Origin: Fusibacter sp. 3D3
GTDB taxonomy: Bacteria > Bacillota > Clostridia > Peptostreptococcales > Acidaminobacteraceae
DNA: 64,000 nucleotides
Assembly: GCF_001748365.1 (NCBI RefSeq)
Contig: NZ_BDHH01000008.1
Coordinates: 81,057-145,056, forward strand
Direction: 5' to 3'
Under the pieces are notes generated by a model. It had not been told where the DNA came from. It did no database searches and saw only the letters and a program-made list of their open reading frames with translations. Positions 1 to 64,000 of the stretch are shown in pieces. Positions within the stretch are counted from its first letter, which is position 1. Each line of letters begins with the position of its first letter. The position numbers were made by a program, and so were the translations under genes.

Positions 1-2
1 TG

Positions 3-1310
3 ACAGTCACAGACCTAGAAGGGGCGACCTCGAAGATCAATCAAAGGGTGTTTATAATGCCTGATGAAATGCCCATAACCCTGACCAGCACCCTAATCAC
101 AGAAAGACCAGAATTTAACACCCAAAGTATCCCCGCATCAGAAATTCTAAAACTCAAAGACATAAAAGTGAACACCACCTTAGCACATGGCATAGAAGTC
201 ACTTTAAAAAACAACGCTGGCACAACCCTTAAAAAGGACATTGCCTACACCAATAGCTCTACCGCTCACTACACCGAACCAAATGCAAGCGAAAGGCGCT
301 GGCATGACATCACCATAGAGATTCCAGCGCCTTACAAAGATGGGGACTATCAAATCGAACTCGCCCTAAAAGACCTAAAGACGCGCACAAGTGTAGACTA
401 TCCGATTTCGGGCGAGGACCAGATGATCAACACACACCCTTTCAAAGTGAAGACACCCGTTAAAATCACCGCATCACTCACCGCAGAAAGTGGCAACACC
501 TATGACCTCAAAGGCATCACAGGGCGATATTCAAACGAGACCCTCGTCAGACTCTTTTCAGGGACCCCCTATGAAAAGACCTTCGCTCTATCCAAAACCT
601 CAGAAACGCATAAAGCGAATCGCCTGGAAGACGAAGAGACATGGAAGCGCAATATAAAAGTCATCGCAACAGATCCAGTCACAGGTGCACCAGCACCCTC
701 AGGACAGTACACCGCAAGGTTTGAAACCCAGACGCTATCAGGGAACCGTGCCATAGACGAAGTCTCCTTTGACTATCAACCCGTAACCGTCAAATACTTC
801 GATGCCATAGGCTACTGGAACCACTGGAGAGGACAGACCACACTCAAGGGCGAAGTCACCACCATAGAACCTCACCGGTTTCTATCACACGAATGCGTGA
901 TCTTTGAAGCCTTAATCCAAGGGGATATAGAAAGGGCGCTCCTAAGGCTCAGCCCAGAACTGGAATCCATGACCTACTGGGACAAGTACAACAACGTCTA
1001 CCGCTATGAAGATGACTTTAAAACGAGATACTACTTCCCAGAACGCCTAAGACGCACCAAGAAAACCGCAGAAGGTGACCTCTGGCAATTTGAATACGCC
1101 CTGCCCTATGCAGACTCCACCCAGAGCTTTGAGAACGAGCGCCTAAAGCCGAGCTATAAAGCCACACTCTACGTCATCCCAAAGGGCGTGGACTGGCACG
1201 GTGACTATAACACAGAGGGCATGATCAAAATGGAGATCACCGACATCGACATCACAGGCAACATCTATGACCTGCTCTACATTGAGCCGGTTCGGGGGAA
1301 TCGGGAGTAG
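3..1310 (+). CDS. C-terminal part of a large protein of unknown function (5' end outside window)
   Basis: The reading frame is open from the first bases of the window, so the gene very probably begins upstream. A GTG at 48 lacks a ribosome-binding site and is unlikely to be the start. About 435 residues are visible. I recognise no catalytic motif, membrane segment or cell-wall anchor. The composition is rich in Thr, Tyr and acidic residues with alternating hydrophobic stretches, which suggests beta-sandwich domains of an extracellular or structural protein. Codon use favours C-ending codons (ACC, ATC, GCC) and differs visibly from the AT-rich genes that follow, a possible sign of transfer. 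A convergent MFS gene starts 33 bp downstream, with no clear terminator between them. Function unknown. Confidence 0.6.
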   Translation, partial: TVTDLEGATSKINQRVFIMPDEMPITLTSTLITERPEFNTQSIPASEILKLKDIKVNTTLAHGIEVTLKNNAGTTLKKDIAYTNSSTAHYTEPNASERRWHDITIEIPAPYKDGDYQIELALKDLKTRTSVDYPISGEDQMINTHPFKVKTPVKITASLTAESGNTYDLKGITGRYSNETLVRLFSGTPYEKTFALSKTSETHKANRLEDEETWKRNIKVIATDPVTGAPAPSGQYTARFETQTLSGNRAIDEVSFDYQPVTVKYFDAIGYWNHWRGQTTLKGEVTTIEPHRFLSHECVIFEALIQGDIERALLRLSPELESMTYWDKYNNVYRYEDDFKTRYYFPERLRRTKKTAEGDLWQFEYALPYADSTQSFENERLKPSYKATLYVIPKGVDWHGDYNTEGMIKMEITDIDITGNIYDLLYIEPVRGNRE

Positions 1311-1342
1311 GAAGTAGGAAAGTAAAAAAAGGTAGAAACCAT

Positions 1343-2539
1343 TTATAGATGCTTATACGTCTTAGAAATGCAATAAAATGCCAGTGCATAAGCACAAGCC
1401 GTAAATAAAAACATCACTTTAAAACTGATGAGATCCACCACTGCACCCAAAATAAGTGGACCTGTTATAGCCGCAAGCGAAGAAGCGAAATAATAAAGAC
1501 CTGTATACGTACCAATTTTATCTTCGCTTGTCTGTTCTACAACCAAGGGGTAGGAATTGATGTTGATGAGCGCCCAAAAGAACCCACCTATAAACATCAA
1601 AATCATCATGATGAGCGTTGAATAGGGCACGATCGTTCCAATGGATGCAAGAAGAATAAAAACTATCGTATCACCAAGAAGACCGATTAAAATCGTGCGA
1701 CGTTTTCCAAGTTTGCTGCCTATAAAGCCTGAGGGAATCGCAAAAGTTAAAAATGAAAGCGCAAAAAAGCCTAAAATGAGAGAGGCATCTGCAACTTCAA
1801 GCCTTAAGAACTGAACACAATAATTGCTAAAAGTGGCTTCGACACCTTGATATCCTACAAACCAAAAGAAAATGGCAATTAGAATCCAAGCTGTTGAATG
1901 ATTGGGATCGCGGTATATTTCAGATAGAGAATGCCTGAGACTTGGCATTTCTTCTTCAGAGCGGACACCCGTATTCGGTTCTTTTATAAACCTAAGGAGC
2001 ATAAAAAGTGCTAATAGCATAAGAAGTGCAGTTGTAAAAAAGGGTAGATTAGGGTTTGCACGGTACAAAAAAGACCCTCCCACAAGGACAAAGACCGAAG
2101 CGAGGCCGCCCATGAAATTAATGATCCCATTGGCTTTGCTTCGAAGCGGTGCAGGGGTAATATCGGGCATAAGAGCCACAGTAGGTGCTCTGTAAATCGC
2201 CATTGAAAAATTGAGCATGGTGATTGTAATCATAAAAGTTAAAAAATTAAGATAATGTGGCAATAGAATAAATGCAATTGCAGAGAGGGGAATACCAACC
2301 ATGAGATAGGGCATGCGCCTTCCAAAACGTGTATGCGTGCGATCACTTAATGAGGCAATAAAAGGGATTAAACTTACCGCCAAGATATTATCAAGCGTCA
2401 TAATGGCATTAATCTGGAATTGACTATCCATAAAGTCTCTTAGAAAAATAGGGACATAGATATTATACAGTGGCCAAACGAGGCTTACTGCAAAAAATCC
2501 GAGCCCTAATATGAAGGTTTGTTTAATATTGAGCTTCAT
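1343..2539 (-). CDS. MFS transporter
   Basis: A 398-residue integral membrane protein with about 12 hydrophobic segments, the usual size and layout of a major facilitator transporter. After the second segment, at about residues 64-75, it carries the charged loop SDRTHTRFGRRM, an A-like motif resembling the SLC45/GPH sugar-cation symporter branch. The ATG overlaps the stop of the upstream glycerophosphodiesterase gene by 4 bp and is preceded by GAGGAGG, so the two are co-transcribed and translationally coupled. The pairing suggests uptake or export of a glycerol, sugar or phosphodiester compound. That substrate guess is inference from context only. Confidence 0.8.
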   Translation of the reverse strand: MKLNIKQTFILGLGFFAVSLVWPLYNIYVPIFLRDFMDSQFQINAIMTLDNILAVSLIPFIASLSDRTHTRFGRRMPYLMVGIPLSAIAFILLPHYLNFLTFMITITMLNFSMAIYRAPTVALMPDITPAPLRSKANGIINFMGGLASVFVLVGGSFLYRANPNLPFFTTALLMLLALFMLLRFIKEPNTGVRSEEEMPSLRHSLSEIYRDPNHSTAWILIAIFFWFVGYQGVEATFSNYCVQFLRLEVADASLILGFFALSFLTFAIPSGFIGSKLGKRRTILIGLLGDTIVFILLASIGTIVPYSTLIMMILMFIGGFFWALININSYPLVVEQTSEDKIGTYTGLYYFASSLAAITGPLILGAVVDLISFKVMFLFTACAYALAFYCISKTYKHL

Positions 2540-3282
2540 ACGACCTCCTCATCAAAAAGTGCCAGTATTTTATCTGGGCAATCTGTTATGATTGCGTTTA
2601 TTTGTTGATCAATGAGTTGCCTTGCAACTTGAGGATCATTAAGCGTATAGGTGTTGATTTTGACTTCTTGCATCAAGAGCCCTTTTAAATGGTCGCCGCT
2701 CAGTGTCAAGTAATGTGGATGATAAAAATCAGCGTGAATTCGATCTAAGTAAAGCCAAGGTTCAATGAGCAATGCCGTCGTTAAAGCACCTGTTAATACG
2801 GACGCATCCAGTTCTTTAAGCCGCACAAGCGCTCGGTGATCGAATGAAGAAAAGATCAATTGATTCTTATTCAAATAATTCAAAGCAAGTTTTAGAGTGC
2901 GTTCTTCAATATCAGGATAAAATTGGCTTCCTGCTTTGAATTCAATATTGAGTATGCGAGGTTCTGAAAGCGGTTGTTCTCTTTCAAATTTCGAAAATAA
3001 TTCAAGGACTTCTTTTAGTGAGGGAATCCTCTCTTTTAAATTATTTTGATAAAGGGTCATCGTGCTTAGTGCTCTATATGTAAAATCATAGATAGAACCA
3101 CTTTGACCAGTCATGCGTTCAAGTTCAAAATCGTGAAAGACGACGATTTCCCCATCTTTAGAATAGTGAATATCCAGCTCTAAACCATGAGCGCCAATTT
3201 CTAATGCTTTTTGGAAGGCAAGTAATGTGTTTTCAGGGTATAAACTTCTAAAACCTCTATGGGCTAATACTTTAGTACTCAT
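2536..3282 (-). CDS. Glycerophosphodiester phosphodiesterase
   Basis: A 248-residue GDPD-family TIM-barrel enzyme that would hydrolyse glycerophosphodiesters to glycerol-3-phosphate and an alcohol. The family's catalytic pattern is present: HRG at residues 8-10, ENT at 17-19, E35 and D37 in GLELDIH, and H50 in VVFHD. The C-terminal part has the usual barrel strands (NTYTLND, AIITDCPDK). No signal peptide is visible, so the enzyme should be cytoplasmic. The start is supported by AAAGAGG upstream of ATG 3282. It is the first gene of a two-gene operon with the MFS transporter, whose ATG overlaps its stop. It lacks the extra membrane domain of some longer family members. Confidence 0.92.
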   Translation of the reverse strand: MSTKVLAHRGFRSLYPENTLLAFQKALEIGAHGLELDIHYSKDGEIVVFHDFELERMTGQSGSIYDFTYRALSTMTLYQNNLKERIPSLKEVLELFSKFEREQPLSEPRILNIEFKAGSQFYPDIEERTLKLALNYLNKNQLIFSSFDHRALVRLKELDASVLTGALTTALLIEPWLYLDRIHADFYHPHYLTLSGDHLKGLLMQEVKINTYTLNDPQVARQLIDQQINAIITDCPDKILALFDEEVV

Positions 3283-3342
3283 TATTGGACCTCTTTCTTT
3301 AGGCGCAGATCCTATTTTGACCTAACGCAAACTAATCCGTAT

Positions 3343-3373
3343 AAAAAAACAGTGAGCAGATCTGCTCACTGTT
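3343..3373 (-). terminator. Rho-independent terminator after cobT
   Basis: A perfect 13-bp inverted repeat (AACAGTGAGCAGA and its complement) is followed on the minus strand by a run of seven T. It lies 74 bp beyond the cobT stop and separates cobT from the glycerophosphodiesterase operon on the same strand. Confidence 0.85.
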
Positions 3374-3446
3374 CCTATTCGATATGGATTGATATAAATC
3401 CTTTATTTTGGATGAATCTCCTTTATATTTAACCTATATTTTACAA

Positions 3447-4490
3447 TTAGAGCGCATCAAAATGTGCTTCTTCAAAAGTGATCATCTCTAGGTTCATATA
3501 ACATGCAGCTTCGACGATATTAAAGGCAAGAAGTGCACCACTACCTTCGCCAAGGCGCATATTCATATCTAAAAAAGGATCAAGATTGAGATAATCTGTG
3601 GCAATTTTAGCCCCTTTTTCGAGTGAATAATGTGAAGGAATTAAGTAGTCTCTTACCAGTGGGTTGAGCTTACAGGCGATAATCGCAGAAACCGTAGAGA
3701 TAAAACCATCGATGATAATGGGCACTTTCTTATAAGCACCACCGATCATAGTGCCCGCCATGCCAGCGATATCAAGGCCACCTACTTTGGATAGAATATC
3801 CAGTGGATCATCTGCATTGGGTTTATTGATATCAATAGAACGTTTAATCACATCCGCTTTATGAGCCAATTTTTCCAGTGGAAAGTTCGCACCAATCCCT
3901 GTGATTTCACTTGGATCAATCCCTGTAATCACAGACAGAACAGCAGTGGACGTTGAGGTGTTTCCAATCCCCATTTCGCCAGTGGCCAAGATTTTTGCGC
4001 CATTATCGACAGCTTTTAGGGCTATTTCGATGCCAACTTCTAATGCCTTGATCGCTTCATCACGTGACATTGCAGGGCCTTTGGTCATATTATGCGTACC
4101 GTACATCACTTTTTTATTGATGACATATGCATCTTCTATGTCGGTCATAACGCCGATGTCCACGGCGTAGATTTTAGCATTCATTTGTTTGGCCAGCGCG
4201 CCTGCACCCGTTAATCCTCTTGGAATATTAAGAGTCTGAATATAAGTCACATTTTGAGGCGCAGAAGCGATGTCTTCAACACATACCCCGTTATCAGCGC
4301 ACATGACAATAAGTGCTTTTTCATCTGTCATGGGATAGGCTTCTCCTGTGATACCAGATACTTGAATCACAAGATCTTCTAATTTCCCCAGAGAGCCCTG
4401 TGGCTTATTGAGATTTTCAACGCGATTTCGAACAGTTGCCATCATATCGCGATCAATCTCTGTAATACCGGCTAATACTTTTTTTAACAT
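3447..4490 (-). CDS. cobT: Nicotinate-nucleotide-dimethylbenzimidazole phosphoribosyltransferase
   Basis: A 347-residue CobT, the usual length. It makes alpha-ribazole phosphate from nicotinate mononucleotide and a lower-ligand base for the nucleotide loop of cobalamin. Family signatures are visible: NKPQGSLGKLEDL near residue 29, the GEMGIGNTS segment in the middle (about 172-180), and the C-terminal RLGEGSGALLAF segment, whose glutamate is the expected catalytic base. No other cobalamin gene lies next to it, so it is a single-gene unit with its own cobalamin riboswitch upstream and terminator downstream. That arrangement implies repression when cobalamin is plentiful. Confidence 0.96.
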   Translation of the reverse strand: MLKKVLAGITEIDRDMMATVRNRVENLNKPQGSLGKLEDLVIQVSGITGEAYPMTDEKALIVMCADNGVCVEDIASAPQNVTYIQTLNIPRGLTGAGALAKQMNAKIYAVDIGVMTDIEDAYVINKKVMYGTHNMTKGPAMSRDEAIKALEVGIEIALKAVDNGAKILATGEMGIGNTSTSTAVLSVITGIDPSEITGIGANFPLEKLAHKADVIKRSIDINKPNADDPLDILSKVGGLDIAGMAGTMIGGAYKKVPIIIDGFISTVSAIIACKLNPLVRDYLIPSHYSLEKGAKIATDYLNLDPFLDMNMRLGEGSGALLAFNIVEAACYMNLEMITFEEAHFDAL

Positions 4491-4544
4491 GAATATCCTC
4501 CTTCAATGACATGGCGTAAAGGCATAAACTTTATGCAAATGGCA

Positions 4545-4574
4545 CAAAAAAAGCCCATTACTCCTAGAGTAATG
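4545..4574 (-). terminator. Expression-platform terminator of the cobalamin riboswitch
   Basis: The hairpin CATTACTC-ctag-AGTAATG is followed on the minus strand by GGC and seven T. It sits between the riboswitch aptamer and cobT, the position expected for transcription attenuation. Confidence 0.8.
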
Positions 4575-4589
4575 AACTTTGCCTTCATT

Positions 4590-4770
4590 CATTGTTTGGC
4601 TTGTCGGCAGGTCTCCTGGCTCAGCATCATCACGAATCTTACGCCTTCCCGAGTAAACTCAGTGGCATGTGTAAGTCGCTCCACTTTACAGTGATGGGTT
4701 CGCTTAGGATTTTCACCTAATTCCCTATTCTCCAAAATCATTTGGCACCGCACATGTCGTTTATAGTGTT
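4590..4770 (-). promoter_or_regulatory. Cobalamin (B12) riboswitch
   Basis: Read on the minus strand, this leader contains the conserved B12 box AGGAGACCTGCCGACAAGCC near its 3' end. Further upstream are the other conserved aptamer blocks (GTGCCA, TAGGGAAT and the AGTGGAGCGACTTAC region). A terminator hairpin and then cobT follow. The arrangement matches the canonical class I cobalamin aptamer that lowers expression when adenosylcobalamin binds. The outer boundaries are approximate. Confidence 0.93.
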
Positions 4771-4835
4771 GTTACACAAAATATATTATATGAAATTTAA
4801 ATGCACGTCAAGAGTCTAAAGTCATTTTTAAAATT

Positions 4836-5513
4836 CTAGTATGCATTAGAAAGCAACTTATGAATCCAATAAGATGAGATGACGATGAGTAACATCACGA
4901 TAATATTCACTGTAAAGAGTGTTTTTTTCCCGATCCAAGCCAGAAGTAAGAGTAGTGCCATAAATGAAGCGCCTTTGATAAATGCTTTTAAGATATGGTG
5001 TTTGGTTTCAGCCTTGTGCTCAAGTGATTTTCCAAGGATTACTTGTACAAGGATATAGGCGCCAATAATAATGGCAAAATAGGCACATACCTCAAATATC
5101 GAAAGTGAAAGTTGAAAATCTTTTGGACTGCCACTTATAGTGTCTTTAATGAGAGCATAAGTTTCACTTGCCATGGCAAGTGTGATCGTCCCTAAAATAG
5201 AAGTTGAAAGACAAACAATATCGAGAAGTTCATAAAGCTTTTCTTTAGGTGTTTTTGGTGGCAAGCTTGCAATCACATCGTCACAAAAGACTTTATAGTC
5301 TTCACCGATTACCGTTTGAATATCATCATTTCTCTCTTGAGCAGAAAGAACCATTTCAAGGAGATCGTGACGCACAACCTCTTGATGATATTCTGAAATA
5401 TTTGCAACGCGCAGGTAGCAGATGATATCCGTTAAGACTTCGTTATTTGCTTTGCTTAGTTTTTTATCGAGCGCGTTATTGAGTTGATTGAGTTTTTGCG
5501 TTTCTTTTTTCAT
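4836..5513 (-). CDS. Membrane protein encoded with a PadR regulator
   Basis: A 225-residue protein with a soluble, helical N-terminal half (about residues 1-85, many Lys, Glu and Asn) followed by about four hydrophobic segments (roughly 95-115, 130-155, 178-195 and 197-217). The start overlaps the stop of the PadR-type regulator gene by 4 bp, so the two are coupled. In many Firmicutes a PadR repressor is paired with a membrane protein of this architecture (HAAS, DUF1700 or DUF1129-like). I cannot assign this one to a named family from sequence alone. It may act in membrane stress sensing or as an accessory to an unlinked transporter. Confidence 0.75.
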   Translation of the reverse strand: MKKETQKLNQLNNALDKKLSKANNEVLTDIICYLRVANISEYHQEVVRHDLLEMVLSAQERNDDIQTVIGEDYKVFCDDVIASLPPKTPKEKLYELLDIVCLSTSILGTITLAMASETYALIKDTISGSPKDFQLSLSIFEVCAYFAIIIGAYILVQVILGKSLEHKAETKHHILKAFIKGASFMALLLLLAWIGKKTLFTVNIIVMLLIVISSYWIHKLLSNAY

Positions 5514-5842
5514 TTGGGATCACCTCTGTCTGAAAATAGTGTGTCAACCGCAGTTTTGAGTTCTTGCCAGTTGGATAAAAAGGTTTCAAGTTCTACTTGA
5601 CCGGTTTGGGAAATAGAGAAATACTTTCTTTTGGGGCCTAATGGAGAAGTTCTATGCTGTGCAGTTATTAGAGCATTTTTTTCAAGTCTCAAAAGGATCG
5701 GATAGATAGTGCCTTCTGAAATATTAGAAAAACCATATGTTTGAAGTGCTTGCGAAATTTCATAGCCATATGTTTCTTGATGACTGATAACCTTTAAAAT
5801 ACAGCCCTCCAAAGTCCCTTTTAGCATTTGTGATGGTATCAA
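5510..5842 (-). CDS. PadR-family transcriptional regulator
   Basis: A winged-helix regulator of about 110 residues. The sequence begins IPSQMLKGTLEGCILKVI, a typical PadR beginning, and continues with YGYEISQAL, EGTIYPILLRLEK (recognition helix) and GPKRKYFSI (wing). I choose TTG 5842 as the start because AAGGGAG lies 9 bp upstream and because it gives the usual family N-terminus. A longer reading to 5878 would add about 12 residues not seen in relatives. It overlaps the following membrane protein gene by 4 bp. PadR proteins usually repress their own operon. Confidence 0.88.
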   Translation of the reverse strand: MIPSQMLKGTLEGCILKVISHQETYGYEISQALQTYGFSNISEGTIYPILLRLEKNALITAQHRTSPLGPKRKYFSISQTGQVELETFLSNWQELKTAVDTLFSDRGDPK

Positions 5843-5962
5843 ATTTTTCACTCCCTTAAATGGTACTATGTAATACATAATACCTAGCTATATTGTAATG
5901 CATAATAGTCAAACTGTCAAACTGTCTTTTTTTAGTGAAGAGGTGAGCCCTAATAGTTAAAA

Positions 5963-5995
5963 AGCAAAACAGTCTTCACTTGAGGCTGTTTTGCT
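5963..5995. repeat. Intergenic hairpin
   Basis: An inverted repeat, AGCAAAACAG and CTGTTTTGCT, separated by 13 bp. It lies between the divergent padR and Crp/Fnr genes. There is no T-run on either side, so it is not a standard terminator. It may be a regulator site or part of the adjacent repeat element. Confidence 0.5.
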
Positions 5996-6009
5996 AGTAT
6001 GAGATAATA

Positions 6010-6048
6010 GCGTTAGAGTGTCAAAAGTCAGTTTTGATACTCAAGCGC
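6010..6048. repeat. Palindromic copy of the GTTAGRGTGTCAAAA dispersed repeat
   Basis: GCGTTAGAGTGTCAAAA is followed by GTCAG and then TTTTGATACTCAAGCGC, a near-perfect palindrome with a 5-bp loop. The left half with its loop (GTTAGAGTGTCAAAAGTCAG) matches, in reverse complement, the sequence at 63951-63972 with two differences. Related half-sites occur at 21900, 51543 and 63854. Confidence 0.6.
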
Positions 6049-6100
6049 ATATAGGATAGATAAAACTTAAAATTTAGGAGCTTGTAGCGGAGGCGTGCTT

Positions 6101-6781
6101 ATGAAAAGATGTAAAGTTGAAATGCTGGATAGCGCTTTAAAAAGTAAGGTTGAGCAATATAAGGACTTATTTGAATCTGTATATCCTTTTATTCAGGTTG
6201 AAATCTTTGAAGCAAATGAAAATATTGTTTATTTTAATGAAGAAATCAGTCACTTGCGCTATCTTATAAAAGGAAGGGCAAAAACATCACTGGTACATGA
6301 AAATGGCAAACGCTCCATTATTCAGTTTGTGATGCCCGATGAGTTCATTGGTGAGTTGAGCCTTATTGATGTGGAAAAACAACCTAAAGATGTGGTCGCA
6401 ATTTCAGAATGTATCTGCATTTCACTTGCGTTTTTAGATGTAAAAGCCATTCTTTTAAAAGATGACAAATTTCTATTGGCATTAAGTCGTTATATTGGTC
6501 AAAAATTATTAAAGCGAACGTGGTTTAACTCAAAAAATCAAAATTATGAGCTCAAAAACCGCCTTGCAGCTCATGTTTTAATGTCTTCTAATAAAGGCAT
6601 TTACCAAGAAAAACATACGGAAACAGCTGAATTTTTAGGCGTTAGCTATAGACATTTGTTGCATACATTCTATAATTTTCAAGCAGAAGGTCTAATCGCA
6701 AAGCAGAAGAAGGGTTATAAAATTGATGCGGAAGGGTTAGCCATTTTGGCTAAAGATATAGAGATTGGGGATTATGTTTAG
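6101..6781 (+). CDS. Crp/Fnr-family transcriptional regulator (YeiL-like)
   Basis: A 226-residue regulator with an N-terminal cyclic-nucleotide-binding-like beta-barrel (about residues 28-120, including DEFIGELSLI) and a C-terminal helix-turn-helix (about 175-215, TAEFLGVSYRHLLHTF). It has no cysteine cluster of the FNR type at the N-terminus. The overall sequence resembles the YeiL branch of the family. ATG 6101 is chosen because GGAGG lies 7 bp upstream. The GTG at 6095 is too close to that site. It is monocistronic, in a region flanked by palindromes. The target is unknown. Confidence 0.85.
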   Translation: MKRCKVEMLDSALKSKVEQYKDLFESVYPFIQVEIFEANENIVYFNEEISHLRYLIKGRAKTSLVHENGKRSIIQFVMPDEFIGELSLIDVEKQPKDVVAISECICISLAFLDVKAILLKDDKFLLALSRYIGQKLLKRTWFNSKNQNYELKNRLAAHVLMSSNKGIYQEKHTETAEFLGVSYRHLLHTFYNFQAEGLIAKQKKGYKIDAEGLAILAKDIEIGDYV

Positions 6782-6841
6782 GAGATAAAGTTGCTTTAAA
6801 TTAATACAAAATGATTATGCCTTCAATGTGATTGTCAATTG

Positions 6842-8050
6842 CTAGAGTTCTTTTCTATTATCTAGGAATATGAGAAGACTTAGGAAAAGAGAAGCTCCCA
6901 GCACGAACCACCATATTTGAATTGGACCTATGATGGGAATGAGCCATCCGCTTAGGAGTACGCCAAGTGCATTCATCCCTTCTTTTAAGATGAGATAAAG
7001 TGCGTTGATTCGCCCTCTAAAATCAGTTGGCGTGTGATCTGCAATATAAGTTTTAATATTTGTAGCCATGAGGATTTCTCCGAAGGTCCAAGTGATTGTG
7101 GCGAGCACATAGAAAAGGTAGCCTGATATAATGGCATACAGTCCAAAACCAACTGCATAAAAAATACCTCCGAGAATAATGTTCACAGAAGTGGCATTAT
7201 TTTTAGTTTTAAGTGTAATGAATGAAGTACTTAAAATCACCGTAAAGGCATTGATGCTGAAAATAGTACCCAGCAAGGCAGAACCGTTGTCGTTAAAGGC
7301 ATAGGCAAATAATAGAGGCAGAGAAAATTTGACTTGTACATAGATCAGGGAGAATGCAGATGTAATCAAGATAAAAGTCGCCAATCTTTTATTGGATTTT
7401 AAAATAGAAGCTGTTGTGGCATTGCTTTTGACCCATAAAGTTTCGGGATCTACATGTGAGCTGATCATCGTTTTTATATAGTGCTCACTGATGAATGTAA
7501 AGACCAGCATAACGGCAATGAGGGATGTGAGGACATCTATCATGAAGAATAAAGGCAAATTGATTTTAAATAGAAGACCCGCTAGGGCAGGTCCAACGGC
7601 TACGCCGATATTGATACCGAGGTACATCAATGAGAGCCCAAGCTTGCGTTTTTCAACGGGCATGAGGTCAATTGCCAATGCATCTAGTGCAGGTCTAACA
7701 GCGCCATTGAAAAAGGTTGAAGTGATTAATAGTATAATGATGACATGTGGTGTTGAAATAAAAGCACAGGGGAAGAGTGTCAGACCGGCAATGGTTTGCA
7801 TGATAAGGTAAATTTTACGTCTGCCATAGTGATCGGCGAGTTTTCCCCCCATAAGTGAGCCCGGCATTCGGCTCACAAGTGCAAGTGTGACCACAATACT
7901 AGACTCCGTCACAGACATACTCAGCTTTTGAGTGAGATACAATGCTAAAAGAGGGCTGACGAAATCGCCAAATCGATTGATGACATTGGCGATAAATAGA
8001 ACATAGACTTCTCTAGGAAGGCCTTTATATTCGTTGAAAAATTGAAACAT
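6842..8050 (-). CDS. MFS transporter (drug/metabolite efflux type)
   Basis: A 402-residue major facilitator with about 12 hydrophobic segments. Motif A, GGKLADHYGRRKIYL, lies at about residues 68-82 between the second and third segments. The sequence FINAL-INVGVAVGPALAG type helix (LGINIGVAVGPALAG) near residue 145 is the motif C found in antiporters of the drug-efflux branches. The ATG is preceded by GGAGGTT. The gene is divergent from the LysR-type regulator at 8202, which is therefore its most likely regulator. Substrate unknown. Confidence 0.85.
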   Translation of the reverse strand: MFQFFNEYKGLPREVYVLFIANVINRFGDFVSPLLALYLTQKLSMSVTESSIVVTLALVSRMPGSLMGGKLADHYGRRKIYLIMQTIAGLTLFPCAFISTPHVIIILLITSTFFNGAVRPALDALAIDLMPVEKRKLGLSLMYLGINIGVAVGPALAGLLFKINLPLFFMIDVLTSLIAVMLVFTFISEHYIKTMISSHVDPETLWVKSNATTASILKSNKRLATFILITSAFSLIYVQVKFSLPLLFAYAFNDNGSALLGTIFSINAFTVILSTSFITLKTKNNATSVNIILGGIFYAVGFGLYAIISGYLFYVLATITWTFGEILMATNIKTYIADHTPTDFRGRINALYLILKEGMNALGVLLSGWLIPIIGPIQIWWFVLGASLFLSLLIFLDNRKEL

Positions 8051-8201
8051 GACTTAACCTCCATAATGGATACCGATGATGTGATATAGGGTTTAGCTTT
8101 ATATGGATATCCTGTAGACTTGATTTTAGCAAAAAAAAATAGTATTGTATAACAAATAAATACGATGCAATTAATCGATTTTATCGATAAAGGAGACCTG
8201 T

Positions 8202-9086
8202 ATGAACACGGACGTTTATCAAACATTTGTGACTCTAGCTAAAACACTTAGTTTTTCAAAAACAGCTGAACAGCTTAACGTGGTACAATCTACGGTTTCA
8301 TCACGTATCGTTGAACTTGAAAAACATTTGGACCAAACCTTGTTCAATCGGAGTAAACGATTGGTCGAGTTGACACATGCTGGTCGTGTGTTCTTGCCCC
8401 ATGCCGAAAAAATACTTAAAAATGAACAAATGGGGATAGAAAAGCTCAAGACGATAAGGATTTATGAGGATAAGCTTAAAATTTGCAACGTGGGCAGTAT
8501 TTATAGGGGGAAAATCGCTGGTATTGTCAATGAATTTTATAATAAATATCCTATGTATGAGGTTGATATTGAGTTTAAGATTTCAGAGATTCAGGTGGAT
8601 ATGCTCATTGAAAGTGAAATTGATATTGGATTTTTAAACAGAAAACCCCTTTCAAGGAAAATTGAAGTGAGACCCTATATGGATTATCATATGATACTGG
8701 TGGCGCCAAGTGATTATCCAATTGGTCATAAAATTGAAAGGGAGCAGTTATCCGAAATCGACCTTTCTGTAATCAGTCATAATCCACAACTTCAGGAGTG
8801 GTTTGATGAAATTTTGCCTACAAACTATAGACCGAGATTACGCATTAACAGTAGCATTCAATTACGCGATCACATCAAAAGGGGTTACGGCTGTGCTTTT
8901 TTACAAGATTTTTTGGTTAAGGAAGATATCGCAGAAGGGCGCATGAAGCAAATCGAGATAGAGGGCGTTAAACCACTTAAGCTTTCAAGCTATATCGCTA
9001 TAAATAAATCTAGAGCAAACGCTGAGGTCGTACAGCGTTTTTTAGAATTGATTCCAGAATGGGATGAATTTAAGTACAATATTTGA
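8202..9086 (+). CDS. LysR-family transcriptional regulator
   Basis: A 294-residue LysR regulator. The N-terminal winged helix-turn-helix spans about residues 1-60 (LAKTLSFSKTAEQLNVVQSTVSSRI) and a periplasmic-binding-protein-like effector domain spans about 88-290. ATG 8202 has AAAGGAGA upstream. It is divergent from the MFS transporter gene, with a 151-bp spacer containing AT-rich dyads, the usual arrangement for a LysR regulator and its target. The effector is unknown. Confidence 0.9.
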   Translation: MNTDVYQTFVTLAKTLSFSKTAEQLNVVQSTVSSRIVELEKHLDQTLFNRSKRLVELTHAGRVFLPHAEKILKNEQMGIEKLKTIRIYEDKLKICNVGSIYRGKIAGIVNEFYNKYPMYEVDIEFKISEIQVDMLIESEIDIGFLNRKPLSRKIEVRPYMDYHMILVAPSDYPIGHKIEREQLSEIDLSVISHNPQLQEWFDEILPTNYRPRLRINSSIQLRDHIKRGYGCAFLQDFLVKEDIAEGRMKQIEIEGVKPLKLSSYIAINKSRANAEVVQRFLELIPEWDEFKYNI

Positions 9087-9097
9087 ATCAAAAATGG

Positions 9098-9226
9098 ATG
9101 ATTTTAGAGGTGTCCGATCATAAAAAAACGTTGAAAGCAGAATACTTTATTGAACCGCCTTATCAAGCGACTATTAGTCACGAGTTATTCAACGGAGAAT
9201 GGTCAAGTGAAAAATTGACTTATTAG
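9098..9226 (+). pseudogene. Short open frame, probably a gene remnant
   Basis: A 42-codon frame begins ATG ATT TTA GAG. Its translation reads like real protein (DHKKTLKAEYFIEPPYQA near the start, then HELFNGEWSSEKLTY at the end), but there is no ribosome-binding site and the length is far below that of a domain. It starts 11 bp after the LysR stop. I read it as the leftover C-terminus of a deleted gene. I cannot name the family. Confidence 0.35.
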
Positions 9227-9269
9227 AAAATTAGTGATATAGAACAGATCGACCGCATTCGAACACGGC

Positions 9270-9300
9270 CGAATTTTTTTCGACCTTTCGGTCGAATTCG
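9270..9300. repeat. Inverted repeat before the AlbA_2-type regulator gene
   Basis: TTCGACC-TTTC-GGTCGAA is a 7-bp perfect stem that extends on both sides through GAATT, with a bulge of T residues on the left. It lies just ahead of the start codon at 9319. It could be an autoregulatory operator or a structure controlling translation. No T-run follows it on the plus strand. Confidence 0.5.
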
Positions 9301-9318
9301 ATTTGTGAGGTGATGTCT

Positions 9319-10374
9319 ATGTCTGATATTTTAAGCTTACTGGTGCGCGGTGAAACAAAGTACGTTGAATTTAAAGAAAGATATTCTAAGACAATATTGA
9401 AAACGGTGTCTGCATTTTCAAATTACCATGATGGCAAAATTATCATAGGCATTACAGATGATGGTCGTGTTATAGGCGAAAATTTAAAATTTAGAAAATT
9501 GGAAAGTTTACTCGCGGATAAACTTGGTATAACAGAGGTTAGTGAAGATATTCTCAAATCCCTTGAACTTATTCGAAATGACAAATACACAAATGCAGCA
9601 GCAATTGTTGCAGATTCAAATTCATTTATGGATAGAGGAATGGACTTTATTTGTTATGCGGATCAATCTATGTTGAATTTCATGGACAGAATAAACTTAA
9701 AGTCAGTTTCTGTTGTTGAAGAATTTGAAACGGCAATGTTGTTTTATAAAAAACATATTAATCAAGGTGATATGATAAAAGGCGCATACCGGGAGTCGTT
9801 TGATGAAGTTCCTGAAGAAGCATACAGAGAAGCGGTCGCAAACGCGATTATTCATAGAGACTATAGCAAAAGAGGGCATAATAGAGTTGAGATTTTTGAA
9901 GATCGAATTGAGATTACATCGATTGGAGGATTGCCAGTAGGCATTTCAAAAGAAGAATATGTAAATGGCAATTTTTCGAATGCCAGAAACCGAATAATAG
10001 CAGATATATTTTTAAGATGCAGAATTATTGAAAAAGTGGGAACAGGTGTTAGACGCATTAGAGATGCCTATAGAACATTTAGTCAGAGCCCAGAATTTAA
10101 GATATATGAGAACTCAATTCAAGTCATCTTACCTAGACTGAAAATGGCAATAGAAGCAATGGAGACGAATGTAAAACAGCTCTCATTAACACTTGAAGAA
10201 GAAAAATTGTTTAATTATATAAAGTCAACAAATGGGATAAGTCGTGCAGCGGTAGAAACATATATGAGTGTAGGTAAGACAAAAGCAACGCAGTTGATTA
10301 ATGACCTCATTGACAAAGGCGTAATTATCAAGGTTGGCGTTGGTAAAAATACATTATATAAATCTAAAAAGTGA
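9319..10374 (+). CDS. AlbA_2 / HATPase_c_4 domain protein (COG2865), putative regulator
   Basis: About 351 residues. The N-terminal AlbA_2 (Schlafen-related) domain includes ETKYVEFKERYS and GKIIIGITDDGRVIGE. The middle carries the HATPase_c_4 signature AVANAIIHRDYSKRGHNRVEI with GGLPVGI and VGTGVRRI. The C-terminal 60 residues look like a winged helix (GISRAAVETYMSVGKTKATQLINDLIDKG). COG2865 proteins are widely annotated as transcriptional regulators or helicase-related, but their biochemical role is poorly known. ATG 9319 is chosen because GAGG lies 8 bp upstream. GTG 9310 and ATG 9313 are too close to that site. A palindrome just upstream suggests self-regulation. Confidence 0.82.
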   Translation: MSDILSLLVRGETKYVEFKERYSKTILKTVSAFSNYHDGKIIIGITDDGRVIGENLKFRKLESLLADKLGITEVSEDILKSLELIRNDKYTNAAAIVADSNSFMDRGMDFICYADQSMLNFMDRINLKSVSVVEEFETAMLFYKKHINQGDMIKGAYRESFDEVPEEAYREAVANAIIHRDYSKRGHNRVEIFEDRIEITSIGGLPVGISKEEYVNGNFSNARNRIIADIFLRCRIIEKVGTGVRRIRDAYRTFSQSPEFKIYENSIQVILPRLKMAIEAMETNVKQLSLTLEEEKLFNYIKSTNGISRAAVETYMSVGKTKATQLINDLIDKGVIIKVGVGKNTLYKSKK

Positions 10375-10565
10375 GTGTTCTTCGCAATCGTATCCAGTTG
10401 TGTATGGAGCTGTGCAAATTTTATCGCAGTTTTACCTGTCATCTTTGAGATGACTAACAAGGGGGCTTATTTATGTCTAGTAGAATAATACTTGATTTTA
10501 CTGAATATAATAGAGCATAATTATTATAAGACACTAGTATTGATACATTTACAAGGAGGGGCTAG

Positions 10566-10883
10566 ATGAAAGCATATAATGTGATTACTTTATGCGGTAG
10601 TACTAAATTTAAAACAGAATTTTTGCAAGTTCAAAAGGAATTAACACTTCAAGGAAATATCGTAATTTCTGTCGGGTTATTTGGCCATTCTGGTGATGAT
10701 GAAGTGTGGAAAGAAGGCACTAAAGAAATGCTTGATGATATGCATAAGCGAAAAATCGATATGGCAAATGAAATATTTGTAATCAACAAAAACGGTTATG
10801 TTGGAAGTAGTACTAAATCCGAAATAGCATATGCAAAATCTACTGGAAAAACTGTACGATTTCTTGAGCCGTTTGAGAAATAG
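10566..10883 (+). CDS. Small nucleoside 2-deoxyribosyltransferase-like protein
   Basis: A 105-residue protein with the single-domain fold hinted at by TLCGSTKF at the N-terminus, GLFGHSGDDE in the middle, and the C-terminal NGYVGSSTKSEIAYAKSTGK. These segments resemble the nucleoside 2-deoxyribosyltransferase / DUF4406 group, in which the Gly-Ser rich N-terminal loop and the late SxxxEIxYA segment line the nucleotide pocket. The start is well supported by AAGGAGGGG. It stands alone. The 190 bp before it hold only a 15-codon frame at 10473-10520 with a ribosome-binding site (MSSRIILDFTEYNRA), which I do not call as a gene. Substrate unknown. Confidence 0.72.
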   Translation: MKAYNVITLCGSTKFKTEFLQVQKELTLQGNIVISVGLFGHSGDDEVWKEGTKEMLDDMHKRKIDMANEIFVINKNGYVGSSTKSEIAYAKSTGKTVRFLEPFEK

Positions 10884-10954
10884 CATTGTGATTATGATTG
10901 TTAATCTTCATGGTTTACAAGCTCTATAATATATGCTAATATAATTGAAATATT

Positions 10955-11175
10955 AACCTGTGATGAGAAAAGTACAGACTATGAAGTCCAAGCGAGTGGG
11001 GAATGGTGTGAGCCCATGACTAAAATTTTCTGGAAAAGGGCCTCGGAGGTTGCTTATTGAGCCTAGCAAAATAAGCACGGTAACCCCGTTATAGGTTTCG
11101 AGTGAGTGCTATGCACTAACAAGAGTGGTACCGCGGATAAGCTCCGTCTCTTTTTATGAGACAGGGCTTTTTTTT
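10955..11175 (+). promoter_or_regulatory. T-box leader of argS
   Basis: The stem I start GATGAGAAAAGTA (10962 on) and the T-box sequence AGAGTGGTACCGCGG (11122-11136) are both conserved T-box elements. A terminator AGCTCCGTCTC/GAGACAGGGCT with eight T follows (11140-11175). Uncharged tRNA-Arg should bind and favour the antiterminator. I could not fix the specifier codon by eye; the amino acid is inferred from the downstream gene. TATAAT at 10925-10930 may be the -10 element. Confidence 0.93.
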
Positions 11176-11204
11176 ATTAAAAAATTGGAGAAGGAGGAAA
11201 CACA

Positions 11205-12965
11205 ATGAAGACATTACTTGATGATTTATCAACAATTTTAACGATGGCATTTGAAGAAGCAGGTGTTTCTTCCAGATCAATTGAAGTGAGTTACTCTAGA
11301 AGACCAGATTTATGTGACTTTCAATGTAATTCTGCTCTGAAATGTGCAGCAAGTATTCACAAAGAACCTATAGAATTGGCTCAAAAAGTTGCTACAATAC
11401 TTGGAAAACAGGAAATTTTCTTGGAAGTTACTGCACAAAATCCGGGATTTGTGAATCTAAAACTCTCTAGCGATTGGATTGCGGAGCGTTTAAAACAGAT
11501 GAACCAAATGGAGCGTTTAGGATATAAATTAAGTGACAATCCTCAAAATTTGCTAGTCGATTTTGGAGGTGCAAATGTGGCAAAATCCCTACATGTGGGC
11601 CATTTGCGCTCTGCTGTTATTGGTGAGAGCCTTATACGAATGCTGTATTTTAGTGGACACAATGTCATCGGTGATATTCATCTTGGGGATTGGGGACTCC
11701 AAATGGGTTATGTTATAGAGATGGTTAGACTCAAAGATGCTGATCTTCCCTACTTTGAAGAAACTGAATTAGACGGGTATCCAGAGCAAGCCCCCTTTGA
11801 TATTGCAGAATTGACGGCATTATATACTCAGGCCAATATCAAAAGCAAATCTGATGAAACCTTTAAGGCGAAGGCGGCTCAGGCAACTGCTGAACTTCAA
11901 AAAGGGCGCAAAGGCTATTTGGCACTTTGGCATCATATCATGGCTGTTTCAAAATCAGATCTCAAAAGAAATTATGATCATTTGCAAGTTCACTTTGATC
12001 TATGGCTTGGAGAAAGTGATAGTCAAGAGGTTATACCATCAGTTCTAAATCACCTTGATGAGATGAAACTTCTAGTGGAAAGTGAAGGGGCAAAAGTCGT
12101 GCATGTGGGCACTGAATCTGATAAAAAGCCAATGCCTCCTTGTATCATGCAAAAGGCAAATGGTGCGGCACTTTATGCAACAACTGACCTTGCAACGATT
12201 TATCAAAGAACGCTTGATCAGAAACTAGATGGGATTATTTATGTGGTTGATAAGCGCCAAGATTTGCACTTTGAACAGGTTTTTAGAGTGGCGCGTACGT
12301 CTCATATTGCACCTCCATCTTTCAAACTAAAGTTTATAGGCTTTGGGACTATGAATGGTTTAGATGGCAAGCCTTTTAAAACACGTGATGGAGGTACGAT
12401 GGCTTTAAGTGATTTAGTTGAAATCATTACAAAAAGTGCTCTGGAAAAATTGGAGAAATACAGTCAGCTTGATTCTCAAGACGAGAAAGTGCAGGCTGCA
12501 TTAAAAATTGGCGTAGGCGCTTTGAAATTTGCAGATTTATCCAATCAGTCAGATAAAGATTATGTGTTTGATATCGATCAATTTACAAGTTTTGAAGGCA
12601 AAACAGGCCCTTATATTCAATATGCGGTAGTACGTATCGTATCCATTCTCAATAAACTTTCTGAAAAGGGCGTAAAAGCAGCTGAATATTTTAATGGTGA
12701 AACGGCGATAGAGAAGACTTTAATGCTCAAGCTAGCTACTTTTAGTGATTGGGTTAATATGGCGACTGAAACGTATCAGCCCTCTAAGATTTGCGACTAC
12801 GCATTTGATGTGGCTCAGACCTTCAATACGCTTTATCATGAAGTCCATGTGCTCAAAAATTCCGTAAAGCGCCAATCCGAATTGATGAATTTATTGTGTC
12901 TCACGAGAGAAGTTCTTGAAGAATGTCTTTGGTTATTGGGGATTGAAGCATTAGAGAAAATGTGA
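11205..12965 (+). CDS. argS: Arginyl-tRNA synthetase
   Basis: A 586-residue class I aminoacyl-tRNA synthetase. The N-terminal Add-1 domain typical of ArgRS spans about residues 1-90. The HIGH-type motif is HVGHL at 130-134, within NVAKSLHVGHLRSAVIGE. The catalytic core continues to about 400 with ATTDLATI and the Y-rich KTGPYIQYA segment. A helical DALR anticodon-binding domain occupies the last 120 residues. As in many ArgRS, there is no clear KMSKS, but FKTRDGG is present. The start has AGAAGGAGG upstream. It is expressed from its own T-box leader and ends 30 bp before a convergent pseudogene. Confidence 0.97.
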   Translation: MKTLLDDLSTILTMAFEEAGVSSRSIEVSYSRRPDLCDFQCNSALKCAASIHKEPIELAQKVATILGKQEIFLEVTAQNPGFVNLKLSSDWIAERLKQMNQMERLGYKLSDNPQNLLVDFGGANVAKSLHVGHLRSAVIGESLIRMLYFSGHNVIGDIHLGDWGLQMGYVIEMVRLKDADLPYFEETELDGYPEQAPFDIAELTALYTQANIKSKSDETFKAKAAQATAELQKGRKGYLALWHHIMAVSKSDLKRNYDHLQVHFDLWLGESDSQEVIPSVLNHLDEMKLLVESEGAKVVHVGTESDKKPMPPCIMQKANGAALYATTDLATIYQRTLDQKLDGIIYVVDKRQDLHFEQVFRVARTSHIAPPSFKLKFIGFGTMNGLDGKPFKTRDGGTMALSDLVEIITKSALEKLEKYSQLDSQDEKVQAALKIGVGALKFADLSNQSDKDYVFDIDQFTSFEGKTGPYIQYAVVRIVSILNKLSEKGVKAAEYFNGETAIEKTLMLKLATFSDWVNMATETYQPSKICDYAFDVAQTFNTLYHEVHVLKNSVKRQSELMNLLCLTREVLEECLWLLGIEALEKM

Positions 12966-12994
12966 AAAGATGGCAATAAGCTGTTGTTTAAAAA

Positions 12995-13914
12995 TCATGC
13001 AAAATCTTCAATTAATTTAATAAAAGCAGATGCTGCTTTAGGCTGATAATCGTTATTAAGCGTCGCAACAACGAGATCCCAACTGGTAAAGGCATCATCT
13101 CCTACGGTATAAAGGTCAATGTTGTTTTCAAAGTTGATCAATTTGAGATACATTTCAGGAAAGAAAGTGACACCAAAACCGGATTCTGCTAGTTTGGAAG
13201 CGGTGAGAATATTTCGTGTGATAAGGGTTTTAGCAGGTGTAATGCCAGCGACTTTGAAGATGCGGCGGGCTATAGTTCGGCTCATTTGATCGTGATCTGT
13301 TAGGATAAAGCGTTCATTTTCAAGGGCCTTTAAATCAATAGCAGGGTACTTGAGATGAGTTTCTGCTTTAAACTCTATACAGATCGGATGATTTTTAGAC
13401 GTTGCCAGTAAAAAGCGTGATGATCGGATATATTTAAAATTAAGGGAAGCATCTTCTTTATGTGCTTTGTCAATGTGAAGGACAGCAAAATCTATTTTAC
13501 CGAGCTTAAGCATTTCGATAAGTTCCATGGTGTGATTCTCTTCAAAAGTGACTTCAATGTTTGGTGCCATATCTGAAAATGTTGGCAACAGAGAAGGTAA
13601 AAGTAATCAGCCCACATAGTTTGTAATGCCAAAATGGATGCGCCCATTTGCCAATTGATCCATATCGTGGATTTCATTTTCAAAGTCAGCATATATTTTT
13701 AGGATACTATTTGCCATCATGAAATATTTATTGCCAATATGCGCAGGACCAATCCGTTTTTAGTTCTAGAAAAAATGGATGCCCCTAGATCTTGTTCAAT
13801 TTTTTTAATGGCGTTGCTTAGAGAGGGCTGTGATATATAGAGTTTTGATGCAGCTCTTGAAATGTTACCCTCTTCAGCAACGACTCTTATGTACTTTAAG
13901 TCGGTCAATCTCAT
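12995..13914 (-). pseudogene. Broken LysR-family regulator next to the citrate lyase locus
   Basis: The N-terminal helix-turn-helix is intact (MRLTDLKYIRVVAEEGNISR, then SQPSLSNAIKKIE) down to about 13741. There the frame shifts by one base (a lost base at 13741-13744 would restore LVLTHIGNKYFMM). The restored frame then meets an in-frame TGA at 13607-13609 (NYVG-stop-LLLPSLLP) before continuing as a normal effector domain (PTFSDMAPNIEVTF onwards) to 12995. Two independent lesions make a sequencing error for both unlikely. It is divergent from the hydratase-citDEF genes and was probably their activator. Confidence 0.88.
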
Positions 13915-14124
13915 ACTTTATACCTCTTTTAAAAGCGTTTGAATGGTATAGTTAAAAGCTATAGTAAGTATCGGATATAATTATTTTACATATAATCAAA
14001 CCTATTATAACATAGAATTAATTAGAGAAAAAGATTCATTTACAAAGCCATAACAATAGTAGTGTGTTGCTCACTTTGGGATTTTGACACGCTAACCAAC
14101 AATGATTATTTTAAGGAGATTTCT

Positions 14125-16407
14125 ATGATTAAGTTGTATGATCGCGGCGTATATTTGATTGACGGTACTGAAATTGTTGAAGATTCAGCTGGTGCTTTAG
14201 AAGAGATTAAATCACATTTTCATTATACGACTTCAAAAGGAGAAGCTAAAAAGGGCACAATGGCTTATGGGATTATTTCTGATCACAATGTCTCAGATTC
14301 TGACGAAGCATTACAATTAAAATTCGATTCATTGACTTCTCACGATATCACTTATGTGGGGATTATTCAGACGGCTAGAGCAAGTGGTATGGAGACGTTT
14401 CCAATACCTTATATTTTAACGAATTGCCACAATACCCTAGGTGCAGTGGGTGGGACCATCAATGAGGATGACCATAAATTTGCCTTATCTGCTGCGCAAA
14501 AATATGGTGGTGTATATGTACCGCCACACTTGGCAGTCATTCATTCGTATAACCGCGAGATGATGGCGGGTTGTGGCAAGATGATATTGGGTTCAGACTC
14601 ACACACACGTTATGGTGCACTGGGGACACTTGCTGTTGGAGAAGGCGGAGGAGAACTCGTTAAGCAATTGGTAGGTAAAACTTATGATATTAACCGCCCT
14701 GAGGTAATCGCGATTTACTTGACAGGAAAACCTTCAAAGAGTGTTGGGCCGCATGATGTCATTCTACAGATCATCGGAAAAGTTTTTAAGAACGGATACG
14801 TTAAAAATAAAGTGATGGAATTCATCGGTGATGGTGTTTCTGCACTTGATATTGAATTCAGAAATGGCATTGATGTTATGACAACTGAAACAACTTGTTG
14901 GTCTTCAATTTGGCGTACAGACGAAAAAGTTCAAGCCTATTTTGAGATTCATGATAGAGCTGATGCCTTTAAAGCTCTTAATCCAGAGTCAGTTGCTTAT
15001 TATGAGGGGTTGGTATATGTCGATTTGAGCGAAATCAAACCTTCAATAGCGCTACCTTTCCATCCGAGCAATGTATACACCATTGAGGCATTTAGGGCAA
15101 ATGCACCTGAAATTCTTAAGAAAATTGAAGATGAAGCCAAAGCGCTTTGCAGCGGAGCGGGTAGCATTGATTTACTTGGAAAATATAGAGATGGCGAATT
15201 CTATGTAGATCAAGGTGTAATAGCGGGCTGCTCAGGTGGCACGTTTGATAATGTCGTAGCTGCAGCAGATATTTTAGAGGGCAACTCTATAGGCAATGGT
15301 AACTTTTCATTAAGTGTCTATCCTGGGAGCCAACCTGCCTACAGAACGCTTGTGGAAAATGGTTCTGTCGGCAAATTGATGGATGCAGGTGTCATTGTGC
15401 GTTCTGCATTCTGTGGACCTTGTTTTGGTGCGGGTGACACGCCAGCACATAATGAATTTTCAATAAGACATACGACTCGAAATTTTCCAAATAGAGAAGG
15501 GTCAAAACCGACGGGTAATCAAATGTCTTTTGTTGCCTTAATGGATGCAAAATCTATTGCAGCAACTGCTGTGAATGGTGGTAAACTCACTGGTGCCGAT
15601 GAAATAGAAGTCACTTATAGCCCATTAGACTATAAATTTAATAAACAAATCTATACAAAGCGGAATTACGATGGTATTGCACATCCAGAAAAGGAAAAGT
15701 CATTACTCATGGGACCAAGTATCAAGGATTGGCCAACGATGTTCCCTATGAAAGCGCATATGCTCCTTAAAGTTTCTGCAATGATTTTTGATGAAGTGAC
15801 GACAACCGATGAAATAATCCCTTCAGGTGAAACTTCTTCCTATAGATCAGATCCTTACAAGCTTTCTGAGTTTACGCTTTCCAGAAGAGACCCTCAATAT
15901 GTAAGTCGTGCGAAAGCCATTAGGACAGAAGCAGAGGCTCTATTAGAGGATAATGATACGGCATTTGAAAAGGTGTTTACAGCCATTAAAGCAGCTGGGT
16001 TTGAAGTGAATTCTAATAACACCTCTTATGGCAGTTCTATTTTTGCGAAGAAGCCAGGGGATGGTTCGGCTAGAGAACATGCAGCATCGTGTCAGAAAGT
16101 GCTCGGTGCATGGGCAAACTTCGCATATGAGTATGCCACAAAGAGATATCGTTCTAACCTCATTAACTGGGGAATGATGCCATTTATCCTTAAGGAAACG
16201 CCGTGTTTTGAAATGGGGGATTATGTATTTATACCGAACTTAAAAAAATCAATTCTAGAGGGTGATGCGACGATGACCGCTTATGTCATTGGTAAAGTGA
16301 TAACGCCTTTTGAGATTGGCATGGATGCACTCACACAAGATGAACGTGAGATCATTGTTTCAGGATGTCTTATAAACTACTATAAAGAAACGCGTACGAA
16401 TCAATAG
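14125..16407 (+). CDS. Aconitase-family hydratase of the citrate lyase locus
   Basis: A 760-residue aconitase-superfamily hydratase. Substrate and Fe-S segments are visible: GSDSHTRYGALGTLAVGEGG near residue 160, and the cysteine pair in FCGPCFGAGDTPAHNEFS, the usual site of two of the three [4Fe-4S] ligands. Another cysteine in AGCSGGTFDNV may be the third. The C-terminal part is the swivelling domain. ATG 14125 has AAGGAG 8 bp upstream; the frame upstream to 14062 has no such support. Its nearest named relative in my memory is the YbhJ-type hydratase. With citDEF it could isomerise or hydrate citrate, or act on mesaconate/citramalate. The substrate is inference. Confidence 0.85.
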   Translation: MIKLYDRGVYLIDGTEIVEDSAGALEEIKSHFHYTTSKGEAKKGTMAYGIISDHNVSDSDEALQLKFDSLTSHDITYVGIIQTARASGMETFPIPYILTNCHNTLGAVGGTINEDDHKFALSAAQKYGGVYVPPHLAVIHSYNREMMAGCGKMILGSDSHTRYGALGTLAVGEGGGELVKQLVGKTYDINRPEVIAIYLTGKPSKSVGPHDVILQIIGKVFKNGYVKNKVMEFIGDGVSALDIEFRNGIDVMTTETTCWSSIWRTDEKVQAYFEIHDRADAFKALNPESVAYYEGLVYVDLSEIKPSIALPFHPSNVYTIEAFRANAPEILKKIEDEAKALCSGAGSIDLLGKYRDGEFYVDQGVIAGCSGGTFDNVVAAADILEGNSIGNGNFSLSVYPGSQPAYRTLVENGSVGKLMDAGVIVRSAFCGPCFGAGDTPAHNEFSIRHTTRNFPNREGSKPTGNQMSFVALMDAKSIAATAVNGGKLTGADEIEVTYSPLDYKFNKQIYTKRNYDGIAHPEKEKSLLMGPSIKDWPTMFPMKAHMLLKVSAMIFDEVTTTDEIIPSGETSSYRSDPYKLSEFTLSRRDPQYVSRAKAIRTEAEALLEDNDTAFEKVFTAIKAAGFEVNSNNTSYGSSIFAKKPGDGSAREHAASCQKVLGAWANFAYEYATKRYRSNLINWGMMPFILKETPCFEMGDYVFIPNLKKSILEGDATMTAYVIGKVITPFEIGMDALTQDEREIIVSGCLINYYKETRTNQ

Positions 16408-16428
16408 ATTTGCAGCTAGGAGGAAACG

Positions 16429-16692
16429 ATGAGAGCAATATGTGGAACAGAAGATGCCTCTGATGTCACGGTATCCGTTTTGTTAGAAGGCAATGGCATT
16501 GTGGTCAATTTAAAATCGAAGAATAAACCTTTGTTCGGACGTCTTATAGAGGCAGCTGTTAAAGAGAGTTGTTTGGAAATGAACGTTGAAAATGCAACCA
16601 TTGATGTCAACGATTTTGGTGCCTTGGATTTCGTAATCAAGGCGCGCACGAAGACTGCTATTCGTGAAGCACTCAAGCAGGTGAACGCATGA
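16429..16692 (+). CDS. citD: Citrate (or citramalate) lyase acyl carrier protein
   Basis: An 87-residue CitD, the gamma subunit that carries the phosphoribosyl-dephospho-CoA arm. The C-terminal DVNDFGALDFVIKARTKTAI matches the family's closing motif. In the Klebsiella protein, as I recall it, the modified serine is the first of two in GTLESSD. Here the segment is GTEDASD, so that position is alanine and only the following Ser11 remains. Whether Ser11 can be modified is unknown. The start has AGGAGG 6 bp upstream. The stop overlaps the citE start. Confidence 0.9.
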   Translation: MRAICGTEDASDVTVSVLLEGNGIVVNLKSKNKPLFGRLIEAAVKESCLEMNVENATIDVNDFGALDFVIKARTKTAIREALKQVNA

Positions 16693-17597
16693 AAAAACAT
16701 TTGAGAAGAACGATGTTGTTTTGCCCTGCAAACAAACCGAAACATTTATTTACATCCATGATTTATGAACCAGACTGCATTATTTTTGATTTGGAAGATG
16801 CAGTTCCCTTCAATGAAAAGGGTGCTGCGCGTGATTTGTTAGTGGAAGCGTTAAAAGTCGTTGATTACGGTAAAGTGGAAATCTTTGCCCGCATTAATGC
16901 ACTTTATACGGATTTTGGAGCAGATGATGTTAGAGCACTTGTACCTGCTGGACTCAGAAGACTTAGACTGCCTATGTGTGAATCAGCAAGTGATGTAAAA
17001 GAATTAGATGCACTTTTAACCGAAGTTGAAAATGAGCACAAGATTGAGGCGGGTTCCGTTAAAATTCAATGTGCGATTGAAACGCCCAAAGGCGTTGTGA
17101 ACTCGTTAGAAATAGCCCTAGCTTCTAAAAGAGTGACTTCCATTTCATTTGGAGCGGAAGATTTCACAAGAACTTTGGGAACCGATCGCACCAAGGCGGG
17201 GAGCGAGTTATTTTTGGCGAGAAGTACAGTGGCGTTAAATGCGAATATTGCTGAGGTGGATGCCATTGATACGGTTTATGCCGATGTCGAGGATGAAGAA
17301 GGCTTTATCAAAGAAGTTGAAAGCGCTAAAAATTTGGGGTTCGCAGGTAAGTCTTGCATACATCCAAGTCAAGTTGAACTTGTTCATAAAATCTATACAC
17401 CAAATCAAAAAGATATCGAAGCCTCTATAAAAATCATAGAAGCTGCCAAGAATGCGGATATTGGAAAAGGTGGCGTTATTGTCGTGGACGGTAAAATGAT
17501 TGATATACCCGTCATTGCAAAAGCAGAGCGCATTTTAGAGTTGGCAGTAGGTGCAGGTATCCAAATAGGAGGTGCGGGTAATTATGAGTTCAAATAA
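16689..17597 (+). CDS. citE: Citrate (or citramalate) lyase beta subunit
   Basis: A 302-residue CitE of the HpcH/HpaI-like TIM-barrel family. It cleaves citryl-ACP to oxaloacetate and acetyl-ACP. Landmarks are RTMLFCPANKPKH at the N-terminus, IIFDLEDAVP with the metal-binding acidic residues, CAIETPKGV (Glu ligand) and ISFGAEDFTR. GFAGKSCIHPSQVE is the late CoA-side motif. It overlaps citD by 4 bp and the broken citF by 14 bp, so it was part of one translationally coupled operon. The reading frame itself is intact. Confidence 0.95.
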   Translation: MKKHLRRTMLFCPANKPKHLFTSMIYEPDCIIFDLEDAVPFNEKGAARDLLVEALKVVDYGKVEIFARINALYTDFGADDVRALVPAGLRRLRLPMCESASDVKELDALLTEVENEHKIEAGSVKIQCAIETPKGVVNSLEIALASKRVTSISFGAEDFTRTLGTDRTKAGSELFLARSTVALNANIAEVDAIDTVYADVEDEEGFIKEVESAKNLGFAGKSCIHPSQVELVHKIYTPNQKDIEASIKIIEAAKNADIGKGGVIVVDGKMIDIPVIAKAERILELAVGAGIQIGGAGNYEFK

Positions 17598-19058
17598 AAA
17601 TTTGCCTAAATTTATAGAAGGTTATGGCGCCGTTAAACCCTATGCTGGGCCTTTTGTAACAGCCCCTTTAGCACATAGATATGGTCCAAAATTGAGCTCA
17701 TCAAAACCAGGTGAATCCAAAATGGTTTCTAATATTAAAGAAGTGCTTGAAAAATCGGGTATTCAAAACGGCATGACCATTTCTTTTCATCATCACTGAC
17801 GAATGCACATGAACCGCTTATAGATCATATAAAAAGTGGTGTGGTAACGGGGTTACACACGTCAGGCTTACGTGGTAAAATTGGCAGAGCACAAGCCACA
17901 GAAAATATACTTGGAAAACCTGTGGTGTTTAGAACACATGGGGGTAGAGCAAGAGCGATAGAAGCTGGAGAAGTCAAAATTGATATTGCTTTTATTGGTG
18001 CTTCTGCATGTGATCCTATGGGCAATATGAATGGCGTTGATGGAAAATCTGCATTTGGCTCAATGGGTTATCCTATGGTGGATGCCATGTATGCGGATAA
18101 GGTCGTGGTCATTACAGATCATATCTGTCCGTTTCCACTTTCTAAAATTGCCATTCCGATGCAGTACGTTGATTATATTGTTGAAGTGGAGAGCATAGGG
18201 GATACAGCGCTTATTGCAACGGGTGCTACGCGTGTGACTAAAAATCCTACAGATTTGTTAATTGCGAAACGAGCAGCGGAAGTCCTCATTGCTTCAGGCT
18301 ATATCAAAGAAGGCTATTCTTTTCAAGCTGGATCTGGAGGTGCTTCATTAGCGGTTTGCAAGTATTTAAAAGCGTATATGTCTGAAAATAATATAGTGGG
18401 CAGTTTTGCAGCTGGTGGGGTTACAGGCTATCTAGTGGAGCTCTTAGAACAAGGCTATTTTAAAGCATTGTTAGACACCCAAACATTTGATGTTGCAGCA
18501 GTTGACTCTATTAGAGATAATATTAACCATATTGAAATGTCGGTCTCTATGTATGCTAATCCCCACAATAAGGCGTGTTCAGCACATCAATTAGATGTCA
18601 TGATTCTTTCTGCCACAGAGATTGATAAGCAGTTCAATATAAATTCTTTAACGGGTTCTACAGGGGTGATTATGGGTGCACTTGGTGGTGCCCCCGATAC
18701 AGCAGCAGGTGCAAAATTGACAGTTGTTGTTGCGCCAACCATGCGTAAGCGTATCCCTATTGTGGTCGAAGAAGTCACTAATATTGTAACACCAGGAGAC
18801 ACGGTAGATGTTCTTGTGACAGAACGCGGGATCAGTGTTAATCCTAAACGTCAAGACATTCAAGTAATGCTGGATCAAGCGGGGATTAAAACCATATCAA
18901 TAGACGACCATCTTGAACTCGTCGAGAAGCTTACTGGGAAACCAGAGCAGATCCAATACACGGATGAAATTGTCGGTGTGATCGAATATAGAGATGGCAC
19001 TGTGATGGATTTAATTTATAAAACGCAAACGCATCAGGCGAGACGAAGTTTCGACTAG
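17584..19058 (+). pseudogene. citF: Citrate lyase alpha subunit broken by an internal deletion
   Basis: The N-terminus (from ATG 17584, with AGGAGG upstream) runs normally to MTISFHHH and then hits TGA at about 17798. In the next frame the protein resumes as LTNAHEPLIDHIKSGVVTGL and continues intact to 19058, including the CoA-transferase segments GLRGKIG, GGRARAIEAGE, GSGGASLA and GSTGVIMGALGG. Compared with the E. coli protein as I remember it, about 29 residues between HH and the second part are missing, with a frame change at the junction near 17797. Without this segment the subunit should be inactive, leaving the lyase without its acyl-exchange step. Confidence 0.88.
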
Positions 19059-19273
19059 AAGATTTACCGGAAACACATTTGGTCACACTTGAGCTATTTG
19101 AAAAGACAAAATAGCCACTGATAGCAGAATTGCCAGAGGCTGATATTTTCCTATATGGTCAACCAAATGGTGCTGTGATAAAATATGGAGAAAATACTCT
19201 AATGGTCTTCAAATTAAATTGCCAGTGGCACTTTGAGATCAGAAAACTTGAAATCATTGAGCGCATGGAATAA
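19043..19273 (+). pseudogene. Remnant open frame with an in-frame stop
   Basis: After the end of citF a frame reads KFRLEDLPETHLVTLELFEK, then TAG at 19112-19114, then PLIAELPEADIFLYGQPNGA and a further 30 residues to TAA at 19273. The composition looks like real protein, but there is no start site and there is a stop in the middle. It may be what is left of another gene of the lyase locus. I do not recognise the family. Confidence 0.4.
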
Positions 19274-19319
19274 AATTAAAGGAGTGCAAGAATAAAAGAT
19301 TCTTAGCAAACAAAATAGC

Positions 19320-19961
19320 ATGTATAAATTAATTATTTTTGATTTTGATGGCACGATAATGGACACGAACGACATCATCAAAGAGAGCTTAAATGAAGCC
19401 TCAAAAAAGTTCAGGAACTGCGACATCAGCAGCGAGGAATATGAACTGATCTTAGGCAAACCCCTTGGACAGCAGATGCTGGATTTGTCAGAGACACATC
19501 ATGAAGGTATGACCGAATTTTATAGACAGTATTACAGAGCGAATCAAGAAGCGCGTACGAAGCTGTTTGACGGTGTTCATGATTTGCTTGAAACGCTCAG
19601 AAACAAAGGGATTAAATGCGGTATTTTAACGAATAAAGGCCGAAATGGACTTGAAAAAGGCTTGAGACAGTATCATATTGAAGGCTATTTTGAGTATTAT
19701 CTCAGTGCACAAGATGTCACAAATGCAAAACCAAATCCAGAGGGCATTCACAAAATTTGCGCTTATTATGGCATCCGTGAGGCAGATACTTTAATGGTGG
19801 GCGATAGTGGACATGATATTGAAGCCGGTAAAAATGCAGGTGTTGCCACCTGTTTAGTGTCATGGACGGTATTAAACTTATCCAAATTAAAAAGCCTCAA
19901 TCCAGATTACATTGTCAATCATCCAAGCGCAATTGGCTTCATAAAGAAAACCAGTAACTAA
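19320..19961 (+). CDS. HAD-superfamily hydrolase (phosphoglycolate phosphatase-like)
   Basis: A 213-residue HAD phosphatase with all four motifs: D8-F-D10-GT at the N-terminus, ILTNKG (motif II), the lysine in NAKPNPEG (motif III) and MVGDSGHDIEAG (motif IV). A helical cap inserted after motif I places it in subfamily I, like Gph or PpaX. No membrane or export signal is present. The ribosome-binding site upstream of ATG 19320 is weak. It stands alone. Possible substrates are phosphoglycolate, pyrophosphate or a sugar phosphate; the sequence does not decide among them. Confidence 0.88.
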   Translation: MYKLIIFDFDGTIMDTNDIIKESLNEASKKFRNCDISSEEYELILGKPLGQQMLDLSETHHEGMTEFYRQYYRANQEARTKLFDGVHDLLETLRNKGIKCGILTNKGRNGLEKGLRQYHIEGYFEYYLSAQDVTNAKPNPEGIHKICAYYGIREADTLMVGDSGHDIEAGKNAGVATCLVSWTVLNLSKLKSLNPDYIVNHPSAIGFIKKTSN

Positions 19962-20109
19962 AAAAAATCCTTTTTAAGAATATTTGAAAAATCACTTCCC
20001 TTTTCTTCAAAGTCTGATATAATGAATAAAATATCTGATTAATAAAATAAAGTTTTTTCTAAATAAACTTTAAAATAGTAAGAACATAAGGGTTGAAGGA
20101 GGGCTTGCG

Positions 20110-20343
20110 ATGAATAATATTAAGAAGGGTGACTTGGTTACTTTATCGATGGATGGTTTAAAATCTTTGGAGAATGATCGCATGTCGATTTATGAACGTG
20201 TCAACTTAACGCGCCTTCAGACGAATGGCGGACAGGTGATCAGCTTGTATACGGATTATGCTAAAATAGGGATATTTGACCCAGAAAGATCGGAAATTAT
20301 CGATCATTGGATTCTTGAACAAAAAAGAATTGCTCAGTTATAG
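20110..20343 (+). CDS. Small conserved-looking protein of unknown function
   Basis: A 77-residue soluble protein with an excellent ribosome-binding site (AAGGAGGG) and its own terminator 33 bp downstream, so it is very likely expressed. It contains no cysteine and no membrane segment. I recognise no domain. Segments such as KKGDLVTLSMDGLK and VISLYTDYAKIGIF suggest a small beta-rich fold. It is a single-gene unit between the HAD phosphatase and the aminotransferase. Confidence 0.7.
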   Translation: MNNIKKGDLVTLSMDGLKSLENDRMSIYERVNLTRLQTNGGQVISLYTDYAKIGIFDPERSEIIDHWILEQKRIAQL

Positions 20344-20375
20344 TTGAGCATGTTCGATTAAATTGAATTATGAAC

Positions 20376-20421
20376 AAGCCTTTGTCAGCGGATACCGATC
20401 TGAAACAAAGGCTTATTTTTT
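20376..20421 (+). terminator. Rho-independent terminator
   Basis: The arms AAGCCTTTGT and ACAAAGGCTT are separated by 19 bp and followed by A and six T. It closes the small gene ending at 20343. The rest of the gap to the aminotransferase is AT-rich, with TATAAT-like sequences but no further structure that I can see. Confidence 0.8.
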
Positions 20422-20571
20422 ACAAAAAAACAAATCGAGTTAAAATTTTTTAGAGTTACAAAATTATTTTAATCTTTACAAAAAAATTGCAAAACGAATT
20501 CATTCTGATATAATCTTATATAGAACATAATGAAATTTTATTCAATATATATTTAAATAAAGGAGGCAACA

Positions 20572-21759
20572 ATGATTTCAAAAGAAGTACAAGAAAATTT
20601 AAAAAAGTCATCGTGGATTAGACGCATGTTCGTAGAAGGTGCTGAACTCAAAGCAATTCATGGCGAAAATAATGTGTATGATTTTAGTATTGGGAACCCC
20701 TATTTTGAACCTCCTAAAAAGGTTGTTGCCAAACTGAGAGAAATTGTTAACTCTGATGAACTCGGCACACATAAGTACATGGATAACGCAGGATTCCCTG
20801 ATGTCAGACAAAAAGTGGCAGAAGATGTCAATAAAGATATTATTGAACCGATTTCGCATGAACATGTGATGATGACCGTAGGCGCAGCAGGTGGCATGAA
20901 CGTCATCATGAGAACGATATTAGACCCAGGTCAAGAAGTTATCATCATTGCACCGTACTTCGCAGAATATATTTTTTATATCAAAAATCATAATGGTGTT
21001 CCAGTGGAAGTGTCTGCTGACCCGAAAACTTTTGAACCAGATCTTAAGGCACTAGAAGCAAAAATCTCGGATAAGACGAGAGCGATTATCATCAATACAC
21101 CTAATAATCCAACTGGGGTTATTTACTCAGAACAGAGTCTTAAAGACTTAGCAGCAATCGTTGCAAAAAAAGAGGCTGAAATTGGTCATGAGATTTTTGT
21201 GATCTCGGATGAACCCTATAAAGCCATTATTTACGATAACGGAAAAGCGCCTAATGTGCACAATATTTTTAAGAATTCTTTAATTGTCAATTCGTATTCA
21301 AAATCACTAGGCCTTGCAGGAGAGCGTATCGGCTATATTGCAATGAACAGTAAAATAGAGGATCCCAAAATGCTCATGGGCGGTTTTTCTTTTGCAAACA
21401 GAACGCTTGGTTTTGTAAACGCGCCTGCATTATGGCAAAAGGTCATAGCGGATTCACTGGATGATTCAGTGGATATCAAAGAATATGAAAAACGGAGAGA
21501 TGTACTTTACAATCATCTTGAAAGCATTGGATTTGAAATGGTAAAACCTGATGGTGCATTTTATCTTTTCCCAAAAGCAATGATTGAAGATGATGTGGCA
21601 TTCGTTATGGAAGCTAAAAAGTACAACTTACTATTAGTCCCAGGAAGTGGTTTTGGATACCCAGGATACTTCAGAATTTCTTACTGCGTGGATATGGATA
21701 TGATTAAACGTTCGCTTCCAGCCTTTACGAAGCTTGCGGAGTCCTATAAAAAGAAGTAA
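20572..21759 (+). CDS. Class I/II pyridoxal-phosphate aminotransferase
   Basis: A 395-residue fold-type I aminotransferase. The PLP lysine is in NSYSKSLGLAGERIGY at about residue 243. NNPTGV (about 180) and ISDEPYK carry the Asn and Asp/Tyr that bind the cofactor, and the C-terminal GYFRISYC holds the substrate-carboxylate arginine. It most resembles broad aspartate/aromatic aminotransferases of the Firmicutes. The substrate cannot be set by eye. The start has AAAGGAGG upstream. It is monocistronic, with a terminator at 21781. Confidence 0.93.
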   Translation: MISKEVQENLKKSSWIRRMFVEGAELKAIHGENNVYDFSIGNPYFEPPKKVVAKLREIVNSDELGTHKYMDNAGFPDVRQKVAEDVNKDIIEPISHEHVMMTVGAAGGMNVIMRTILDPGQEVIIIAPYFAEYIFYIKNHNGVPVEVSADPKTFEPDLKALEAKISDKTRAIIINTPNNPTGVIYSEQSLKDLAAIVAKKEAEIGHEIFVISDEPYKAIIYDNGKAPNVHNIFKNSLIVNSYSKSLGLAGERIGYIAMNSKIEDPKMLMGGFSFANRTLGFVNAPALWQKVIADSLDDSVDIKEYEKRRDVLYNHLESIGFEMVKPDGAFYLFPKAMIEDDVAFVMEAKKYNLLLVPGSGFGYPGYFRISYCVDMDMIKRSLPAFTKLAESYKKK

Positions 21760-21780
21760 ATAGCCAATAAGACAAATTGA

Positions 21781-21806
21781 AACACCCTGACATTAGGGTG
21801 TTTTTT
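21781..21806 (+). terminator. Rho-independent terminator after the aminotransferase
   Basis: ACACCCT-gacatt-AGGGTGT is followed by five T, 20 bp after the stop codon. Confidence 0.85.
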
Positions 21807-22197
21807 ATGATTAAATCATAAGGTTTGAGCCGAAAGACTTGAAGCGGAATGTTCAGCCGCTGAAAGGTGTCAGCGAAAATCGGTTTGAGAGATAGGCCGT
21901 TAGAGTGTCACTTATTTTAATTTCATATTACAAATGATCGAAACCATTGAATCTTTAATTTTAAAAGGATATAATGTAACGCCTTGAGGAGATGTTCCCC
22001 ACTTCTTAAAGTGGGGGGTCCATATTCGTGATCCAGTGGGAGTCCAAACGCCCACTGGATGCAATCCCATAGGATTGCAAGGGTTACGAAGGTAGCGAAT
22101 CGGACTGAGTATACGCTTTGATTTCCGAGTTTATAAAGACGAGGCAACTGACAACTTAATAGGCTAAGATCACATGGATTCAAAAGGAGGCGCCATA
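21807..22197. other. Gene-free region before the helicase gene
   Basis: No coding frame that I trust. It holds a GTTAGAGTGTCA half-site of a dispersed repeat (21900-21911) and the structured repeat at 21997-22113 described separately. The last 80 bp contain the helicase gene's ribosome-binding site (AAAAGGAGG, 22182-22190). No clear -35/-10 pair stands out apart from the AT-rich stretch around 21960-21975 (GGATATAATG). Confidence 0.6.
21997..22113 (+). repeat. Structured dispersed repeat, copy 1
   Basis: Three successive hairpins can be drawn: CCCCACTT/AAGTGGGG (21997-22016), ATCCAGTGGG/CCCACTGGAT (22031-22060), and GCAATCC/GGATTGC. They are followed by the unpaired sequence AAGGGTTACGAAGGTAGCGA and CGGACTGAGTATA. 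From 22031 to 22113 it matches, in reverse complement, the region 41611-41695 with only a few differences. This may be a MITE-like element or the end of an IS200/IS605-type element. No transposase is present. Confidence 0.75.
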
Positions 22198-24483
22198 ATG
22201 AATGCGAAGGAACATCCCGATTATGAACATGAGCAAGAGAAACTGGCAATGATTCAAAACATGATCTCAAGAGAACATGAAGAATTAATTATTAAGTCTC
22301 AAGATTACGGTAGAATATCTAAGGAGGTTATTACAGACCCTGATGTATTCGATCAAATGAGGAAGACCGACCATAACCGGCTGAATGTCTTGAGTACATT
22401 GAGGAACAAGCCTTATTTTGGCAGAGTTGATTTTTGCGAACTCGGCAAGAACATGGAATCCTATTTTATCGGTAAAACAAGTATAGAGGATTCTAAAACC
22501 AAAGCACTCATTGTGCTGGACTGGCGTGCGCCGCTTGCGGGCATATACTATAGTGGTGAAATCGGCGAAGTGATGTATAGCGCTCCAGATGGCGTTGTAA
22601 TCGGTGATTTGGCAATAAAAAGACAGTATGAAATCATAGAGGGCAAGTTAATCAATATATTTGATAAAGGGCTCACCCCGATGGATGAATTTTTACAAAA
22701 GGCGTTATCGGAGAAAAAGGACAATCGATTAGGCGACATCGTAACGACCATTCAAGATGAACAAAATCAAATTATCAGAGCTTCCAAGGATGGCGTGTTG
22801 ATCATTCAAGGTGTCGCTGGAAGTGGCAAAACCACAATCGTGCTCCATCGAATTGCCTATCTGATGTATACCTATCAAGATATCTTTCAAGCTGAGAAAA
22901 TTTTAATGATCGTCCCGAACAAACTGTTTCTAGACTATATTAGTGATGTCTTACCTGATCTTGGCGTTCATGACATCGAGCAAGTGACGTTTGAAATGCT
23001 ATTTGAAAAAGTATTTGGGAAGACAATAGAGACAACGACTGAATTTGACAAGCTTAAAAACCTCATAAGTCTCGATCGAAAAGATGAAATACGCCAAAAA
23101 CTTGAATACATTTCAGCGTTTAAAGGCTCTATGAAATTAAAATGCATTATAGATCGGTACGTGGCTCAACTTTTAGAAGATGCTTTACCGAAAGAATCTA
23201 TTGAACTCTTTGGAAAAACGCTGTACTCTTATGAAGAACTTGAAGCATTATTTTGCAATCAATATGCCTATATGACCTTAGCAAAGCGAAAAGAGAAGTT
23301 ATACAGATATATCAAAGATACCATCGAGGATCGAATATCAAAACTAGAGCGTAAGATTATGCGGCATTTAGAGGCAAAGATTTTAAAGCTTAGAGAGACG
23401 CCTGAATTAGAGGCACAAAAGCGCCAAAAAATGATTTCGGATATCGCCGATCAAAAAATAAAGTACGTTAACACATTAAATGAGAGTATAAAAACGACTC
23501 CCAAGGCTTATCTTGCAAAGTGGGAGAATTTAAATATAGAAAAACGCCTTTTGAATTTACTGAGTGAGGCTGCGCTATTAAAGCAGTATGCGCAGGATAC
23601 ACTTTCGGATGAAGAGCTTATGACGGTCATCCAATATACCAAACAAGTTGTTAAAACAAAAATTGAATATGAAGACATCCCGGCCCTGCTCTATTTGAAA
23701 TTTGCAGTGGAAGGGTCGGACCTTTTAAAAAAATACACGCATATTATTGTAGATGAGGCACAGGACTTTAATCCGCTTCAAATGCATATACTCACCATGA
23801 CGAGTGCAAACAATTCGTTTACGGTTGTTGGGGATGTTGCACAAGGCATTAATGCCTATAGAGGCATCTCTAACTGGGATGAGTTAAGCGAGCAGGTTTT
23901 CAAACCTAGGGCGACGACGTATAAGACCATAAGCATCTGTTATCGGTCCACCAAAGAAATCATAGATTTTGGAAATGCAGTGATCTCTTCGTTGAATGAT
24001 GAAAATATCGTCCTAGCAAAATCAGCGCTTAGAACGGGGCATAAACCTTGTGTGGTAACGTGTGAAGATGAAGAGACCCTGCTTGCGGATGTCAGTAAAT
24101 GCATTATGGCACTGAAACATAAAGGCTATAAAACCATTGCAATTATGTGTAAGACAGAGCTGGGCGGTATGGCTGTTTATGAAAAGCTCAGTGCTTTAGT
24201 AGCTGAGGATATCCAAATGCTAACAGGGCATGAATCGCATTATAAAGGCGGGATTACAGTCCTTACACCCCAATTATCAAAGGGACTTGAATTCGATTCC
24301 GTGATCATACTGGACTCTCATATGGATTCATATGAAGATGATCCGCTTCATATAAAGCTTTTGTATGTGGCCGTCACCAGAGCGCTCCACGAATTGTTTA
24401 TATATCATGTGAATCAGCCGACAGAACTGATTGCAAGAATAGACGCACAATTATACGAAAAAATATCAATGCCGAAATTTTAA
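22198..24483 (+). CDS. HelD/UvrD-like superfamily 1 helicase
   Basis: A 761-residue SF1 ATPase. Walker A is GVAGSGKTT at about residues 207-215, and the Walker B/motif II DEAQDF is at about 519. A Q-motif-like segment and the C-terminal motifs (GDVAQGINAYRG, TPQLSKGLEFD and LLYVAVTRAL) follow. The long alpha-helical insertion (about 290-470) and the charged coiled N-terminus resemble HelD, which binds RNA polymerase and frees stalled or spent complexes, rather than a DNA-repair UvrD. ATG 22198 has AAAAGGAGG upstream. Monocistronic. Confidence 0.88.
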   Translation: MNAKEHPDYEHEQEKLAMIQNMISREHEELIIKSQDYGRISKEVITDPDVFDQMRKTDHNRLNVLSTLRNKPYFGRVDFCELGKNMESYFIGKTSIEDSKTKALIVLDWRAPLAGIYYSGEIGEVMYSAPDGVVIGDLAIKRQYEIIEGKLINIFDKGLTPMDEFLQKALSEKKDNRLGDIVTTIQDEQNQIIRASKDGVLIIQGVAGSGKTTIVLHRIAYLMYTYQDIFQAEKILMIVPNKLFLDYISDVLPDLGVHDIEQVTFEMLFEKVFGKTIETTTEFDKLKNLISLDRKDEIRQKLEYISAFKGSMKLKCIIDRYVAQLLEDALPKESIELFGKTLYSYEELEALFCNQYAYMTLAKRKEKLYRYIKDTIEDRISKLERKIMRHLEAKILKLRETPELEAQKRQKMISDIADQKIKYVNTLNESIKTTPKAYLAKWENLNIEKRLLNLLSEAALLKQYAQDTLSDEELMTVIQYTKQVVKTKIEYEDIPALLYLKFAVEGSDLLKKYTHIIVDEAQDFNPLQMHILTMTSANNSFTVVGDVAQGINAYRGISNWDELSEQVFKPRATTYKTISICYRSTKEIIDFGNAVISSLNDENIVLAKSALRTGHKPCVVTCEDEETLLADVSKCIMALKHKGYKTIAIMCKTELGGMAVYEKLSALVAEDIQMLTGHESHYKGGITVLTPQLSKGLEFDSVIILDSHMDSYEDDPLHIKLLYVAVTRALHELFIYHVNQPTELIARIDAQLYEKISMPKF

Positions 24484-24631
24484 TTAAATTCTAATAGAGA
24501 GTTGACGTTGTTCTAATATTCATTCGATATGATGGAGTTATGGTAAAGCATAACTTCTTTTTTTGGAAACAATCAGATAGAAAACTCAAGTTTAAGATAA
24601 AAGAAATGTAAGAGCAAATTAGGAGGCTCAA

Positions 24632-25708
24632 ATGAATGATAAAAAGATAGTGATCCTTACGGCAACTTTCGGTATGGGACATCACTCCGTGTCAAAGGCT
24701 TTAAAGGCAGAAATTGAACGGGTTTATTTTGATTATACAATCGATATTGTTGATATCTTTGATATCATCAAACCTTCATATAAAAAAATAGCACAGGGTA
24801 TTTATAATTATTTGACAAGAGAATTTGAAACGCTCTATAATTTCTTTTATAATTATAAAAAAGACAACCGCAAAAACATCATAGACGAATTACTCTATGC
24901 AAGATATAATCGACGATTCAAAGCGTATATGGACACAGAAAAGCCATCTATTGTCATCAGCACATTTCCGATGACATCCGGCTTTATGTCAAGATATAAA
25001 ATTAAGCACGATATGAATATTCCGCTGATGACGGTTATTACAGATGTTGTGGACAGTTGGGAATGGGTTCATGAAGAAACCGATCAGTACTTTGTGCCTT
25101 CTATAGAAGTAAAAGATTTGTTGAGGCTAAAGGGTGTGGATAAAGATTCGATCTTCGTTACGGGGATTCCAGTGGGCGCAGATTTTAAAGTAGAGAAGAG
25201 CTCTACGACGCACACGCAGAAGAAACAAGTGCTTATTATGGCCAGTGCAATGGGCAAAGTTAAATTTGATGAAGCATTCATAAAACAATTAGAAAGTGTT
25301 GAAAATACCAAATTTATAATCGTCACTGGAACTGATTATGAACTCGCAACCACCTTGTCTTATAGGGATTACAAAAATATTCAAGTTCTCGGATACGTCT
25401 CCAATATCGCAGAACTTATGGAAGCGTCGGACCTAATCTATACCAAACCGGGCGGCGTCACACTCTTTGAGGCGATTAATAAAGAAATTCCATTGCTGAT
25501 CCAACAGACGACTATTGGTCAAGAACATGCCAACATAGCATTTATTAAAAATCGCGAAATTGGCATTGTATTAGATCGTAAGACGCATTTTGTGGACGAA
25601 ATTGAAAATATAATCAACGATGAGGTAAAGCTTTTTCAGTTAAAATCCAATATGTATGAACTTAAAAAAGAATTTAAGGATGAAGCGATTCTTAGAGCGG
25701 TTAGATAA
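24632..25708 (+). CDS. MGDG synthase/UgtP-type glycosyltransferase
   Basis: A 358-residue GT28-fold enzyme that would transfer a sugar to a lipid such as diacylglycerol. The N-terminal glycine loop is TATFGMGHHSVSKAL, and the C-terminal donor-binding segment is YTKPGGVTLFEAINKEIP followed by GQEHANIAFI. No membrane helices are present; such enzymes sit on the membrane surface. It is the first of a two-gene unit with the flippase-like membrane protein 11 bp downstream, which suggests synthesis and translocation of a glycolipid. Two other members of this family lie at 36928 and 41679. Confidence 0.87.
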   Translation: MNDKKIVILTATFGMGHHSVSKALKAEIERVYFDYTIDIVDIFDIIKPSYKKIAQGIYNYLTREFETLYNFFYNYKKDNRKNIIDELLYARYNRRFKAYMDTEKPSIVISTFPMTSGFMSRYKIKHDMNIPLMTVITDVVDSWEWVHEETDQYFVPSIEVKDLLRLKGVDKDSIFVTGIPVGADFKVEKSSTTHTQKKQVLIMASAMGKVKFDEAFIKQLESVENTKFIIVTGTDYELATTLSYRDYKNIQVLGYVSNIAELMEASDLIYTKPGGVTLFEAINKEIPLLIQQTTIGQEHANIAFIKNREIGIVLDRKTHFVDEIENIINDEVKLFQLKSNMYELKKEFKDEAILRAVR

Positions 25709-25719
25709 GAGGTGAAAGC

Positions 25720-26781
25720 ATGACAAAACAACAAAAATGGATCAATTTCACCATCATGCTCATATTGTTTGGTGTTACGGTGTTCATATTGAAAAAGCAG
25801 ATCAATGTAAATCAAATGATGACAATAGCCCAAACGGTTAAGGTCGGCTACATACTGGGCGCCATTGGCATGATGTTTGGATTCTGGGGATTGGAATCTC
25901 TGATGATTGGGTTGCTACTCGATCATGTGGACGATAAAGTAGAGAGAAAGCATATTCCGTGGATTGCAATAAAGACCACTTTAATCGGTCAATATTACAG
26001 CAACATCACGCCCTTTGCAAGTGGTGGACAACCTATTCAGCTGCTCTTGTTAAGGAAGCATAAAGTGTCTACAAGCAACGGCACTGCCATTTTAGTAGGC
26101 AAATTCCTCGTGTTTCAGATCACCGTTACATTGTACGCACTGTTTCTTTCGCTGTTTAACTTTAGATATATTTTTAATGAAATGAGCTTAATCACAGGCT
26201 TTTTAGCATTGGGACTCGTTATCAATACACTAGGACTTTCGCTCATTATCTTTTTGGCTTTTAAACCGAGTTGGATCAAATACTTGGGTAAAAAAATGAA
26301 TACATTGCTTTCCCATGTTAAGCTCATTAAAAGTCGCGAGAAATCAGAGCGTAAATGGGTTCGGTTTGTGGAAGAATATCAACAAGGCATAGAAAAATTA
26401 AAATCAGATCCCAAAAAAACATTGATCCTTTTCGCCTTGAGTATATTACAAGTGACCTTGTTCTTCGGCATCACCTATGTGATCTATAGAGCCCTGAATC
26501 TGTCGGGCATTAGCCCCGTGAAAGTGATAACGCTTCAAGCTATATTGTACATGTGTGTTAGTTTTATGCCTATACCGGGTACCGTTGGGGCTTCGGAAGT
26601 TGGATTTTCAATGGTACTGGGTTCAGTGTTCACCACACATTTCGTAGGGGTTGCCATGCTCCTTTGGAGACTCATCAGTTACTATTTCGGACTACTCTTC
26701 TGCGGTATTTTCACATTGATCATTTCCATCAGAGAACAGAGACGTCATAAAAGAGAAGCAGTGAGTGAATTGACATCATAA
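25720..26781 (+). CDS. LPG-synthase-TM / UPF0104 family membrane protein
   Basis: A 353-residue integral membrane protein with about eight hydrophobic segments. Typical family segments are PFASGGQPIQLLLL in the middle and PIPGTVGASEVGFS near residue 290. The family is the transmembrane (flippase) module of lysylphosphatidylglycerol synthase. Stand-alone members are thought to move lipids or lipid-linked sugars. The GAGGTG site before ATG 25720 and its closeness to the glycosyltransferase suggest that the pair makes and flips a glycolipid. The lipid itself is inference. Confidence 0.85.
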   Translation: MTKQQKWINFTIMLILFGVTVFILKKQINVNQMMTIAQTVKVGYILGAIGMMFGFWGLESLMIGLLLDHVDDKVERKHIPWIAIKTTLIGQYYSNITPFASGGQPIQLLLLRKHKVSTSNGTAILVGKFLVFQITVTLYALFLSLFNFRYIFNEMSLITGFLALGLVINTLGLSLIIFLAFKPSWIKYLGKKMNTLLSHVKLIKSREKSERKWVRFVEEYQQGIEKLKSDPKKTLILFALSILQVTLFFGITYVIYRALNLSGISPVKVITLQAILYMCVSFMPIPGTVGASEVGFSMVLGSVFTTHFVGVAMLLWRLISYYFGLLFCGIFTLIISIREQRRHKREAVSELTS

Positions 26782-26853
26782 ATAGAAAATGAGATAATCA
26801 AGCCCAACACGCTAAAAGAATCCTATAATGGTTCGAGTGAAGGGAGATTGTTT

Positions 26854-29322
26854 ATGCCACTGACTAAAATCAAAATCCATAAACCCGCTGTATCTATACC
26901 AGAAGCACTTCAAAAAAGGCTTGAAGACATACACCATTATCCGCTGATCATTCTGCAAGCGGCTTCTGGTTTTGGCAAGACCACGGTCATCAGTGAATAC
27001 CTCCATCAGTCTTATGCGCATCAGGTTTATTGGTACACTTGTATGGGAGAGCCATTGCGTAAAGCTTGGAATGGTATTTGCAAAACTTTTGCCCACATTG
27101 ATCCAAATGCAGCTAAAAAATTGGAGGCTTTGGATTATCCCACACAAGAAAACCTTGTGGATATGGTGGCTATAATGAGAGCTTGTGAAGTCAGCGGTGA
27201 TACGTGGCTCATCCTTGACAATTTTCAGTGCATACAAGGTGAATTGCCCCAGCGTATTTTGCACGCATTTTCAAGTCATGGTTGTTCAGAACTGCACATT
27301 GTGGTCATCACCCAATCCGTTGATTCAATGGAGTTTGTAGGCATCCCCACAGAACAGGCGATTCTCATTCAAAATGAAGCCTTTTTTTTTCAAAAAAAGG
27401 ACACGGACGCCTATTTTCGTGCGAATGAGATTGCATTGTCTCAGGACGAATTGGATAAGCTCCAGTTGTTATCAGAGGGGTGGGCCGCTGCACTAAACCT
27501 CCAGTTAATCCGTTACTTGCAGGAGGGTGATTTTGAAGTGAGCGATAGCATGGACACTTTGATTCGCGCTGTTATATGGAATCATTTGGAACCCGATGCG
27601 CAAAAATTTCTCATTGCTGTATCCTTCTTGCAACGTTTTACTGTAAAGCAGGCCTATGTGCTTTTGGAAAAGAATACGCTTCCACTAGGGATTGTTCGGC
27701 TGCTTGGCAGTGGTTCTTTTTTGCGTTACGAACGGGAAAATGCGTCCTATACTCTGCACAGTTTGTTGCAAAACTTTTTGAAGCAAGAGCTCAAAGCATT
27801 ACCAATGGATACAGTACATAAAATTCAAAAGCTGGCGGCAGATGCGTACGCAATGATAGGGGAACGTTACTATGCCTTGTGTGGCTATTTAGAGGCCAAT
27901 GATTTGGAAGCCTTGCTCGCTTTACCCCTTAAAGCATCCGATTTCTCTTTATATCCAGAGGCTGGAAGTGCAAAAATGCTGGAGCGGGTATTTATAGAAT
28001 GTGACCACAGCATTCTTCTACGTCATCCTCAAACGTTAAGCATCATTACTTTTGAGCTGTTTCGGTTGGGCCGATATGCAGCGTTTGAAAAAGGCTGTTT
28101 AATGATTGGTGCGTTAATCTCTAATCCTGAAAAAAATGGACTTCATGGCGAAGACACTCGGGTACTCATTGGACGGCTTGCATTTTTACAGTCTTTCACC
28201 GCTTTTAACGACATTGAAAAAATGAGCATACTTCATCGAAAAGCTTGGGAAGTGTTAGGGGGGCCTTTTTCCAATCGTGAAGACTGGAATGACTCTTGGA
28301 CATTTGGTCAACCCTCTGTCCTGTACTTATTTTGGAGCGCTAGTGGTGCACTGGATAGAGCACTTGACTGTATGGATGCTTGCTTACCCTACTATGTCCG
28401 CCTGACAGAAGGACACGGCACAGGAGCGGACTGTGCCATGAGGGCAGAGGCACACTTGATGCGAGGCAATGATATTGCTGCAGAAGTACTGTGCCACAAG
28501 GCCATTTACCTCGCCAACGGTCAAAAACAGGATTGCATCTGCTTTGCCGCGGAAATGACCCTTTTGCGGATTGCGCTCCTCCGTGGAGATTTTGAAAGTT
28601 TTGAGAACATTCAGCAAAATATCATGGAACGGACAAAAAACAGTACAGAACATGCGGTAAAAAGAATGGCAGATTTGGCACTGACTTTCGTCTCTGTTTT
28701 GGTTAAAGAGTCGGCTGTACCAGAATGGCTTATGAATCTAGATAGAATTACAGGCATTTTATATGAAGTTGCCATGCCTTTCGGTGTGCTGACTTATTTG
28801 CGATGGCTATTGTCTCAAGACAACCCTGCAAAGGTATTGGGAATTGCTCAAGGGGTACTTCCAGCCGTGGAGCGGCATCACTTTATTCTGCCTCAAGTCT
28901 ATTTTCATTTATTGATCGCCATTGCACATCATGAATTGGGTCACGATAAAGAAGCAGAAGCGGCGCTGGACTGTGCGCTTTTTCTTGCTTTGCCAGATGC
29001 AATTTATCTGCCTTTCGCCGAATACGAAGAGGTCCTTGCGCCCTTACTTAAGGCTAAGGAGAAGGCTGCGCCCCTGACTGAACTCATGGTTTTGTGCAAA
29101 CGCCACAGGATGGGTGTGGCTAAAATTCGAAAATCCGCCATGTATGGTCATCTTACACCACGGGAGCGAGAGGTCGCACATCTTGCCGCTGCAGGGTTAA
29201 CCAACAAGGATATCGCTTCTCGATTGCTTGTTTCGCAGGAAACCGTCAAGTCGACCCTAAAGTGTATTTTTCAGAAGTTGGGGATACGTTCCCGTGTTCA
29301 GCTTCAGGCTTTAAAAAAATGA
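26854..29322 (+). CDS. MalT/LuxR-type ATP-dependent transcriptional regulator
   Basis: An 822-residue regulator of the LAL type. The N-terminal NTPase domain has Walker A QAASGFGKTT at about residues 36-45 and a Walker B-like WLILDNFQ. A long helical TPR-like middle follows, and the C-terminal LuxR helix-turn-helix starts at LTPREREVAHLAAAGLTNKD (about 768). ATG 26854 has AGGGAG 7 bp upstream; a TTG at 26848 is too close. Its base composition looks richer in GC than the preceding genes. It is followed by a terminator and then by the small protein and SLH-protein genes, which it may control. Confidence 0.87.
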   Translation: MPLTKIKIHKPAVSIPEALQKRLEDIHHYPLIILQAASGFGKTTVISEYLHQSYAHQVYWYTCMGEPLRKAWNGICKTFAHIDPNAAKKLEALDYPTQENLVDMVAIMRACEVSGDTWLILDNFQCIQGELPQRILHAFSSHGCSELHIVVITQSVDSMEFVGIPTEQAILIQNEAFFFQKKDTDAYFRANEIALSQDELDKLQLLSEGWAAALNLQLIRYLQEGDFEVSDSMDTLIRAVIWNHLEPDAQKFLIAVSFLQRFTVKQAYVLLEKNTLPLGIVRLLGSGSFLRYERENASYTLHSLLQNFLKQELKALPMDTVHKIQKLAADAYAMIGERYYALCGYLEANDLEALLALPLKASDFSLYPEAGSAKMLERVFIECDHSILLRHPQTLSIITFELFRLGRYAAFEKGCLMIGALISNPEKNGLHGEDTRVLIGRLAFLQSFTAFNDIEKMSILHRKAWEVLGGPFSNREDWNDSWTFGQPSVLYLFWSASGALDRALDCMDACLPYYVRLTEGHGTGADCAMRAEAHLMRGNDIAAEVLCHKAIYLANGQKQDCICFAAEMTLLRIALLRGDFESFENIQQNIMERTKNSTEHAVKRMADLALTFVSVLVKESAVPEWLMNLDRITGILYEVAMPFGVLTYLRWLLSQDNPAKVLGIAQGVLPAVERHHFILPQVYFHLLIAIAHHELGHDKEAEAALDCALFLALPDAIYLPFAEYEEVLAPLLKAKEKAAPLTELMVLCKRHRMGVAKIRKSAMYGHLTPREREVAHLAAAGLTNKDIASRLLVSQETVKSTLKCIFQKLGIRSRVQLQALKK

Positions 29323-29375
29323 GATAAAATCTAAAATGCAATACCCCAAAAGGGATTATATTTACATCTAAAAGG

Positions 29376-29407
29376 CGTCGTACTCAGAGAGTACGGCGTT
29401 TTTTTAT
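29376..29407 (+). terminator. Rho-independent terminator after the LuxR-type gene
   Basis: GCGTCGTACTC-aga-GAGTACGGCG is followed by seven T. Downstream, at 29450-29467, is an inverted repeat ATACCC/GGGTAT that may be an operator for the next gene. Confidence 0.8.
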
Positions 29408-29541
29408 GACGGGTCAGCACATAAAAAAATCAATCGTATTTAAAAATAAATACCCGATGGGGGGTATACCGACACCCAAAAGAAGGCGTATGCTGAAGAG
29501 GTGATATGCCCCACGCAAAAATACTGGAAAGGAGGCCTGTT

Positions 29542-29805
29542 ATGCAAAACAGCAAGATCTTTCGTGCAGTAACCCCTTTGGAAGACGATTGTCTTCAAGT
29601 GGAAATGGAATCGGGCTGCACCGTTCGCCTGGATATGCATAGGCGACTACAATCGGTGCGGTTTGGATTACTTCGCAACCAAGAAGTATTTCGAAGTGTG
29701 GGTACAGATGGCTATCGACTGATCTTTTATCAGGAAAGCAGCGAGGTGTTAGAGATTTCCGCTGCAACCTTTATGGATCTGCTCGCGGTTGACCGGACGC
29801 AGTAG
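29542..29805 (+). CDS. Small beta-rich protein (DUF2442-like)
   Basis: An 87-residue soluble protein starting at ATG 29542, with AAAGGAGG 8 bp upstream. The frame continues upstream to 29506 without a start site. The pattern AVTPLEDDCLQVEMESGCTV, then LDM, then an RFGLL segment resembles DUF2442-type proteins, which lay out a short beta-sheet and have no assigned activity. It sits between the LuxR-type regulator and the SLH surface protein. I have a memory of the same trio in other Clostridia, but I cannot verify it here. Function unknown. Confidence 0.68.
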   Translation: MQNSKIFRAVTPLEDDCLQVEMESGCTVRLDMHRRLQSVRFGLLRNQEVFRSVGTDGYRLIFYQESSEVLEISAATFMDLLAVDRTQ

Positions 29806-29895
29806 ACAGATGACGAAAGTTTTATAAACCGATGGTGTCTTATGACTTCCAAAAGGAAGTATTGGCGCGAAATAACAAGGAGGTAATATTAAGAT

Positions 29896-32800
29896 ATGAA
29901 AAAAGTAAGAAAACGTATGAGCAGTCTGCTGCTCTCAATATGTATGGTGTTCACGATGCTCCCCGCAGTGGCATTTGCAGCGTCCACAACCGAAATAAGT
30001 GCTTTTGATACTTTGGGTGAAGAAGTGGCTTTACAGACGGTACCCAACGGCACCCTACAATCGTCATTGAATCTACCCAGTACACTTCAAGTTGAGCTCA
30101 CCAGTGGCTCTGCCTACACCGTAGATGTATCTGTTTGGGTGAGTGACCCTGTTTACGATGGCAATACGGCAGGTGATTATGTCTTTAGACCAACCCTAGA
30201 TCTGCTACCTGACGTTGCACTGGTGGGCAGTGCGACGCCACCTTTGATAACAGTAAGTGTAAAAGCGGTATTGGAGGTGGCCCCATCGATCTATACCTTT
30301 GATTCACTTGAAGAAGGGTATGGCATAGAATCCTACCTTGAGGCAGCCAAACCGAAGACGTTCACCCTTACAAATAATGGCGCTATAGATCTCACAGAGA
30401 TTCATCTAAGTGTGATGGGATCAAGCTCAGATTGGTTTGATTTAGGTGACCTCAATAGCACCTCTCTCAATGCCACTGAGTCAGCGGAATTTACGATTAC
30501 ACCGAAACTGTCTCTTTCTAAAGGGATCCATAGCACTACAATTATAGTTATTAGTAACGGTACTCTTTTGGCTTCAATACCAGTCAGTTTAACGGTTACT
30601 GAAATGCTGCCACGCATTAGATTTACGCACGCAGATGCCTACAAAATAGACACCGATTTCAGCGGTACAGGATACAGCTGGGATGCCGCCTTGAAAACGC
30701 TTACGCTGAATTCAGATTATGTGGCGGGAAGTATAGAATTTTTAAATTTAGATTCAGAAGCGGTGACGCTACGGCTTGCTGGAGACGTGACAATTGATGA
30801 AAGCTCAAACCTTTACAATGTCATCGATTGTGATTCTGGAAATCTGACCATTGACCTAGCGAGTCATACACTGACTATAATTGGAAACACAGCACTCTAT
30901 GGTGATGATCGAGAAATCACCATTCAAAATGGCACCCTTGTGGCAAACCAAAACAGTGACTCTACCGGCTCACTCATTCGAGTCCAAAAACTTGTTGTTG
31001 AGAATGCTACGGTTATGGTTCATGCCGGAAATATGGGTACTGGCATTGAAATTCTAAGAGACGGTTCTTTGACATTAAAGCAGGGAGCCTATATTCACAT
31101 TCACGGCCTACTTGGACTTTTATTGAACAGTCCTGCTCTTTTAAATCTTGAAAGTGATGAGATCACCCTGACAGTTTTAAGTAGCAGTAGTGCTTATTCT
31201 AGCCTTGACCTAGATTGCAATTACGCTCCGAGCTCTACACTGAAAATTTGGACCAACACGGAATCCGCGCAACCTTCTCCAGCTGGAGCAGGCATACTGC
31301 TCTCTTCAAAGACCGATGCAGAGTGGTTCGATTTATGGAGCAATTCAAAATATGTTCACCTTGGCACAGTATCGCCGAAAAGCATTGTAACGGTTACGAA
31401 CGGAACAGGAAGTGGGACATATTCAGAAAATACAGCTGTGACCATCACTGCCAATACGGCACCTAGTGGTAAGCAGTTTAAAGCATGGACAGTTGTCAGC
31501 GGTGGGGTAACCCTTGTAGATGCAAAGGCGGCAAGCACAAGCTTTACCATGCCAGCAAATGCAGTAGAGGTTACGGCAACCTACGAGGAGATTTCGACTG
31601 ATGTTTTTGTTGCCACCGCTGCCGAATTAAAAACAGCTCTTGAGGCAATCACGTCTCAGACCGTGAACGTAACGGCAGACATTACGTTCTCGGAAAAAAT
31701 CAGTCAGGGTGCAGATCACACACTGGTAATCCCTAGCGGCAAAACGGTCACCACTTCAGGTAATTTGGGATTAATCAACATAGGCAGCCATACACTGACC
31801 CTTAATGGAGGTGGTACTTTTGTCTGTAGCAGTAGCGGTAATGCGCTATTTAGCAATACTGGCACACTGAATCTGGAAAATATCAACGTTAATGTAACTG
31901 GAAATTATTATGGTATCACGGTTAAAACCATCCATGTAAACAGTGGTGCAGCGGTGAATCTTAATGCCACCAGCGGTCAACAATTAATTCGGCTACTGGA
32001 TGCGGGGTACACTCTAAACATCAATGCGGGTGGTGCCATTGAAATAATAGACTTTAGTGAGCGCGCTATCGTAAATTATGGCGGCACAATACACATCAAC
32101 GGCGGCTCACTGACAATTGGCAAAGGACAAAGCGATGATCAGATAGGCATATGGATGAACCGTGGACTCCTCAAATACAGCTCTGGCACGTTGAATGTAA
32201 CTGACGATGCAGTCATTCGTTTAATCCAATCAGCGCTTGCCGAAGGTGTAAGTGGCAAGTTCATCGACGGCGGTTATACGCTGGCAGCTAACGGCAAGAT
32301 TATCATAGATGCGGCGGATGCCGCGCCATCGGTTGACGGTCTGAGCGAAGGTTACTACCATTGGAACAGCAGCAAAAATGCATTTGAAAAGCAGATGATC
32401 ACCATTGAAAAACAGCCACAGGATGTGACGGTGACCGAGGGTGCCATCACAGAAAGTCTTTCTGTAACAGCTAGTGCCAGCAGTGGAGGGGCAATAAGTT
32501 ACCGGTGGTGGGATGATGATCTTATCTCAGGAGCGGTTGATGCCACCTATACGCTACCAACGCATTTGACAGCGGGAACCTATAAATACTATTGTGAGCT
32601 TACCGCACCGGGCTGTTCACACTTATATACTCAAGAAGTCACTGTTACAGTCAAACCAGCGGTTACCTATGCTGTAACCGTTAATAAGGGTACGGCAAGC
32701 AATGCTACTGTGGCAGAAGGTGCAACTGTAACCATAACAGCAAATACCCCAGACGCTGGCAAGCGCTTTAAGGCGTGGACGATTCAAAGTGGGGGTATAG

Positions 32801-34509
32801 CGCTTAACAATGCGCAGGCCTCCAGCACAAGCTTTACCATGCCTGCAAATGCAGTGGAGATTACGGCAACTTATGAAGCTATTCCAGCAGGTGTAACACC
32901 AGTTACAGGGATTGCACTGGATAAGACAGCACTTTCTCTTTACAGCAACACCAGCACCAAAACCGCAAACCTCATTGCAACCCTTACGCCAGCTGATGCC
33001 ACAGACAAATCCGTCACTTGGTTGAGCAGTGAGACAGCTGTTGCCACAGTGGATGCAAGTGGACTTGTAACAGCAGTGGGCAATGGAACGACCACCATTT
33101 CCGTCACCACGATAGATGGTGGCTATACAGCTTCTTGCAGCTTAACGGTACAAACCTATACCAGTGGGGGTTCATCCTCAGATGACGATGGCGGTTCCTC
33201 TTCAAGTGGCGGTTCCTCCTCTGGAGGCGGTTTACCTTCTGGTGACAGTACAGCCTCTGGGAGCAGTGGCGCTTCAGGTGGCATAACGCTAAAAGAAAAT
33301 CAGCCCAATCAACCTGTAACCGCAGTGTCTTCAGTAACTGCAACCGCGGGCACAAACGGTGTAGCCAGTGCCTCTATCGCGGATACCGCTGTGGCAGAGG
33401 CCATTTCTAAAGCGCAAGCAGAGGCCACCAAACAGGCGAAAACCGAAGAGGGGATCTCTATTGGCTTAAATGTCACCATGCCACAAGGGACCAAGGCACT
33501 CACCGCAACACTTTCACAAAACGCTTTAGGACGCCTTGTGAGTGCGGGTGTAACCAAACTTGAACTGAGCGGTTCACCTGTTGCTGTGAGCTTTGACCAA
33601 AAAGCACTGGCAGAAATTCAAAAGCAAGTAAGTGGCAATGTGAGCATTACCATTACCCCACAAACAGGGCTTTCTGAAACGGCGATGGCACTTATTGGCA
33701 CAAGACCTATATACAACATCACCGTCAGCTACGGCGATAACAGTTCGGTGTCTAGCTTTGGTGAAGGGAGTGCTACGATAGCGATTCCTTATACACCTGC
33801 AAATGGTGAAGCCATCAGCGGCCTCTATGCGGTATATGTAGATGAAAATGGGCTTACAACGCGCGTGGAAGGTTCAAGCTATGATACGAGCAGTGGGAGC
33901 ATTCTCTTTACAACACCTCATTTCTCTCTTTATGGTATAGCGTATACCGCGCCAAGTGAAAAGCTTAAGGACATCGATCACCATTGGGGCAAGGCAAGCA
34001 TTGCTCATGTTGTAGATCTGGAAATTTTACCAGGCATAGCAGAAACCACATTTGCACCCGATACTGCAACAGCGCGTGAAATGCTTGTAACCGCTTTGGG
34101 CAAGTTGGTAAAAGTGGATGTAAGTCGTTATACCACAAGCAGTTTCACCGATGTTAAAGTGGGCAGCACTTACCAGCCCTATATTGAATGGGCATACAAA
34201 TCGGCCATTATTCATGGGATTGGCAATTCAGAATTTGCACCTAATCGTGCCATTACCCGTGAAGAAATTGCGGTGATTATCGCCAACTTTACAAAGGCAA
34301 CAGGCTACACGCTACCTGCTGGTGGTGAGGCAGTTCCTTACGCAGATGCATCCAGCATAGGCGAACCCTATAAAGCTGCGGTTACTGCGATGCAAAAGGC
34401 AGACATCATGACCGGTGGAACAGATAACCAGTTCAGTCCAAAATCAAGCGCCACACGTGCAGAAGTTGCCTCAATACTGCATCGTTTTCTAAAACAAATC
34501 ATCGATTAA
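29896..34509 (+). CDS. Large S-layer-homology surface protein with Ig-like and InlB-type repeats
   Basis: 1537 residues. A signal peptide (KKVRKRM, a hydrophobic core, and a VAFA cleavage region near residue 28) is followed by beta-rich segments. There are two divergent InlB B-repeats (about 496-565 and 920-995, each ending SFTMPANAVE) and a BIG2 Ig-like domain (about 1002-1088, VTGIALDKTALSL). A Gly/Ser linker follows (about 1090-1130, GGSSSGGG). Three SLH modules at about 1355-1535 should bind it non-covalently to cell-wall polymers. A region between linker and SLH closely resembles the corresponding part of the SLH protein at 47745. Probable role: adhesion or S-layer structure. AAGGAGG precedes ATG 29896. 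Confidence 0.9.
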   Translation: MKKVRKRMSSLLLSICMVFTMLPAVAFAASTTEISAFDTLGEEVALQTVPNGTLQSSLNLPSTLQVELTSGSAYTVDVSVWVSDPVYDGNTAGDYVFRPTLDLLPDVALVGSATPPLITVSVKAVLEVAPSIYTFDSLEEGYGIESYLEAAKPKTFTLTNNGAIDLTEIHLSVMGSSSDWFDLGDLNSTSLNATESAEFTITPKLSLSKGIHSTTIIVISNGTLLASIPVSLTVTEMLPRIRFTHADAYKIDTDFSGTGYSWDAALKTLTLNSDYVAGSIEFLNLDSEAVTLRLAGDVTIDESSNLYNVIDCDSGNLTIDLASHTLTIIGNTALYGDDREITIQNGTLVANQNSDSTGSLIRVQKLVVENATVMVHAGNMGTGIEILRDGSLTLKQGAYIHIHGLLGLLLNSPALLNLESDEITLTVLSSSSAYSSLDLDCNYAPSSTLKIWTNTESAQPSPAGAGILLSSKTDAEWFDLWSNSKYVHLGTVSPKSIVTVTNGTGSGTYSENTAVTITANTAPSGKQFKAWTVVSGGVTLVDAKAASTSFTMPANAVEVTATYEEISTDVFVATAAELKTALEAITSQTVNVTADITFSEKISQGADHTLVIPSGKTVTTSGNLGLINIGSHTLTLNGGGTFVCSSSGNALFSNTGTLNLENINVNVTGNYYGITVKTIHVNSGAAVNLNATSGQQLIRLLDAGYTLNINAGGAIEIIDFSERAIVNYGGTIHINGGSLTIGKGQSDDQIGIWMNRGLLKYSSGTLNVTDDAVIRLIQSALAEGVSGKFIDGGYTLAANGKIIIDAADAAPSVDGLSEGYYHWNSSKNAFEKQMITIEKQPQDVTVTEGAITESLSVTASASSGGAISYRWWDDDLISGAVDATYTLPTHLTAGTYKYYCELTAPGCSHLYTQEVTVTVKPAVTYAVTVNKGTASNATVAEGATVTITANTPDAGKRFKAWTIQSGGIALNNAQASSTSFTMPANAVEITATYEAIPAGVTPVTGIALDKTALSLYSNTSTKTANLIATLTPADATDKSVTWLSSETAVATVDASGLVTAVGNGTTTISVTTIDGGYTASCSLTVQTYTSGGSSSDDDGGSSSSGGSSSGGGLPSGDSTASGSSGASGGITLKENQPNQPVTAVSSVTATAGTNGVASASIADTAVAEAISKAQAEATKQAKTEEGISIGLNVTMPQGTKALTATLSQNALGRLVSAGVTKLELSGSPVAVSFDQKALAEIQKQVSGNVSITITPQTGLSETAMALIGTRPIYNITVSYGDNSSVSSFGEGSATIAIPYTPANGEAISGLYAVYVDENGLTTRVEGSSYDTSSGSILFTTPHFSLYGIAYTAPSEKLKDIDHHWGKASIAHVVDLEILPGIAETTFAPDTATAREMLVTALGKLVKVDVSRYTTSSFTDVKVGSTYQPYIEWAYKSAIIHGIGNSEFAPNRAITREEIAVIIANFTKATGYTLPAGGEAVPYADASSIGEPYKAAVTAMQKADIMTGGTDNQFSPKSSATRAEVASILHRFLKQIID

Positions 34510-34520
34510 ATTGAACCACA

Positions 34521-34559
34521 AAACACCCCCTGAACTTATTTTAAGATCAGGGGGTGTTT
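34521..34559. terminator. Bidirectional terminator between convergent genes
   Basis: AAACACCCCCTGA and TCAGGGGGTGTTT form a 13-bp stem with A/T runs on both sides. It serves the SLH gene on the plus strand and the histidine kinase gene on the minus strand. Confidence 0.88.
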
Positions 34560-36178
34560 TACTTCATAAATTGGTCTTTGGGAAATAGAAGTGCTATTTT
34601 CGTACCGAAATGTTCTTGACTTTCGATTTGAATTTTTCCCCCTTGAACTTTCATTAAACTCTCCACAATGGCAAGACCGAGACCAACACCACCTGTTTTT
34701 CGATTTCGATCTTCATCGACTCTGTAAAAACGATTGGTGAGATTTGGAATATTCTCGATGGGAATGCCACGCCCCGTATCGGATATGGCAACTTCATAGT
34801 ATTTGCGAAGTTCTTTCGAAGTAACCGTGATTGTACCAGGGGGGTCTGTATATTTGACGGCATTGTCCACAAGGGCTCTGAAAATTTGTACGATAAGTTC
34901 TTTATCCGCGATGAGGTCCCCTTTATAGTCCAGTTCAGATTCAAAAGTATAATCCTCATAGATGAGCTGGCATTCATGAATGAGTTTGTCAGAAATTTCC
35001 TCAACAGAAACGCGATCAAAATTGACTTCAAATGTTCGATTTTCAACTCTGGCAAGTAACAATAACTTCTCCACAAGATTTTTCATATTCTTAGCTTCGG
35101 ATTCAATAGAATCAATTGATTCTTCAAGGAGTTCTTTTTCGTCATAGCCCATGGTTTTTAATAAGTCCACATAGCCAAGAATAATCGTAAGCGGAATTCT
35201 CAGTTCATGTGAAGCATCTGATACAAAGCGTTTTTGATAGTCAAACGATTTTTCGAGATTTTGAAGCATAAAATTCAGACTTTTAATGAGCGTATCGACT
35301 TCGTCGTTCGTGCCAATGGAAGGGATGCGATAGTCTAAATTTTCATTGTTAATGTTCTGTGCCATATAAGATAAGTTGACAAGCGGTCTTAGAGCACGCC
35401 TCGTAAAGTATCTTCCAAAAATAGAGAGTAAAAGAATGCCTATAATAGAAGATACAAATAAGGCAGAATTTAAACTGAGTAGATAATCTTCATCCAAAGT
35501 AGAGGTCAAGAAGAGTGTTATATAAACCTTGCTGCCATCCACAAAGACGATATCAGAAGTGGTATGCATCACGTCTATCCCCAGAAGCTTAGAGACAAAT
35601 ACATCTGATGCATTTTGATCAATGGCAAATGGAATCTGAAATGCCCCAACAACAGCATGATCTACACTGGCCTGATGGTCATAAATCTCTAAATTTAAAA
35701 AAGTCCCCTCTGGTGCTGAATCCACTTTGAGTGTCGTTGTGATGTTACTGGTGTCAGAAGATTCATCACGTGTGATAAATCGATCATAGTAATTTTTATT
35801 CAAAGTATATGAAGTGCGATTGGCGTCATCAGAAACCAAAACGACAAACTTGTAATTTTCAAAGAGATAAAGCTTTTTCAAGCGTTCGTAGAGATAGTTA
35901 ACCCGTTGACTTTCAGGGGTTTGATAGAGTGTGTCCACATCTTCGTTGATGAATTCTTCAACTTGTACTTTTTTGGATATGAGCTCTTCTCTATTTTTAT
36001 AAAATAAAAATTGTCTGGTGAGCAATGTCACAAATAAAAAGACAAATAAGATTAAAATGGTAAAAAGAATCACATTAAAGACCGTGATTCTTGTGGTCAA
36101 TTTGAACTTTTTAAAAGGATTATAAAGTCTATTCTGAAGTCTTTTAAAATAATTCAGTTTATTTGACAACGTATCCAC
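34559..36178 (-). CDS. Membrane sensor histidine kinase
   Basis: 539 residues. A first membrane helix (about 32-54) is followed by an extracytoplasmic sensor region of about 180 residues, a second helix (about 238-260), HAMP, then HisKA with H324 in SDASHELRIPLTI. The HATPase domain has N, G1 (DTGRGIPIENI), F and G2 (GVGLGLAIV) boxes. It is coupled to the upstream response regulator; its GTG start (36178) overlaps that gene by 20 bp, with GGGG close upstream. A TTG at 36169 is an alternative start. The signal is unknown. It is adjacent to the SLH gene and the glycosyltransferase, so an envelope signal is plausible. Confidence 0.92.
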   Translation of the reverse strand: MDTLSNKLNYFKRLQNRLYNPFKKFKLTTRITVFNVILFTILILFVFLFVTLLTRQFLFYKNREELISKKVQVEEFINEDVDTLYQTPESQRVNYLYERLKKLYLFENYKFVVLVSDDANRTSYTLNKNYYDRFITRDESSDTSNITTTLKVDSAPEGTFLNLEIYDHQASVDHAVVGAFQIPFAIDQNASDVFVSKLLGIDVMHTTSDIVFVDGSKVYITLFLTSTLDEDYLLSLNSALFVSSIIGILLLSIFGRYFTRRALRPLVNLSYMAQNINNENLDYRIPSIGTNDEVDTLIKSLNFMLQNLEKSFDYQKRFVSDASHELRIPLTIILGYVDLLKTMGYDEKELLEESIDSIESEAKNMKNLVEKLLLLARVENRTFEVNFDRVSVEEISDKLIHECQLIYEDYTFESELDYKGDLIADKELIVQIFRALVDNAVKYTDPPGTITVTSKELRKYYEVAISDTGRGIPIENIPNLTNRFYRVDEDRNRKTGGVGLGLAIVESLMKVQGGKIQIESQEHFGTKIALLFPKDQFMK

Positions 36179-36839
36179 GACCCCTTACCGTTTGTATTAT
36201 TTTTCGCTCATAATTCCGATCAATTTTATCGCGTAAATATTTAATATAGACATCTACAATGTTAAGACTGCCATAATAATCATAGCCCCAAACTTTGTTG
36301 AGTATTTGTTCGCGCGTGAGCACAATGCCTTTATTGATCACTAGGTGTTTTAAGAGATCAAATTCGGTCTTTGAAAGATCAATTTGATCGTTTTCTCTTG
36401 AAACCTCATAGGTTGAAGTGTTTATGAACAAATCTTCAAAGTGAAGCATTTCTTCAGAAGAAGGTGCCACAATAGAAGCCGTTTTGCGAATATTGGCCCT
36501 AATACGCGCAAGTAATTCGTCAAAAATAAAGGGTTTCGTCACATAATCATCTGCACCATTGTCGAGTCCCGTGATGACGTCTTGGATATCATCTTTTGCA
36601 GTAAGCATAATGATTTTATTGTTTGGATCGTGTCTCTTTATTTCTTTGCAAGCGGTTAGACCGTCCACTTTGGGCATCATGATATCCATTAAAATGAGGT
36701 CATAACTGTTTTTTAAACATTTATCGATTGCCTCAGCACCATCTTGTGCCAAGTCCGTTTCGTAACCGGCATACTTTAATTGTAACTCGACGATCCGTGC
36801 TATTTTTTTTTCATCTTCAACAATAAGAATTTTTTCCAT
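36159..36839 (-). CDS. OmpR/PhoB-family response regulator
   Basis: 226 residues. The receiver domain (about 1-120) has acidic residues E8, D9 and the phospho-acceptor D52 (LMDIMMPKVDG), T and K in LTAKDD and VTKPF. The C-terminal winged helix (about 130-226) has VDVYIKYLRDKID and VRGRGYV. GGAGG lies upstream of ATG 36839. It forms a two-gene operon with the histidine kinase. Confidence 0.95.
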   Translation of the reverse strand: MEKILIVEDEKKIARIVELQLKYAGYETDLAQDGAEAIDKCLKNSYDLILMDIMMPKVDGLTACKEIKRHDPNNKIIMLTAKDDIQDVITGLDNGADDYVTKPFIFDELLARIRANIRKTASIVAPSSEEMLHFEDLFINTSTYEVSRENDQIDLSKTEFDLLKHLVINKGIVLTREQILNKVWGYDYYGSLNIVDVYIKYLRDKIDRNYERKIIQTVRGRGYVVK

Positions 36840-36871
36840 AAAGCCTCCAGGTGCTTTTTATTAAATATATC

Positions 36872-36908
36872 AAAAAAAAGGTCGCTTTACAACGACCTTC
36901 CTTTTTTG
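36872..36908. terminator. Terminator between glycosyltransferase and response regulator genes
   Basis: AAGGTCG-ctttacaa-CGACCTT has A and T runs on both sides. On the minus strand it ends transcription from the glycosyltransferase gene upstream or insulates the regulator operon. Both neighbours are on the minus strand, with the glycosyltransferase gene starting beyond it, so it may instead act as a start-side attenuator. Confidence 0.6.
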
Positions 36909-36927
36909 AACTGCTTTGCGGGCGTCT

Positions 36928-38028
36928 CTACGCCATGAGTTCATGGCATAAATCTCCGATCTTTGACACAGAATAATTGGATGACATTGCTCTCATTTTA
37001 TTTTTAATGACCATAAGCCGTTCGGGCTCGTTGACAAAAGCTTCAATCGTAAGGGGGAGCATATGAAGATTCTCCACATATACAGCAAGGCCCTCTGATG
37101 CAAGTATCGCAGTGTTTTCAGCTTCTTGACCGTGAATGTAGAAAGGGATGACAATGGGCAGTGCTTTATTAATCGCCTCTGTTAAAGTGAGACCACCGGG
37201 TTTGCTGATCAGTAAATCTGCTTGATCCATCAATTCGTCCACGTTGCTGATAAACCCATATACTTCTAAGGTAACATGGGTAGGTAAGTCCTGAAAATGA
37301 GTCTCAATGGCATTTTTTACGGTTTTATTGTTGCCGCAAACCACTTGAATTAAAATGTTGTTTTTTACTTTAAGCAACATTTCCAACGTTTTATAAAGTT
37401 TTCTACTGCCCATGCTGCCCCCCATGAGTAAAATCGTAAAGGGGGAGAAATCTTTTCTATGGCGAATAGGCGTGTTATAAAATTCTGCTTTAACAGGAAT
37501 ACCGTAGTCATATAGTTTTTCTTGTGAAATGCCAAAGGACTGTAATTGATGGTTTGTCACTTTAGAACCTGTGATATAGGCATCAATAGAGTCGTGTGCA
37601 TAGAAGCGATGTACACCTAAATCGGTGACAACAGAAAGACATGCGGCCTGGGTTAACCCTTCTTTTTTCAGTTCAGCGATAATATGCACAAAAATCGGAT
37701 GTGTAGAAATAATGACACTTGGATTATAATGTTTTATGTAAGCCAAGACCTTATTTTTGAGCATCACTTTAAAAAAACGTTTGAGTTGTTTATTTGGAGA
37801 CTTATAACCGCTAAATCTATAAATTTCACCGTAGAGTTTCGGCGTGTAATTCGCTAAAAAAGTATAACCATCTTCAATCATGGTCTCTAAGAATTTACTG
37901 TTTTCTTTAAAGGTATCAATCACATAAAAGTCAAGATCGTGATCTGAAAGCTGTTTTTTTAAAGAATGAGCTGCTTGATTATGTCCACCACCAGTGGATG
38001 CTGTAAAGATCAAACCAACTTTGTTCAT
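36928..38028 (-). CDS. MGDG synthase/UgtP-type glycosyltransferase
   Basis: 366 residues from ATG 38028, which has AAAGGGAGG upstream; the frame continues to 38082 without support. The N-terminal loop is IFTASTGGGHNQAAHSL and the C-terminal donor-binding region is ISKPGGLTLTEAINKALP with PFYIHGQEAENTAIL. These are the hallmarks of the diacylglycerol glucosyl/galactosyltransferase family. It is the second of three paralogues in this window (24632, 41679). In sequence it is clearly nearer to the one at 41679. It probably builds glycolipids for the membrane or lipoteichoic-acid anchors. Confidence 0.87.
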   Translation of the reverse strand: MNKVGLIFTASTGGGHNQAAHSLKKQLSDHDLDFYVIDTFKENSKFLETMIEDGYTFLANYTPKLYGEIYRFSGYKSPNKQLKRFFKVMLKNKVLAYIKHYNPSVIISTHPIFVHIIAELKKEGLTQAACLSVVTDLGVHRFYAHDSIDAYITGSKVTNHQLQSFGISQEKLYDYGIPVKAEFYNTPIRHRKDFSPFTILLMGGSMGSRKLYKTLEMLLKVKNNILIQVVCGNNKTVKNAIETHFQDLPTHVTLEVYGFISNVDELMDQADLLISKPGGLTLTEAINKALPIVIPFYIHGQEAENTAILASEGLAVYVENLHMLPLTIEAFVNEPERLMVIKNKMRAMSSNYSVSKIGDLCHELMA

Positions 38029-38205
38029 GAGAATGCCTCCCTTTCCATTAATGTTTATAAAACGTTTGCAGAATATCTGCATACATTCATAATACGTTAT
38101 TAATATTAAAATCGTATTAAAAATGATTTAAGAATACATAAGCATTAAAAGAAAACAGATGAAGACGATATCTTCAAGAGACACCGCCTTATGAACTCTT
38201 ATAAG

Positions 38206-38958
38206 TTATAGGTGTGAGTGGTGCAGAGAAACATAACTCACATTTGCTTTTTTTAGTCCTGCAAGTATAATGAATCCAAGGACGATTCCACCGACGAACT
38301 GAATGATATTCCAAGGAATACTGAATATAGGGACAATAAAACTGCCGTACATAATACTCGCTGCGAGATAGTAGCCGAGCACCATCCAAAGTCCTGCAAT
38401 GATCATCCCCGAGAGTTGACCAAAAGTGATGCCATACTTATCTTTGAGAAGATAAAAGAGAACTGTAATCAGTGGGATGATAATAGCGACGCCTAACAAT
38501 TGATAATTGAGTTTTGAAATGGCAGCTACAATGTTGTCAACGCCTGATAACGCATCTACATTTGTGGCAAGAAAATGGACATCAGTGCCTTTAATTGAGA
38601 ACACAAAGCCAATCAAAGAGACAAACCAAATGCCTAAAGCGCTGGCTAAAATGTGTTTTTGATTGCGTTTTTCACTTGCAAAATAACCTACGATGAAGCC
38701 CATGACGCCTTTGATGATCAAAGTGGGAATTGCCCACTGTGCATAGCCGCCAAGGACATCTGCGAACATCGAACCAACACCAGCGGCAAAAGCACCATAC
38801 CAAGGCCCAAGTAGAATACCAGAAATGAAAATGCACATGTCGCCGGCGTGTATATAACCATTCGTAAATGGAATGGGTATTTTAATGATAGACGTCGTAA
38901 TAAATACAAATGCTGTCATTAGAGCGGTATAAATTAATAACTTGAGATTGTTTTTCAT
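38206..38958 (-). CDS. ECF transporter S component, probably for vitamin B6
   Basis: A 250-residue membrane protein. The first half has the typical S-component layout of about six hydrophobic segments (ALMTAFVFITTSI, NGYIHAGDMCIFISGILLG, GGYAQWAIPTLIIKG), with charged cytoplasmic ends that would dock the shared EcfT and ATPases. It carries a longer C-terminal membrane region than minimal S components. It is divergent from a MocR/PdxR-type regulator with a 133-bp shared promoter region. In other Firmicutes PdxR controls PdxU-type S components, so pyridoxine or a relative is the likely cargo. That is inference. Confidence 0.75.
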   Translation of the reverse strand: MKNNLKLLIYTALMTAFVFITTSIIKIPIPFTNGYIHAGDMCIFISGILLGPWYGAFAAGVGSMFADVLGGYAQWAIPTLIIKGVMGFIVGYFASEKRNQKHILASALGIWFVSLIGFVFSIKGTDVHFLATNVDALSGVDNIVAAISKLNYQLLGVAIIIPLITVLFYLLKDKYGITFGQLSGMIIAGLWMVLGYYLAASIMYGSFIVPIFSIPWNIIQFVGGIVLGFIILAGLKKANVSYVSLHHSHL

Positions 38959-39091
38959 AAGTCCCCCTTAAAAGATAGAAATCCGTATAAAATGCTTGTA
39001 ATAAAACATAAGTCATTTATAATATAATATAGAATTGGGTTTGTCGAAAGAGGCAGATAAGTACAAATGAATAGGGACAGATGGAGGCAAT

Positions 39092-40495
39092 ATGATCGGG
39101 TTTGTGATAAGCTTTGAGGAAAAATCAAAAATCCCAAAGTATATTCAACTGTATGAACACATTAAAAATGAAATTCATGAAGGCATATTAAAAGAGGGGA
39201 TAAAATTACCTTCCATCCGAATGGTTTCAGAGGCCCTTAAAATCAGCAAGTCAACGGTTGAAAATGCCTATAATCAATTGATTGTGGAGGGCTATATAGA
39301 AAGCAAGTATAAAAGTGGTTACTATGTCATTAATATTGATGTTTATGACTACAATCAGTTTGCAAAAGGGTCTTTTCCTGTCCTTAAAGTGAGTGCCCAT
39401 AAAAAAACAGCGCGCATTCAAAGCAGCGATGAGCAGGAGGAAGCGACCTTTAATTTTAACGACTGGAAAAAAATGATCAATAAGGTACTGGAATACGATA
39501 CTAAGACACTTCTGTCGTACGGAGATGTTCAAGGTGAGTTCGCGCTGAGAAGGGAAATCTCTGATTTTATACATCAATCGCGTGGGGGGAAATGTCATCC
39601 AGATCAAATCATCGTTGGAGCGGGTATACAATATCTGTTTGGATTAATTGCCGCTTTATTTAGAGACGGGGCAGCGCAGATTGCCTTTGAATACCCTGGT
39701 TTTTCAAAAGGGATGTATATTTTTGAAGACTATGGGTATAAAACCATTAAGGTTCCTGTAGAGTCGGATGGCATCAACATCAAGAAGTTGGAAGATTCTC
39801 AGGCAAAGATCGTCTATGTTTCACCATCGCATCAGTATCCCACAGGTTCGATCATGCCGATTAAAAAGCGCATCAAATTAATCAACTGGGCCACTAAAAA
39901 TCACGCCTATATAATTGAAGATGACTACGATAGCTTGCTGAGATATGAGGGGTATCCTATTCCTGCATTACAGGGCTTAAATCAGGGGAAAAATGTCATC
40001 TATGTGGGTTCCTTTTCGAAATTGCTGATTCCTTCGCTTAGAATCAGTTTTATGGTACTTCCAGAACCCTTGATGCAAAAATTTAATCTTATTAAAGAGC
40101 GTTATTCACAGACGGTTTCAAAAATCGAGCAATTGGCACTTGCCAATTACATGTCAGAAGGGTATTTTGAACGCCACATCCGAAGAATCAAAAAGATATA
40201 CGGCAAAAAAAACCAACTTTTAATCGAAGCCTTTAAAATGCATCAAAATGCGTGTTACGAATTGATTGGCAAAGAATCTGGACTGCATGTCATGTTATCT
40301 TTTAGTCGAACCGTCAACAAAGAAAAAGTGGTCAAAGATGCTGAAACTATTGGATTGAAACTTGAAGGGATCAGTGACTATGAGGGCAGCAATATACTCG
40401 TTCTATCCTACAGCGGGTTGCAAGACCATGAAATTGAGCAAACAATTGGAGAATTGAGTCGAATAATCCTAGAATCTAATGAAAAATTCACATAA
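39092..40495 (+). CDS. MocR/PdxR-family regulator (GntR HTH + aminotransferase fold)
   Basis: 467 residues. The N-terminal GntR winged helix (about 10-78) includes KLPSIRMVSEALKISKSTVENAY. A fold-type I aminotransferase domain (about 120-460) has the PLP lysine K310 in VGSFSKLLIPSLRIS, with IEDDYDSLLR upstream. In PdxR and GabR this domain senses PLP or an amino compound and does not act as an enzyme. GGAGG precedes ATG 39092. Divergent from the ECF S component, which is its most likely target. Confidence 0.9.
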   Translation: MIGFVISFEEKSKIPKYIQLYEHIKNEIHEGILKEGIKLPSIRMVSEALKISKSTVENAYNQLIVEGYIESKYKSGYYVINIDVYDYNQFAKGSFPVLKVSAHKKTARIQSSDEQEEATFNFNDWKKMINKVLEYDTKTLLSYGDVQGEFALRREISDFIHQSRGGKCHPDQIIVGAGIQYLFGLIAALFRDGAAQIAFEYPGFSKGMYIFEDYGYKTIKVPVESDGINIKKLEDSQAKIVYVSPSHQYPTGSIMPIKKRIKLINWATKNHAYIIEDDYDSLLRYEGYPIPALQGLNQGKNVIYVGSFSKLLIPSLRISFMVLPEPLMQKFNLIKERYSQTVSKIEQLALANYMSEGYFERHIRRIKKIYGKKNQLLIEAFKMHQNACYELIGKESGLHVMLSFSRTVNKEKVVKDAETIGLKLEGISDYEGSNILVLSYSGLQDHEIEQTIGELSRIILESNEKFT

Positions 40496-40558
40496 AAGAC
40501 ACATCTTTAGTGCTATAATGGGTTAAAATAAATGATATGACATAGAATTGGAGGCTGT

Positions 40559-41473
40559 ATGCAAAAAAAATGGTTGATCGGTATTGCGTTTTTAATTTCG
40601 CTTACGGGATGTCAAAAGGAAACTGTAAACGCACATCAATTACCACCAACGGTTACACCCCCAGTAGCTCAAGTAGACCTAGACAAACCTGTTGATAAAG
40701 AAATTATCAGCGAGGATTTGATCGGTAACTTTAAATACTTAGATCAAAATATTGCTAACATGACAGAGGAAGAAGCTACTGAAAATTTCTATGAACTTGA
40801 AGCATTATCCATCAAAAAGCAATTCTATTATGTGGAAGTCATTTCGCTGAATAAACATATACAAACCGAACTGATGAAGTGCTTTGATGTAGAAAAAGGC
40901 GAGTTTGATTTTGGTAAATACGATGGTGGCAGTGGCATGGTGATTGATGAAATTTATGCAAGTGGTTATAAACTTGTGCCCTATGAGGGCTTTGTATACC
41001 CAGTGACGGATTATTCAAAGTTTAAACCCTATGCTTCTTTTATGAGTGATGAAGCACAAAGCTATATTGATTTGAAAGCATTGGAATCCGACGCGTACAC
41101 AGGGACCAGATCCTCTCTTGAAGTGACTCAAGATGAACTGGTAAACCGCATTCTTTTAGCAGAAAATCACATTAGACAATACAAAAATGGGAAGACACAT
41201 CCCATGGTGCTTGAAATGTATAAAGCATATCTGTACTATTATATTCCCTCAACAGTGCTCTTTGACAAGGGGACTCATGATGCCAATGCAGATAAGTTGA
41301 CTGAATACAAGGCATTTGTTGAGGCGCATCCAGATACCATTACAGCTCAGATTGTAACGGATTATTTAGGCACTTTAGAGGCAAATGGTTATGAAGAGAC
41401 AGAGGCAGTGAAGCTCTATTTAAAAGATTTCTATGGTGCCATAGAAATCTATATTTCAAAAGCAGGGCTTTAG
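40559..41473 (+). CDS. Lipoprotein of unknown function
   Basis: 304 residues with a lipoprotein signal: KKW, a hydrophobic stretch, and lipobox LTGC, so Cys18 should be lipid-modified. The mature part is acidic and helical, with many Tyr, Lys and Glu, and looks soluble. I recognise no domain and no repeats. GGAGG precedes ATG 40559. It is 63 bp after the MocR gene and could be co-transcribed with it, but function and link are unknown. A strong terminator follows at 41498. Confidence 0.8.
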   Translation: MQKKWLIGIAFLISLTGCQKETVNAHQLPPTVTPPVAQVDLDKPVDKEIISEDLIGNFKYLDQNIANMTEEEATENFYELEALSIKKQFYYVEVISLNKHIQTELMKCFDVEKGEFDFGKYDGGSGMVIDEIYASGYKLVPYEGFVYPVTDYSKFKPYASFMSDEAQSYIDLKALESDAYTGTRSSLEVTQDELVNRILLAENHIRQYKNGKTHPMVLEMYKAYLYYYIPSTVLFDKGTHDANADKLTEYKAFVEAHPDTITAQIVTDYLGTLEANGYEETEAVKLYLKDFYGAIEIYISKAGL

Positions 41474-41497
41474 AGCCCATTTCAATGTGCTTATTAT

Positions 41498-41550
41498 AAA
41501 AGGCACACTTTCAGAACGACTTTTTAGTCTTCTTGATAGTGTGCCTTTTA
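41498..41550 (+). terminator. Terminator after the lipoprotein gene
   Basis: AAAAGGCACACT and AGTGTGCCTTTT form a 12-bp stem with a long loop, followed by T-rich sequence. It lies 25 bp after the lipoprotein stop. Confidence 0.75.
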
Positions 41551-41564
41551 ACAGTGATGTGAGC

Positions 41565-41703
41565 GTTTAGACTCTCACTGGATAGGGAAGATGACCCCAA
41601 GGGACCATCATATACTCAGTCCGCTTCGCTACCTTCGTAACCCTTGCACAATCCTATCGGATTGCATCCAGTGGAAGTTTAGACTCCCACTGGATAGGGA
41701 GAT
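41565..41703 (-). repeat. Structured dispersed repeat, copy 2, with flanking direct repeats
   Basis: The core 41611-41695 is the reverse complement of 22031-22113 with few changes (the same ATCCAGTGG hairpin, GCAATCC hairpin and GGGTTACGAAGGTAGCGA). It lies between two near-identical direct repeats, GTTTAGACTCTCACTGGATA (41568-41587) and GTTTAGACTCCCACTGGATA (41678-41697). On the minus strand the repeat runs into the glycosyltransferase gene and supplies its last codons and stop. Confidence 0.8.
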
Positions 41704-42785
41704 AAAAAGCTTTTAATAAGTTCAAGTGTACTATCTAGTGAAAACGAATCTTTTAATGCAAATACATTTTTGCGTACTTGATCATAGTAAGCGGGATCGT
41801 TGATTAATTGATCGAGTATAAAAGTGAGCTTTTGGCCACTTTCGATTTTAAAGGCAGCCCCTGTACTCAATAAAAAATCTGTATTTTCTGTCTCTTGCCC
41901 TGGCATCGCAAAGGGAATCAAAAGAGGGAGACCTTTGGCGATGGCTTCAGTAGTAGTAAGGCCTCCAGGTTTGGTTAGGATCACATTTGAAGTTTCCATA
42001 AGTGTGTGCACATGATCTGCAAATCCAAAAATTTCATAAAGGCCACTTTCAATCTCGGATTGATATCGTTTTTCAATGGATCTTTTTAATTTTAAGTTGT
42101 TGCCACAGACGACTTTGCAGTGTATGGGTTTTGGATATTGTTTTAAGGTTTCAAGGAGTTCATCCACAAAAGTCAATCCAATACTGCCACTCATAATCAA
42201 CAAGGTGAATATCTTGTCAGCTGGTTTGGATAACGCATAATACGGTGGTGTCAGTGGAATCCCATAATTGTAAACAATAGAGCTCCTTATACCATTTTGA
42301 ACCAAGGCATTTTTTGTAAAGGCAGAGCCCACGATATATGCATTGACTTCAGGGTTGATATAACTTCTATGAACATGAAAATCAGTGACCACAGAAATGT
42401 AAGGGATGCTAATTTGATGATTTGCCTTGAGTTTGCAGATGATGTTGTTGGCAAGTAAGTGAGTGCCTATAATGACATCGGGTTCAAAGCGGTTAATGTG
42501 ATTTAGAAGGCGTGTTTTACCGACGATATTGAAGACACTAGAGACACGGTTATTAATAAGTTTGCGATTACTGATATAATACAAATGTCCAAAGGTTCTT
42601 GGCGATTTTAAGGACATCTGTTTGTAGCTGTTAACGACTAAATAATCCAAAGAACGATTTATTTCTTTCATAAAACTACTCACTTGAACCGTAATGCCAT
42701 TTTTTTCAAGTAGAATTCTTAAATTTTCAGCAGCTTTATCATGACCGCCACCAGTGGATGCTGTCAATATGAGTATTTTGGCCAT
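41679..42785 (-). CDS. MGDG synthase/UgtP-type glycosyltransferase
   Basis: 368 residues. The N-terminal loop is LTASTGGGHDKAAENL and the C-terminal donor region is LTKPGGLTTTEAIAKGLP followed by PFAMPGQETENTDFL. It is closely related to the enzyme at 36928 and, more distantly, to the one at 24632. Its last eight or so residues (SPYPVGV and the stop) are encoded by the dispersed repeat, so its original C-terminus may have been replaced. GGAGG precedes ATG 42785. Expected role: glycosylation of diacylglycerol or a related lipid at the membrane surface. Confidence 0.86.
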   Translation of the reverse strand: MAKILILTASTGGGHDKAAENLRILLEKNGITVQVSSFMKEINRSLDYLVVNSYKQMSLKSPRTFGHLYYISNRKLINNRVSSVFNIVGKTRLLNHINRFEPDVIIGTHLLANNIICKLKANHQISIPYISVVTDFHVHRSYINPEVNAYIVGSAFTKNALVQNGIRSSIVYNYGIPLTPPYYALSKPADKIFTLLIMSGSIGLTFVDELLETLKQYPKPIHCKVVCGNNLKLKRSIEKRYQSEIESGLYEIFGFADHVHTLMETSNVILTKPGGLTTTEAIAKGLPLLIPFAMPGQETENTDFLLSTGAAFKIESGQKLTFILDQLINDPAYYDQVRKNVFALKDSFSLDSTLELIKSFLSPYPVGV

Positions 42786-42852
42786 TTTATTCCTCCGTTT
42801 TAGTTTACCCTCACTATTTTATATGAATTCGTGAAATTATTCAACAGAGGCC

Positions 42853-44859
42853 TTAAGAATAATGACGCGTTGCCTTTAACTGGTACATTTTATCGTCCGC
42901 CACATGTAACAGTGCATCAAAAGTGATGCCTTCTTTTGGAAAGATTGCATAGCCGACAGACACTGAAAGGATCATCTTCGTGTGCTCATCTAGGTGCAAT
43001 GGTTCCTTGAAAGCTTCTTCAATTTTTTTGAGATAGGCATGTACTTCTTTTAGATTTTTACCATTACAGGGAGATAAGACTACAAATTCATCGCCGCCAA
43101 TTCTAGAAATCAACTCTCCTTGATCAAAGATTGTCTTTAAAACGAGCGCAATTTTAATAAGTGCCAAGTCGCCGATAGCATGGCCATAGGCATCGTTTAT
43201 GTGTTTAAAAAAGTCAACGTCTAAATAGTAAAGACATAAACGCTGATCGTTTATTTTAGCGGTTTCTAAAGAGGCTTCAGCGCGTTCCAAAAAATAGCCT
43301 CTTGCCAGCAGCTGAGTGAGATGATCATAATAAGCGAGATGGATTATTTTTTCTTCATTGGCCTTGTAATTGGTAATGTCATAAATAACACCAATATAAT
43401 GAATCGTTTGCCCCACATTGTTTTTGACATCTAATATCGTCAGCCATTCGAGAATCGTTTCGCCATTTTTAGTTTTGTTTCTAATTTCACCAGACCAGTG
43501 CCCCGTGTTGTTTATAGCAAGCCACATATTTTCATAGAATTCATTTGAATGTTCACCAGATTTTAAGATTTTCGGCGTTTGATTTTTAATCTCTTCAAGT
43601 GCGTAGTCGGTGAGTGTCAAAAAGGCTTTGTTCGCCCAGATGATTTCCTTGTTAGGACGTGTAATGATAACCCCTTCTTTGATATGATCAAATGTTTTCA
43701 AGAAGAGATCATATAGGTGTTTTTGTTTAAGATCTTCTGTAATTTCTTCGTACATAGCCACAAATTTATTGACGATGAGATCTTCTTGAATAAGTGGATA
43801 TGCAGTCATATGGTATGATTTTTTGATTCGATTTTTATTTTGTCTGACCACATCATATTCGATGGTATTGCCTTCTAAAACCATGTTTAAAAAGAACCAA
43901 GATTCTTCAGAAAATTCACTCGGAACAATAGAATCATTTATAGTCTTTAGGTGAAGATCCGCATTCGTAAATTGAAAATGTTTTTCAAAGGCAGGATTGA
44001 CTTTGAGAATTTGAAGCGAACTCGACATAATGACCATGGGTACAGGCGTATGGTTAAATAAAAGGATGTAGTCGGTATTTTCCATAGTGGCTTCTGATAA
44101 CCGATTGATGGGTTCAATAGATGAAAACAAAAGCTTTTCATGATTGTACTCAAATGGCCCGCTGATGACTTTGACATTCCAAATATCATTATTGGCAAGG
44201 CGATGTCTGAAGTTAAAGTGGTTTCTAGATTCTTCGGATGCTTTGCGCATTTCGCGTTGGATGGCTTCGGGGGTCAATAGATTAATATCAGATATTTTCA
44301 TTTGATGGAGCTCTTTTTTGGAATAGCCGTAAAAATCAATTGCAAACTGATTGGCGTGAAGAATATAGCCCGATTTAGGATCTATAATGAGTGTGGCATC
44401 TCTTGCGTTTGTCAATAAATTGTAAAGGGCATTGGAGGTGGTCTTTGAAACATAGGCAAGCCTGCTCAAATCCAAAATAAAAGCACCATAATAGTTGTTA
44501 TACAAATCGTTTTTTAAAATAAAAAGCACAATTTCAGCTTGAAATGCCTTGCCATATGCATCTTTATGGCGCCATTTAAAACGTATGGGTTCATTGAGTG
44601 ATGTGCTGTCAATTTGATGATGATCAAAATAATCAAAGTAACTTGGATAAGGATGTGTCCGTTCGGTGATCATATCGATACTTTTATGTGCAAGTGTGGT
44701 TTTAAAGAGTGAATCAGCACTTAAATTTGAAAAGAGAATGTCTTGATCTTTTAAAATGATAAAGGGATCTTGATAATGATAGGATAACTTTATAAAGTCC
44801 ATTCCGATACCTTTGAGCCAAAGTAGTGAGGGATTATTTTCCATTAATGTTTTAGGCAT
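42853..44859 (-). CDS. PAS-domain diguanylate cyclase
   Basis: 668 residues with no membrane helix. Several PAS modules follow one another. Recognisable cores lie at about 140-250 (ARDATLIIDPKSGYILHANQ), 260-380 and 395-500 (KEGVIITRPNKEIIWANKAF with a PAC motif). The C-terminal GGDEF domain (about 510-668) has an intact active site, SRIGGDEFVVL. The RxxD product-inhibition site expected nine residues before GGDEF is absent (DQGE instead). No EAL domain is present. It should make cyclic di-GMP in the cytoplasm. GGAGG precedes ATG 44859. Confidence 0.9.
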   Translation of the reverse strand: MPKTLMENNPSLLWLKGIGMDFIKLSYHYQDPFIILKDQDILFSNLSADSLFKTTLAHKSIDMITERTHPYPSYFDYFDHHQIDSTSLNEPIRFKWRHKDAYGKAFQAEIVLFILKNDLYNNYYGAFILDLSRLAYVSKTTSNALYNLLTNARDATLIIDPKSGYILHANQFAIDFYGYSKKELHQMKISDINLLTPEAIQREMRKASEESRNHFNFRHRLANNDIWNVKVISGPFEYNHEKLLFSSIEPINRLSEATMENTDYILLFNHTPVPMVIMSSSLQILKVNPAFEKHFQFTNADLHLKTINDSIVPSEFSEESWFFLNMVLEGNTIEYDVVRQNKNRIKKSYHMTAYPLIQEDLIVNKFVAMYEEITEDLKQKHLYDLFLKTFDHIKEGVIITRPNKEIIWANKAFLTLTDYALEEIKNQTPKILKSGEHSNEFYENMWLAINNTGHWSGEIRNKTKNGETILEWLTILDVKNNVGQTIHYIGVIYDITNYKANEEKIIHLAYYDHLTQLLARGYFLERAEASLETAKINDQRLCLYYLDVDFFKHINDAYGHAIGDLALIKIALVLKTIFDQGELISRIGGDEFVVLSPCNGKNLKEVHAYLKKIEEAFKEPLHLDEHTKMILSVSVGYAIFPKEGITFDALLHVADDKMYQLKATRHYS

Positions 44860-44932
44860 GAGAACCTCCAGAGTACTTGTCTATGTCCAACTAACTTATT
44901 TATGCCCAATAACAAACGGGATCTATCAAATA

Positions 44933-44983
44933 TAAAAAAAGATATCTATAAATTTGATGTCATATCAAATTTGTAGATATCTT
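44933..44983 (-). terminator. Terminator after the uracil permease gene
   Basis: An 18-bp, nearly perfect inverted repeat (GATATCTATAAATTTGAT and its complement with one mismatch) is followed on the minus strand by seven T. Confidence 0.82.
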
Positions 44984-45031
44984 AAGTGGCTTTGAGATAA
45001 TAAAGTGGTTTTGAAATTATTTTAAAACAGC

Positions 45032-46270
45032 TTAGGACTCTAATTTGCTCCAAACGCTATTGACAATGACACCTAAAAGGGCTGCCAAGCTAAGACCAGA
45101 TAGTGCAACTTCAGAATTTGGAACTGCAATTTTAAGTGCTAATGAAGGCACATACGATGGTGCAAGACCTACACAGAGAATTAAAAGCATGATCACTATG
45201 TTTTTAAAGTTGAATGCAACTTTTTGATCTTTAATCGTTTTGACCCCAATAAGGGCAATCATAGAGAAGAGCATTAAACTGATACCGCCCATGACAGCTG
45301 TGGGAATTGATCCTAAGACCCCACCTAACTTGCCCACAAGACTTAAAACAATAGCAAATACGGCTGCGATACGCAAAATAGCAGGATTATAATTTTTAGT
45401 GATCGCAAGGACGCCTGTGTTTTCACCATAGGTCGTGTTTGCGGGTCCACCCAGAAATCCTGCGAACATAGTTGCGATACCATCGCCGAGCAGTGTTCTG
45501 TGAAGACCTGGATTTTCAATGAAATTTTGTCCAACAACGGTTCCGTTAGTGGTAATATCGCCGACATGCTCCATAAAAACAGCAAGCACAACAGGCGCAA
45601 TAATTAAAATGGCTTCTAAGCTGAACTTAGGAAATGTAAATGCTGGGATGCCAAAGAGTGCTGCTTGTTGAATGCTCGTAAAATCCACCGCGTGAATGGC
45701 AAGTGAAAGCGTATAACCCACTATTACAGCGATTAAAATCGATAATTGCTTTAAAAACCCTTTTCCTAAAAAATTAATAACAAGTGCAGTTGCGAGTGTA
45801 ACACCAGCGAGCATAAAATTCGCCTTTGCCATGCCAAAAGCGGTGGGCACCAAATTCAAACCAATTACAATGATCATTGGACCTACAACATGTGCTGGTA
45901 AAAAAGCCTTAATGTGATCAACGCCCACTTTTTTGACGAAAAGGGAGAGGAGCACATAAATAAATCCAGCAACGATTATCCCACCTTGGGCATATGCTAG
46001 ATCACCTTGATAAAGTGCTTTAACTTGAATGATTAAAGGAATAAATGCAAATGAGGAGCCTAAAAATACAGGCACTTTCCAATTGGTACAAGCGTGAAAA
46101 ATCAATGTACCACAGCCAGCTGTAAAAAGAGCGACGGATGGATTAAAGCCTGTTAAGATTGGAACGAGGACAGTAGCGCCGAACATGGCGATAAGATGTT
46201 GGAGCCCTAAGATAAAATTCTTGGGATCCGATAAAGTGTTTGGTGATTCTGCATAACTATTTGTTGACAT
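45032..46270 (-). CDS. uraA: Uracil-xanthine permease (NCS2 family)
   Basis: A 412-residue membrane protein with about 14 hydrophobic segments. Family signatures are LQHLIAMFGATVLVPILTGF at the N-terminus, EHVGDITTNG and GPANTTYGENTGVLAIT in the middle, the latter being the substrate-binding segment typical of UraA. It takes up uracil with protons. The upstream leader carries a PyrR-type binding sequence, which fits control by pyrimidine nucleotides. GGGAGG precedes ATG 46270. Monocistronic. Confidence 0.93.
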   Translation of the reverse strand: MSTNSYAESPNTLSDPKNFILGLQHLIAMFGATVLVPILTGFNPSVALFTAGCGTLIFHACTNWKVPVFLGSSFAFIPLIIQVKALYQGDLAYAQGGIIVAGFIYVLLSLFVKKVGVDHIKAFLPAHVVGPMIIVIGLNLVPTAFGMAKANFMLAGVTLATALVINFLGKGFLKQLSILIAVIVGYTLSLAIHAVDFTSIQQAALFGIPAFTFPKFSLEAILIIAPVVLAVFMEHVGDITTNGTVVGQNFIENPGLHRTLLGDGIATMFAGFLGGPANTTYGENTGVLAITKNYNPAILRIAAVFAIVLSLVGKLGGVLGSIPTAVMGGISLMLFSMIALIGVKTIKDQKVAFNFKNIVIMLLILCVGLAPSYVPSLALKIAVPNSEVALSGLSLAALLGVIVNSVWSKLES

Positions 46271-46295
46271 AAAAAAACCTCCCTTATTTTAATGC

Positions 46296-46345
46296 ATGGG
46301 GAGAAGACTTTAATCTTCTCTTTTTAGCCTCACAGGACCAAATTA
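46296..46345 (-). promoter_or_regulatory. PyrR-type regulatory leader of uraA
   Basis: On the minus strand TTTGGTCCTGTGAGGCTAAA (46324-46343) resembles the PyrR-binding loop consensus TCCnGnGAGGCT. It is followed by the hairpin GAGAAGA-ttaaag-TCTTCTC (46301-46320) and then by the ribosome-binding site. There is no T-run after the hairpin, so control may be at translation rather than by termination. PyrR itself is not in the window. Confidence 0.72.
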
Positions 46346-46534
46346 AAAAGTGCTGTTGAATGACGATGAGATCACAACGCTATCTCGCTAGTGATAATAC
46401 CATATAAAGCGATGCTTTTCAAGTGGGATACACGATATTGTTAAGGAAAAGTTTACAATTGGCCTCCATATTCTTTGCTCAAAAATGGTATAATCTAAAA
46501 ATCGGGTAATCACTAAAGTAGAAAGGAATAAATC

Positions 46535-47251
46535 ATGACCCCCTATTACGAAAAAGTTTATGCGCTACATAACTTTGATTTTAATGCACACAAACATGTC
46601 AAAACAGTGACTTTACTTAATTTTTTACAAGACATCTCCACCTGTCATTACAATGCAGTGGTGGGAGGCAATGCAGAAAATGCCGTTTGGGTAATTGTTG
46701 AATGGGACGTTCATTTTAGAGCGCCGATTACTAAAGTTCAAACTTTAACGGTTAAAACGAAGCCCACGTATTTTAGAAAATTTATCGCCTATAGAGCCTA
46801 TGAAATTGTGGATGAAAGTGGCGTGGTCGTGGTAACAGCTGTTAGCAAATGGGCCTATATTAATTATGAAACTCGAAAACAAATGGTGATCCCTAAAACA
46901 CTCTATGAGGTCTTTGATGTGCCAGAAAATGCTGATAAACCTCTAAAACTGGAGCATATGGATTTTAAGATTGAGTTAATAGAGCCGATGTCCTTTAGAA
47001 GCTGTTTTTCAGATATCGATATTAACCAACATGTGAACAACGTCTCTTATCTCAGATGGGGCATAGACAGTTTGCCCTATGAATTTATCGCGAAGAGTTC
47101 TCCAAAACGCTTACAAGTTTATTATAAAAAGGAGATCTTTATAAATGATGTTGTTCGTGTTCTAACCGATTTGATGGAGAAAGAAACAAGACAAATGATT
47201 CAAAATAGTAACAGTGAAGAGTGCGTTAAAATAAGAATGCTTTGGAAATAG
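46535..47251 (+). CDS. Acyl-ACP thioesterase (FatA/B-like)
   Basis: A 238-residue protein of the bacterial acyl-ACP thioesterase family, made of two hotdog folds. The first begins YALHNFDFNAHKHVKTVTLL. The second has FSDIDINQHVNNVSYLRW, in which Asn and His of the active site are expected. It hydrolyses acyl-ACP to release fatty acid and so affects chain length. AAAGGAA precedes ATG 46535. It stands alone between the uracil permease and a gene remnant. Confidence 0.9.
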   Translation: MTPYYEKVYALHNFDFNAHKHVKTVTLLNFLQDISTCHYNAVVGGNAENAVWVIVEWDVHFRAPITKVQTLTVKTKPTYFRKFIAYRAYEIVDESGVVVVTAVSKWAYINYETRKQMVIPKTLYEVFDVPENADKPLKLEHMDFKIELIEPMSFRSCFSDIDINQHVNNVSYLRWGIDSLPYEFIAKSSPKRLQVYYKKEIFINDVVRVLTDLMEKETRQMIQNSNSEECVKIRMLWK

Positions 47252-47266
47252 CGTCAATGTCATCAA

Positions 47267-47310
47267 GATGTCATCACATTGTAAGTTGAATGTGATTGAC
47301 ATCTTTTTTT
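47267..47310 (+). terminator. Terminator after the thioesterase gene
   Basis: GATGTCATCACATT and AATGTGATTGACATC form a long stem with one bulge, followed by seven T. It overlaps the beginning of the ABC-permease remnant. Confidence 0.82.
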
Positions 47311-47523
47311 GTATTTGATACGATGAAATGCTTCAAACTCTTTTTCACTTTTATCATCCCTTTTGGCATGGTGAACTATGTGCCGATGCAATTTTTACTG
47401 GGGCAAGCGCATTCAGTTTCTATTGCTTATGTATTTGCACCTCTTTCTGGTGTTTTGTTTTTACTCCCAAGTTTTTTAATATGGCAATTTGGCGTTTCTA
47501 AATACAAATCGACGGGTTCTTGA
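47296..47523 (+). pseudogene. C-terminal remnant of an ABC-2 type permease
   Basis: About 65 residues read like the last part of an ABC-2 family permease (PF06182-type): KLFFTFIIPFGMVNYVPMQF, then APLSGVLFLLPSFLIW and a final KYKSTGS, a C-terminal motif of that family. The rest of the gene (about 190 residues) and its ATPase are absent. There is no ribosome-binding site, and the frame begins inside the preceding terminator. I read it as the end of a deleted gene. Confidence 0.7.
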
Positions 47524-47744
47524 GTCGTGTAAGAGTCGCCACATAAAAAGTAAAATAGATTTTAAAAGTTCTAAGGAGGTTAGCATCTATGTGGTGTTAG
47601 CCTTTTTTTACATCTAAAAATCACCCAGTGGGTGATATAAATTTATAAAAAGACATTATAAAATAGAATTAAGTATTTTCAAATAATCAAGTAAATAGGG
47701 TTTTAATAGTGAGGAATAATAAGGAAAGTGAAAGGGTGGAGCAT

Positions 47745-50700
47745 ATGAACAAAGCAACTATGAAAAAGTTTATATCGATGGGACTGGTTTTAACGCTGCT
47801 TATCGGTTTAACAAGTGGAGGTCAAATGGTATGGGCGGACTCAGCAGAGAGTGATTTCACATTTGATTCAGGCACAGGGACCATAACAGGTTACACTGGT
47901 GCAGGAGGGAATGTGGTTATTCCGTCAACAATAGGCGGGGTGGCTGTTGTGGCAATTGGAGAAGATGTTTTTAATTCGAATATCGGAATAGTCAATGTTA
48001 TCATTTCAGAGGGCGTGGAAACGATTGGCCCTCGAGCATTTACAAATTGCTATGCTTTAAAAAGTGTATCTCTTCCAGAAAGTGCAACGCGTATAGGCTA
48101 TAATGCTTTTTACAGCTGTTTTGCGCTTTCGGACATAAATATTCCGAATTCGATTACAGAAATACCAATTGCTGCATTTGGTTATTGTACACTATTAGAA
48201 CGTATAACATTGCCAGACAATTTGGAGAGCATTGAAGCAAGTGCGTTTATAGGCTGTGATAATCTTAAAAGCATCATATTCCCTTCAAATTTAACCAGCG
48301 TAGGGAATTATGCGTTTAAGGATTGCACTTACCTAAGACAAGCCGTATTTACAGGTAATGAACCTATAACTTTTGGAACAAACGTTTTTTCTAATACAAA
48401 TGATACGTTTGAAATTCTATACGAATCAACTGGTAGTGGCTTTACGACACCAACATGGAAGGGTTATTCAAGTAGCGCTTATGATTCTACAACAACTTAT
48501 AGTTTGAATTATGATGCAAATGGTGGGACTGGCAGTATGCCTGGAGTCAATGGGCTGCACACAGGTGATCTTGTCACTGTGGGTATCAATAATAACCTTA
48601 TTGTCAAGGCAGATTGGCAGTTTGTGAATTGGAATACAAAAGCCGATGGCACGGGTGTCGCTTATTATGGAGATCAGATCGTACCAGTGGGCAATAAAGA
48701 GATAACGTTGTATGCGAAGTGGGAAAGGTTGCATTCTATCAATACCGATACAGTGTTACATGGGTCGATCACAGTGGACAAGAGTAGAGCCATTAGTAAG
48801 GATGAAGTAACTATAACAGTGACACCGGATGAAGGGTGGAGTTTAAAAGGCATAAATTTTAAGAATCCGCTTACAGGTGATCTTTTGGATATAAGACTCA
48901 TCATAACTGAAAATTCTGGCGCAATAAAGTTTTTTGATATGATCGATGAGGATATACTTGTGACAGCTGAATTTATGCAAGGCGAGTTCACATATGAAAC
49001 CACCTCTGATAGTGCGATTGCGATAAAGCATTATCAAGGCATCAAGAGTGATGTTGTAATACCGCGCGAGATTGACGGGAAACCTGTGACAAAAATAAGC
49101 ACGCTTACATTTGGCATGATGATGTATGTTAACTCTATAAGAATACCAAACAGTGTCAATGAAATTGAGGAAGCTGCTGCGTATGATTGTGGCAATCTCA
49201 AATCTGTGTTTTTTGAAGGCAATGCCCCCGAAATGTTTAAAACGGATAGTTTTTTTTACTCAGATCCCGCTTTTGAAATTTACTATGTAGCTGGAAGTAC
49301 TGGATTTACAACACCGAATTGGAATGGATATTCAACGGTTGCCATTTTACCTTCTGATATAATAGCCGCAGATAAGGCATCAATTACCGTAGGATACACA
49401 GCTGGTGATAGTGCAACGGCAGTTACACAAAATTTGAGGCTGTCATCAATAGGTGCAACTTACGGTTCAGATATCACATGGTGTTCAAGCGATACCTCTG
49501 TTATCAGTAATGATGGCATTGTAACACGTCCAGCATATTTGAGTGGCGATGCCAATATCACTTTAACTGCAACTGTAAATAAAAATAGCACGATGGATAC
49601 TCAAACCTTTAATCTTGTTGTTCTTAAACTGCCATTTGAAGCAAGTACGATCACCTTCGATAAAAACGGTGGTGATACAGAGGTGAGCCCAATCACAGTG
49701 GTAACAACATCTGGCTCCAGTGTAACTGTTCTGCCAACAGCACCTACAAGATTGGGCTATACTTTTAACGGATGGAATACAGCCGCAGATGGTACTGGCA
49801 TGGCATTTACGGCATCCACAGTAGTGGATTCTGACATCACGGTTTATGCACAGTGGGTTCAAAATAGTGATTCTTCTTCAGGGAATAACTCTGGCGGAAG
49901 TTCAGAAAGTGGCTCATCAGGCGGTGGTACACCAACGACTGGTACGAGCACACTTGCGACAGGAAACGCTACAACAGATAAGACTGAAACCGTAGGCAAT
50001 ATCACCAAAGCAACAACCGTTGTAAAGGCTGTTGAGAGAAATGGTAAATCAATTGCATCACCAACGAGCGCACAGATTTCAGATGCTGTTAATAAGGCAA
50101 AAGAGATTGCAAATACAAAAGGAAGTGGCACAAAAGCAGTTGTTGAGATTGAAATAGAAAGTGCAGCATCAACGACTTCTGTATCTGCAATACTACCAAA
50201 GACAACAATGTCAATGCTCTTAAAGGGTTCAATAGATGCGCTTTCGATCAAAAACAGTGTTGCTTCGATTACATTTGATCAAGCGGCAATTAAGACCCTT
50301 TCAAGTGGCGTTACAGAAGATATCGCTGTTAATATCTCAAAAGTGGATAATGTAGCCCTTTCTGAAGCCTCCCAAAAAAGGGTTGGAGATAGACCTGTTT
50401 ATAATTTCAGCGTAACCAGTGGGAATCAAACGATCTCTCAATTTGGAGGAGATGTAACAGTGTCCGTACCCTATGCTTTGGGAACTGGTGAAGATGCAAA
50501 TGCCGTTGTCATCTATTATATTAACGCTCTAGGTCATCCAGAGCTTATGAGTGATTGTATATATGATGTAAAAACAGGTATGATCACCTTTAAAACAAAT
50601 CACTTTTCAAGTTATGCGGTGGGATACAATAAAGTCAACTTTAATGATGTTGCAGAAACAGCTTGGTATGCAGATGCAGTTACCTTTATCTCAACTCGAG

Positions 50701-51182
50701 ATATAGCAAATGGCACAGGCGATGGCAATTTTAGCCCTAATGCAAAACTGACAAGAGGACAGTTCCTTGTGATGATGATGAAGGCTTATGGCATTTCAGC
50801 GGATGAAAATTCAAAAGAGAATTTCTCGGATGCAGGAAGCACTTACTATACGGGTTATTTAGCAGCAGCTAAAAAACAGGGGATTGCAGCTGGTATTGGC
50901 AATAACATGTTCGCGCCAGAGAAGAATGTCACAAGACAAGAAATGCTTACATTACTTTATAATGCACTAAAACAAATAGAGGCATTGCCAGCGGTCGGGA
51001 CAGCAGGTGCGGATTCGACACGCTATACAGATGACGAAATTGTCTCTTGGGCTAAGGTGCCTGTGACTTTATTAGTTGGATCAGGCGCAATTGATGGCAT
51101 TGAAGGGCGAGTAGGCCTAACAGAGCCTACCACGAGAGCAGAGATGGCTCAAGTACTGTATAACTTACTCACTAGAAATTAA
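47745..51182 (+). CDS. SLH surface protein with BspA-type leucine-rich repeats and InlB-type repeats
   Basis: About 1145 residues. A signal peptide runs to about residue 32 (GGQMVWA). BspA/LRR_5-type repeats follow (about 45-240, with IPNSITEIPIAAFGYCTLLE), then an InlB B-repeat (SLNYDANGGTGSM, about 248-325). A second LRR_5 stretch (about 410-510) precedes another InlB-type repeat (ITFDKNGGDTEV). A Gly/Ser linker, a beta-rich domain shared with the SLH protein at 29896, and three SLH modules (about 960-1145) complete it. ATG 47745 has GGTGGA upstream. The protein should sit on the cell wall and may bind surfaces or host or particle ligands. Confidence 0.88.
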   Translation: MNKATMKKFISMGLVLTLLIGLTSGGQMVWADSAESDFTFDSGTGTITGYTGAGGNVVIPSTIGGVAVVAIGEDVFNSNIGIVNVIISEGVETIGPRAFTNCYALKSVSLPESATRIGYNAFYSCFALSDINIPNSITEIPIAAFGYCTLLERITLPDNLESIEASAFIGCDNLKSIIFPSNLTSVGNYAFKDCTYLRQAVFTGNEPITFGTNVFSNTNDTFEILYESTGSGFTTPTWKGYSSSAYDSTTTYSLNYDANGGTGSMPGVNGLHTGDLVTVGINNNLIVKADWQFVNWNTKADGTGVAYYGDQIVPVGNKEITLYAKWERLHSINTDTVLHGSITVDKSRAISKDEVTITVTPDEGWSLKGINFKNPLTGDLLDIRLIITENSGAIKFFDMIDEDILVTAEFMQGEFTYETTSDSAIAIKHYQGIKSDVVIPREIDGKPVTKISTLTFGMMMYVNSIRIPNSVNEIEEAAAYDCGNLKSVFFEGNAPEMFKTDSFFYSDPAFEIYYVAGSTGFTTPNWNGYSTVAILPSDIIAADKASITVGYTAGDSATAVTQNLRLSSIGATYGSDITWCSSDTSVISNDGIVTRPAYLSGDANITLTATVNKNSTMDTQTFNLVVLKLPFEASTITFDKNGGDTEVSPITVVTTSGSSVTVLPTAPTRLGYTFNGWNTAADGTGMAFTASTVVDSDITVYAQWVQNSDSSSGNNSGGSSESGSSGGGTPTTGTSTLATGNATTDKTETVGNITKATTVVKAVERNGKSIASPTSAQISDAVNKAKEIANTKGSGTKAVVEIEIESAASTTSVSAILPKTTMSMLLKGSIDALSIKNSVASITFDQAAIKTLSSGVTEDIAVNISKVDNVALSEASQKRVGDRPVYNFSVTSGNQTISQFGGDVTVSVPYALGTGEDANAVVIYYINALGHPELMSDCIYDVKTGMITFKTNHFSSYAVGYNKVNFNDVAETAWYADAVTFISTRDIANGTGDGNFSPNAKLTRGQFLVMMMKAYGISADENSKENFSDAGSTYYTGYLAAAKKQGIAAGIGNNMFAPEKNVTRQEMLTLLYNALKQIEALPAVGTAGADSTRYTDDEIVSWAKVPVTLLVGSGAIDGIEGRVGLTEPTTRAEMAQVLYNLLTRN

Positions 51183-51215
51183 GAACACTTTATTGAGGGT
51201 ATATTTTTCATATAA

Positions 51216-51267
51216 AAACAGATAGCATCAGGCTTAACAACATTGGCAACCTGGCTATCTGTTTTTA
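51216..51267 (+). terminator. Terminator after the SLH surface protein gene
   Basis: AAAACAGATAGC and GCTATCTGTTTTT form a stem with an inner AGG/CCT pair and a T-run. Confidence 0.82.
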
Positions 51268-51322
51268 GTTACTAATTGTAATTTTGGGGTGGTAGAATTA
51301 AACTGGTTACGCACTGTATACT

Positions 51323-51377
51323 AACTGTGAAATAAGTGTTACACTAATGTGTAATTGGTAACACTTGTTTCACAGTT
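51323..51377. promoter_or_regulatory. Probable upstream activating sequence 1
   Basis: AACTGTGAAATAAGTGTTAC and GTAACACTTGTTTCACAGTT are 20-bp arms (one mismatch) separated by 15 bp. The centre holds a further dyad TTACAC-taat-GTGTAA. It lies about 140-190 bp upstream of the sigma-54 promoter at 51516, a usual distance for an enhancer-binding protein. The core GTGTTAC/GTAACAC recurs at 53611-53663. Confidence 0.72.
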
Positions 51378-51515
51378 TTTTAGCATTTAGGAAACACTTT
51401 TGTTTCTTTCTTGTAGAAAATTACATAAAAATTAGAATCAATAAGCCAGTCTATCCAATGACTGGGACGAAATTCGACTCGAATCGGGATTATTGTTTTT
51501 AGAATTGGATAGCAT

Positions 51516-51531
51516 TGGCACATACTTTGCG
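51516..51531 (+). promoter_or_regulatory. Sigma-54 (-24/-12) promoter of the activator gene
   Basis: TGGCACATACTTTGCG matches the consensus TGGCAYRN4TTGC in every fixed position. It lies 96 bp upstream of the activator start. The activator gene is therefore probably itself sigma-54 dependent and may be autoregulated. Confidence 0.8.
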
Positions 51532-51540
51532 ACTATAAAT

Positions 51541-51562
51541 AATGGTTAGGGTGTAAAATCCA
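51541..51562 (+). repeat. Half-copy of the ATGGTTAGGGTGT dispersed repeat
   Basis: ATGGTTAGGGTGTAAAATCCA matches 63852-63872 with one difference. It lies between the sigma-54 promoter and the activator start, so it will be part of the leader RNA. Confidence 0.6.
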
Positions 51563-51611
51563 GTAACTGTAACAAAGGCGTATCCAAGATGTTATTTTGT
51601 GAGGAGTTTAC

Positions 51612-53606
51612 ATGATTAAGAAAAATGAGATGTTACTTGAGAACTGGGAATCTTTTGTAAGCACAAGGCAGCTAAAATCTAATGCTGTAAAAGACGAAAT
51701 TTATAAATCGTGGCTTAGATGTAAAGATTACGGCGTTGATCCGTCGAATGATTCTAGGCATGCATCATTAAGTAAAGAAGCATTTGATGAGTCGTTGAAA
51801 GAAAAGGCATATTTAATTAAAATTGCACATCCTTTTATGTTGAAGCTCTATAAATTTGTAAAAGGAACGGGGTTTGTGGTGGTTCTTGTCAACGAAGAAG
51901 GCTATCTTTTGGAGCTGTTTGCAGATGAAGATGTCTGGCAAAATCCAGTTACGAAAAACTTCTTCTTAGGCGCAAGTTGGCAAGAAGAAATTGCTGGGAG
52001 CAATGCAATAGGAATCGCTATGTATGAGCAAGCACCTGTTCAAGTATCGGGTGCAGAGCATTATTGCAAAAAACATCATGACCTTACTTGTTCTGCAGCA
52101 CCTATCTTTGATGTGAATGGAGACCTACTCGGTATTGTAGACATTTCTGGTCCTTTTGAAGCTTCGCACGGTCATACACTGGGCATGGTTGTGGCCACAG
52201 CTGAGGCTATTATGGCACAACTTAGAATAGAAAATAAAAACAGACAGTTGGCACTTGCAAATAAAAAATTGCTTAACTTTTTTAACATGGTTTCAGATGG
52301 TGTCTTAATCGTAGGTGAAGAGGGTGCGATATCAGAAATGAATCCTGCGGCTGAGGTGATTTTAAGAAGTGAGAAGAAAGAAACTCTAGGGATGTTGATT
52401 CAAAATATGGTAAGTCCAAGATACAGTTCGCCTGGCAGTGGTTATTTCTATTTGAAACAGTGTTCCTATACGGAAGGGGTTATTCATACGCCAAGTGGTC
52501 AGTTTGATTGCATTATCTCTTCTGAACCCATTTATAATGAAAAAGAAGTGTTGGTGGGGAGTTTTATTACTTTAAAACAGGTTAAACAAGTTCAAAAACT
52601 TTTAAATCGGTTTGGAGGCTATACGGCCTCACTTCAATTTGAAGATATTATTGGCAGCAGTTTTGAAATAAGAGAATCCATCCGCCTTGCGAATCTCACG
52701 GCGATCAACAATTCAAATGTGTTGCTTACAGGCGAAAGTGGAACTGGAAAAGAAATATTCGCACAAGCCATTCACAATAAAAGCTCGCAATCAAATGCGC
52801 CCTTTGTGTCCCTCAATTGTGGTGCAATTCCAAGAGAACTCATTGGCAGTGAACTATTTGGTTATGAGGAAGGTGCTTTTACAGGTGCAAAGAGAGGTGG
52901 AAAGCCAGGGAAGTTTGAACTTGCAGCAGGTGGCACTCTTTTCTTAGATGAAATAGGAGATATGCCTTTAGAGCATCAAACCGTACTCTTAAGAGTTATT
53001 CAAGAAAAACAGATTGTTCGTATTGGCGGGGATAAGATGATTTCTGTCAATGCACGCTTGATCTGTGCAACTAATAAAAATCTATTTGAAGAAGTGGAAA
53101 AAGGCAGTTTTAGAAAAGATCTTTTTTATAGACTCAACGTCATGGCGATTATGATACCGCCTCTAAGAAATCGTGTAGAGGATATTCCACTGCTTTTTAG
53201 ACATTTTTTGAATAAACTGTGTAACGATAGAGAGCGTACTGTGCGTGTGGATCGTTCGGTCTATGAGTATTTGAAACAGTACGCATGGCTTGGTAATGTA
53301 AGAGAACTTCAAAATGTGGTTGAACGTGCTGTAAATCTAGCTGAGAACGGCATCATATTTCCTCAACATCTTCCAGAACGCATTCAGAATTTTCAAGAGA
53401 TGCCTTCTACAGAGCAAAATGTGGTTGGCGAGAACTTAATGGAGTGTCGTATCCTCACTAAGGAAACTGCTAGGGAGACGGAAAAAAATAGACTTATGGA
53501 ACTGTTAAACAGGCATGCGGGAAATGTCAGTCGTGTGGCGCTTGAAATGGGGCTTTCTCGTAAGACGATTTATAATAAAATGAAGCTTCATGAGCTCTAT
53601 AAGTGA
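51612..53606 (+). CDS. Sigma-54-dependent activator (AcoR-like), probable regulator of the mop cluster
   Basis: 664 residues. An AcoR-type N-terminal region with GAF domain (about 1-205) is followed by PAS (about 215-320). The AAA+ domain has Walker A GESGTGKE (about 373-380), the sigma-54 contact loop GAFTGA (about 421-426), Walker B TLFLDEIGDM and the arginine-finger region. A C-terminal Fis-type helix-turn-helix follows (about 620-664, NVSRVALEMGLSRKTIYNKM). It has no receiver domain, so it probably senses a small molecule directly. It is followed by a hairpin that carries the same GTGTTACC motifs as its own upstream region, and then by the mop operon. Confidence 0.92.
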   Translation: MIKKNEMLLENWESFVSTRQLKSNAVKDEIYKSWLRCKDYGVDPSNDSRHASLSKEAFDESLKEKAYLIKIAHPFMLKLYKFVKGTGFVVVLVNEEGYLLELFADEDVWQNPVTKNFFLGASWQEEIAGSNAIGIAMYEQAPVQVSGAEHYCKKHHDLTCSAAPIFDVNGDLLGIVDISGPFEASHGHTLGMVVATAEAIMAQLRIENKNRQLALANKKLLNFFNMVSDGVLIVGEEGAISEMNPAAEVILRSEKKETLGMLIQNMVSPRYSSPGSGYFYLKQCSYTEGVIHTPSGQFDCIISSEPIYNEKEVLVGSFITLKQVKQVQKLLNRFGGYTASLQFEDIIGSSFEIRESIRLANLTAINNSNVLLTGESGTGKEIFAQAIHNKSSQSNAPFVSLNCGAIPRELIGSELFGYEEGAFTGAKRGGKPGKFELAAGGTLFLDEIGDMPLEHQTVLLRVIQEKQIVRIGGDKMISVNARLICATNKNLFEEVEKGSFRKDLFYRLNVMAIMIPPLRNRVEDIPLLFRHFLNKLCNDRERTVRVDRSVYEYLKQYAWLGNVRELQNVVERAVNLAENGIIFPQHLPERIQNFQEMPSTEQNVVGENLMECRILTKETARETEKNRLMELLNRHAGNVSRVALEMGLSRKTIYNKMKLHELYK

Positions 53607-53668
53607 AACAAGTGTTACCTACATGAGTAAAAAAGTGTTACCTTACACGCTGAGGTAACACTTTTTTT
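53603..53668 (+). promoter_or_regulatory. Probable upstream activating sequence 2, also a terminator
   Basis: GTGAAACAAGTGTTACC starts at the activator's stop codon. AAAGTGTTACC-ttacacgctga-GGTAACACTTT (53632-53664) follows and is trailed by T residues, so it should also end the activator transcript. The GTGTTACC motifs match those of site 1. They lie about 175-235 bp upstream of the second sigma-54 promoter. Confidence 0.72.
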
Positions 53669-53819
53669 ATTTGAAAAAAGTAAAAATAATTTTCAACTTC
53701 ATTCCAGTTGAATTTAAGCTTGAACTTTACTTGAATCTTCTATACTAGCTGATAGCGATATCACAATCATAAAAATGATCTTAAAAGAAGCATATTGTGT
53801 TTCAAAATACTAAAAAAGG

Positions 53820-53853
53820 GGGATGCCATTTTCATTTTGGCATCCCTCTTGCG
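53820..53853 (+). promoter_or_regulatory. Sigma-54 promoter of the mop cluster, inside an inverted repeat
   Basis: TGGCATCCCTCTTGCG (53838-53853) has the conserved -24 GG and -12 GC with correct spacing. The -24 half, TGGCATCCC, is the right arm of a perfect 9-bp inverted repeat whose left arm GGGATGCCA is at 53820-53828. A protein bound at that dyad could block or position the polymerase. Confidence 0.8.
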
Positions 53854-54040
53854 TATAGAATAAGATGACAAAGGGTATTGAAAATCGCCTCATGTTTCGT
53901 TAACTGTGTTTTGCAGTTATTACGGTAAAAAAGGAATACAGGAATAAAAAACACTCTCAAGCAGAGCGCTGGATTCCTTTCCTGCGCTCTTTTTTAGATT
54001 TTGATTTAGATTTTGAAGACATTCTCAATGGAGGTAGCTG
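53854..54040 (+). other. Long leader of the mop cluster
   Basis: About 175 nt lie between the presumed transcription start and the first gene, with no coding frame. It contains the terminator-like hairpin at 53963-53995 and short upstream sequence that might pair alternatively. I see no known riboswitch consensus. The ribosome-binding site is GGAGG at 54029-54033. Confidence 0.55.
53963..53995 (+). terminator. Terminator-like hairpin within the mop leader (possible attenuator)
   Basis: AGAGCGC and GCGCTCT enclose a second short pairing GGA/TCC, and six T follow. It stands between the sigma-54 promoter and the first gene, so transcription must read through it. Its position suggests a conditional attenuator. 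Confidence 0.7.
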
Positions 54041-55066
54041 ATGAAGTGTGTACCAGTGGAACAAGCAATAAACATGGTGTTGTGCCATGATATTACAGAA
54101 ATTATTCCTGAAAAGAGAAAAGGCCCTGCGTTTAAAAAAGGCCATGTGATTTCAGTGGAGGACATTCCTAAACTATTGCGCTTAGGAAAAGAGAACATCT
54201 ATATTTGGGAAATTAACGAAGATACTTGCCATGAAAATGAGGCAGCAAAAAGAATTTCAAGTGCCATTACAGGCAGTGGCATTGAACTTACAGAACCCTC
54301 AGAGGGCAAAGTTGAACTTAAAGCCACCGTGAGGGGCCTTTTAAAGATTAACCTAGATCCCTTTGTCGATATAAATTCAATTGAAGAAATGGTACTGGCA
54401 TCGATACATTCTAACCAAGTGGTAGAGGTAGGTCAAACGCTTGCTGGCTGTAGAGTTGTGCCATTGGTAATCTCCAAAGATAAAATCATAGAAGTCGAAA
54501 AGATCGCCAGTGATCACTATCCGATCGTGCAGGTACTTCCTATTTTCAAGAAAAAGATTGGCATAGTCACCACTGGGAGTGAAGTATTTAAGGGTCGAAT
54601 TCAAGATAAGTTTGGTCCTGTGGTGAAGGCAAAAATTGAGAAACTCGGTAGCGAAGTGATTAGGCAAATCATCTCAGATGATGATATCGATATGATTGCG
54701 GCTGCCATTCATACCCTTATAGATGAAGGGGCTGAGGTGATCGTTACGACAGGGGGGATGTCAGTCGATCCCGATGATGTGACACCTTCGGGGATTAGAA
54801 AAGCCGGTGGCACTGTGATCACTTATGGGGCGCCAGTACTGCCGGGAGCGATGTTTATGCTGGCTGATATTAAGGGTGTTCCTGTAATGGGACTTCCAGG
54901 CTGTGTCATGTATGCCAAGAGCACGATCTTTGATCTCGTATTGCCAAGAATTCTTGCGGGTGAAAAAGTGACAAAGCGTGACATTGTAACTTACGGACAT
55001 GGGGGTCTTTGCACGAAATGTGAGCCATGCAGATTCCCGAATTGTTCATTTGGAAAAGGGTTTTAA
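54041..55066 (+). CDS. Molybdopterin-binding protein (MoeA/MogA-like domain)
   Basis: 341 residues. The C-terminal two-thirds is a MoCF-biosynthesis-type domain: GIVTTGSEVFKGRI, TTGGMSVDPDDVTPSG and MGLPGCVMYAKSTIFD are the nucleotide/pterin-binding segments. The N-terminal part (about 1-165) is a MoeA-like domain with the phrase LCHDITEI. The last 20 residues hold four cysteines (CTKCEPCRFPNC), possibly a metal or Fe-S site. It is the first gene of the aldehyde oxidoreductase cluster and probably inserts or modifies the molybdenum cofactor for it. GGAGG precedes ATG 54041. Confidence 0.88.
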   Translation: MKCVPVEQAINMVLCHDITEIIPEKRKGPAFKKGHVISVEDIPKLLRLGKENIYIWEINEDTCHENEAAKRISSAITGSGIELTEPSEGKVELKATVRGLLKINLDPFVDINSIEEMVLASIHSNQVVEVGQTLAGCRVVPLVISKDKIIEVEKIASDHYPIVQVLPIFKKKIGIVTTGSEVFKGRIQDKFGPVVKAKIEKLGSEVIRQIISDDDIDMIAAAIHTLIDEGAEVIVTTGGMSVDPDDVTPSGIRKAGGTVITYGAPVLPGAMFMLADIKGVPVMGLPGCVMYAKSTIFDLVLPRILAGEKVTKRDIVTYGHGGLCTKCEPCRFPNCSFGKGF

Positions 55067-55148
55067 TAAAAACAAAATGGCGATAGGAGGAGGGTCGTAA
55101 AGGTTGTGTTGTTTTTTACTATAAAAAAATTCATTTAGGAGATGTAAC

Positions 55149-57905
55149 ATGGAGAAAAAAGTTCTTATTGTAAACGGATTACCAAGAACCATGATTGTTG
55201 ATTCAGATGTATCGCTTGCTTCAGTATTGCGTGAGCAATTATTACTTACGGGTTGTAAAGTGGGTTGTAATCAAGGAGAGTGTGGCTCTTGCTCTATCAT
55301 CATGGATGGTAAAGTTGTAAGGTCTTGTATCGTTAAGATGAAACGTGTACCTGCAGAAGCAAAGATTACAACAATTGAAGGCATTGGTACTTCTGACAAT
55401 CTTCATCCACTTCAAGTGGCATGGATGGCATATGGTTGTGCACAATGTGGTTTCTGTAGCCCAGGCTTTATCTTATCAGCGAAAGTTCTATTAGAAGAAA
55501 ATACAGATCCTACAAGAGAAGAGATTCGTGCTTGGTTCCAAAAGCATAGAAATGCATGCCGTTGTACAGGTTATAAGCCATTAGTAGATGCTGTTATGGC
55601 AGCAGCTAAAGTTTTAAGAGGTGAAATGAGAAAAGAAGATCTTCTCTTTAACCCAACAGGTAATAAAATTTATGGGACCACATATCACAGACCATCAGCA
55701 GTGAGTAAAGTTACAGGAACATGGGATTTCGGTGCTGATGTTGCATTACAAATGCCTGCTGGAACACTTAGGATGGCACTTGTACAAGCAGAAGTTTCAC
55801 ATGCTAATATCTTAGGCATTGATACCTCTGAAGCTGAAAAAATGGAAGGTGTCTACCAAGTCATTACGCATAAAGATGTCAAAGGAAAAAATCGTATTAC
55901 AGGTTTGATCACTTTCCCTACCAACAAAGGCGATGGTTGGGATAGACCAATTTTATGCGATAAAAAAATATTCCAGTTTGGTGATGCAATTGCAATTGTC
56001 TGTGCAGATACAGAAGAGCATGCACAAGCAGCAGCTAAAAAGGTCAAAGTAGATCTTGAAGTTTTACCGGCATATATGAGTGCGCCAGCAGCAATGGCCG
56101 ATGATGCCATAGAGATTCACGAAGGCACACCGAATGTTTACTTTGAGCAAGGCATCGTAAAAGGCGAAGAGATAAAACCGTATTTTGATCAGGCAGCAGC
56201 AATTGTTGAGGTGAATACTTACAGTAGCCGTCAACCACATTTACCCCTTGAGCCAGATTGTGGAAATGCATACTTCGATGAAGAAGGCAGACTTACAATT
56301 CATTCAAAATCTATTGCACTGCATTTGCACCATGCAATGATTTGTCCAGGGATTGGTATTGAACCCGACAAATTAAGATTAGTGGCAAATCCAACAGGTG
56401 CAACTTTCGGTTATAAATTTAGTCCGACAAATGAAGCCCTTTTAGGCGTCGCATGTCTGGCAACTGGAAAACCTGTATCCCTTAACTTTAATATGTTCCA
56501 AAACATCACTTATACGGGTAAAAGATCTCCAGGTTTTGTGACGTGTAAACTGGCAGCTGATAAAGACGGTAAATTACTGGCAATGGAAACAGATTGGACA
56601 ATCGATCATGGGCCATATTCAGAATTTGGTGATTTATTAACACTTCGCCAAGCACAGTTCACAGGTGCTGGCTATGATATTCCTAATATTAGAGGTATGG
56701 GCCGTACAGTTTGTACCAATCATGCTTGGGGTTCTGCATTTAGAGGTTATGGTTCACCACAAGCATTCTTAGCTTCTGAGATTGCAATGGATGAACTCGC
56801 TGAAAAATTAGGCATGGATCCACTTGAATTGAGATATAAAAATGTTTATAGACCAGGAGCAACGACGCCAACACAACAGATTCCAGAAGTTTTCTGCTTC
56901 GAAGAAATGCTGGATACACTTAGACCGCTTTGGCAAGAGGCTAAAAAGAGATGTGCTGAGTATGATGTGCCAGGTAAAAAACGTGGCGTTGGCCTTTCTT
57001 TAGGCATTTATGGTTGTGGCCTTGACGGACCAGACAGCTCAGAAGCATGGGTAGAGATGACACCTAACGGCGTTACAGTGGGTAGCTCTTGGCAAGATCA
57101 TGGACAAGGTGCTGACCTTGGTACATTGACACATGCACATGAAACACTTAGACATGCAGGGTATCGACCAGAACAACTCAAACTTATTATGAATGATACT
57201 GCATTCACCCCTAACAGTGGCCCATCGGGTGGCAGTAGACAAAATGTTGTCACTGGAAATGCAATCCGTGTTGCCAGTGAAATGCTTTTAAATGCCATGA
57301 GAAAATCAGGCACTAAAGAAAAGGGTGAGTACAGAACTTATGATGAAATGGTTGCTGAAAACATACCACTTCGTTATGACGGTAAATGGGCAGCTTCAAT
57401 GTGTACGGACTGTGCACCAGATACTGGTAAAGGCGATCCGTTCTCAAATTATATGTATGAACTTTTCATGCCAGAAGTTGAAGTTGATCTTGAAACAGGG
57501 AAGGCAACTGTGGTTAAATTCACAACCGTTGCAGATATTGGGACGATAACCAATAAGGCAACTTGTGATGGCCAAATCTATGGTGGGTTAGCACAAGGCA
57601 TTGGTCTTGCACTTACTGAAGACTTTGAAGACCTTAAAAAGCATACAACACTCACTAAATGTGGACTTCCGTTTATTAATGATATTCCGGATGATATGCA
57701 AATTATCTATAATATATCACCTCGTCAAAGTGGTCCATACGGCGCATCTGGTGTTGGTGAAGGGCCTTTAACAGCACCACATCCAGCAATATTAAATGCA
57801 ATTTACAATGCATGTGGTGTCAGAATTTATGCAATACCTGCTTTACCAGCCAAAATTAAAGCAGGTCTTGAAGCAAAAAAAGAGTCTTGCAGTTGCTGTG
57901 ATTAA
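55149..57905 (+). CDS. mop: Molybdenum aldehyde oxidoreductase (Mop type)
   Basis: 918 residues in one chain, closely similar throughout to the Desulfovibrio gigas enzyme as I recall it. The plant-type [2Fe-2S] ligands are C40, C45, C48 and C60. The second cluster ligands are C100, C103, C137 and C139, the same numbers as in D. gigas. The large Mo-binding domain has GQGAD, the GGSRQN loop, and the active-site glutamate E871 in SGVGEGPLTAPH. No FAD domain is present, as expected for this subgroup. It should oxidise aldehydes to acids. Unlike D. gigas, it ends in a cysteine-rich tail (ESCSCCD). Confidence 0.95.
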   Translation: MEKKVLIVNGLPRTMIVDSDVSLASVLREQLLLTGCKVGCNQGECGSCSIIMDGKVVRSCIVKMKRVPAEAKITTIEGIGTSDNLHPLQVAWMAYGCAQCGFCSPGFILSAKVLLEENTDPTREEIRAWFQKHRNACRCTGYKPLVDAVMAAAKVLRGEMRKEDLLFNPTGNKIYGTTYHRPSAVSKVTGTWDFGADVALQMPAGTLRMALVQAEVSHANILGIDTSEAEKMEGVYQVITHKDVKGKNRITGLITFPTNKGDGWDRPILCDKKIFQFGDAIAIVCADTEEHAQAAAKKVKVDLEVLPAYMSAPAAMADDAIEIHEGTPNVYFEQGIVKGEEIKPYFDQAAAIVEVNTYSSRQPHLPLEPDCGNAYFDEEGRLTIHSKSIALHLHHAMICPGIGIEPDKLRLVANPTGATFGYKFSPTNEALLGVACLATGKPVSLNFNMFQNITYTGKRSPGFVTCKLAADKDGKLLAMETDWTIDHGPYSEFGDLLTLRQAQFTGAGYDIPNIRGMGRTVCTNHAWGSAFRGYGSPQAFLASEIAMDELAEKLGMDPLELRYKNVYRPGATTPTQQIPEVFCFEEMLDTLRPLWQEAKKRCAEYDVPGKKRGVGLSLGIYGCGLDGPDSSEAWVEMTPNGVTVGSSWQDHGQGADLGTLTHAHETLRHAGYRPEQLKLIMNDTAFTPNSGPSGGSRQNVVTGNAIRVASEMLLNAMRKSGTKEKGEYRTYDEMVAENIPLRYDGKWAASMCTDCAPDTGKGDPFSNYMYELFMPEVEVDLETGKATVVKFTTVADIGTITNKATCDGQIYGGLAQGIGLALTEDFEDLKKHTTLTKCGLPFINDIPDDMQIIYNISPRQSGPYGASGVGEGPLTAPHPAILNAIYNACGVRIYAIPALPAKIKAGLEAKKESCSCCD

Positions 57906-57956
57906 CAAAGCTTATGCCTATAATTGAGCAATATCATAATGAAAAATAACCTCTTA

Positions 57957-58000
57957 ATAATTCAGGGCGGTAATCTGAAAAGTGCCGTCCTGAATTTTCA
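57957..58000 (+). repeat. Intercistronic hairpin in the mop operon
   Basis: AATTCAGGGCGG and CCGTCCTGAATTTT form a stem with a loop of about 14 nt between the mop and flavoprotein genes. The T-run is weak (four T), so it may be an RNA-processing or partial termination signal rather than a full stop. Confidence 0.55.
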
Positions 58001-58021
58001 ATAAAGAAAAGTAGGTGTGAT

Positions 58022-60340
58022 ATGGACCAGATTTTACTTAGAGAACGTGAAGGGCTTTGCACACAAGAAAATCCACCCAGATGTACAGCAGAGTGTCCTC
58101 TGCATGTGGATGTTAAAGGCATTGTCCGTGCTATCCAAAAAGAAGATTATAAAGGTGCTTATAAATTATACAGTAGATCAGTCCCCTTTCCGAACATCCT
58201 CAGTCATATATGCGAAGCACCCTGTATGCATAAATGTTTGAGAAATGAACTTGACGAATCGATTCTCATCGGAGAACTTGAAAAATATATCGTACTAAAG
58301 GGGAGGTCCTCGGGACCTTCTAAAATACTTTTACCCCCTGAGAAACCGCAGAGTATCGCTATAGTAGGGGCGGGGATCAGCGGGTTAACAGTCGCTAAAA
58401 TTTTAAGACTTAAAGGATACAAGGTGACGGTCTTTGAAAAAAGCAATGGTCTTGGTGGACAGCTAAAGCAATATAAAGAAGAAGTATTGCCTGCTTCTAT
58501 TCGAGATGAAGCGTTTGAAAATTTGAAGAAGATTGGGATAGAAATCAAACTTGAACATGCCATAGGGCAGGAAGGTTTTTTATCATTAGCATCACTTGGT
58601 GAATCCTATTCAGCAATCTATTTAGATGTTTCAATTGCAGAACTTGATGCGGTGGTTGGTGAGAGAGTCCAAAATTTGATCTTTGATCCACTAACCTATG
58701 AGATTTTAGAGGGCGGTGTTTTTGCGGGAGGGTCTTTATGCGGTAATCGTGAGGGCTATCTCCCTGTGCGCTCCATCTCCGATGGCAAAAGAGCAGCGAA
58801 CTCTATTGATCGTTATTTCCAAAAGGTTTCTTTAACAGCGAATCGAGTAGGTGAGGGCAGTATTGAGACAAAGCTCTTTACCAACATAGAAGACGAAAAC
58901 GTCACTAGGGCAATTCATCCTAGTGATCCAATCCATGGCTACAACCAAACAGAAGCTGAAGCAGAGGCAAATCGTTGCTTATTATGTGAGTGCCTTGAAT
59001 GTGTAAAAGCCTGTGAATATATGAAACACTATAAAGGTTATCCAAAACGTTATTTTAGAGAGGTTTATAATAATCTCTCCATCGTTATGGGCATACACCA
59101 TGCCAATAAGATGATCAATACTTGTAGTCAGTGTGGACAATGTGCACAGATTTGTCCAAATGGTGCAGATATGGGATTGGTGTGTAAGGAAGCCAGAGTC
59201 CAAATGGTTGAGACCAATAAGATGCCACCTTCCGCACATGATTTTGCACTTAGAGATATGGCATTTAGCATAAGTGATCATTTTGCATTGATGAAAAGGC
59301 CACCTGATCACGCTAAAATAGCAACCCTTTTTTTCCCAGGATGTCAATTGTCAGCATCTGCGCCAGAACATGTTGAAAAAATATACCCTTGGCTTTGTGA
59401 AAATATACCCGGTGGCACAGGTTTAATGCTCGACTGTTGCGGGGCACCAGCACTTTGGGCAGGTCGTAAAGATCTGTTTGACGAACGCATGGCTCATATT
59501 AAAAAGACCTGGCTTGCAGAAGAAAAACCTAAAATTATTACCGCTTGCCCAAGTTGTTTTTCAGTCTTTAAAGTACATCTACCAGAGATAGAAGTAGAAA
59601 TGCTCTATACACTGTTAGATGAAAAAGACTTTGTGACTATGGGTGATCGAGTGATTGAACCTCAAAAACTTGCAGTTCATGACAGCTGTAGTACGCGGCT
59701 TGAAAAAGAACTTCAAAATAGTGTCAGAAATCTTTTGAGAAAAGCGGGTCATGAAATTGTGGAGCTTAAGTACTCAAAAGACAAGACCACATGTTGTGGT
59801 TATGGTGGTCTTATGATGTTTGCAAATCGAGAAGTGGCAAAAGCAGTCATTGATGCTAGAGTAAATGAAGCTTCGGAGGATTATGTTGTTTATTGTGCCA
59901 TGTGCAGAGATAATTTTGCGGGGCAGGATAAGAGAACCTATCACTTGCTAGACTTGCTCTTTGGAGAAAATACAAACGCCTATCCTGTGAAAAAAGGGCC
60001 TGATTTTTCAGATCGACATGAGAATAGAAGTAGACTTAAAAGGCAGCTTCTCAAAAACATATGGGGGGAATCCCAAGAGGAGGTTGAAAGCAAAGTGAAT
60101 CTAATCATAACAGATGATGTGAGAGCGATCATGGCAAAGCGCAATATTTTAATTGAGGATTTGATCAAAGTGATCGCACATGTGGAAGAAACCGGACAAA
60201 AAATGTGGAATGCCACTAAAGAGACTTACGTGGCTTATTACAGACCTGTTGCGGTGACATATTGGGTTGAATTCACCACTTCTGATGAGGGGTATCATAT
60301 CCTAAACACTTATAGTCATAGATTAGAAATTGAAATATAG
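58022..60340 (+). CDS. Fused FAD/Fe-S/CCG-domain oxidoreductase (DVU_1558-like)
   Basis: 772 residues, three parts. A GltD-like N-terminus has a dicluster cysteine set (C21, C25 and CEAPCMHKC near 68-76) and a nucleotide-binding GAGISG (about 116-121). A four-cysteine pair of ferredoxin-like clusters follows: CLLCECLECVKAC (about 320) and CSQCGQCAQICP (about 367). The C-terminal half has two HdrB-like CCG motifs, DCCGAPALW (about 473) and TCCGYGGLM (about 590), with CPSC between them. It probably carries electrons between the aldehyde oxidoreductase and a pyridine nucleotide, ferredoxin or disulfide partner. The electron partner is unknown. Confidence 0.86.
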   Translation: MDQILLREREGLCTQENPPRCTAECPLHVDVKGIVRAIQKEDYKGAYKLYSRSVPFPNILSHICEAPCMHKCLRNELDESILIGELEKYIVLKGRSSGPSKILLPPEKPQSIAIVGAGISGLTVAKILRLKGYKVTVFEKSNGLGGQLKQYKEEVLPASIRDEAFENLKKIGIEIKLEHAIGQEGFLSLASLGESYSAIYLDVSIAELDAVVGERVQNLIFDPLTYEILEGGVFAGGSLCGNREGYLPVRSISDGKRAANSIDRYFQKVSLTANRVGEGSIETKLFTNIEDENVTRAIHPSDPIHGYNQTEAEAEANRCLLCECLECVKACEYMKHYKGYPKRYFREVYNNLSIVMGIHHANKMINTCSQCGQCAQICPNGADMGLVCKEARVQMVETNKMPPSAHDFALRDMAFSISDHFALMKRPPDHAKIATLFFPGCQLSASAPEHVEKIYPWLCENIPGGTGLMLDCCGAPALWAGRKDLFDERMAHIKKTWLAEEKPKIITACPSCFSVFKVHLPEIEVEMLYTLLDEKDFVTMGDRVIEPQKLAVHDSCSTRLEKELQNSVRNLLRKAGHEIVELKYSKDKTTCCGYGGLMMFANREVAKAVIDARVNEASEDYVVYCAMCRDNFAGQDKRTYHLLDLLFGENTNAYPVKKGPDFSDRHENRSRLKRQLLKNIWGESQEEVESKVNLIITDDVRAIMAKRNILIEDLIKVIAHVEETGQKMWNATKETYVAYYRPVAVTYWVEFTTSDEGYHILNTYSHRLEIEI

Positions 60341-60350
60341 GAGGTTATCT

Positions 60351-60560
60351 ATGTCAGCATATACAAGTGAAGATCAGTCTGAAATAATTTGTTCAGTGTG
60401 TGGCGAAAAGATGAAACTTGGGAAGTTGACCTTATCTTATTTAGGCAATAACTTTCCGGTGGAGCTCAGCAAATGTGAAAAATGTGGTCTTGTGTATATC
60501 CCTGAGGATTTAGCACTTGGCAAGATGGAACAAGTTGAAAAAACGTTGGAAGACAAATGA
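60351..60560 (+). CDS. Small CxxC redox protein (DVU_1557-like)
   Basis: 69 residues. Two CxxC pairs, CSVCGEKM and CEKCGLVYIP, suggest a zinc ribbon or rubredoxin-like site. The ATG at 60351 has AGGAGG upstream. It overlaps the methyltransferase start by 4 bp. I recall a similar small protein in the Desulfovibrio cluster, where NCBI calls it a DVU_1557 family redox protein. A role in electron transfer or cofactor handling is inference. Confidence 0.82.
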   Translation: MSAYTSEDQSEIICSVCGEKMKLGKLTLSYLGNNFPVELSKCEKCGLVYIPEDLALGKMEQVEKTLEDK

Positions 60561-61225
60561 AAAATTGTTATGAAACCTATCCTTTTTCTGAAAAAAATAT
60601 AAAAGTGATGAGGCCTGGCGGGGTAGCACTAACGGATGAAATGATATTGGCGTGCGGTTTAGACGAATCCGCTAAGGTATTAGATGTGGGCTGTGGGATT
60701 GGTACGGTAGTTCATCACTTGAGATCAAAATATGGGTATGATGTCATGGGCATTGATTGTTCTCCAATCCTAATTCAGAAGGGCCTTATAAACGTGCCTG
60801 GGTTGTCCATAAAGGTGGGCAATGCAGAAGACTTGCCCTATTTAGAGAGCACTTTAGATTGTATTTTAATGGAATGCACTTTATCTGTATTTCAGAATCC
60901 ACAGCAAGTCTTAAAAGAAGCTTATCGGGTGATGCAATCAGGTTCTAAACTTGTGATTTCAGATGTTTATTTGAAAGAACGGTCATGTCCGTCTTCTATT
61001 AAGTCTTCTGTTAAAACAGAGAAAGAAGTGAAACAACTGATTAGGACTCAAGGCTTTAAAATATTAAAATGGTCTGAAAAAACACCTCTTTTGCACAGTT
61101 ATATAGCAGAAATGATTTGGAATCAGTCTGGAGATCAAAAGTCGGGTTTCCTTTCTGAGTTTTGTTCACTTACAGGTGTTTCGGGTTTAAAACTGGGTTA
61201 TTTTAGTTTAGTTGCTGAAAAATGA
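60557..61225 (+). CDS. Class I SAM methyltransferase (DVU_1556-like)
   Basis: 222 residues. SAM-binding motif I is VLDVGCGIGTVVHHL (about 47-61), motif II IDCSPI, and the post-motif region ALSVFQNPQQVLKEAYRVMQ. It lies within the mop cluster, overlaps the preceding gene by 4 bp and is followed after 16 bp by the next. No substrate-defining domain is seen. A small molecule or cofactor linked to the aldehyde or thiol chemistry is possible but not shown. Confidence 0.87.
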   Translation: MKNCYETYPFSEKNIKVMRPGGVALTDEMILACGLDESAKVLDVGCGIGTVVHHLRSKYGYDVMGIDCSPILIQKGLINVPGLSIKVGNAEDLPYLESTLDCILMECTLSVFQNPQQVLKEAYRVMQSGSKLVISDVYLKERSCPSSIKSSVKTEKEVKQLIRTQGFKILKWSEKTPLLHSYIAEMIWNQSGDQKSGFLSEFCSLTGVSGLKLGYFSLVAEK

Positions 61226-61241
61226 AAGGGAGGAGATCGCA

Positions 61242-61694
61242 ATGAGTAGTGATATGATGCGAATTTTGGAACTCTCACAAAGTGGCTTTTGTTGTAGTCA
61301 AATTTTATTGATGATGGGACTCGAAGAAAAGGGGACGGGCAATATAGATTTAATTAGAACAATGGGTGGTTTATGTGGTGGGGTTGGTGGTTCAGGAAAA
61401 AATTGTGGTGCACTTACGGGCGGGGCTTGTTTGCTTTCGCTTTATATAGGGCGCGGTGCAGAAGAAGAAGCAGAAATGCCCTTTTCAAAACTCATGATGG
61501 ATCAACTGATTCAGTGGTTTAATGAAGAAGTAGGCGCTCTATATGGTGGGATTAATTGTGTTCAAATCCTAGAGGACAATCCGATGAATCGCATGGAGCG
61601 GTGTCCCGCTCTTATAGAACAAGTCTTTGAGAAGGTAAAAGAAATTCTTGAAGTGTATGATCACTCTCTATCCGAGATAAGGGAGGCTATTTGA
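61242..61694 (+). CDS. C-GCAxxG-C-C family protein (DVU_1555-like)
   Basis: 150 residues from ATG 61242, which has GGGAGG upstream. The pattern FCCSQ, then GGLCGGVGGSGKNCGALTGG and a later C in GINCVQIL, matches the C_GCAxxG_C_C family, whose conserved cysteines suggest a bound metal or redox centre. No function is established. Its stop overlaps the next start by 1 bp. Confidence 0.88.
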   Translation: MSSDMMRILELSQSGFCCSQILLMMGLEEKGTGNIDLIRTMGGLCGGVGGSGKNCGALTGGACLLSLYIGRGAEEEAEMPFSKLMMDQLIQWFNEEVGALYGGINCVQILEDNPMNRMERCPALIEQVFEKVKEILEVYDHSLSEIREAI

Positions 61695-62737
61695 TGAATT
61701 CTATCTGGCACTCATTGAAAAAGATTTTAGAGGCAAAAGAAGATTGTGTTTTGGCGACGATTATAGACAAATCGGGATCTGCGCCAAGATCTTTTGGAGC
61801 GCATATGATTATATGTGACAATATGAGCATTATTGGCACCATAGGAGGGGGAAAATTAGAAGCTGTGACAATGGAAACGGCTCGAGCAGTATTTAAGCAA
61901 AAACGTTCACTGATACAAAGTTTTTCGCTCACAGGAGAGGAAGCTTCTGAGACGGATATGATCTGTGGGGGTGCAGGAGAAATTTTACTAGACTATATTT
62001 CAGCGGATGAAGCCAGTAATTTAGAAGTTGTAAATGCTTTGATTGCCTGTCTTAAGAAAAGAGAGAAAGCATGGCTATGTACAATTATTAATCAAAATGG
62101 GGACAGGCAGCAATGTTTAGTTGAAGCGAAAGGGTGCGTTACTGGTGAACTCAAAGGAGAGGGTGAATTTTATAAGCGGATGATTTCAAATCCTGCAAAG
62201 GTCATACTGCATTCTGAACGCTTTGAGTGTAAAAGAGTTGTGATTGAGCCTATACAGAGTGGTGGTTATTTGTACGTCTTTGGCGCAGGACATGTCTCTC
62301 AAAAATTGGTCGGAGTCGCTGAAAAAGTAGGCTTTGATTCGATTGTCATAGATGATCGTCCAGAATTTTTAAACGCTGAACGCTTTCCAAATGTAACTCT
62401 TATTTTAGTGTCTTCTCTAGAAGAGCCTCTACCTAAGCTGCCATATGACAGAGACAGCTATATGGTCATTGTCACAAGAGGACATATGCATGACAAGACC
62501 ATTCTGGATCAAGTGCTCCATGTGCCTTCTGCATATATAGGCATGATTGGCAGTCGCCATAAGAGAGACTTGATTTACAAAGATCTCATTGAGCAAAAGG
62601 GATATAGATCAGAAGCTTTTTCAAATGTCCATTGCCCAATTGGTTTAGAAATCTTCGCGGAATCACCAGAAGAAATTGCGGTTAGCATTGTGGCAGAGCT
62701 CATAAAAGTAAGAGCCCAAAATACAAATGAAAGTTGA
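61694..62737 (+). CDS. XdhC/CoxI-family molybdenum hydroxylase maturation protein
   Basis: 347 residues. The N-terminal XdhC_CoxI domain has DKSGSAPRSFGAHMI and TIGGGKLEAV. The C-terminal Rossmann domain has YVFGAGHVSQKLV and VIDDRPEF, the parts that bind NAD or the cofactor. XdhC proteins bind the molybdenum cofactor and promote its sulfuration before insertion into xanthine-dehydrogenase-family enzymes. That is the role expected here for Mop. GGGAGG lies 7 bp before ATG 61694. It overlaps its neighbours on both sides. Confidence 0.92.
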   Translation: MNSIWHSLKKILEAKEDCVLATIIDKSGSAPRSFGAHMIICDNMSIIGTIGGGKLEAVTMETARAVFKQKRSLIQSFSLTGEEASETDMICGGAGEILLDYISADEASNLEVVNALIACLKKREKAWLCTIINQNGDRQQCLVEAKGCVTGELKGEGEFYKRMISNPAKVILHSERFECKRVVIEPIQSGGYLYVFGAGHVSQKLVGVAEKVGFDSIVIDDRPEFLNAERFPNVTLILVSSLEEPLPKLPYDRDSYMVIVTRGHMHDKTILDQVLHVPSAYIGMIGSRHKRDLIYKDLIEQKGYRSEAFSNVHCPIGLEIFAESPEEIAVSIVAELIKVRAQNTNES

Positions 62738-63899
62738 AAAAATCACAGCACTTATACTTGCAGCTGGGCAATCTTCAAGAATGGGTGCACTAAAACCAAA
62801 GCTTGAAATCGAAAATAAAGCGGCTATTTTGTGGGTGGTTGAAGCTTTTCGAAAATCTGGAATAGAAGATATCAGAGTGGTCGTAGGTTATCACTCAAAA
62901 GAAGTAAGACAAGTCTTATCTGAAAAAAATATCAAAATCATTGAAAATAAAGCACCTGAAAGAGGCATGTTTTCTTCTGTTAAGGTGGGGATTGAGTCAT
63001 TAGAAAGTGATGTGGAAGGCATTCTGTTGATACCAGCGGATATCCCTATGATCAGAAGTCAAACCATAGAAAAAATTCTAGAAGCGCATACGGCGTATCC
63101 AGATAAAATTATTTTTCCAAGTTTTTTAGGTCAAAGAGGTCATCCGCCTTTTATCAACAGAGACTGTTTTAAGACGATTCTTGAAGCAGATGAAAATGCG
63201 AATTTAAGACAAGTCCTAGAATTGTTTAAGACGCGTTGGTTAGATCTACCTTGCGCAGATAACGGCATCTTGATGGATATGGATACATATGCCGATTATG
63301 AGCATATGGTGGCTTATGCGGCCACACGATTAACCCCAAATTTAGAGGAGTGTCAAGCACTACTGGATTTATTTCAGGTACCTGAAAAAGTGAGAAAGCA
63401 TTGCTTGGCAGTTTCCGAGTTGGCATGTAAAATTGCAAGGTGTTTAAACAACAAAGAAGGTCAGATTGTATCAGAACAGATTATAAAAATGGCAGGACTA
63501 CTACATGATGTGGGAAAAGGACAGCCGAATCATGCGCTTCTAGGGGCGAAAATGATTTCAAATGAAGGCTTTTACGGACTTGAAGAGATTATCTCTTGTC
63601 ATATGGATATTGAACTGCCACTCCATAATTTCAAAATTACTGAGAAAGAATTGCTCTATCTATCGGACAAGTTGACAGAAGAAGATCAGTATATAGCCTT
63701 GGAAACGAGATTTGAAAATACGCGAAAAAAATATCCCAAAGTTGATGAAAACAAGCTATTTCGCAGGTTTTATAATGCCAAGCGCATCAAAGACAAAATT
63801 GAAAGTATATTAATATTAGATGATTTATACGACTTTTTTAATGAAAAAAGTATGGTTAGGGTGTCAAATCCAAAAGTTGAGCAACCCTCTACTCTATGA
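62727..63899 (+). CDS. MobA-like nucleotidyltransferase fused to an HD domain (DVU_1551-like)
   Basis: 390 residues. The N-terminal NTP transferase (about 1-195) has the MobA/MocA signature LILAAGQSSRMGALKPKLEI and PADIPMI. It would attach CMP or GMP to molybdopterin. The C-terminal half (about 210-370) has the HD-type phosphohydrolase pair KHCLAVSELACKIA and LLHDVGKGQPNH. Such a fusion suggests synthesis and hydrolysis of a nucleotide cofactor in one protein. The last 15 residues are encoded inside an inverted repeat (63854-63973), so the natural C-terminus may be altered. It overlaps the xdhC start by 11 bp. Confidence 0.87.
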   Translation: MKVEKITALILAAGQSSRMGALKPKLEIENKAAILWVVEAFRKSGIEDIRVVVGYHSKEVRQVLSEKNIKIIENKAPERGMFSSVKVGIESLESDVEGILLIPADIPMIRSQTIEKILEAHTAYPDKIIFPSFLGQRGHPPFINRDCFKTILEADENANLRQVLELFKTRWLDLPCADNGILMDMDTYADYEHMVAYAATRLTPNLEECQALLDLFQVPEKVRKHCLAVSELACKIARCLNNKEGQIVSEQIIKMAGLLHDVGKGQPNHALLGAKMISNEGFYGLEEIISCHMDIELPLHNFKITEKELLYLSDKLTEEDQYIALETRFENTRKKYPKVDENKLFRRFYNAKRIKDKIESILILDDLYDFFNEKSMVRVSNPKVEQPSTL

Positions 63900-63973
63900 T
63901 GTCGTTTACGGGAAGTACGCAATACAGCATAGGGTAGAGGGTTAATGCGAAACTGACTTTTGAGACCCTAACC
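63854..63973. repeat. Nested inverted repeat of the GTTAGGGTGTCAAA family
   Basis: Outer arms GGTTAGGGTGTCAAA (63854-63868) and TTTGAGACCCTAACC (63958-63972) enclose inner arms AACCCTCTACTCTATG and CATAGGGTAGAGGGTT (63883-63898 and 63928-63943). It overlaps the stop codon of the preceding gene and lies before the next start at 63994. A near-copy of the left arm lies at 51541, and a full palindrome at 6010. Confidence 0.72.
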
Positions 63974-63993
63974 CAATATGGAGGCTATCAATA

Positions 63994-64000
63994 ATGAATG
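63994..64000 (+). CDS. Start of the next gene (cut by window end)
   Basis: ATG at 63994 has TATGGAGG 8 bp upstream. Only two codons are visible, so the product is unknown. By analogy with the Desulfovibrio cluster it could be another member of the mop cluster. Confidence 0.5.

Follow-up and report, generated by a model that had tools for sequence, protein, structure and literature searches.

A structured repeat lies at 22031-22113 of the window (the whole stretch of DNA analysed, 64,000 nucleotides from Fusibacter sp. 3D3), and a similar sequence is found on the complementary strand at 41611-41695. What is this repeat, and does it belong to a mobile element? A first-pass annotation, made from the letters of the sequence, described about 83 bp present twice in inverted orientation, likened it to non-autonomous elements or to the right-end RNA of IS200/IS605 elements, and proposed a search of the genome for further copies and for a matching TnpA or TnpB. 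Only two copies in the genome, unrelated to any mobile element, would have spoken against it.

Both stretches are indeed present, with hairpins and a tail in common, and both fold more strongly than shuffled versions of themselves (0/200 and 1/200 shuffles fold equally well). The boundaries of about 83 bp are wrong, since copy 1 occupies 143 bp at 21980-22122; the annotation had caught only its 3' part, consisting of H2, H3 and part of the tail, and had missed the first hairpin and both ends. Two copies are also far too few. In the genome (57 contigs, 5,111,250 bp) the conserved tail or core, GGGTTACGAAGGTAGCGAA, gives 175 matches with up to two mismatches, 95 forward and 80 reverse, and the reversed-pattern control gives none. 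The left end, TATAACCCTTGAGG, gives 92 matches with up to one mismatch (control 2) and the right end, GAGTATACGCTTTGAT, 147 with up to two mismatches (control 0). As the core pattern occurs 175 times and on both strands, the inverted arrangement of the pair in the window has no meaning. The repeat is one of well over 100 copies of a folded mobile DNA element, the commonest length of which is 143 bp (44 copies). Its parts in the window are as follows.

21975-21979, plus strand: the five target bases that adjoin the insertion on its left, TGTAA in copy 1 and TATAA in the F. ferrireducens empty site and the family consensus.
21980-22122, plus strand: copy 1, the full-length element of 143 bp, CGCCTTGAGG...CGCTTTGAT, delimited by the empty orthologous site and the family ends.
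21977-21986, plus strand: closing helix P1, 5' strand, TAACgCCTTG, with a bulged G in copy 1; placed by the family structure and absent from the predicted DNA minimum of copy 1.
22078-22086, plus strand: closing helix P1, 3' strand, CAAGGGTTA, placed by the family structure.
21997-22016, plus strand: core of hairpin H1, from the family structure and the DNA fold; array-type copies have a longer stem.
22031-22060, plus strand: hairpin H2, from the fold and the family structure.
22061-22078, plus strand: hairpin H3, from the fold and the family structure; copy 1 has no linker, the last base of H3 being the first base of the P1 strand.
22087-22122, plus strand: near-invariant tail and right end; GCGnAGC of the family is GCGAATC here, which breaks the mini-hairpin.
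41611-41704, minus strand: copy 2, a 5'-truncated element (end of H1, H2, H3 and tail).
41559-41603, minus strand: fragment of a further copy, in which a left-end piece, CCCTTGGGG, is joined to remnants of H1 and H2 (by eye).

Copy 1 has an aminotransferase gene on one side and a gene for a UvrD-like helicase on the other. Copy 2 contributes the last codons and the stop codon of an open reading frame at 41679-42785 (MGDG_synth/Glyco_tran_28_C). Host genes that take their C-terminal and stop codons from truncated copies were noticed by eye both here, at 41679-41704, and at locus L179.

Insertion is seen at two empty sites. F. ferrireducens (G001) has both neighbour genes of copy 1 and lacks the element; its sequence reads ATATAA and then TTCCTGCG, where the window reads ATGTAA, 143 bp and TTCCGAG. 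The second empty site is found within the genome itself, as the copy at L061 lies inside the tnpB gene of an IS605 element of which a sibling, at L059, is uninterrupted at the same point; the IS605 copy at L061 also has another deletion. At L065 only the right junction can be compared with a sibling, the left flank being unrelated to it. There is no target duplication at either empty site or at the right junction of L065, and the family ends examined have no terminal inverted repeats. The ends of the element are fixed by the two empty sites.

The target was established from 110 left-end-like places in the fetched loci. The 95 with a core downstream were counted, and the other 15 were dropped as chance matches, remnants or cut-short copies. 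TATAA lies directly 5' of 86 of the 95, a figure biased toward TATAA by the left-end pattern, which itself contains these letters. For 37 loci, retrieved with element DNA or with the tail, a search for the left edge that ignored the target letters placed it in 29 and failed in 8; TATAA precedes 21 of the 29, and several of the other edges follow near variants such as TCTAA, CATAA or TGTAA. As the empty sites and this unbiased count agree, the bias leaves the reading unchanged. On the right flank every position carries 0.25 bits or less (88 copies), so there is no preference on that side. The repeat is thus a mobile element that inserts 3' of TATAA and leaves the target unduplicated; dispersed copies, two empty sites, fixed ends and a fixed target support the earlier suggestion of a non-autonomous element. 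At five loci (L014, L047, L105, L119 and L172) a right end is followed directly by a second left end with no TATAA between them, as the junction of a circle or a dimer would give.

The family structure is a cloverleaf, comprising a closing helix, hairpins H1, H2 and H3, and then the near-invariant tail. The closing helix is formed by TAACCCTTG and CAAGGGTTA, and its first three bases are the TAA of the target. The sequence AAGGGTTACGAAGGTAGCGA, described before as single-stranded, is accordingly not simply unpaired in the family, as CAAGGGTTA pairs with TAACCCTTG of the 5' end, but the predicted DNA minimum of the window copy does omit this helix. The structure was compared with an alignment of 30 diverse copies from two species, hand-chosen from 40 representatives of 80 sequences with short or broken copies excluded. 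Covariation is seen: two-sided changes occur in 26 of the 46 pairs, and versions of the structure slid by one to three columns give 10 at most, a comparison that favours the unslid structure in that it was written from copy L040 (46/46 pairs Watson-Crick), which is itself in the alignment. The two-sided changes are stronger evidence than the comparison with the slid versions. Of 1286 cells, 92.8% are paired, and none of 500 shuffles reaches any of the five measures used. Within the closing helix three of the nine pairs show two-sided changes, all outside the target part (e.g. TTG/CAA versus GA/TC and GT/AC), and the last pair fails in 7 of the 30 sequences.

The tail varies freely across the 30 sequences at alignment columns 128 and 133 only, the latter being the N of GCGnAGC; column 132 is changed in three sequences and the remaining columns, the last excepted, in one at most. 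DNA mini-hairpins with GNA loops are described as exceptionally stable (PMC4686876). The predicted DNA fold of array copy L040 (z -14.9) contains the family structure, two extra H1 pairs and this mini-hairpin; L003 has a predicted z of -9.6, and the window copy, which has lost the mini-hairpin and whose closing helix, with a bulged G, is absent from the predicted minimum, one of -5.5. As for a hairpin at each end, H1 lies near the left one, and the right one has no candidates nearby beyond the GCGnAGC mini-hairpin and a weak pairing of AAGCG with CGCTT. No Rfam covariance model matches over its gathering score in the element or related-subfamily loci, and a short reading frame that spans H3 and the tail is not conserved between loci (by eye).

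Some copies carry two to six tails in a row. The spacing between tails is mostly 44-69 bp; it is 122-130 bp at L077, L123 and L044, and spacings of 134-143 bp are whole elements in tandem. There are 20 tail clusters among the loci fetched, by a count that gives too few for L040. Within any one locus the stretches between tails are identical or fall into two kinds, and they mostly differ from one locus to the next. A CRISPR array was considered and rejected because there is no set of different spacers between the tails; the paper on the genome gives 10 CRISPR repeats, confirmed and questionable together (PMC5525254), some of which might be these tail arrays.

Four element sites are common to Fusibacter sp. 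3D3 and F. ferrireducens (L040/L079, L027/L078, L038/L080 and L123/L077), and by eye their neighbours are a WecG-like gene, an ABC transporter ATPase, an amidohydrolase-like gene and rpmA/obgE. The species align well at L040/L079 in the flanks and in the 5' portion of the element, and differ in the array units. As these insertions are common to two species, some of the family is old, and may be retained for a different reason. Forms of 62-70 bp that lack H1 and H2 recur (seven copies), which means either that these hairpins are dispensable or that their deletion is recurrent. An identical form of 67 bp, in which H1 and H2 are deleted at a GAT microhomology, was noticed at L016, L104 and L105, and probably reflects recurrent loss of the hairpin block.

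The reading that we favour, at a probability of roughly 60%, is that of a non-autonomous element which inserts 3' of TATAA with a fixed orientation, is carried by an enzyme acting in trans and undergoes BOX-like amplification of its tail. The TAA of the target and the CCCTTG of the element would pair with CAAGGGTTA further in and close the three-hairpin junction, a pairing by which the element's own sequence could help to define its left end and target. The trans-acting enzyme, an IS200/IS605-like Y1 protein or another, would cut after TATAA and after the right end TTTGAT, the form that moves being most probably the folded single strand of DNA. The arrays would come from multiplication of the tail module, head to tail. 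The copy number, the arrays, the conserved structure and the insertion with its ends and target are shown by the sequences; the single-stranded route, the enzyme and the guide role of GGGTTA are inferred. Several observations weigh against this reading: none of the Y1 loci scanned is bounded by the element's ends, two relatives with a related subfamily lack a Y1 match, GGGTTA lies 3' of the hairpins, the predicted minimum of copy 1 omits the closing helix, G-U exceeds A-C in the single-core copies, forms without H1 and H2 recur, and some insertions are common to two species.

A different emphasis is given by supposing that the structure is a domesticated cis-acting RNA, which works in mRNA between genes on stability, attenuation or translation and which mobility has only spread. 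We regard this as unlikely, though several observations favour it. By crude scoring of longest open frames in the 81 copies flanked by 300 bp or more on each side, both neighbouring genes run in the element's direction in 28 and against it in 4, the remaining 49 being mixed or unscored; the sense bias has a one-sided binomial value of 1e-5. It may, however, stem from the TATAA target itself (in 8 of the 80 copies with TAA at the edge, this TAA terminates a frame of 60 codons or more), from replication, or from the loss of harmful insertions. On contigs with both orientations the genes downstream of the minority copies are in sense in 8 cases against 3, of 14, a small sample with too few copies to decide on a replication-strand cause. 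The four insertions common with F. ferrireducens, such as that between rpmA and obgE, also speak for a cis-acting RNA, but the genes downstream, named by eye, seem unrelated. The base pairs point both ways. In the 16 single-core copies G-U pairs (38 cells) exceed A-C (20), whereas the 14 copies with at least two cores have 91.3% Watson-Crick cells and almost as many A-C cells (11) as G-U (13). As a constraint on RNA should clearly favour G-U, we infer for the latter group a constraint on (single-stranded) DNA or palindrome repair during replication; the signal in the single-core copies is less clear. Insertion from RNA, as a retroposed (SINE-like) element, would be consistent with ten copies, among the loci read, that are truncated at the 5' end and keep the right end intact, one of them only 18 bp long. 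These copies do not follow TATAA, and for that reason look like deletions from the left flank; 3'-truncated copies exist too (L120, L143 and L155). Retroposition is very improbable.

It is also conceivable, but quite doubtful, that the element is purely the ends of an IS200/IS605 element (a PATE) whose transposase is still in the genome. The absence of terminal inverted repeats and duplication, the position 3' of a pentanucleotide and the hairpin near the left end all fit, and Fusibacter sp. 3D3 has 26 Y1_Tnp matches, with 13 TnpB-type matches besides. Against it, neither the ends nor the targets of the three multi-copy Y1 element groups are those of the element. The target of the genome's IS605 is TTTAA(C) and its right end GTATGTCAC (five copies, by eye), and the ends of two IS200-like groups differ from the element's again. 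The 5.5-kb stretches around two RAYT-like genes contain no copies of the element. The IS605, IS200 and RAYT-like loci of the genome were thus rejected as the source, their ends being mismatched. All 26 Y1 and 13 TnpB-type loci, some of the former cut by contig ends, were scanned for the left end, the core and the right end, and none is bounded by the ends of the element, so that the search for a matching TnpA or TnpB gave no candidate; copies of the element do lie near or inside several of these loci, as insertions or fragments. In eight relatives 52 Y1 matches were listed, and a scan of the loci of 30 of them, mostly some 3 kb long, gave no copy of the element. The genome of one relative (G071) has 25 Y1 matches; many of them sit in frames of 250-330 aa, and many are RAYT-like. 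Viral contigs contain no relative of the 296-aa RAYT-like protein. The mobiliser may be a Y1 protein that works in trans, an enzyme of another kind, or one since lost.

The comparison with right-end or guide RNAs fared less well than that with non-autonomous elements. In the TnpB omega-RNA and the right end of IS605 elements, hairpins are followed by conserved sequence, and the element is alike in this respect. It differs in that the right ends of the genome's IS605 are different and no TnpB-type match lies on the window's contig. The annotation was correct that the window has no transposase or TnpB (0/26 Y1 and 0/13 TnpB-type matches on this contig). A TnpB guide RNA was rejected on the same count, and on the finding that none of the 13 TnpB-type matches ends in the element; IS200/IS605 right-end or guide RNA is left unsupported by the differing IS605 ends and by the scan of the Y1 and TnpB-type loci. 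The sequences between tails, of one or two kinds per array, do not form a set of guides either.

Several known families resemble the element in part. PATEs are described as lacking inverted repeats and duplication, inserting 3' of a specific pentanucleotide and having an end hairpin (PMC7290912). The element shares these features of sequence and target, with its hairpin near the left end, but has three hairpins inside a closing helix, and no parent insertion sequence with its ends was found (among 26 Y1 loci of its own and 30 of 52 in relatives). In IS200/IS605 elements the guides are reported to be located 5' of the hairpins (PMC8266576), whereas the candidate guide GGGTTA lies 3' of them, where on inspection the TAA of the target pairs with TTA. 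REPs and REPINs are dispersed palindromes for which movement in single-stranded form by a trans-acting Y1 protein, RAYT or TnpA-REP, is proposed (PMC8266576). The element likewise consists of dispersed palindromes; unlike them it is much larger, has defined ends and a target, and has no copies next to the genome's two RAYT-like genes. BOX elements of Streptococcus pneumoniae are presented as small, dispersed, structured and modular, with a variable tandem inner module and a position near genes, and as having terminal inverted repeats and target duplications (PMC3049150). The element is also small, dispersed, structured and near genes, with a variable number of tandem inner modules, but it has neither terminal inverted repeats nor a target duplication, and its repeated unit includes locus-specific sequence. 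It is thus PATE-like in target and lack of duplication and BOX-like in modularity; because one defining feature of PATEs and one of BOX are each missing, we call it a new family of small non-autonomous mobile elements. In the open-access full text, with the search terms used, no paper was recognised that describes such a repeat.

The element occurs in two of the three genomes of the genus Fusibacter. Exact pattern searches of named genomes recovered the Fusibacter core only in F. ferrireducens, and a model of the element matches 10 of the 393 genomes of the order, strongly only in the two Fusibacter. This model includes TATAA, so its matches are no test of the target. The other eight genomes match weakly (best E per genome 7e-8 to 2e-4), and some of the weakest matches may be chance. 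Most belong to a related subfamily of the form TATAA|CTAAATTAAG-H1-H2-CGTTGAATGACGGGCAAAGCCCTTATT or similar. Its tail, searched as a pattern without TATAA, is present in 6 of the 393 genomes, in 36, 10, 3, 2, 1 and 1 copies (control 0). The left edge region of the 25 such copies that have at least 90 bases upstream in the fetched loci has TATAA in 20, TATAG in 2 and neither in 3. Judged by these sequences, other families of the order carry a related subfamily that uses the same target. Two of the genomes with this subfamily, G169 and G363, have no Y1 match (96% and 92% complete). Phage and plasmid records contain no match for one related-subfamily copy, and viral contigs none for its tail; they contain a single match for the Fusibacter core (L241). 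By eye, L189/L267 and L243/L250 are related-subfamily copies at apparently the same gene junctions in different genera, and the copy at L267 has lost H1 and H2.

A bolder extension, which we put forward as speculative and rather unlikely, is a superfamily of cloverleaf single-stranded DNA elements in several families of the order, each with its own target-pairing strand (GGGTTA versus TAACCC), moved by an enzyme other than Y1, with tail arrays that are actively rebuilt at fixed intergenic sites.

Should the favoured reading of a trans-mobilised element hold, this would be a family of small, abundant and strongly structured mobile elements that insert by a sharp rule and have no visible enzyme. 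Two subfamilies with a common target and fold across families of the order would make the mobiliser traceable by co-occurrence, and the putative guide could be tested by changing one short strand. The arrays would offer a natural system for the multiplication of tail modules. Because it inserts at TATAA, in some cases at a stop codon and for the most part in the direction in which the genes are transcribed, the element would probably give rise to new untranslated regions and protein tails.

Other structured features share the window. A second interspersed structured repeat, TTTGAGCCGAAAG...GTCAGCGAAAATCGGTTTGAG..., lies at 21822-21905, just upstream of copy 1; it has many matches in F. ferrireducens, partly in tandem, and copies with the ends TTTGAGCC/GGCTCAAA are found, for example, in L089 and L091. 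A cobalamin riboswitch (4590-4767, minus strand) and a T-box leader (10951-11154, plus strand) both score over their Rfam gathering thresholds.
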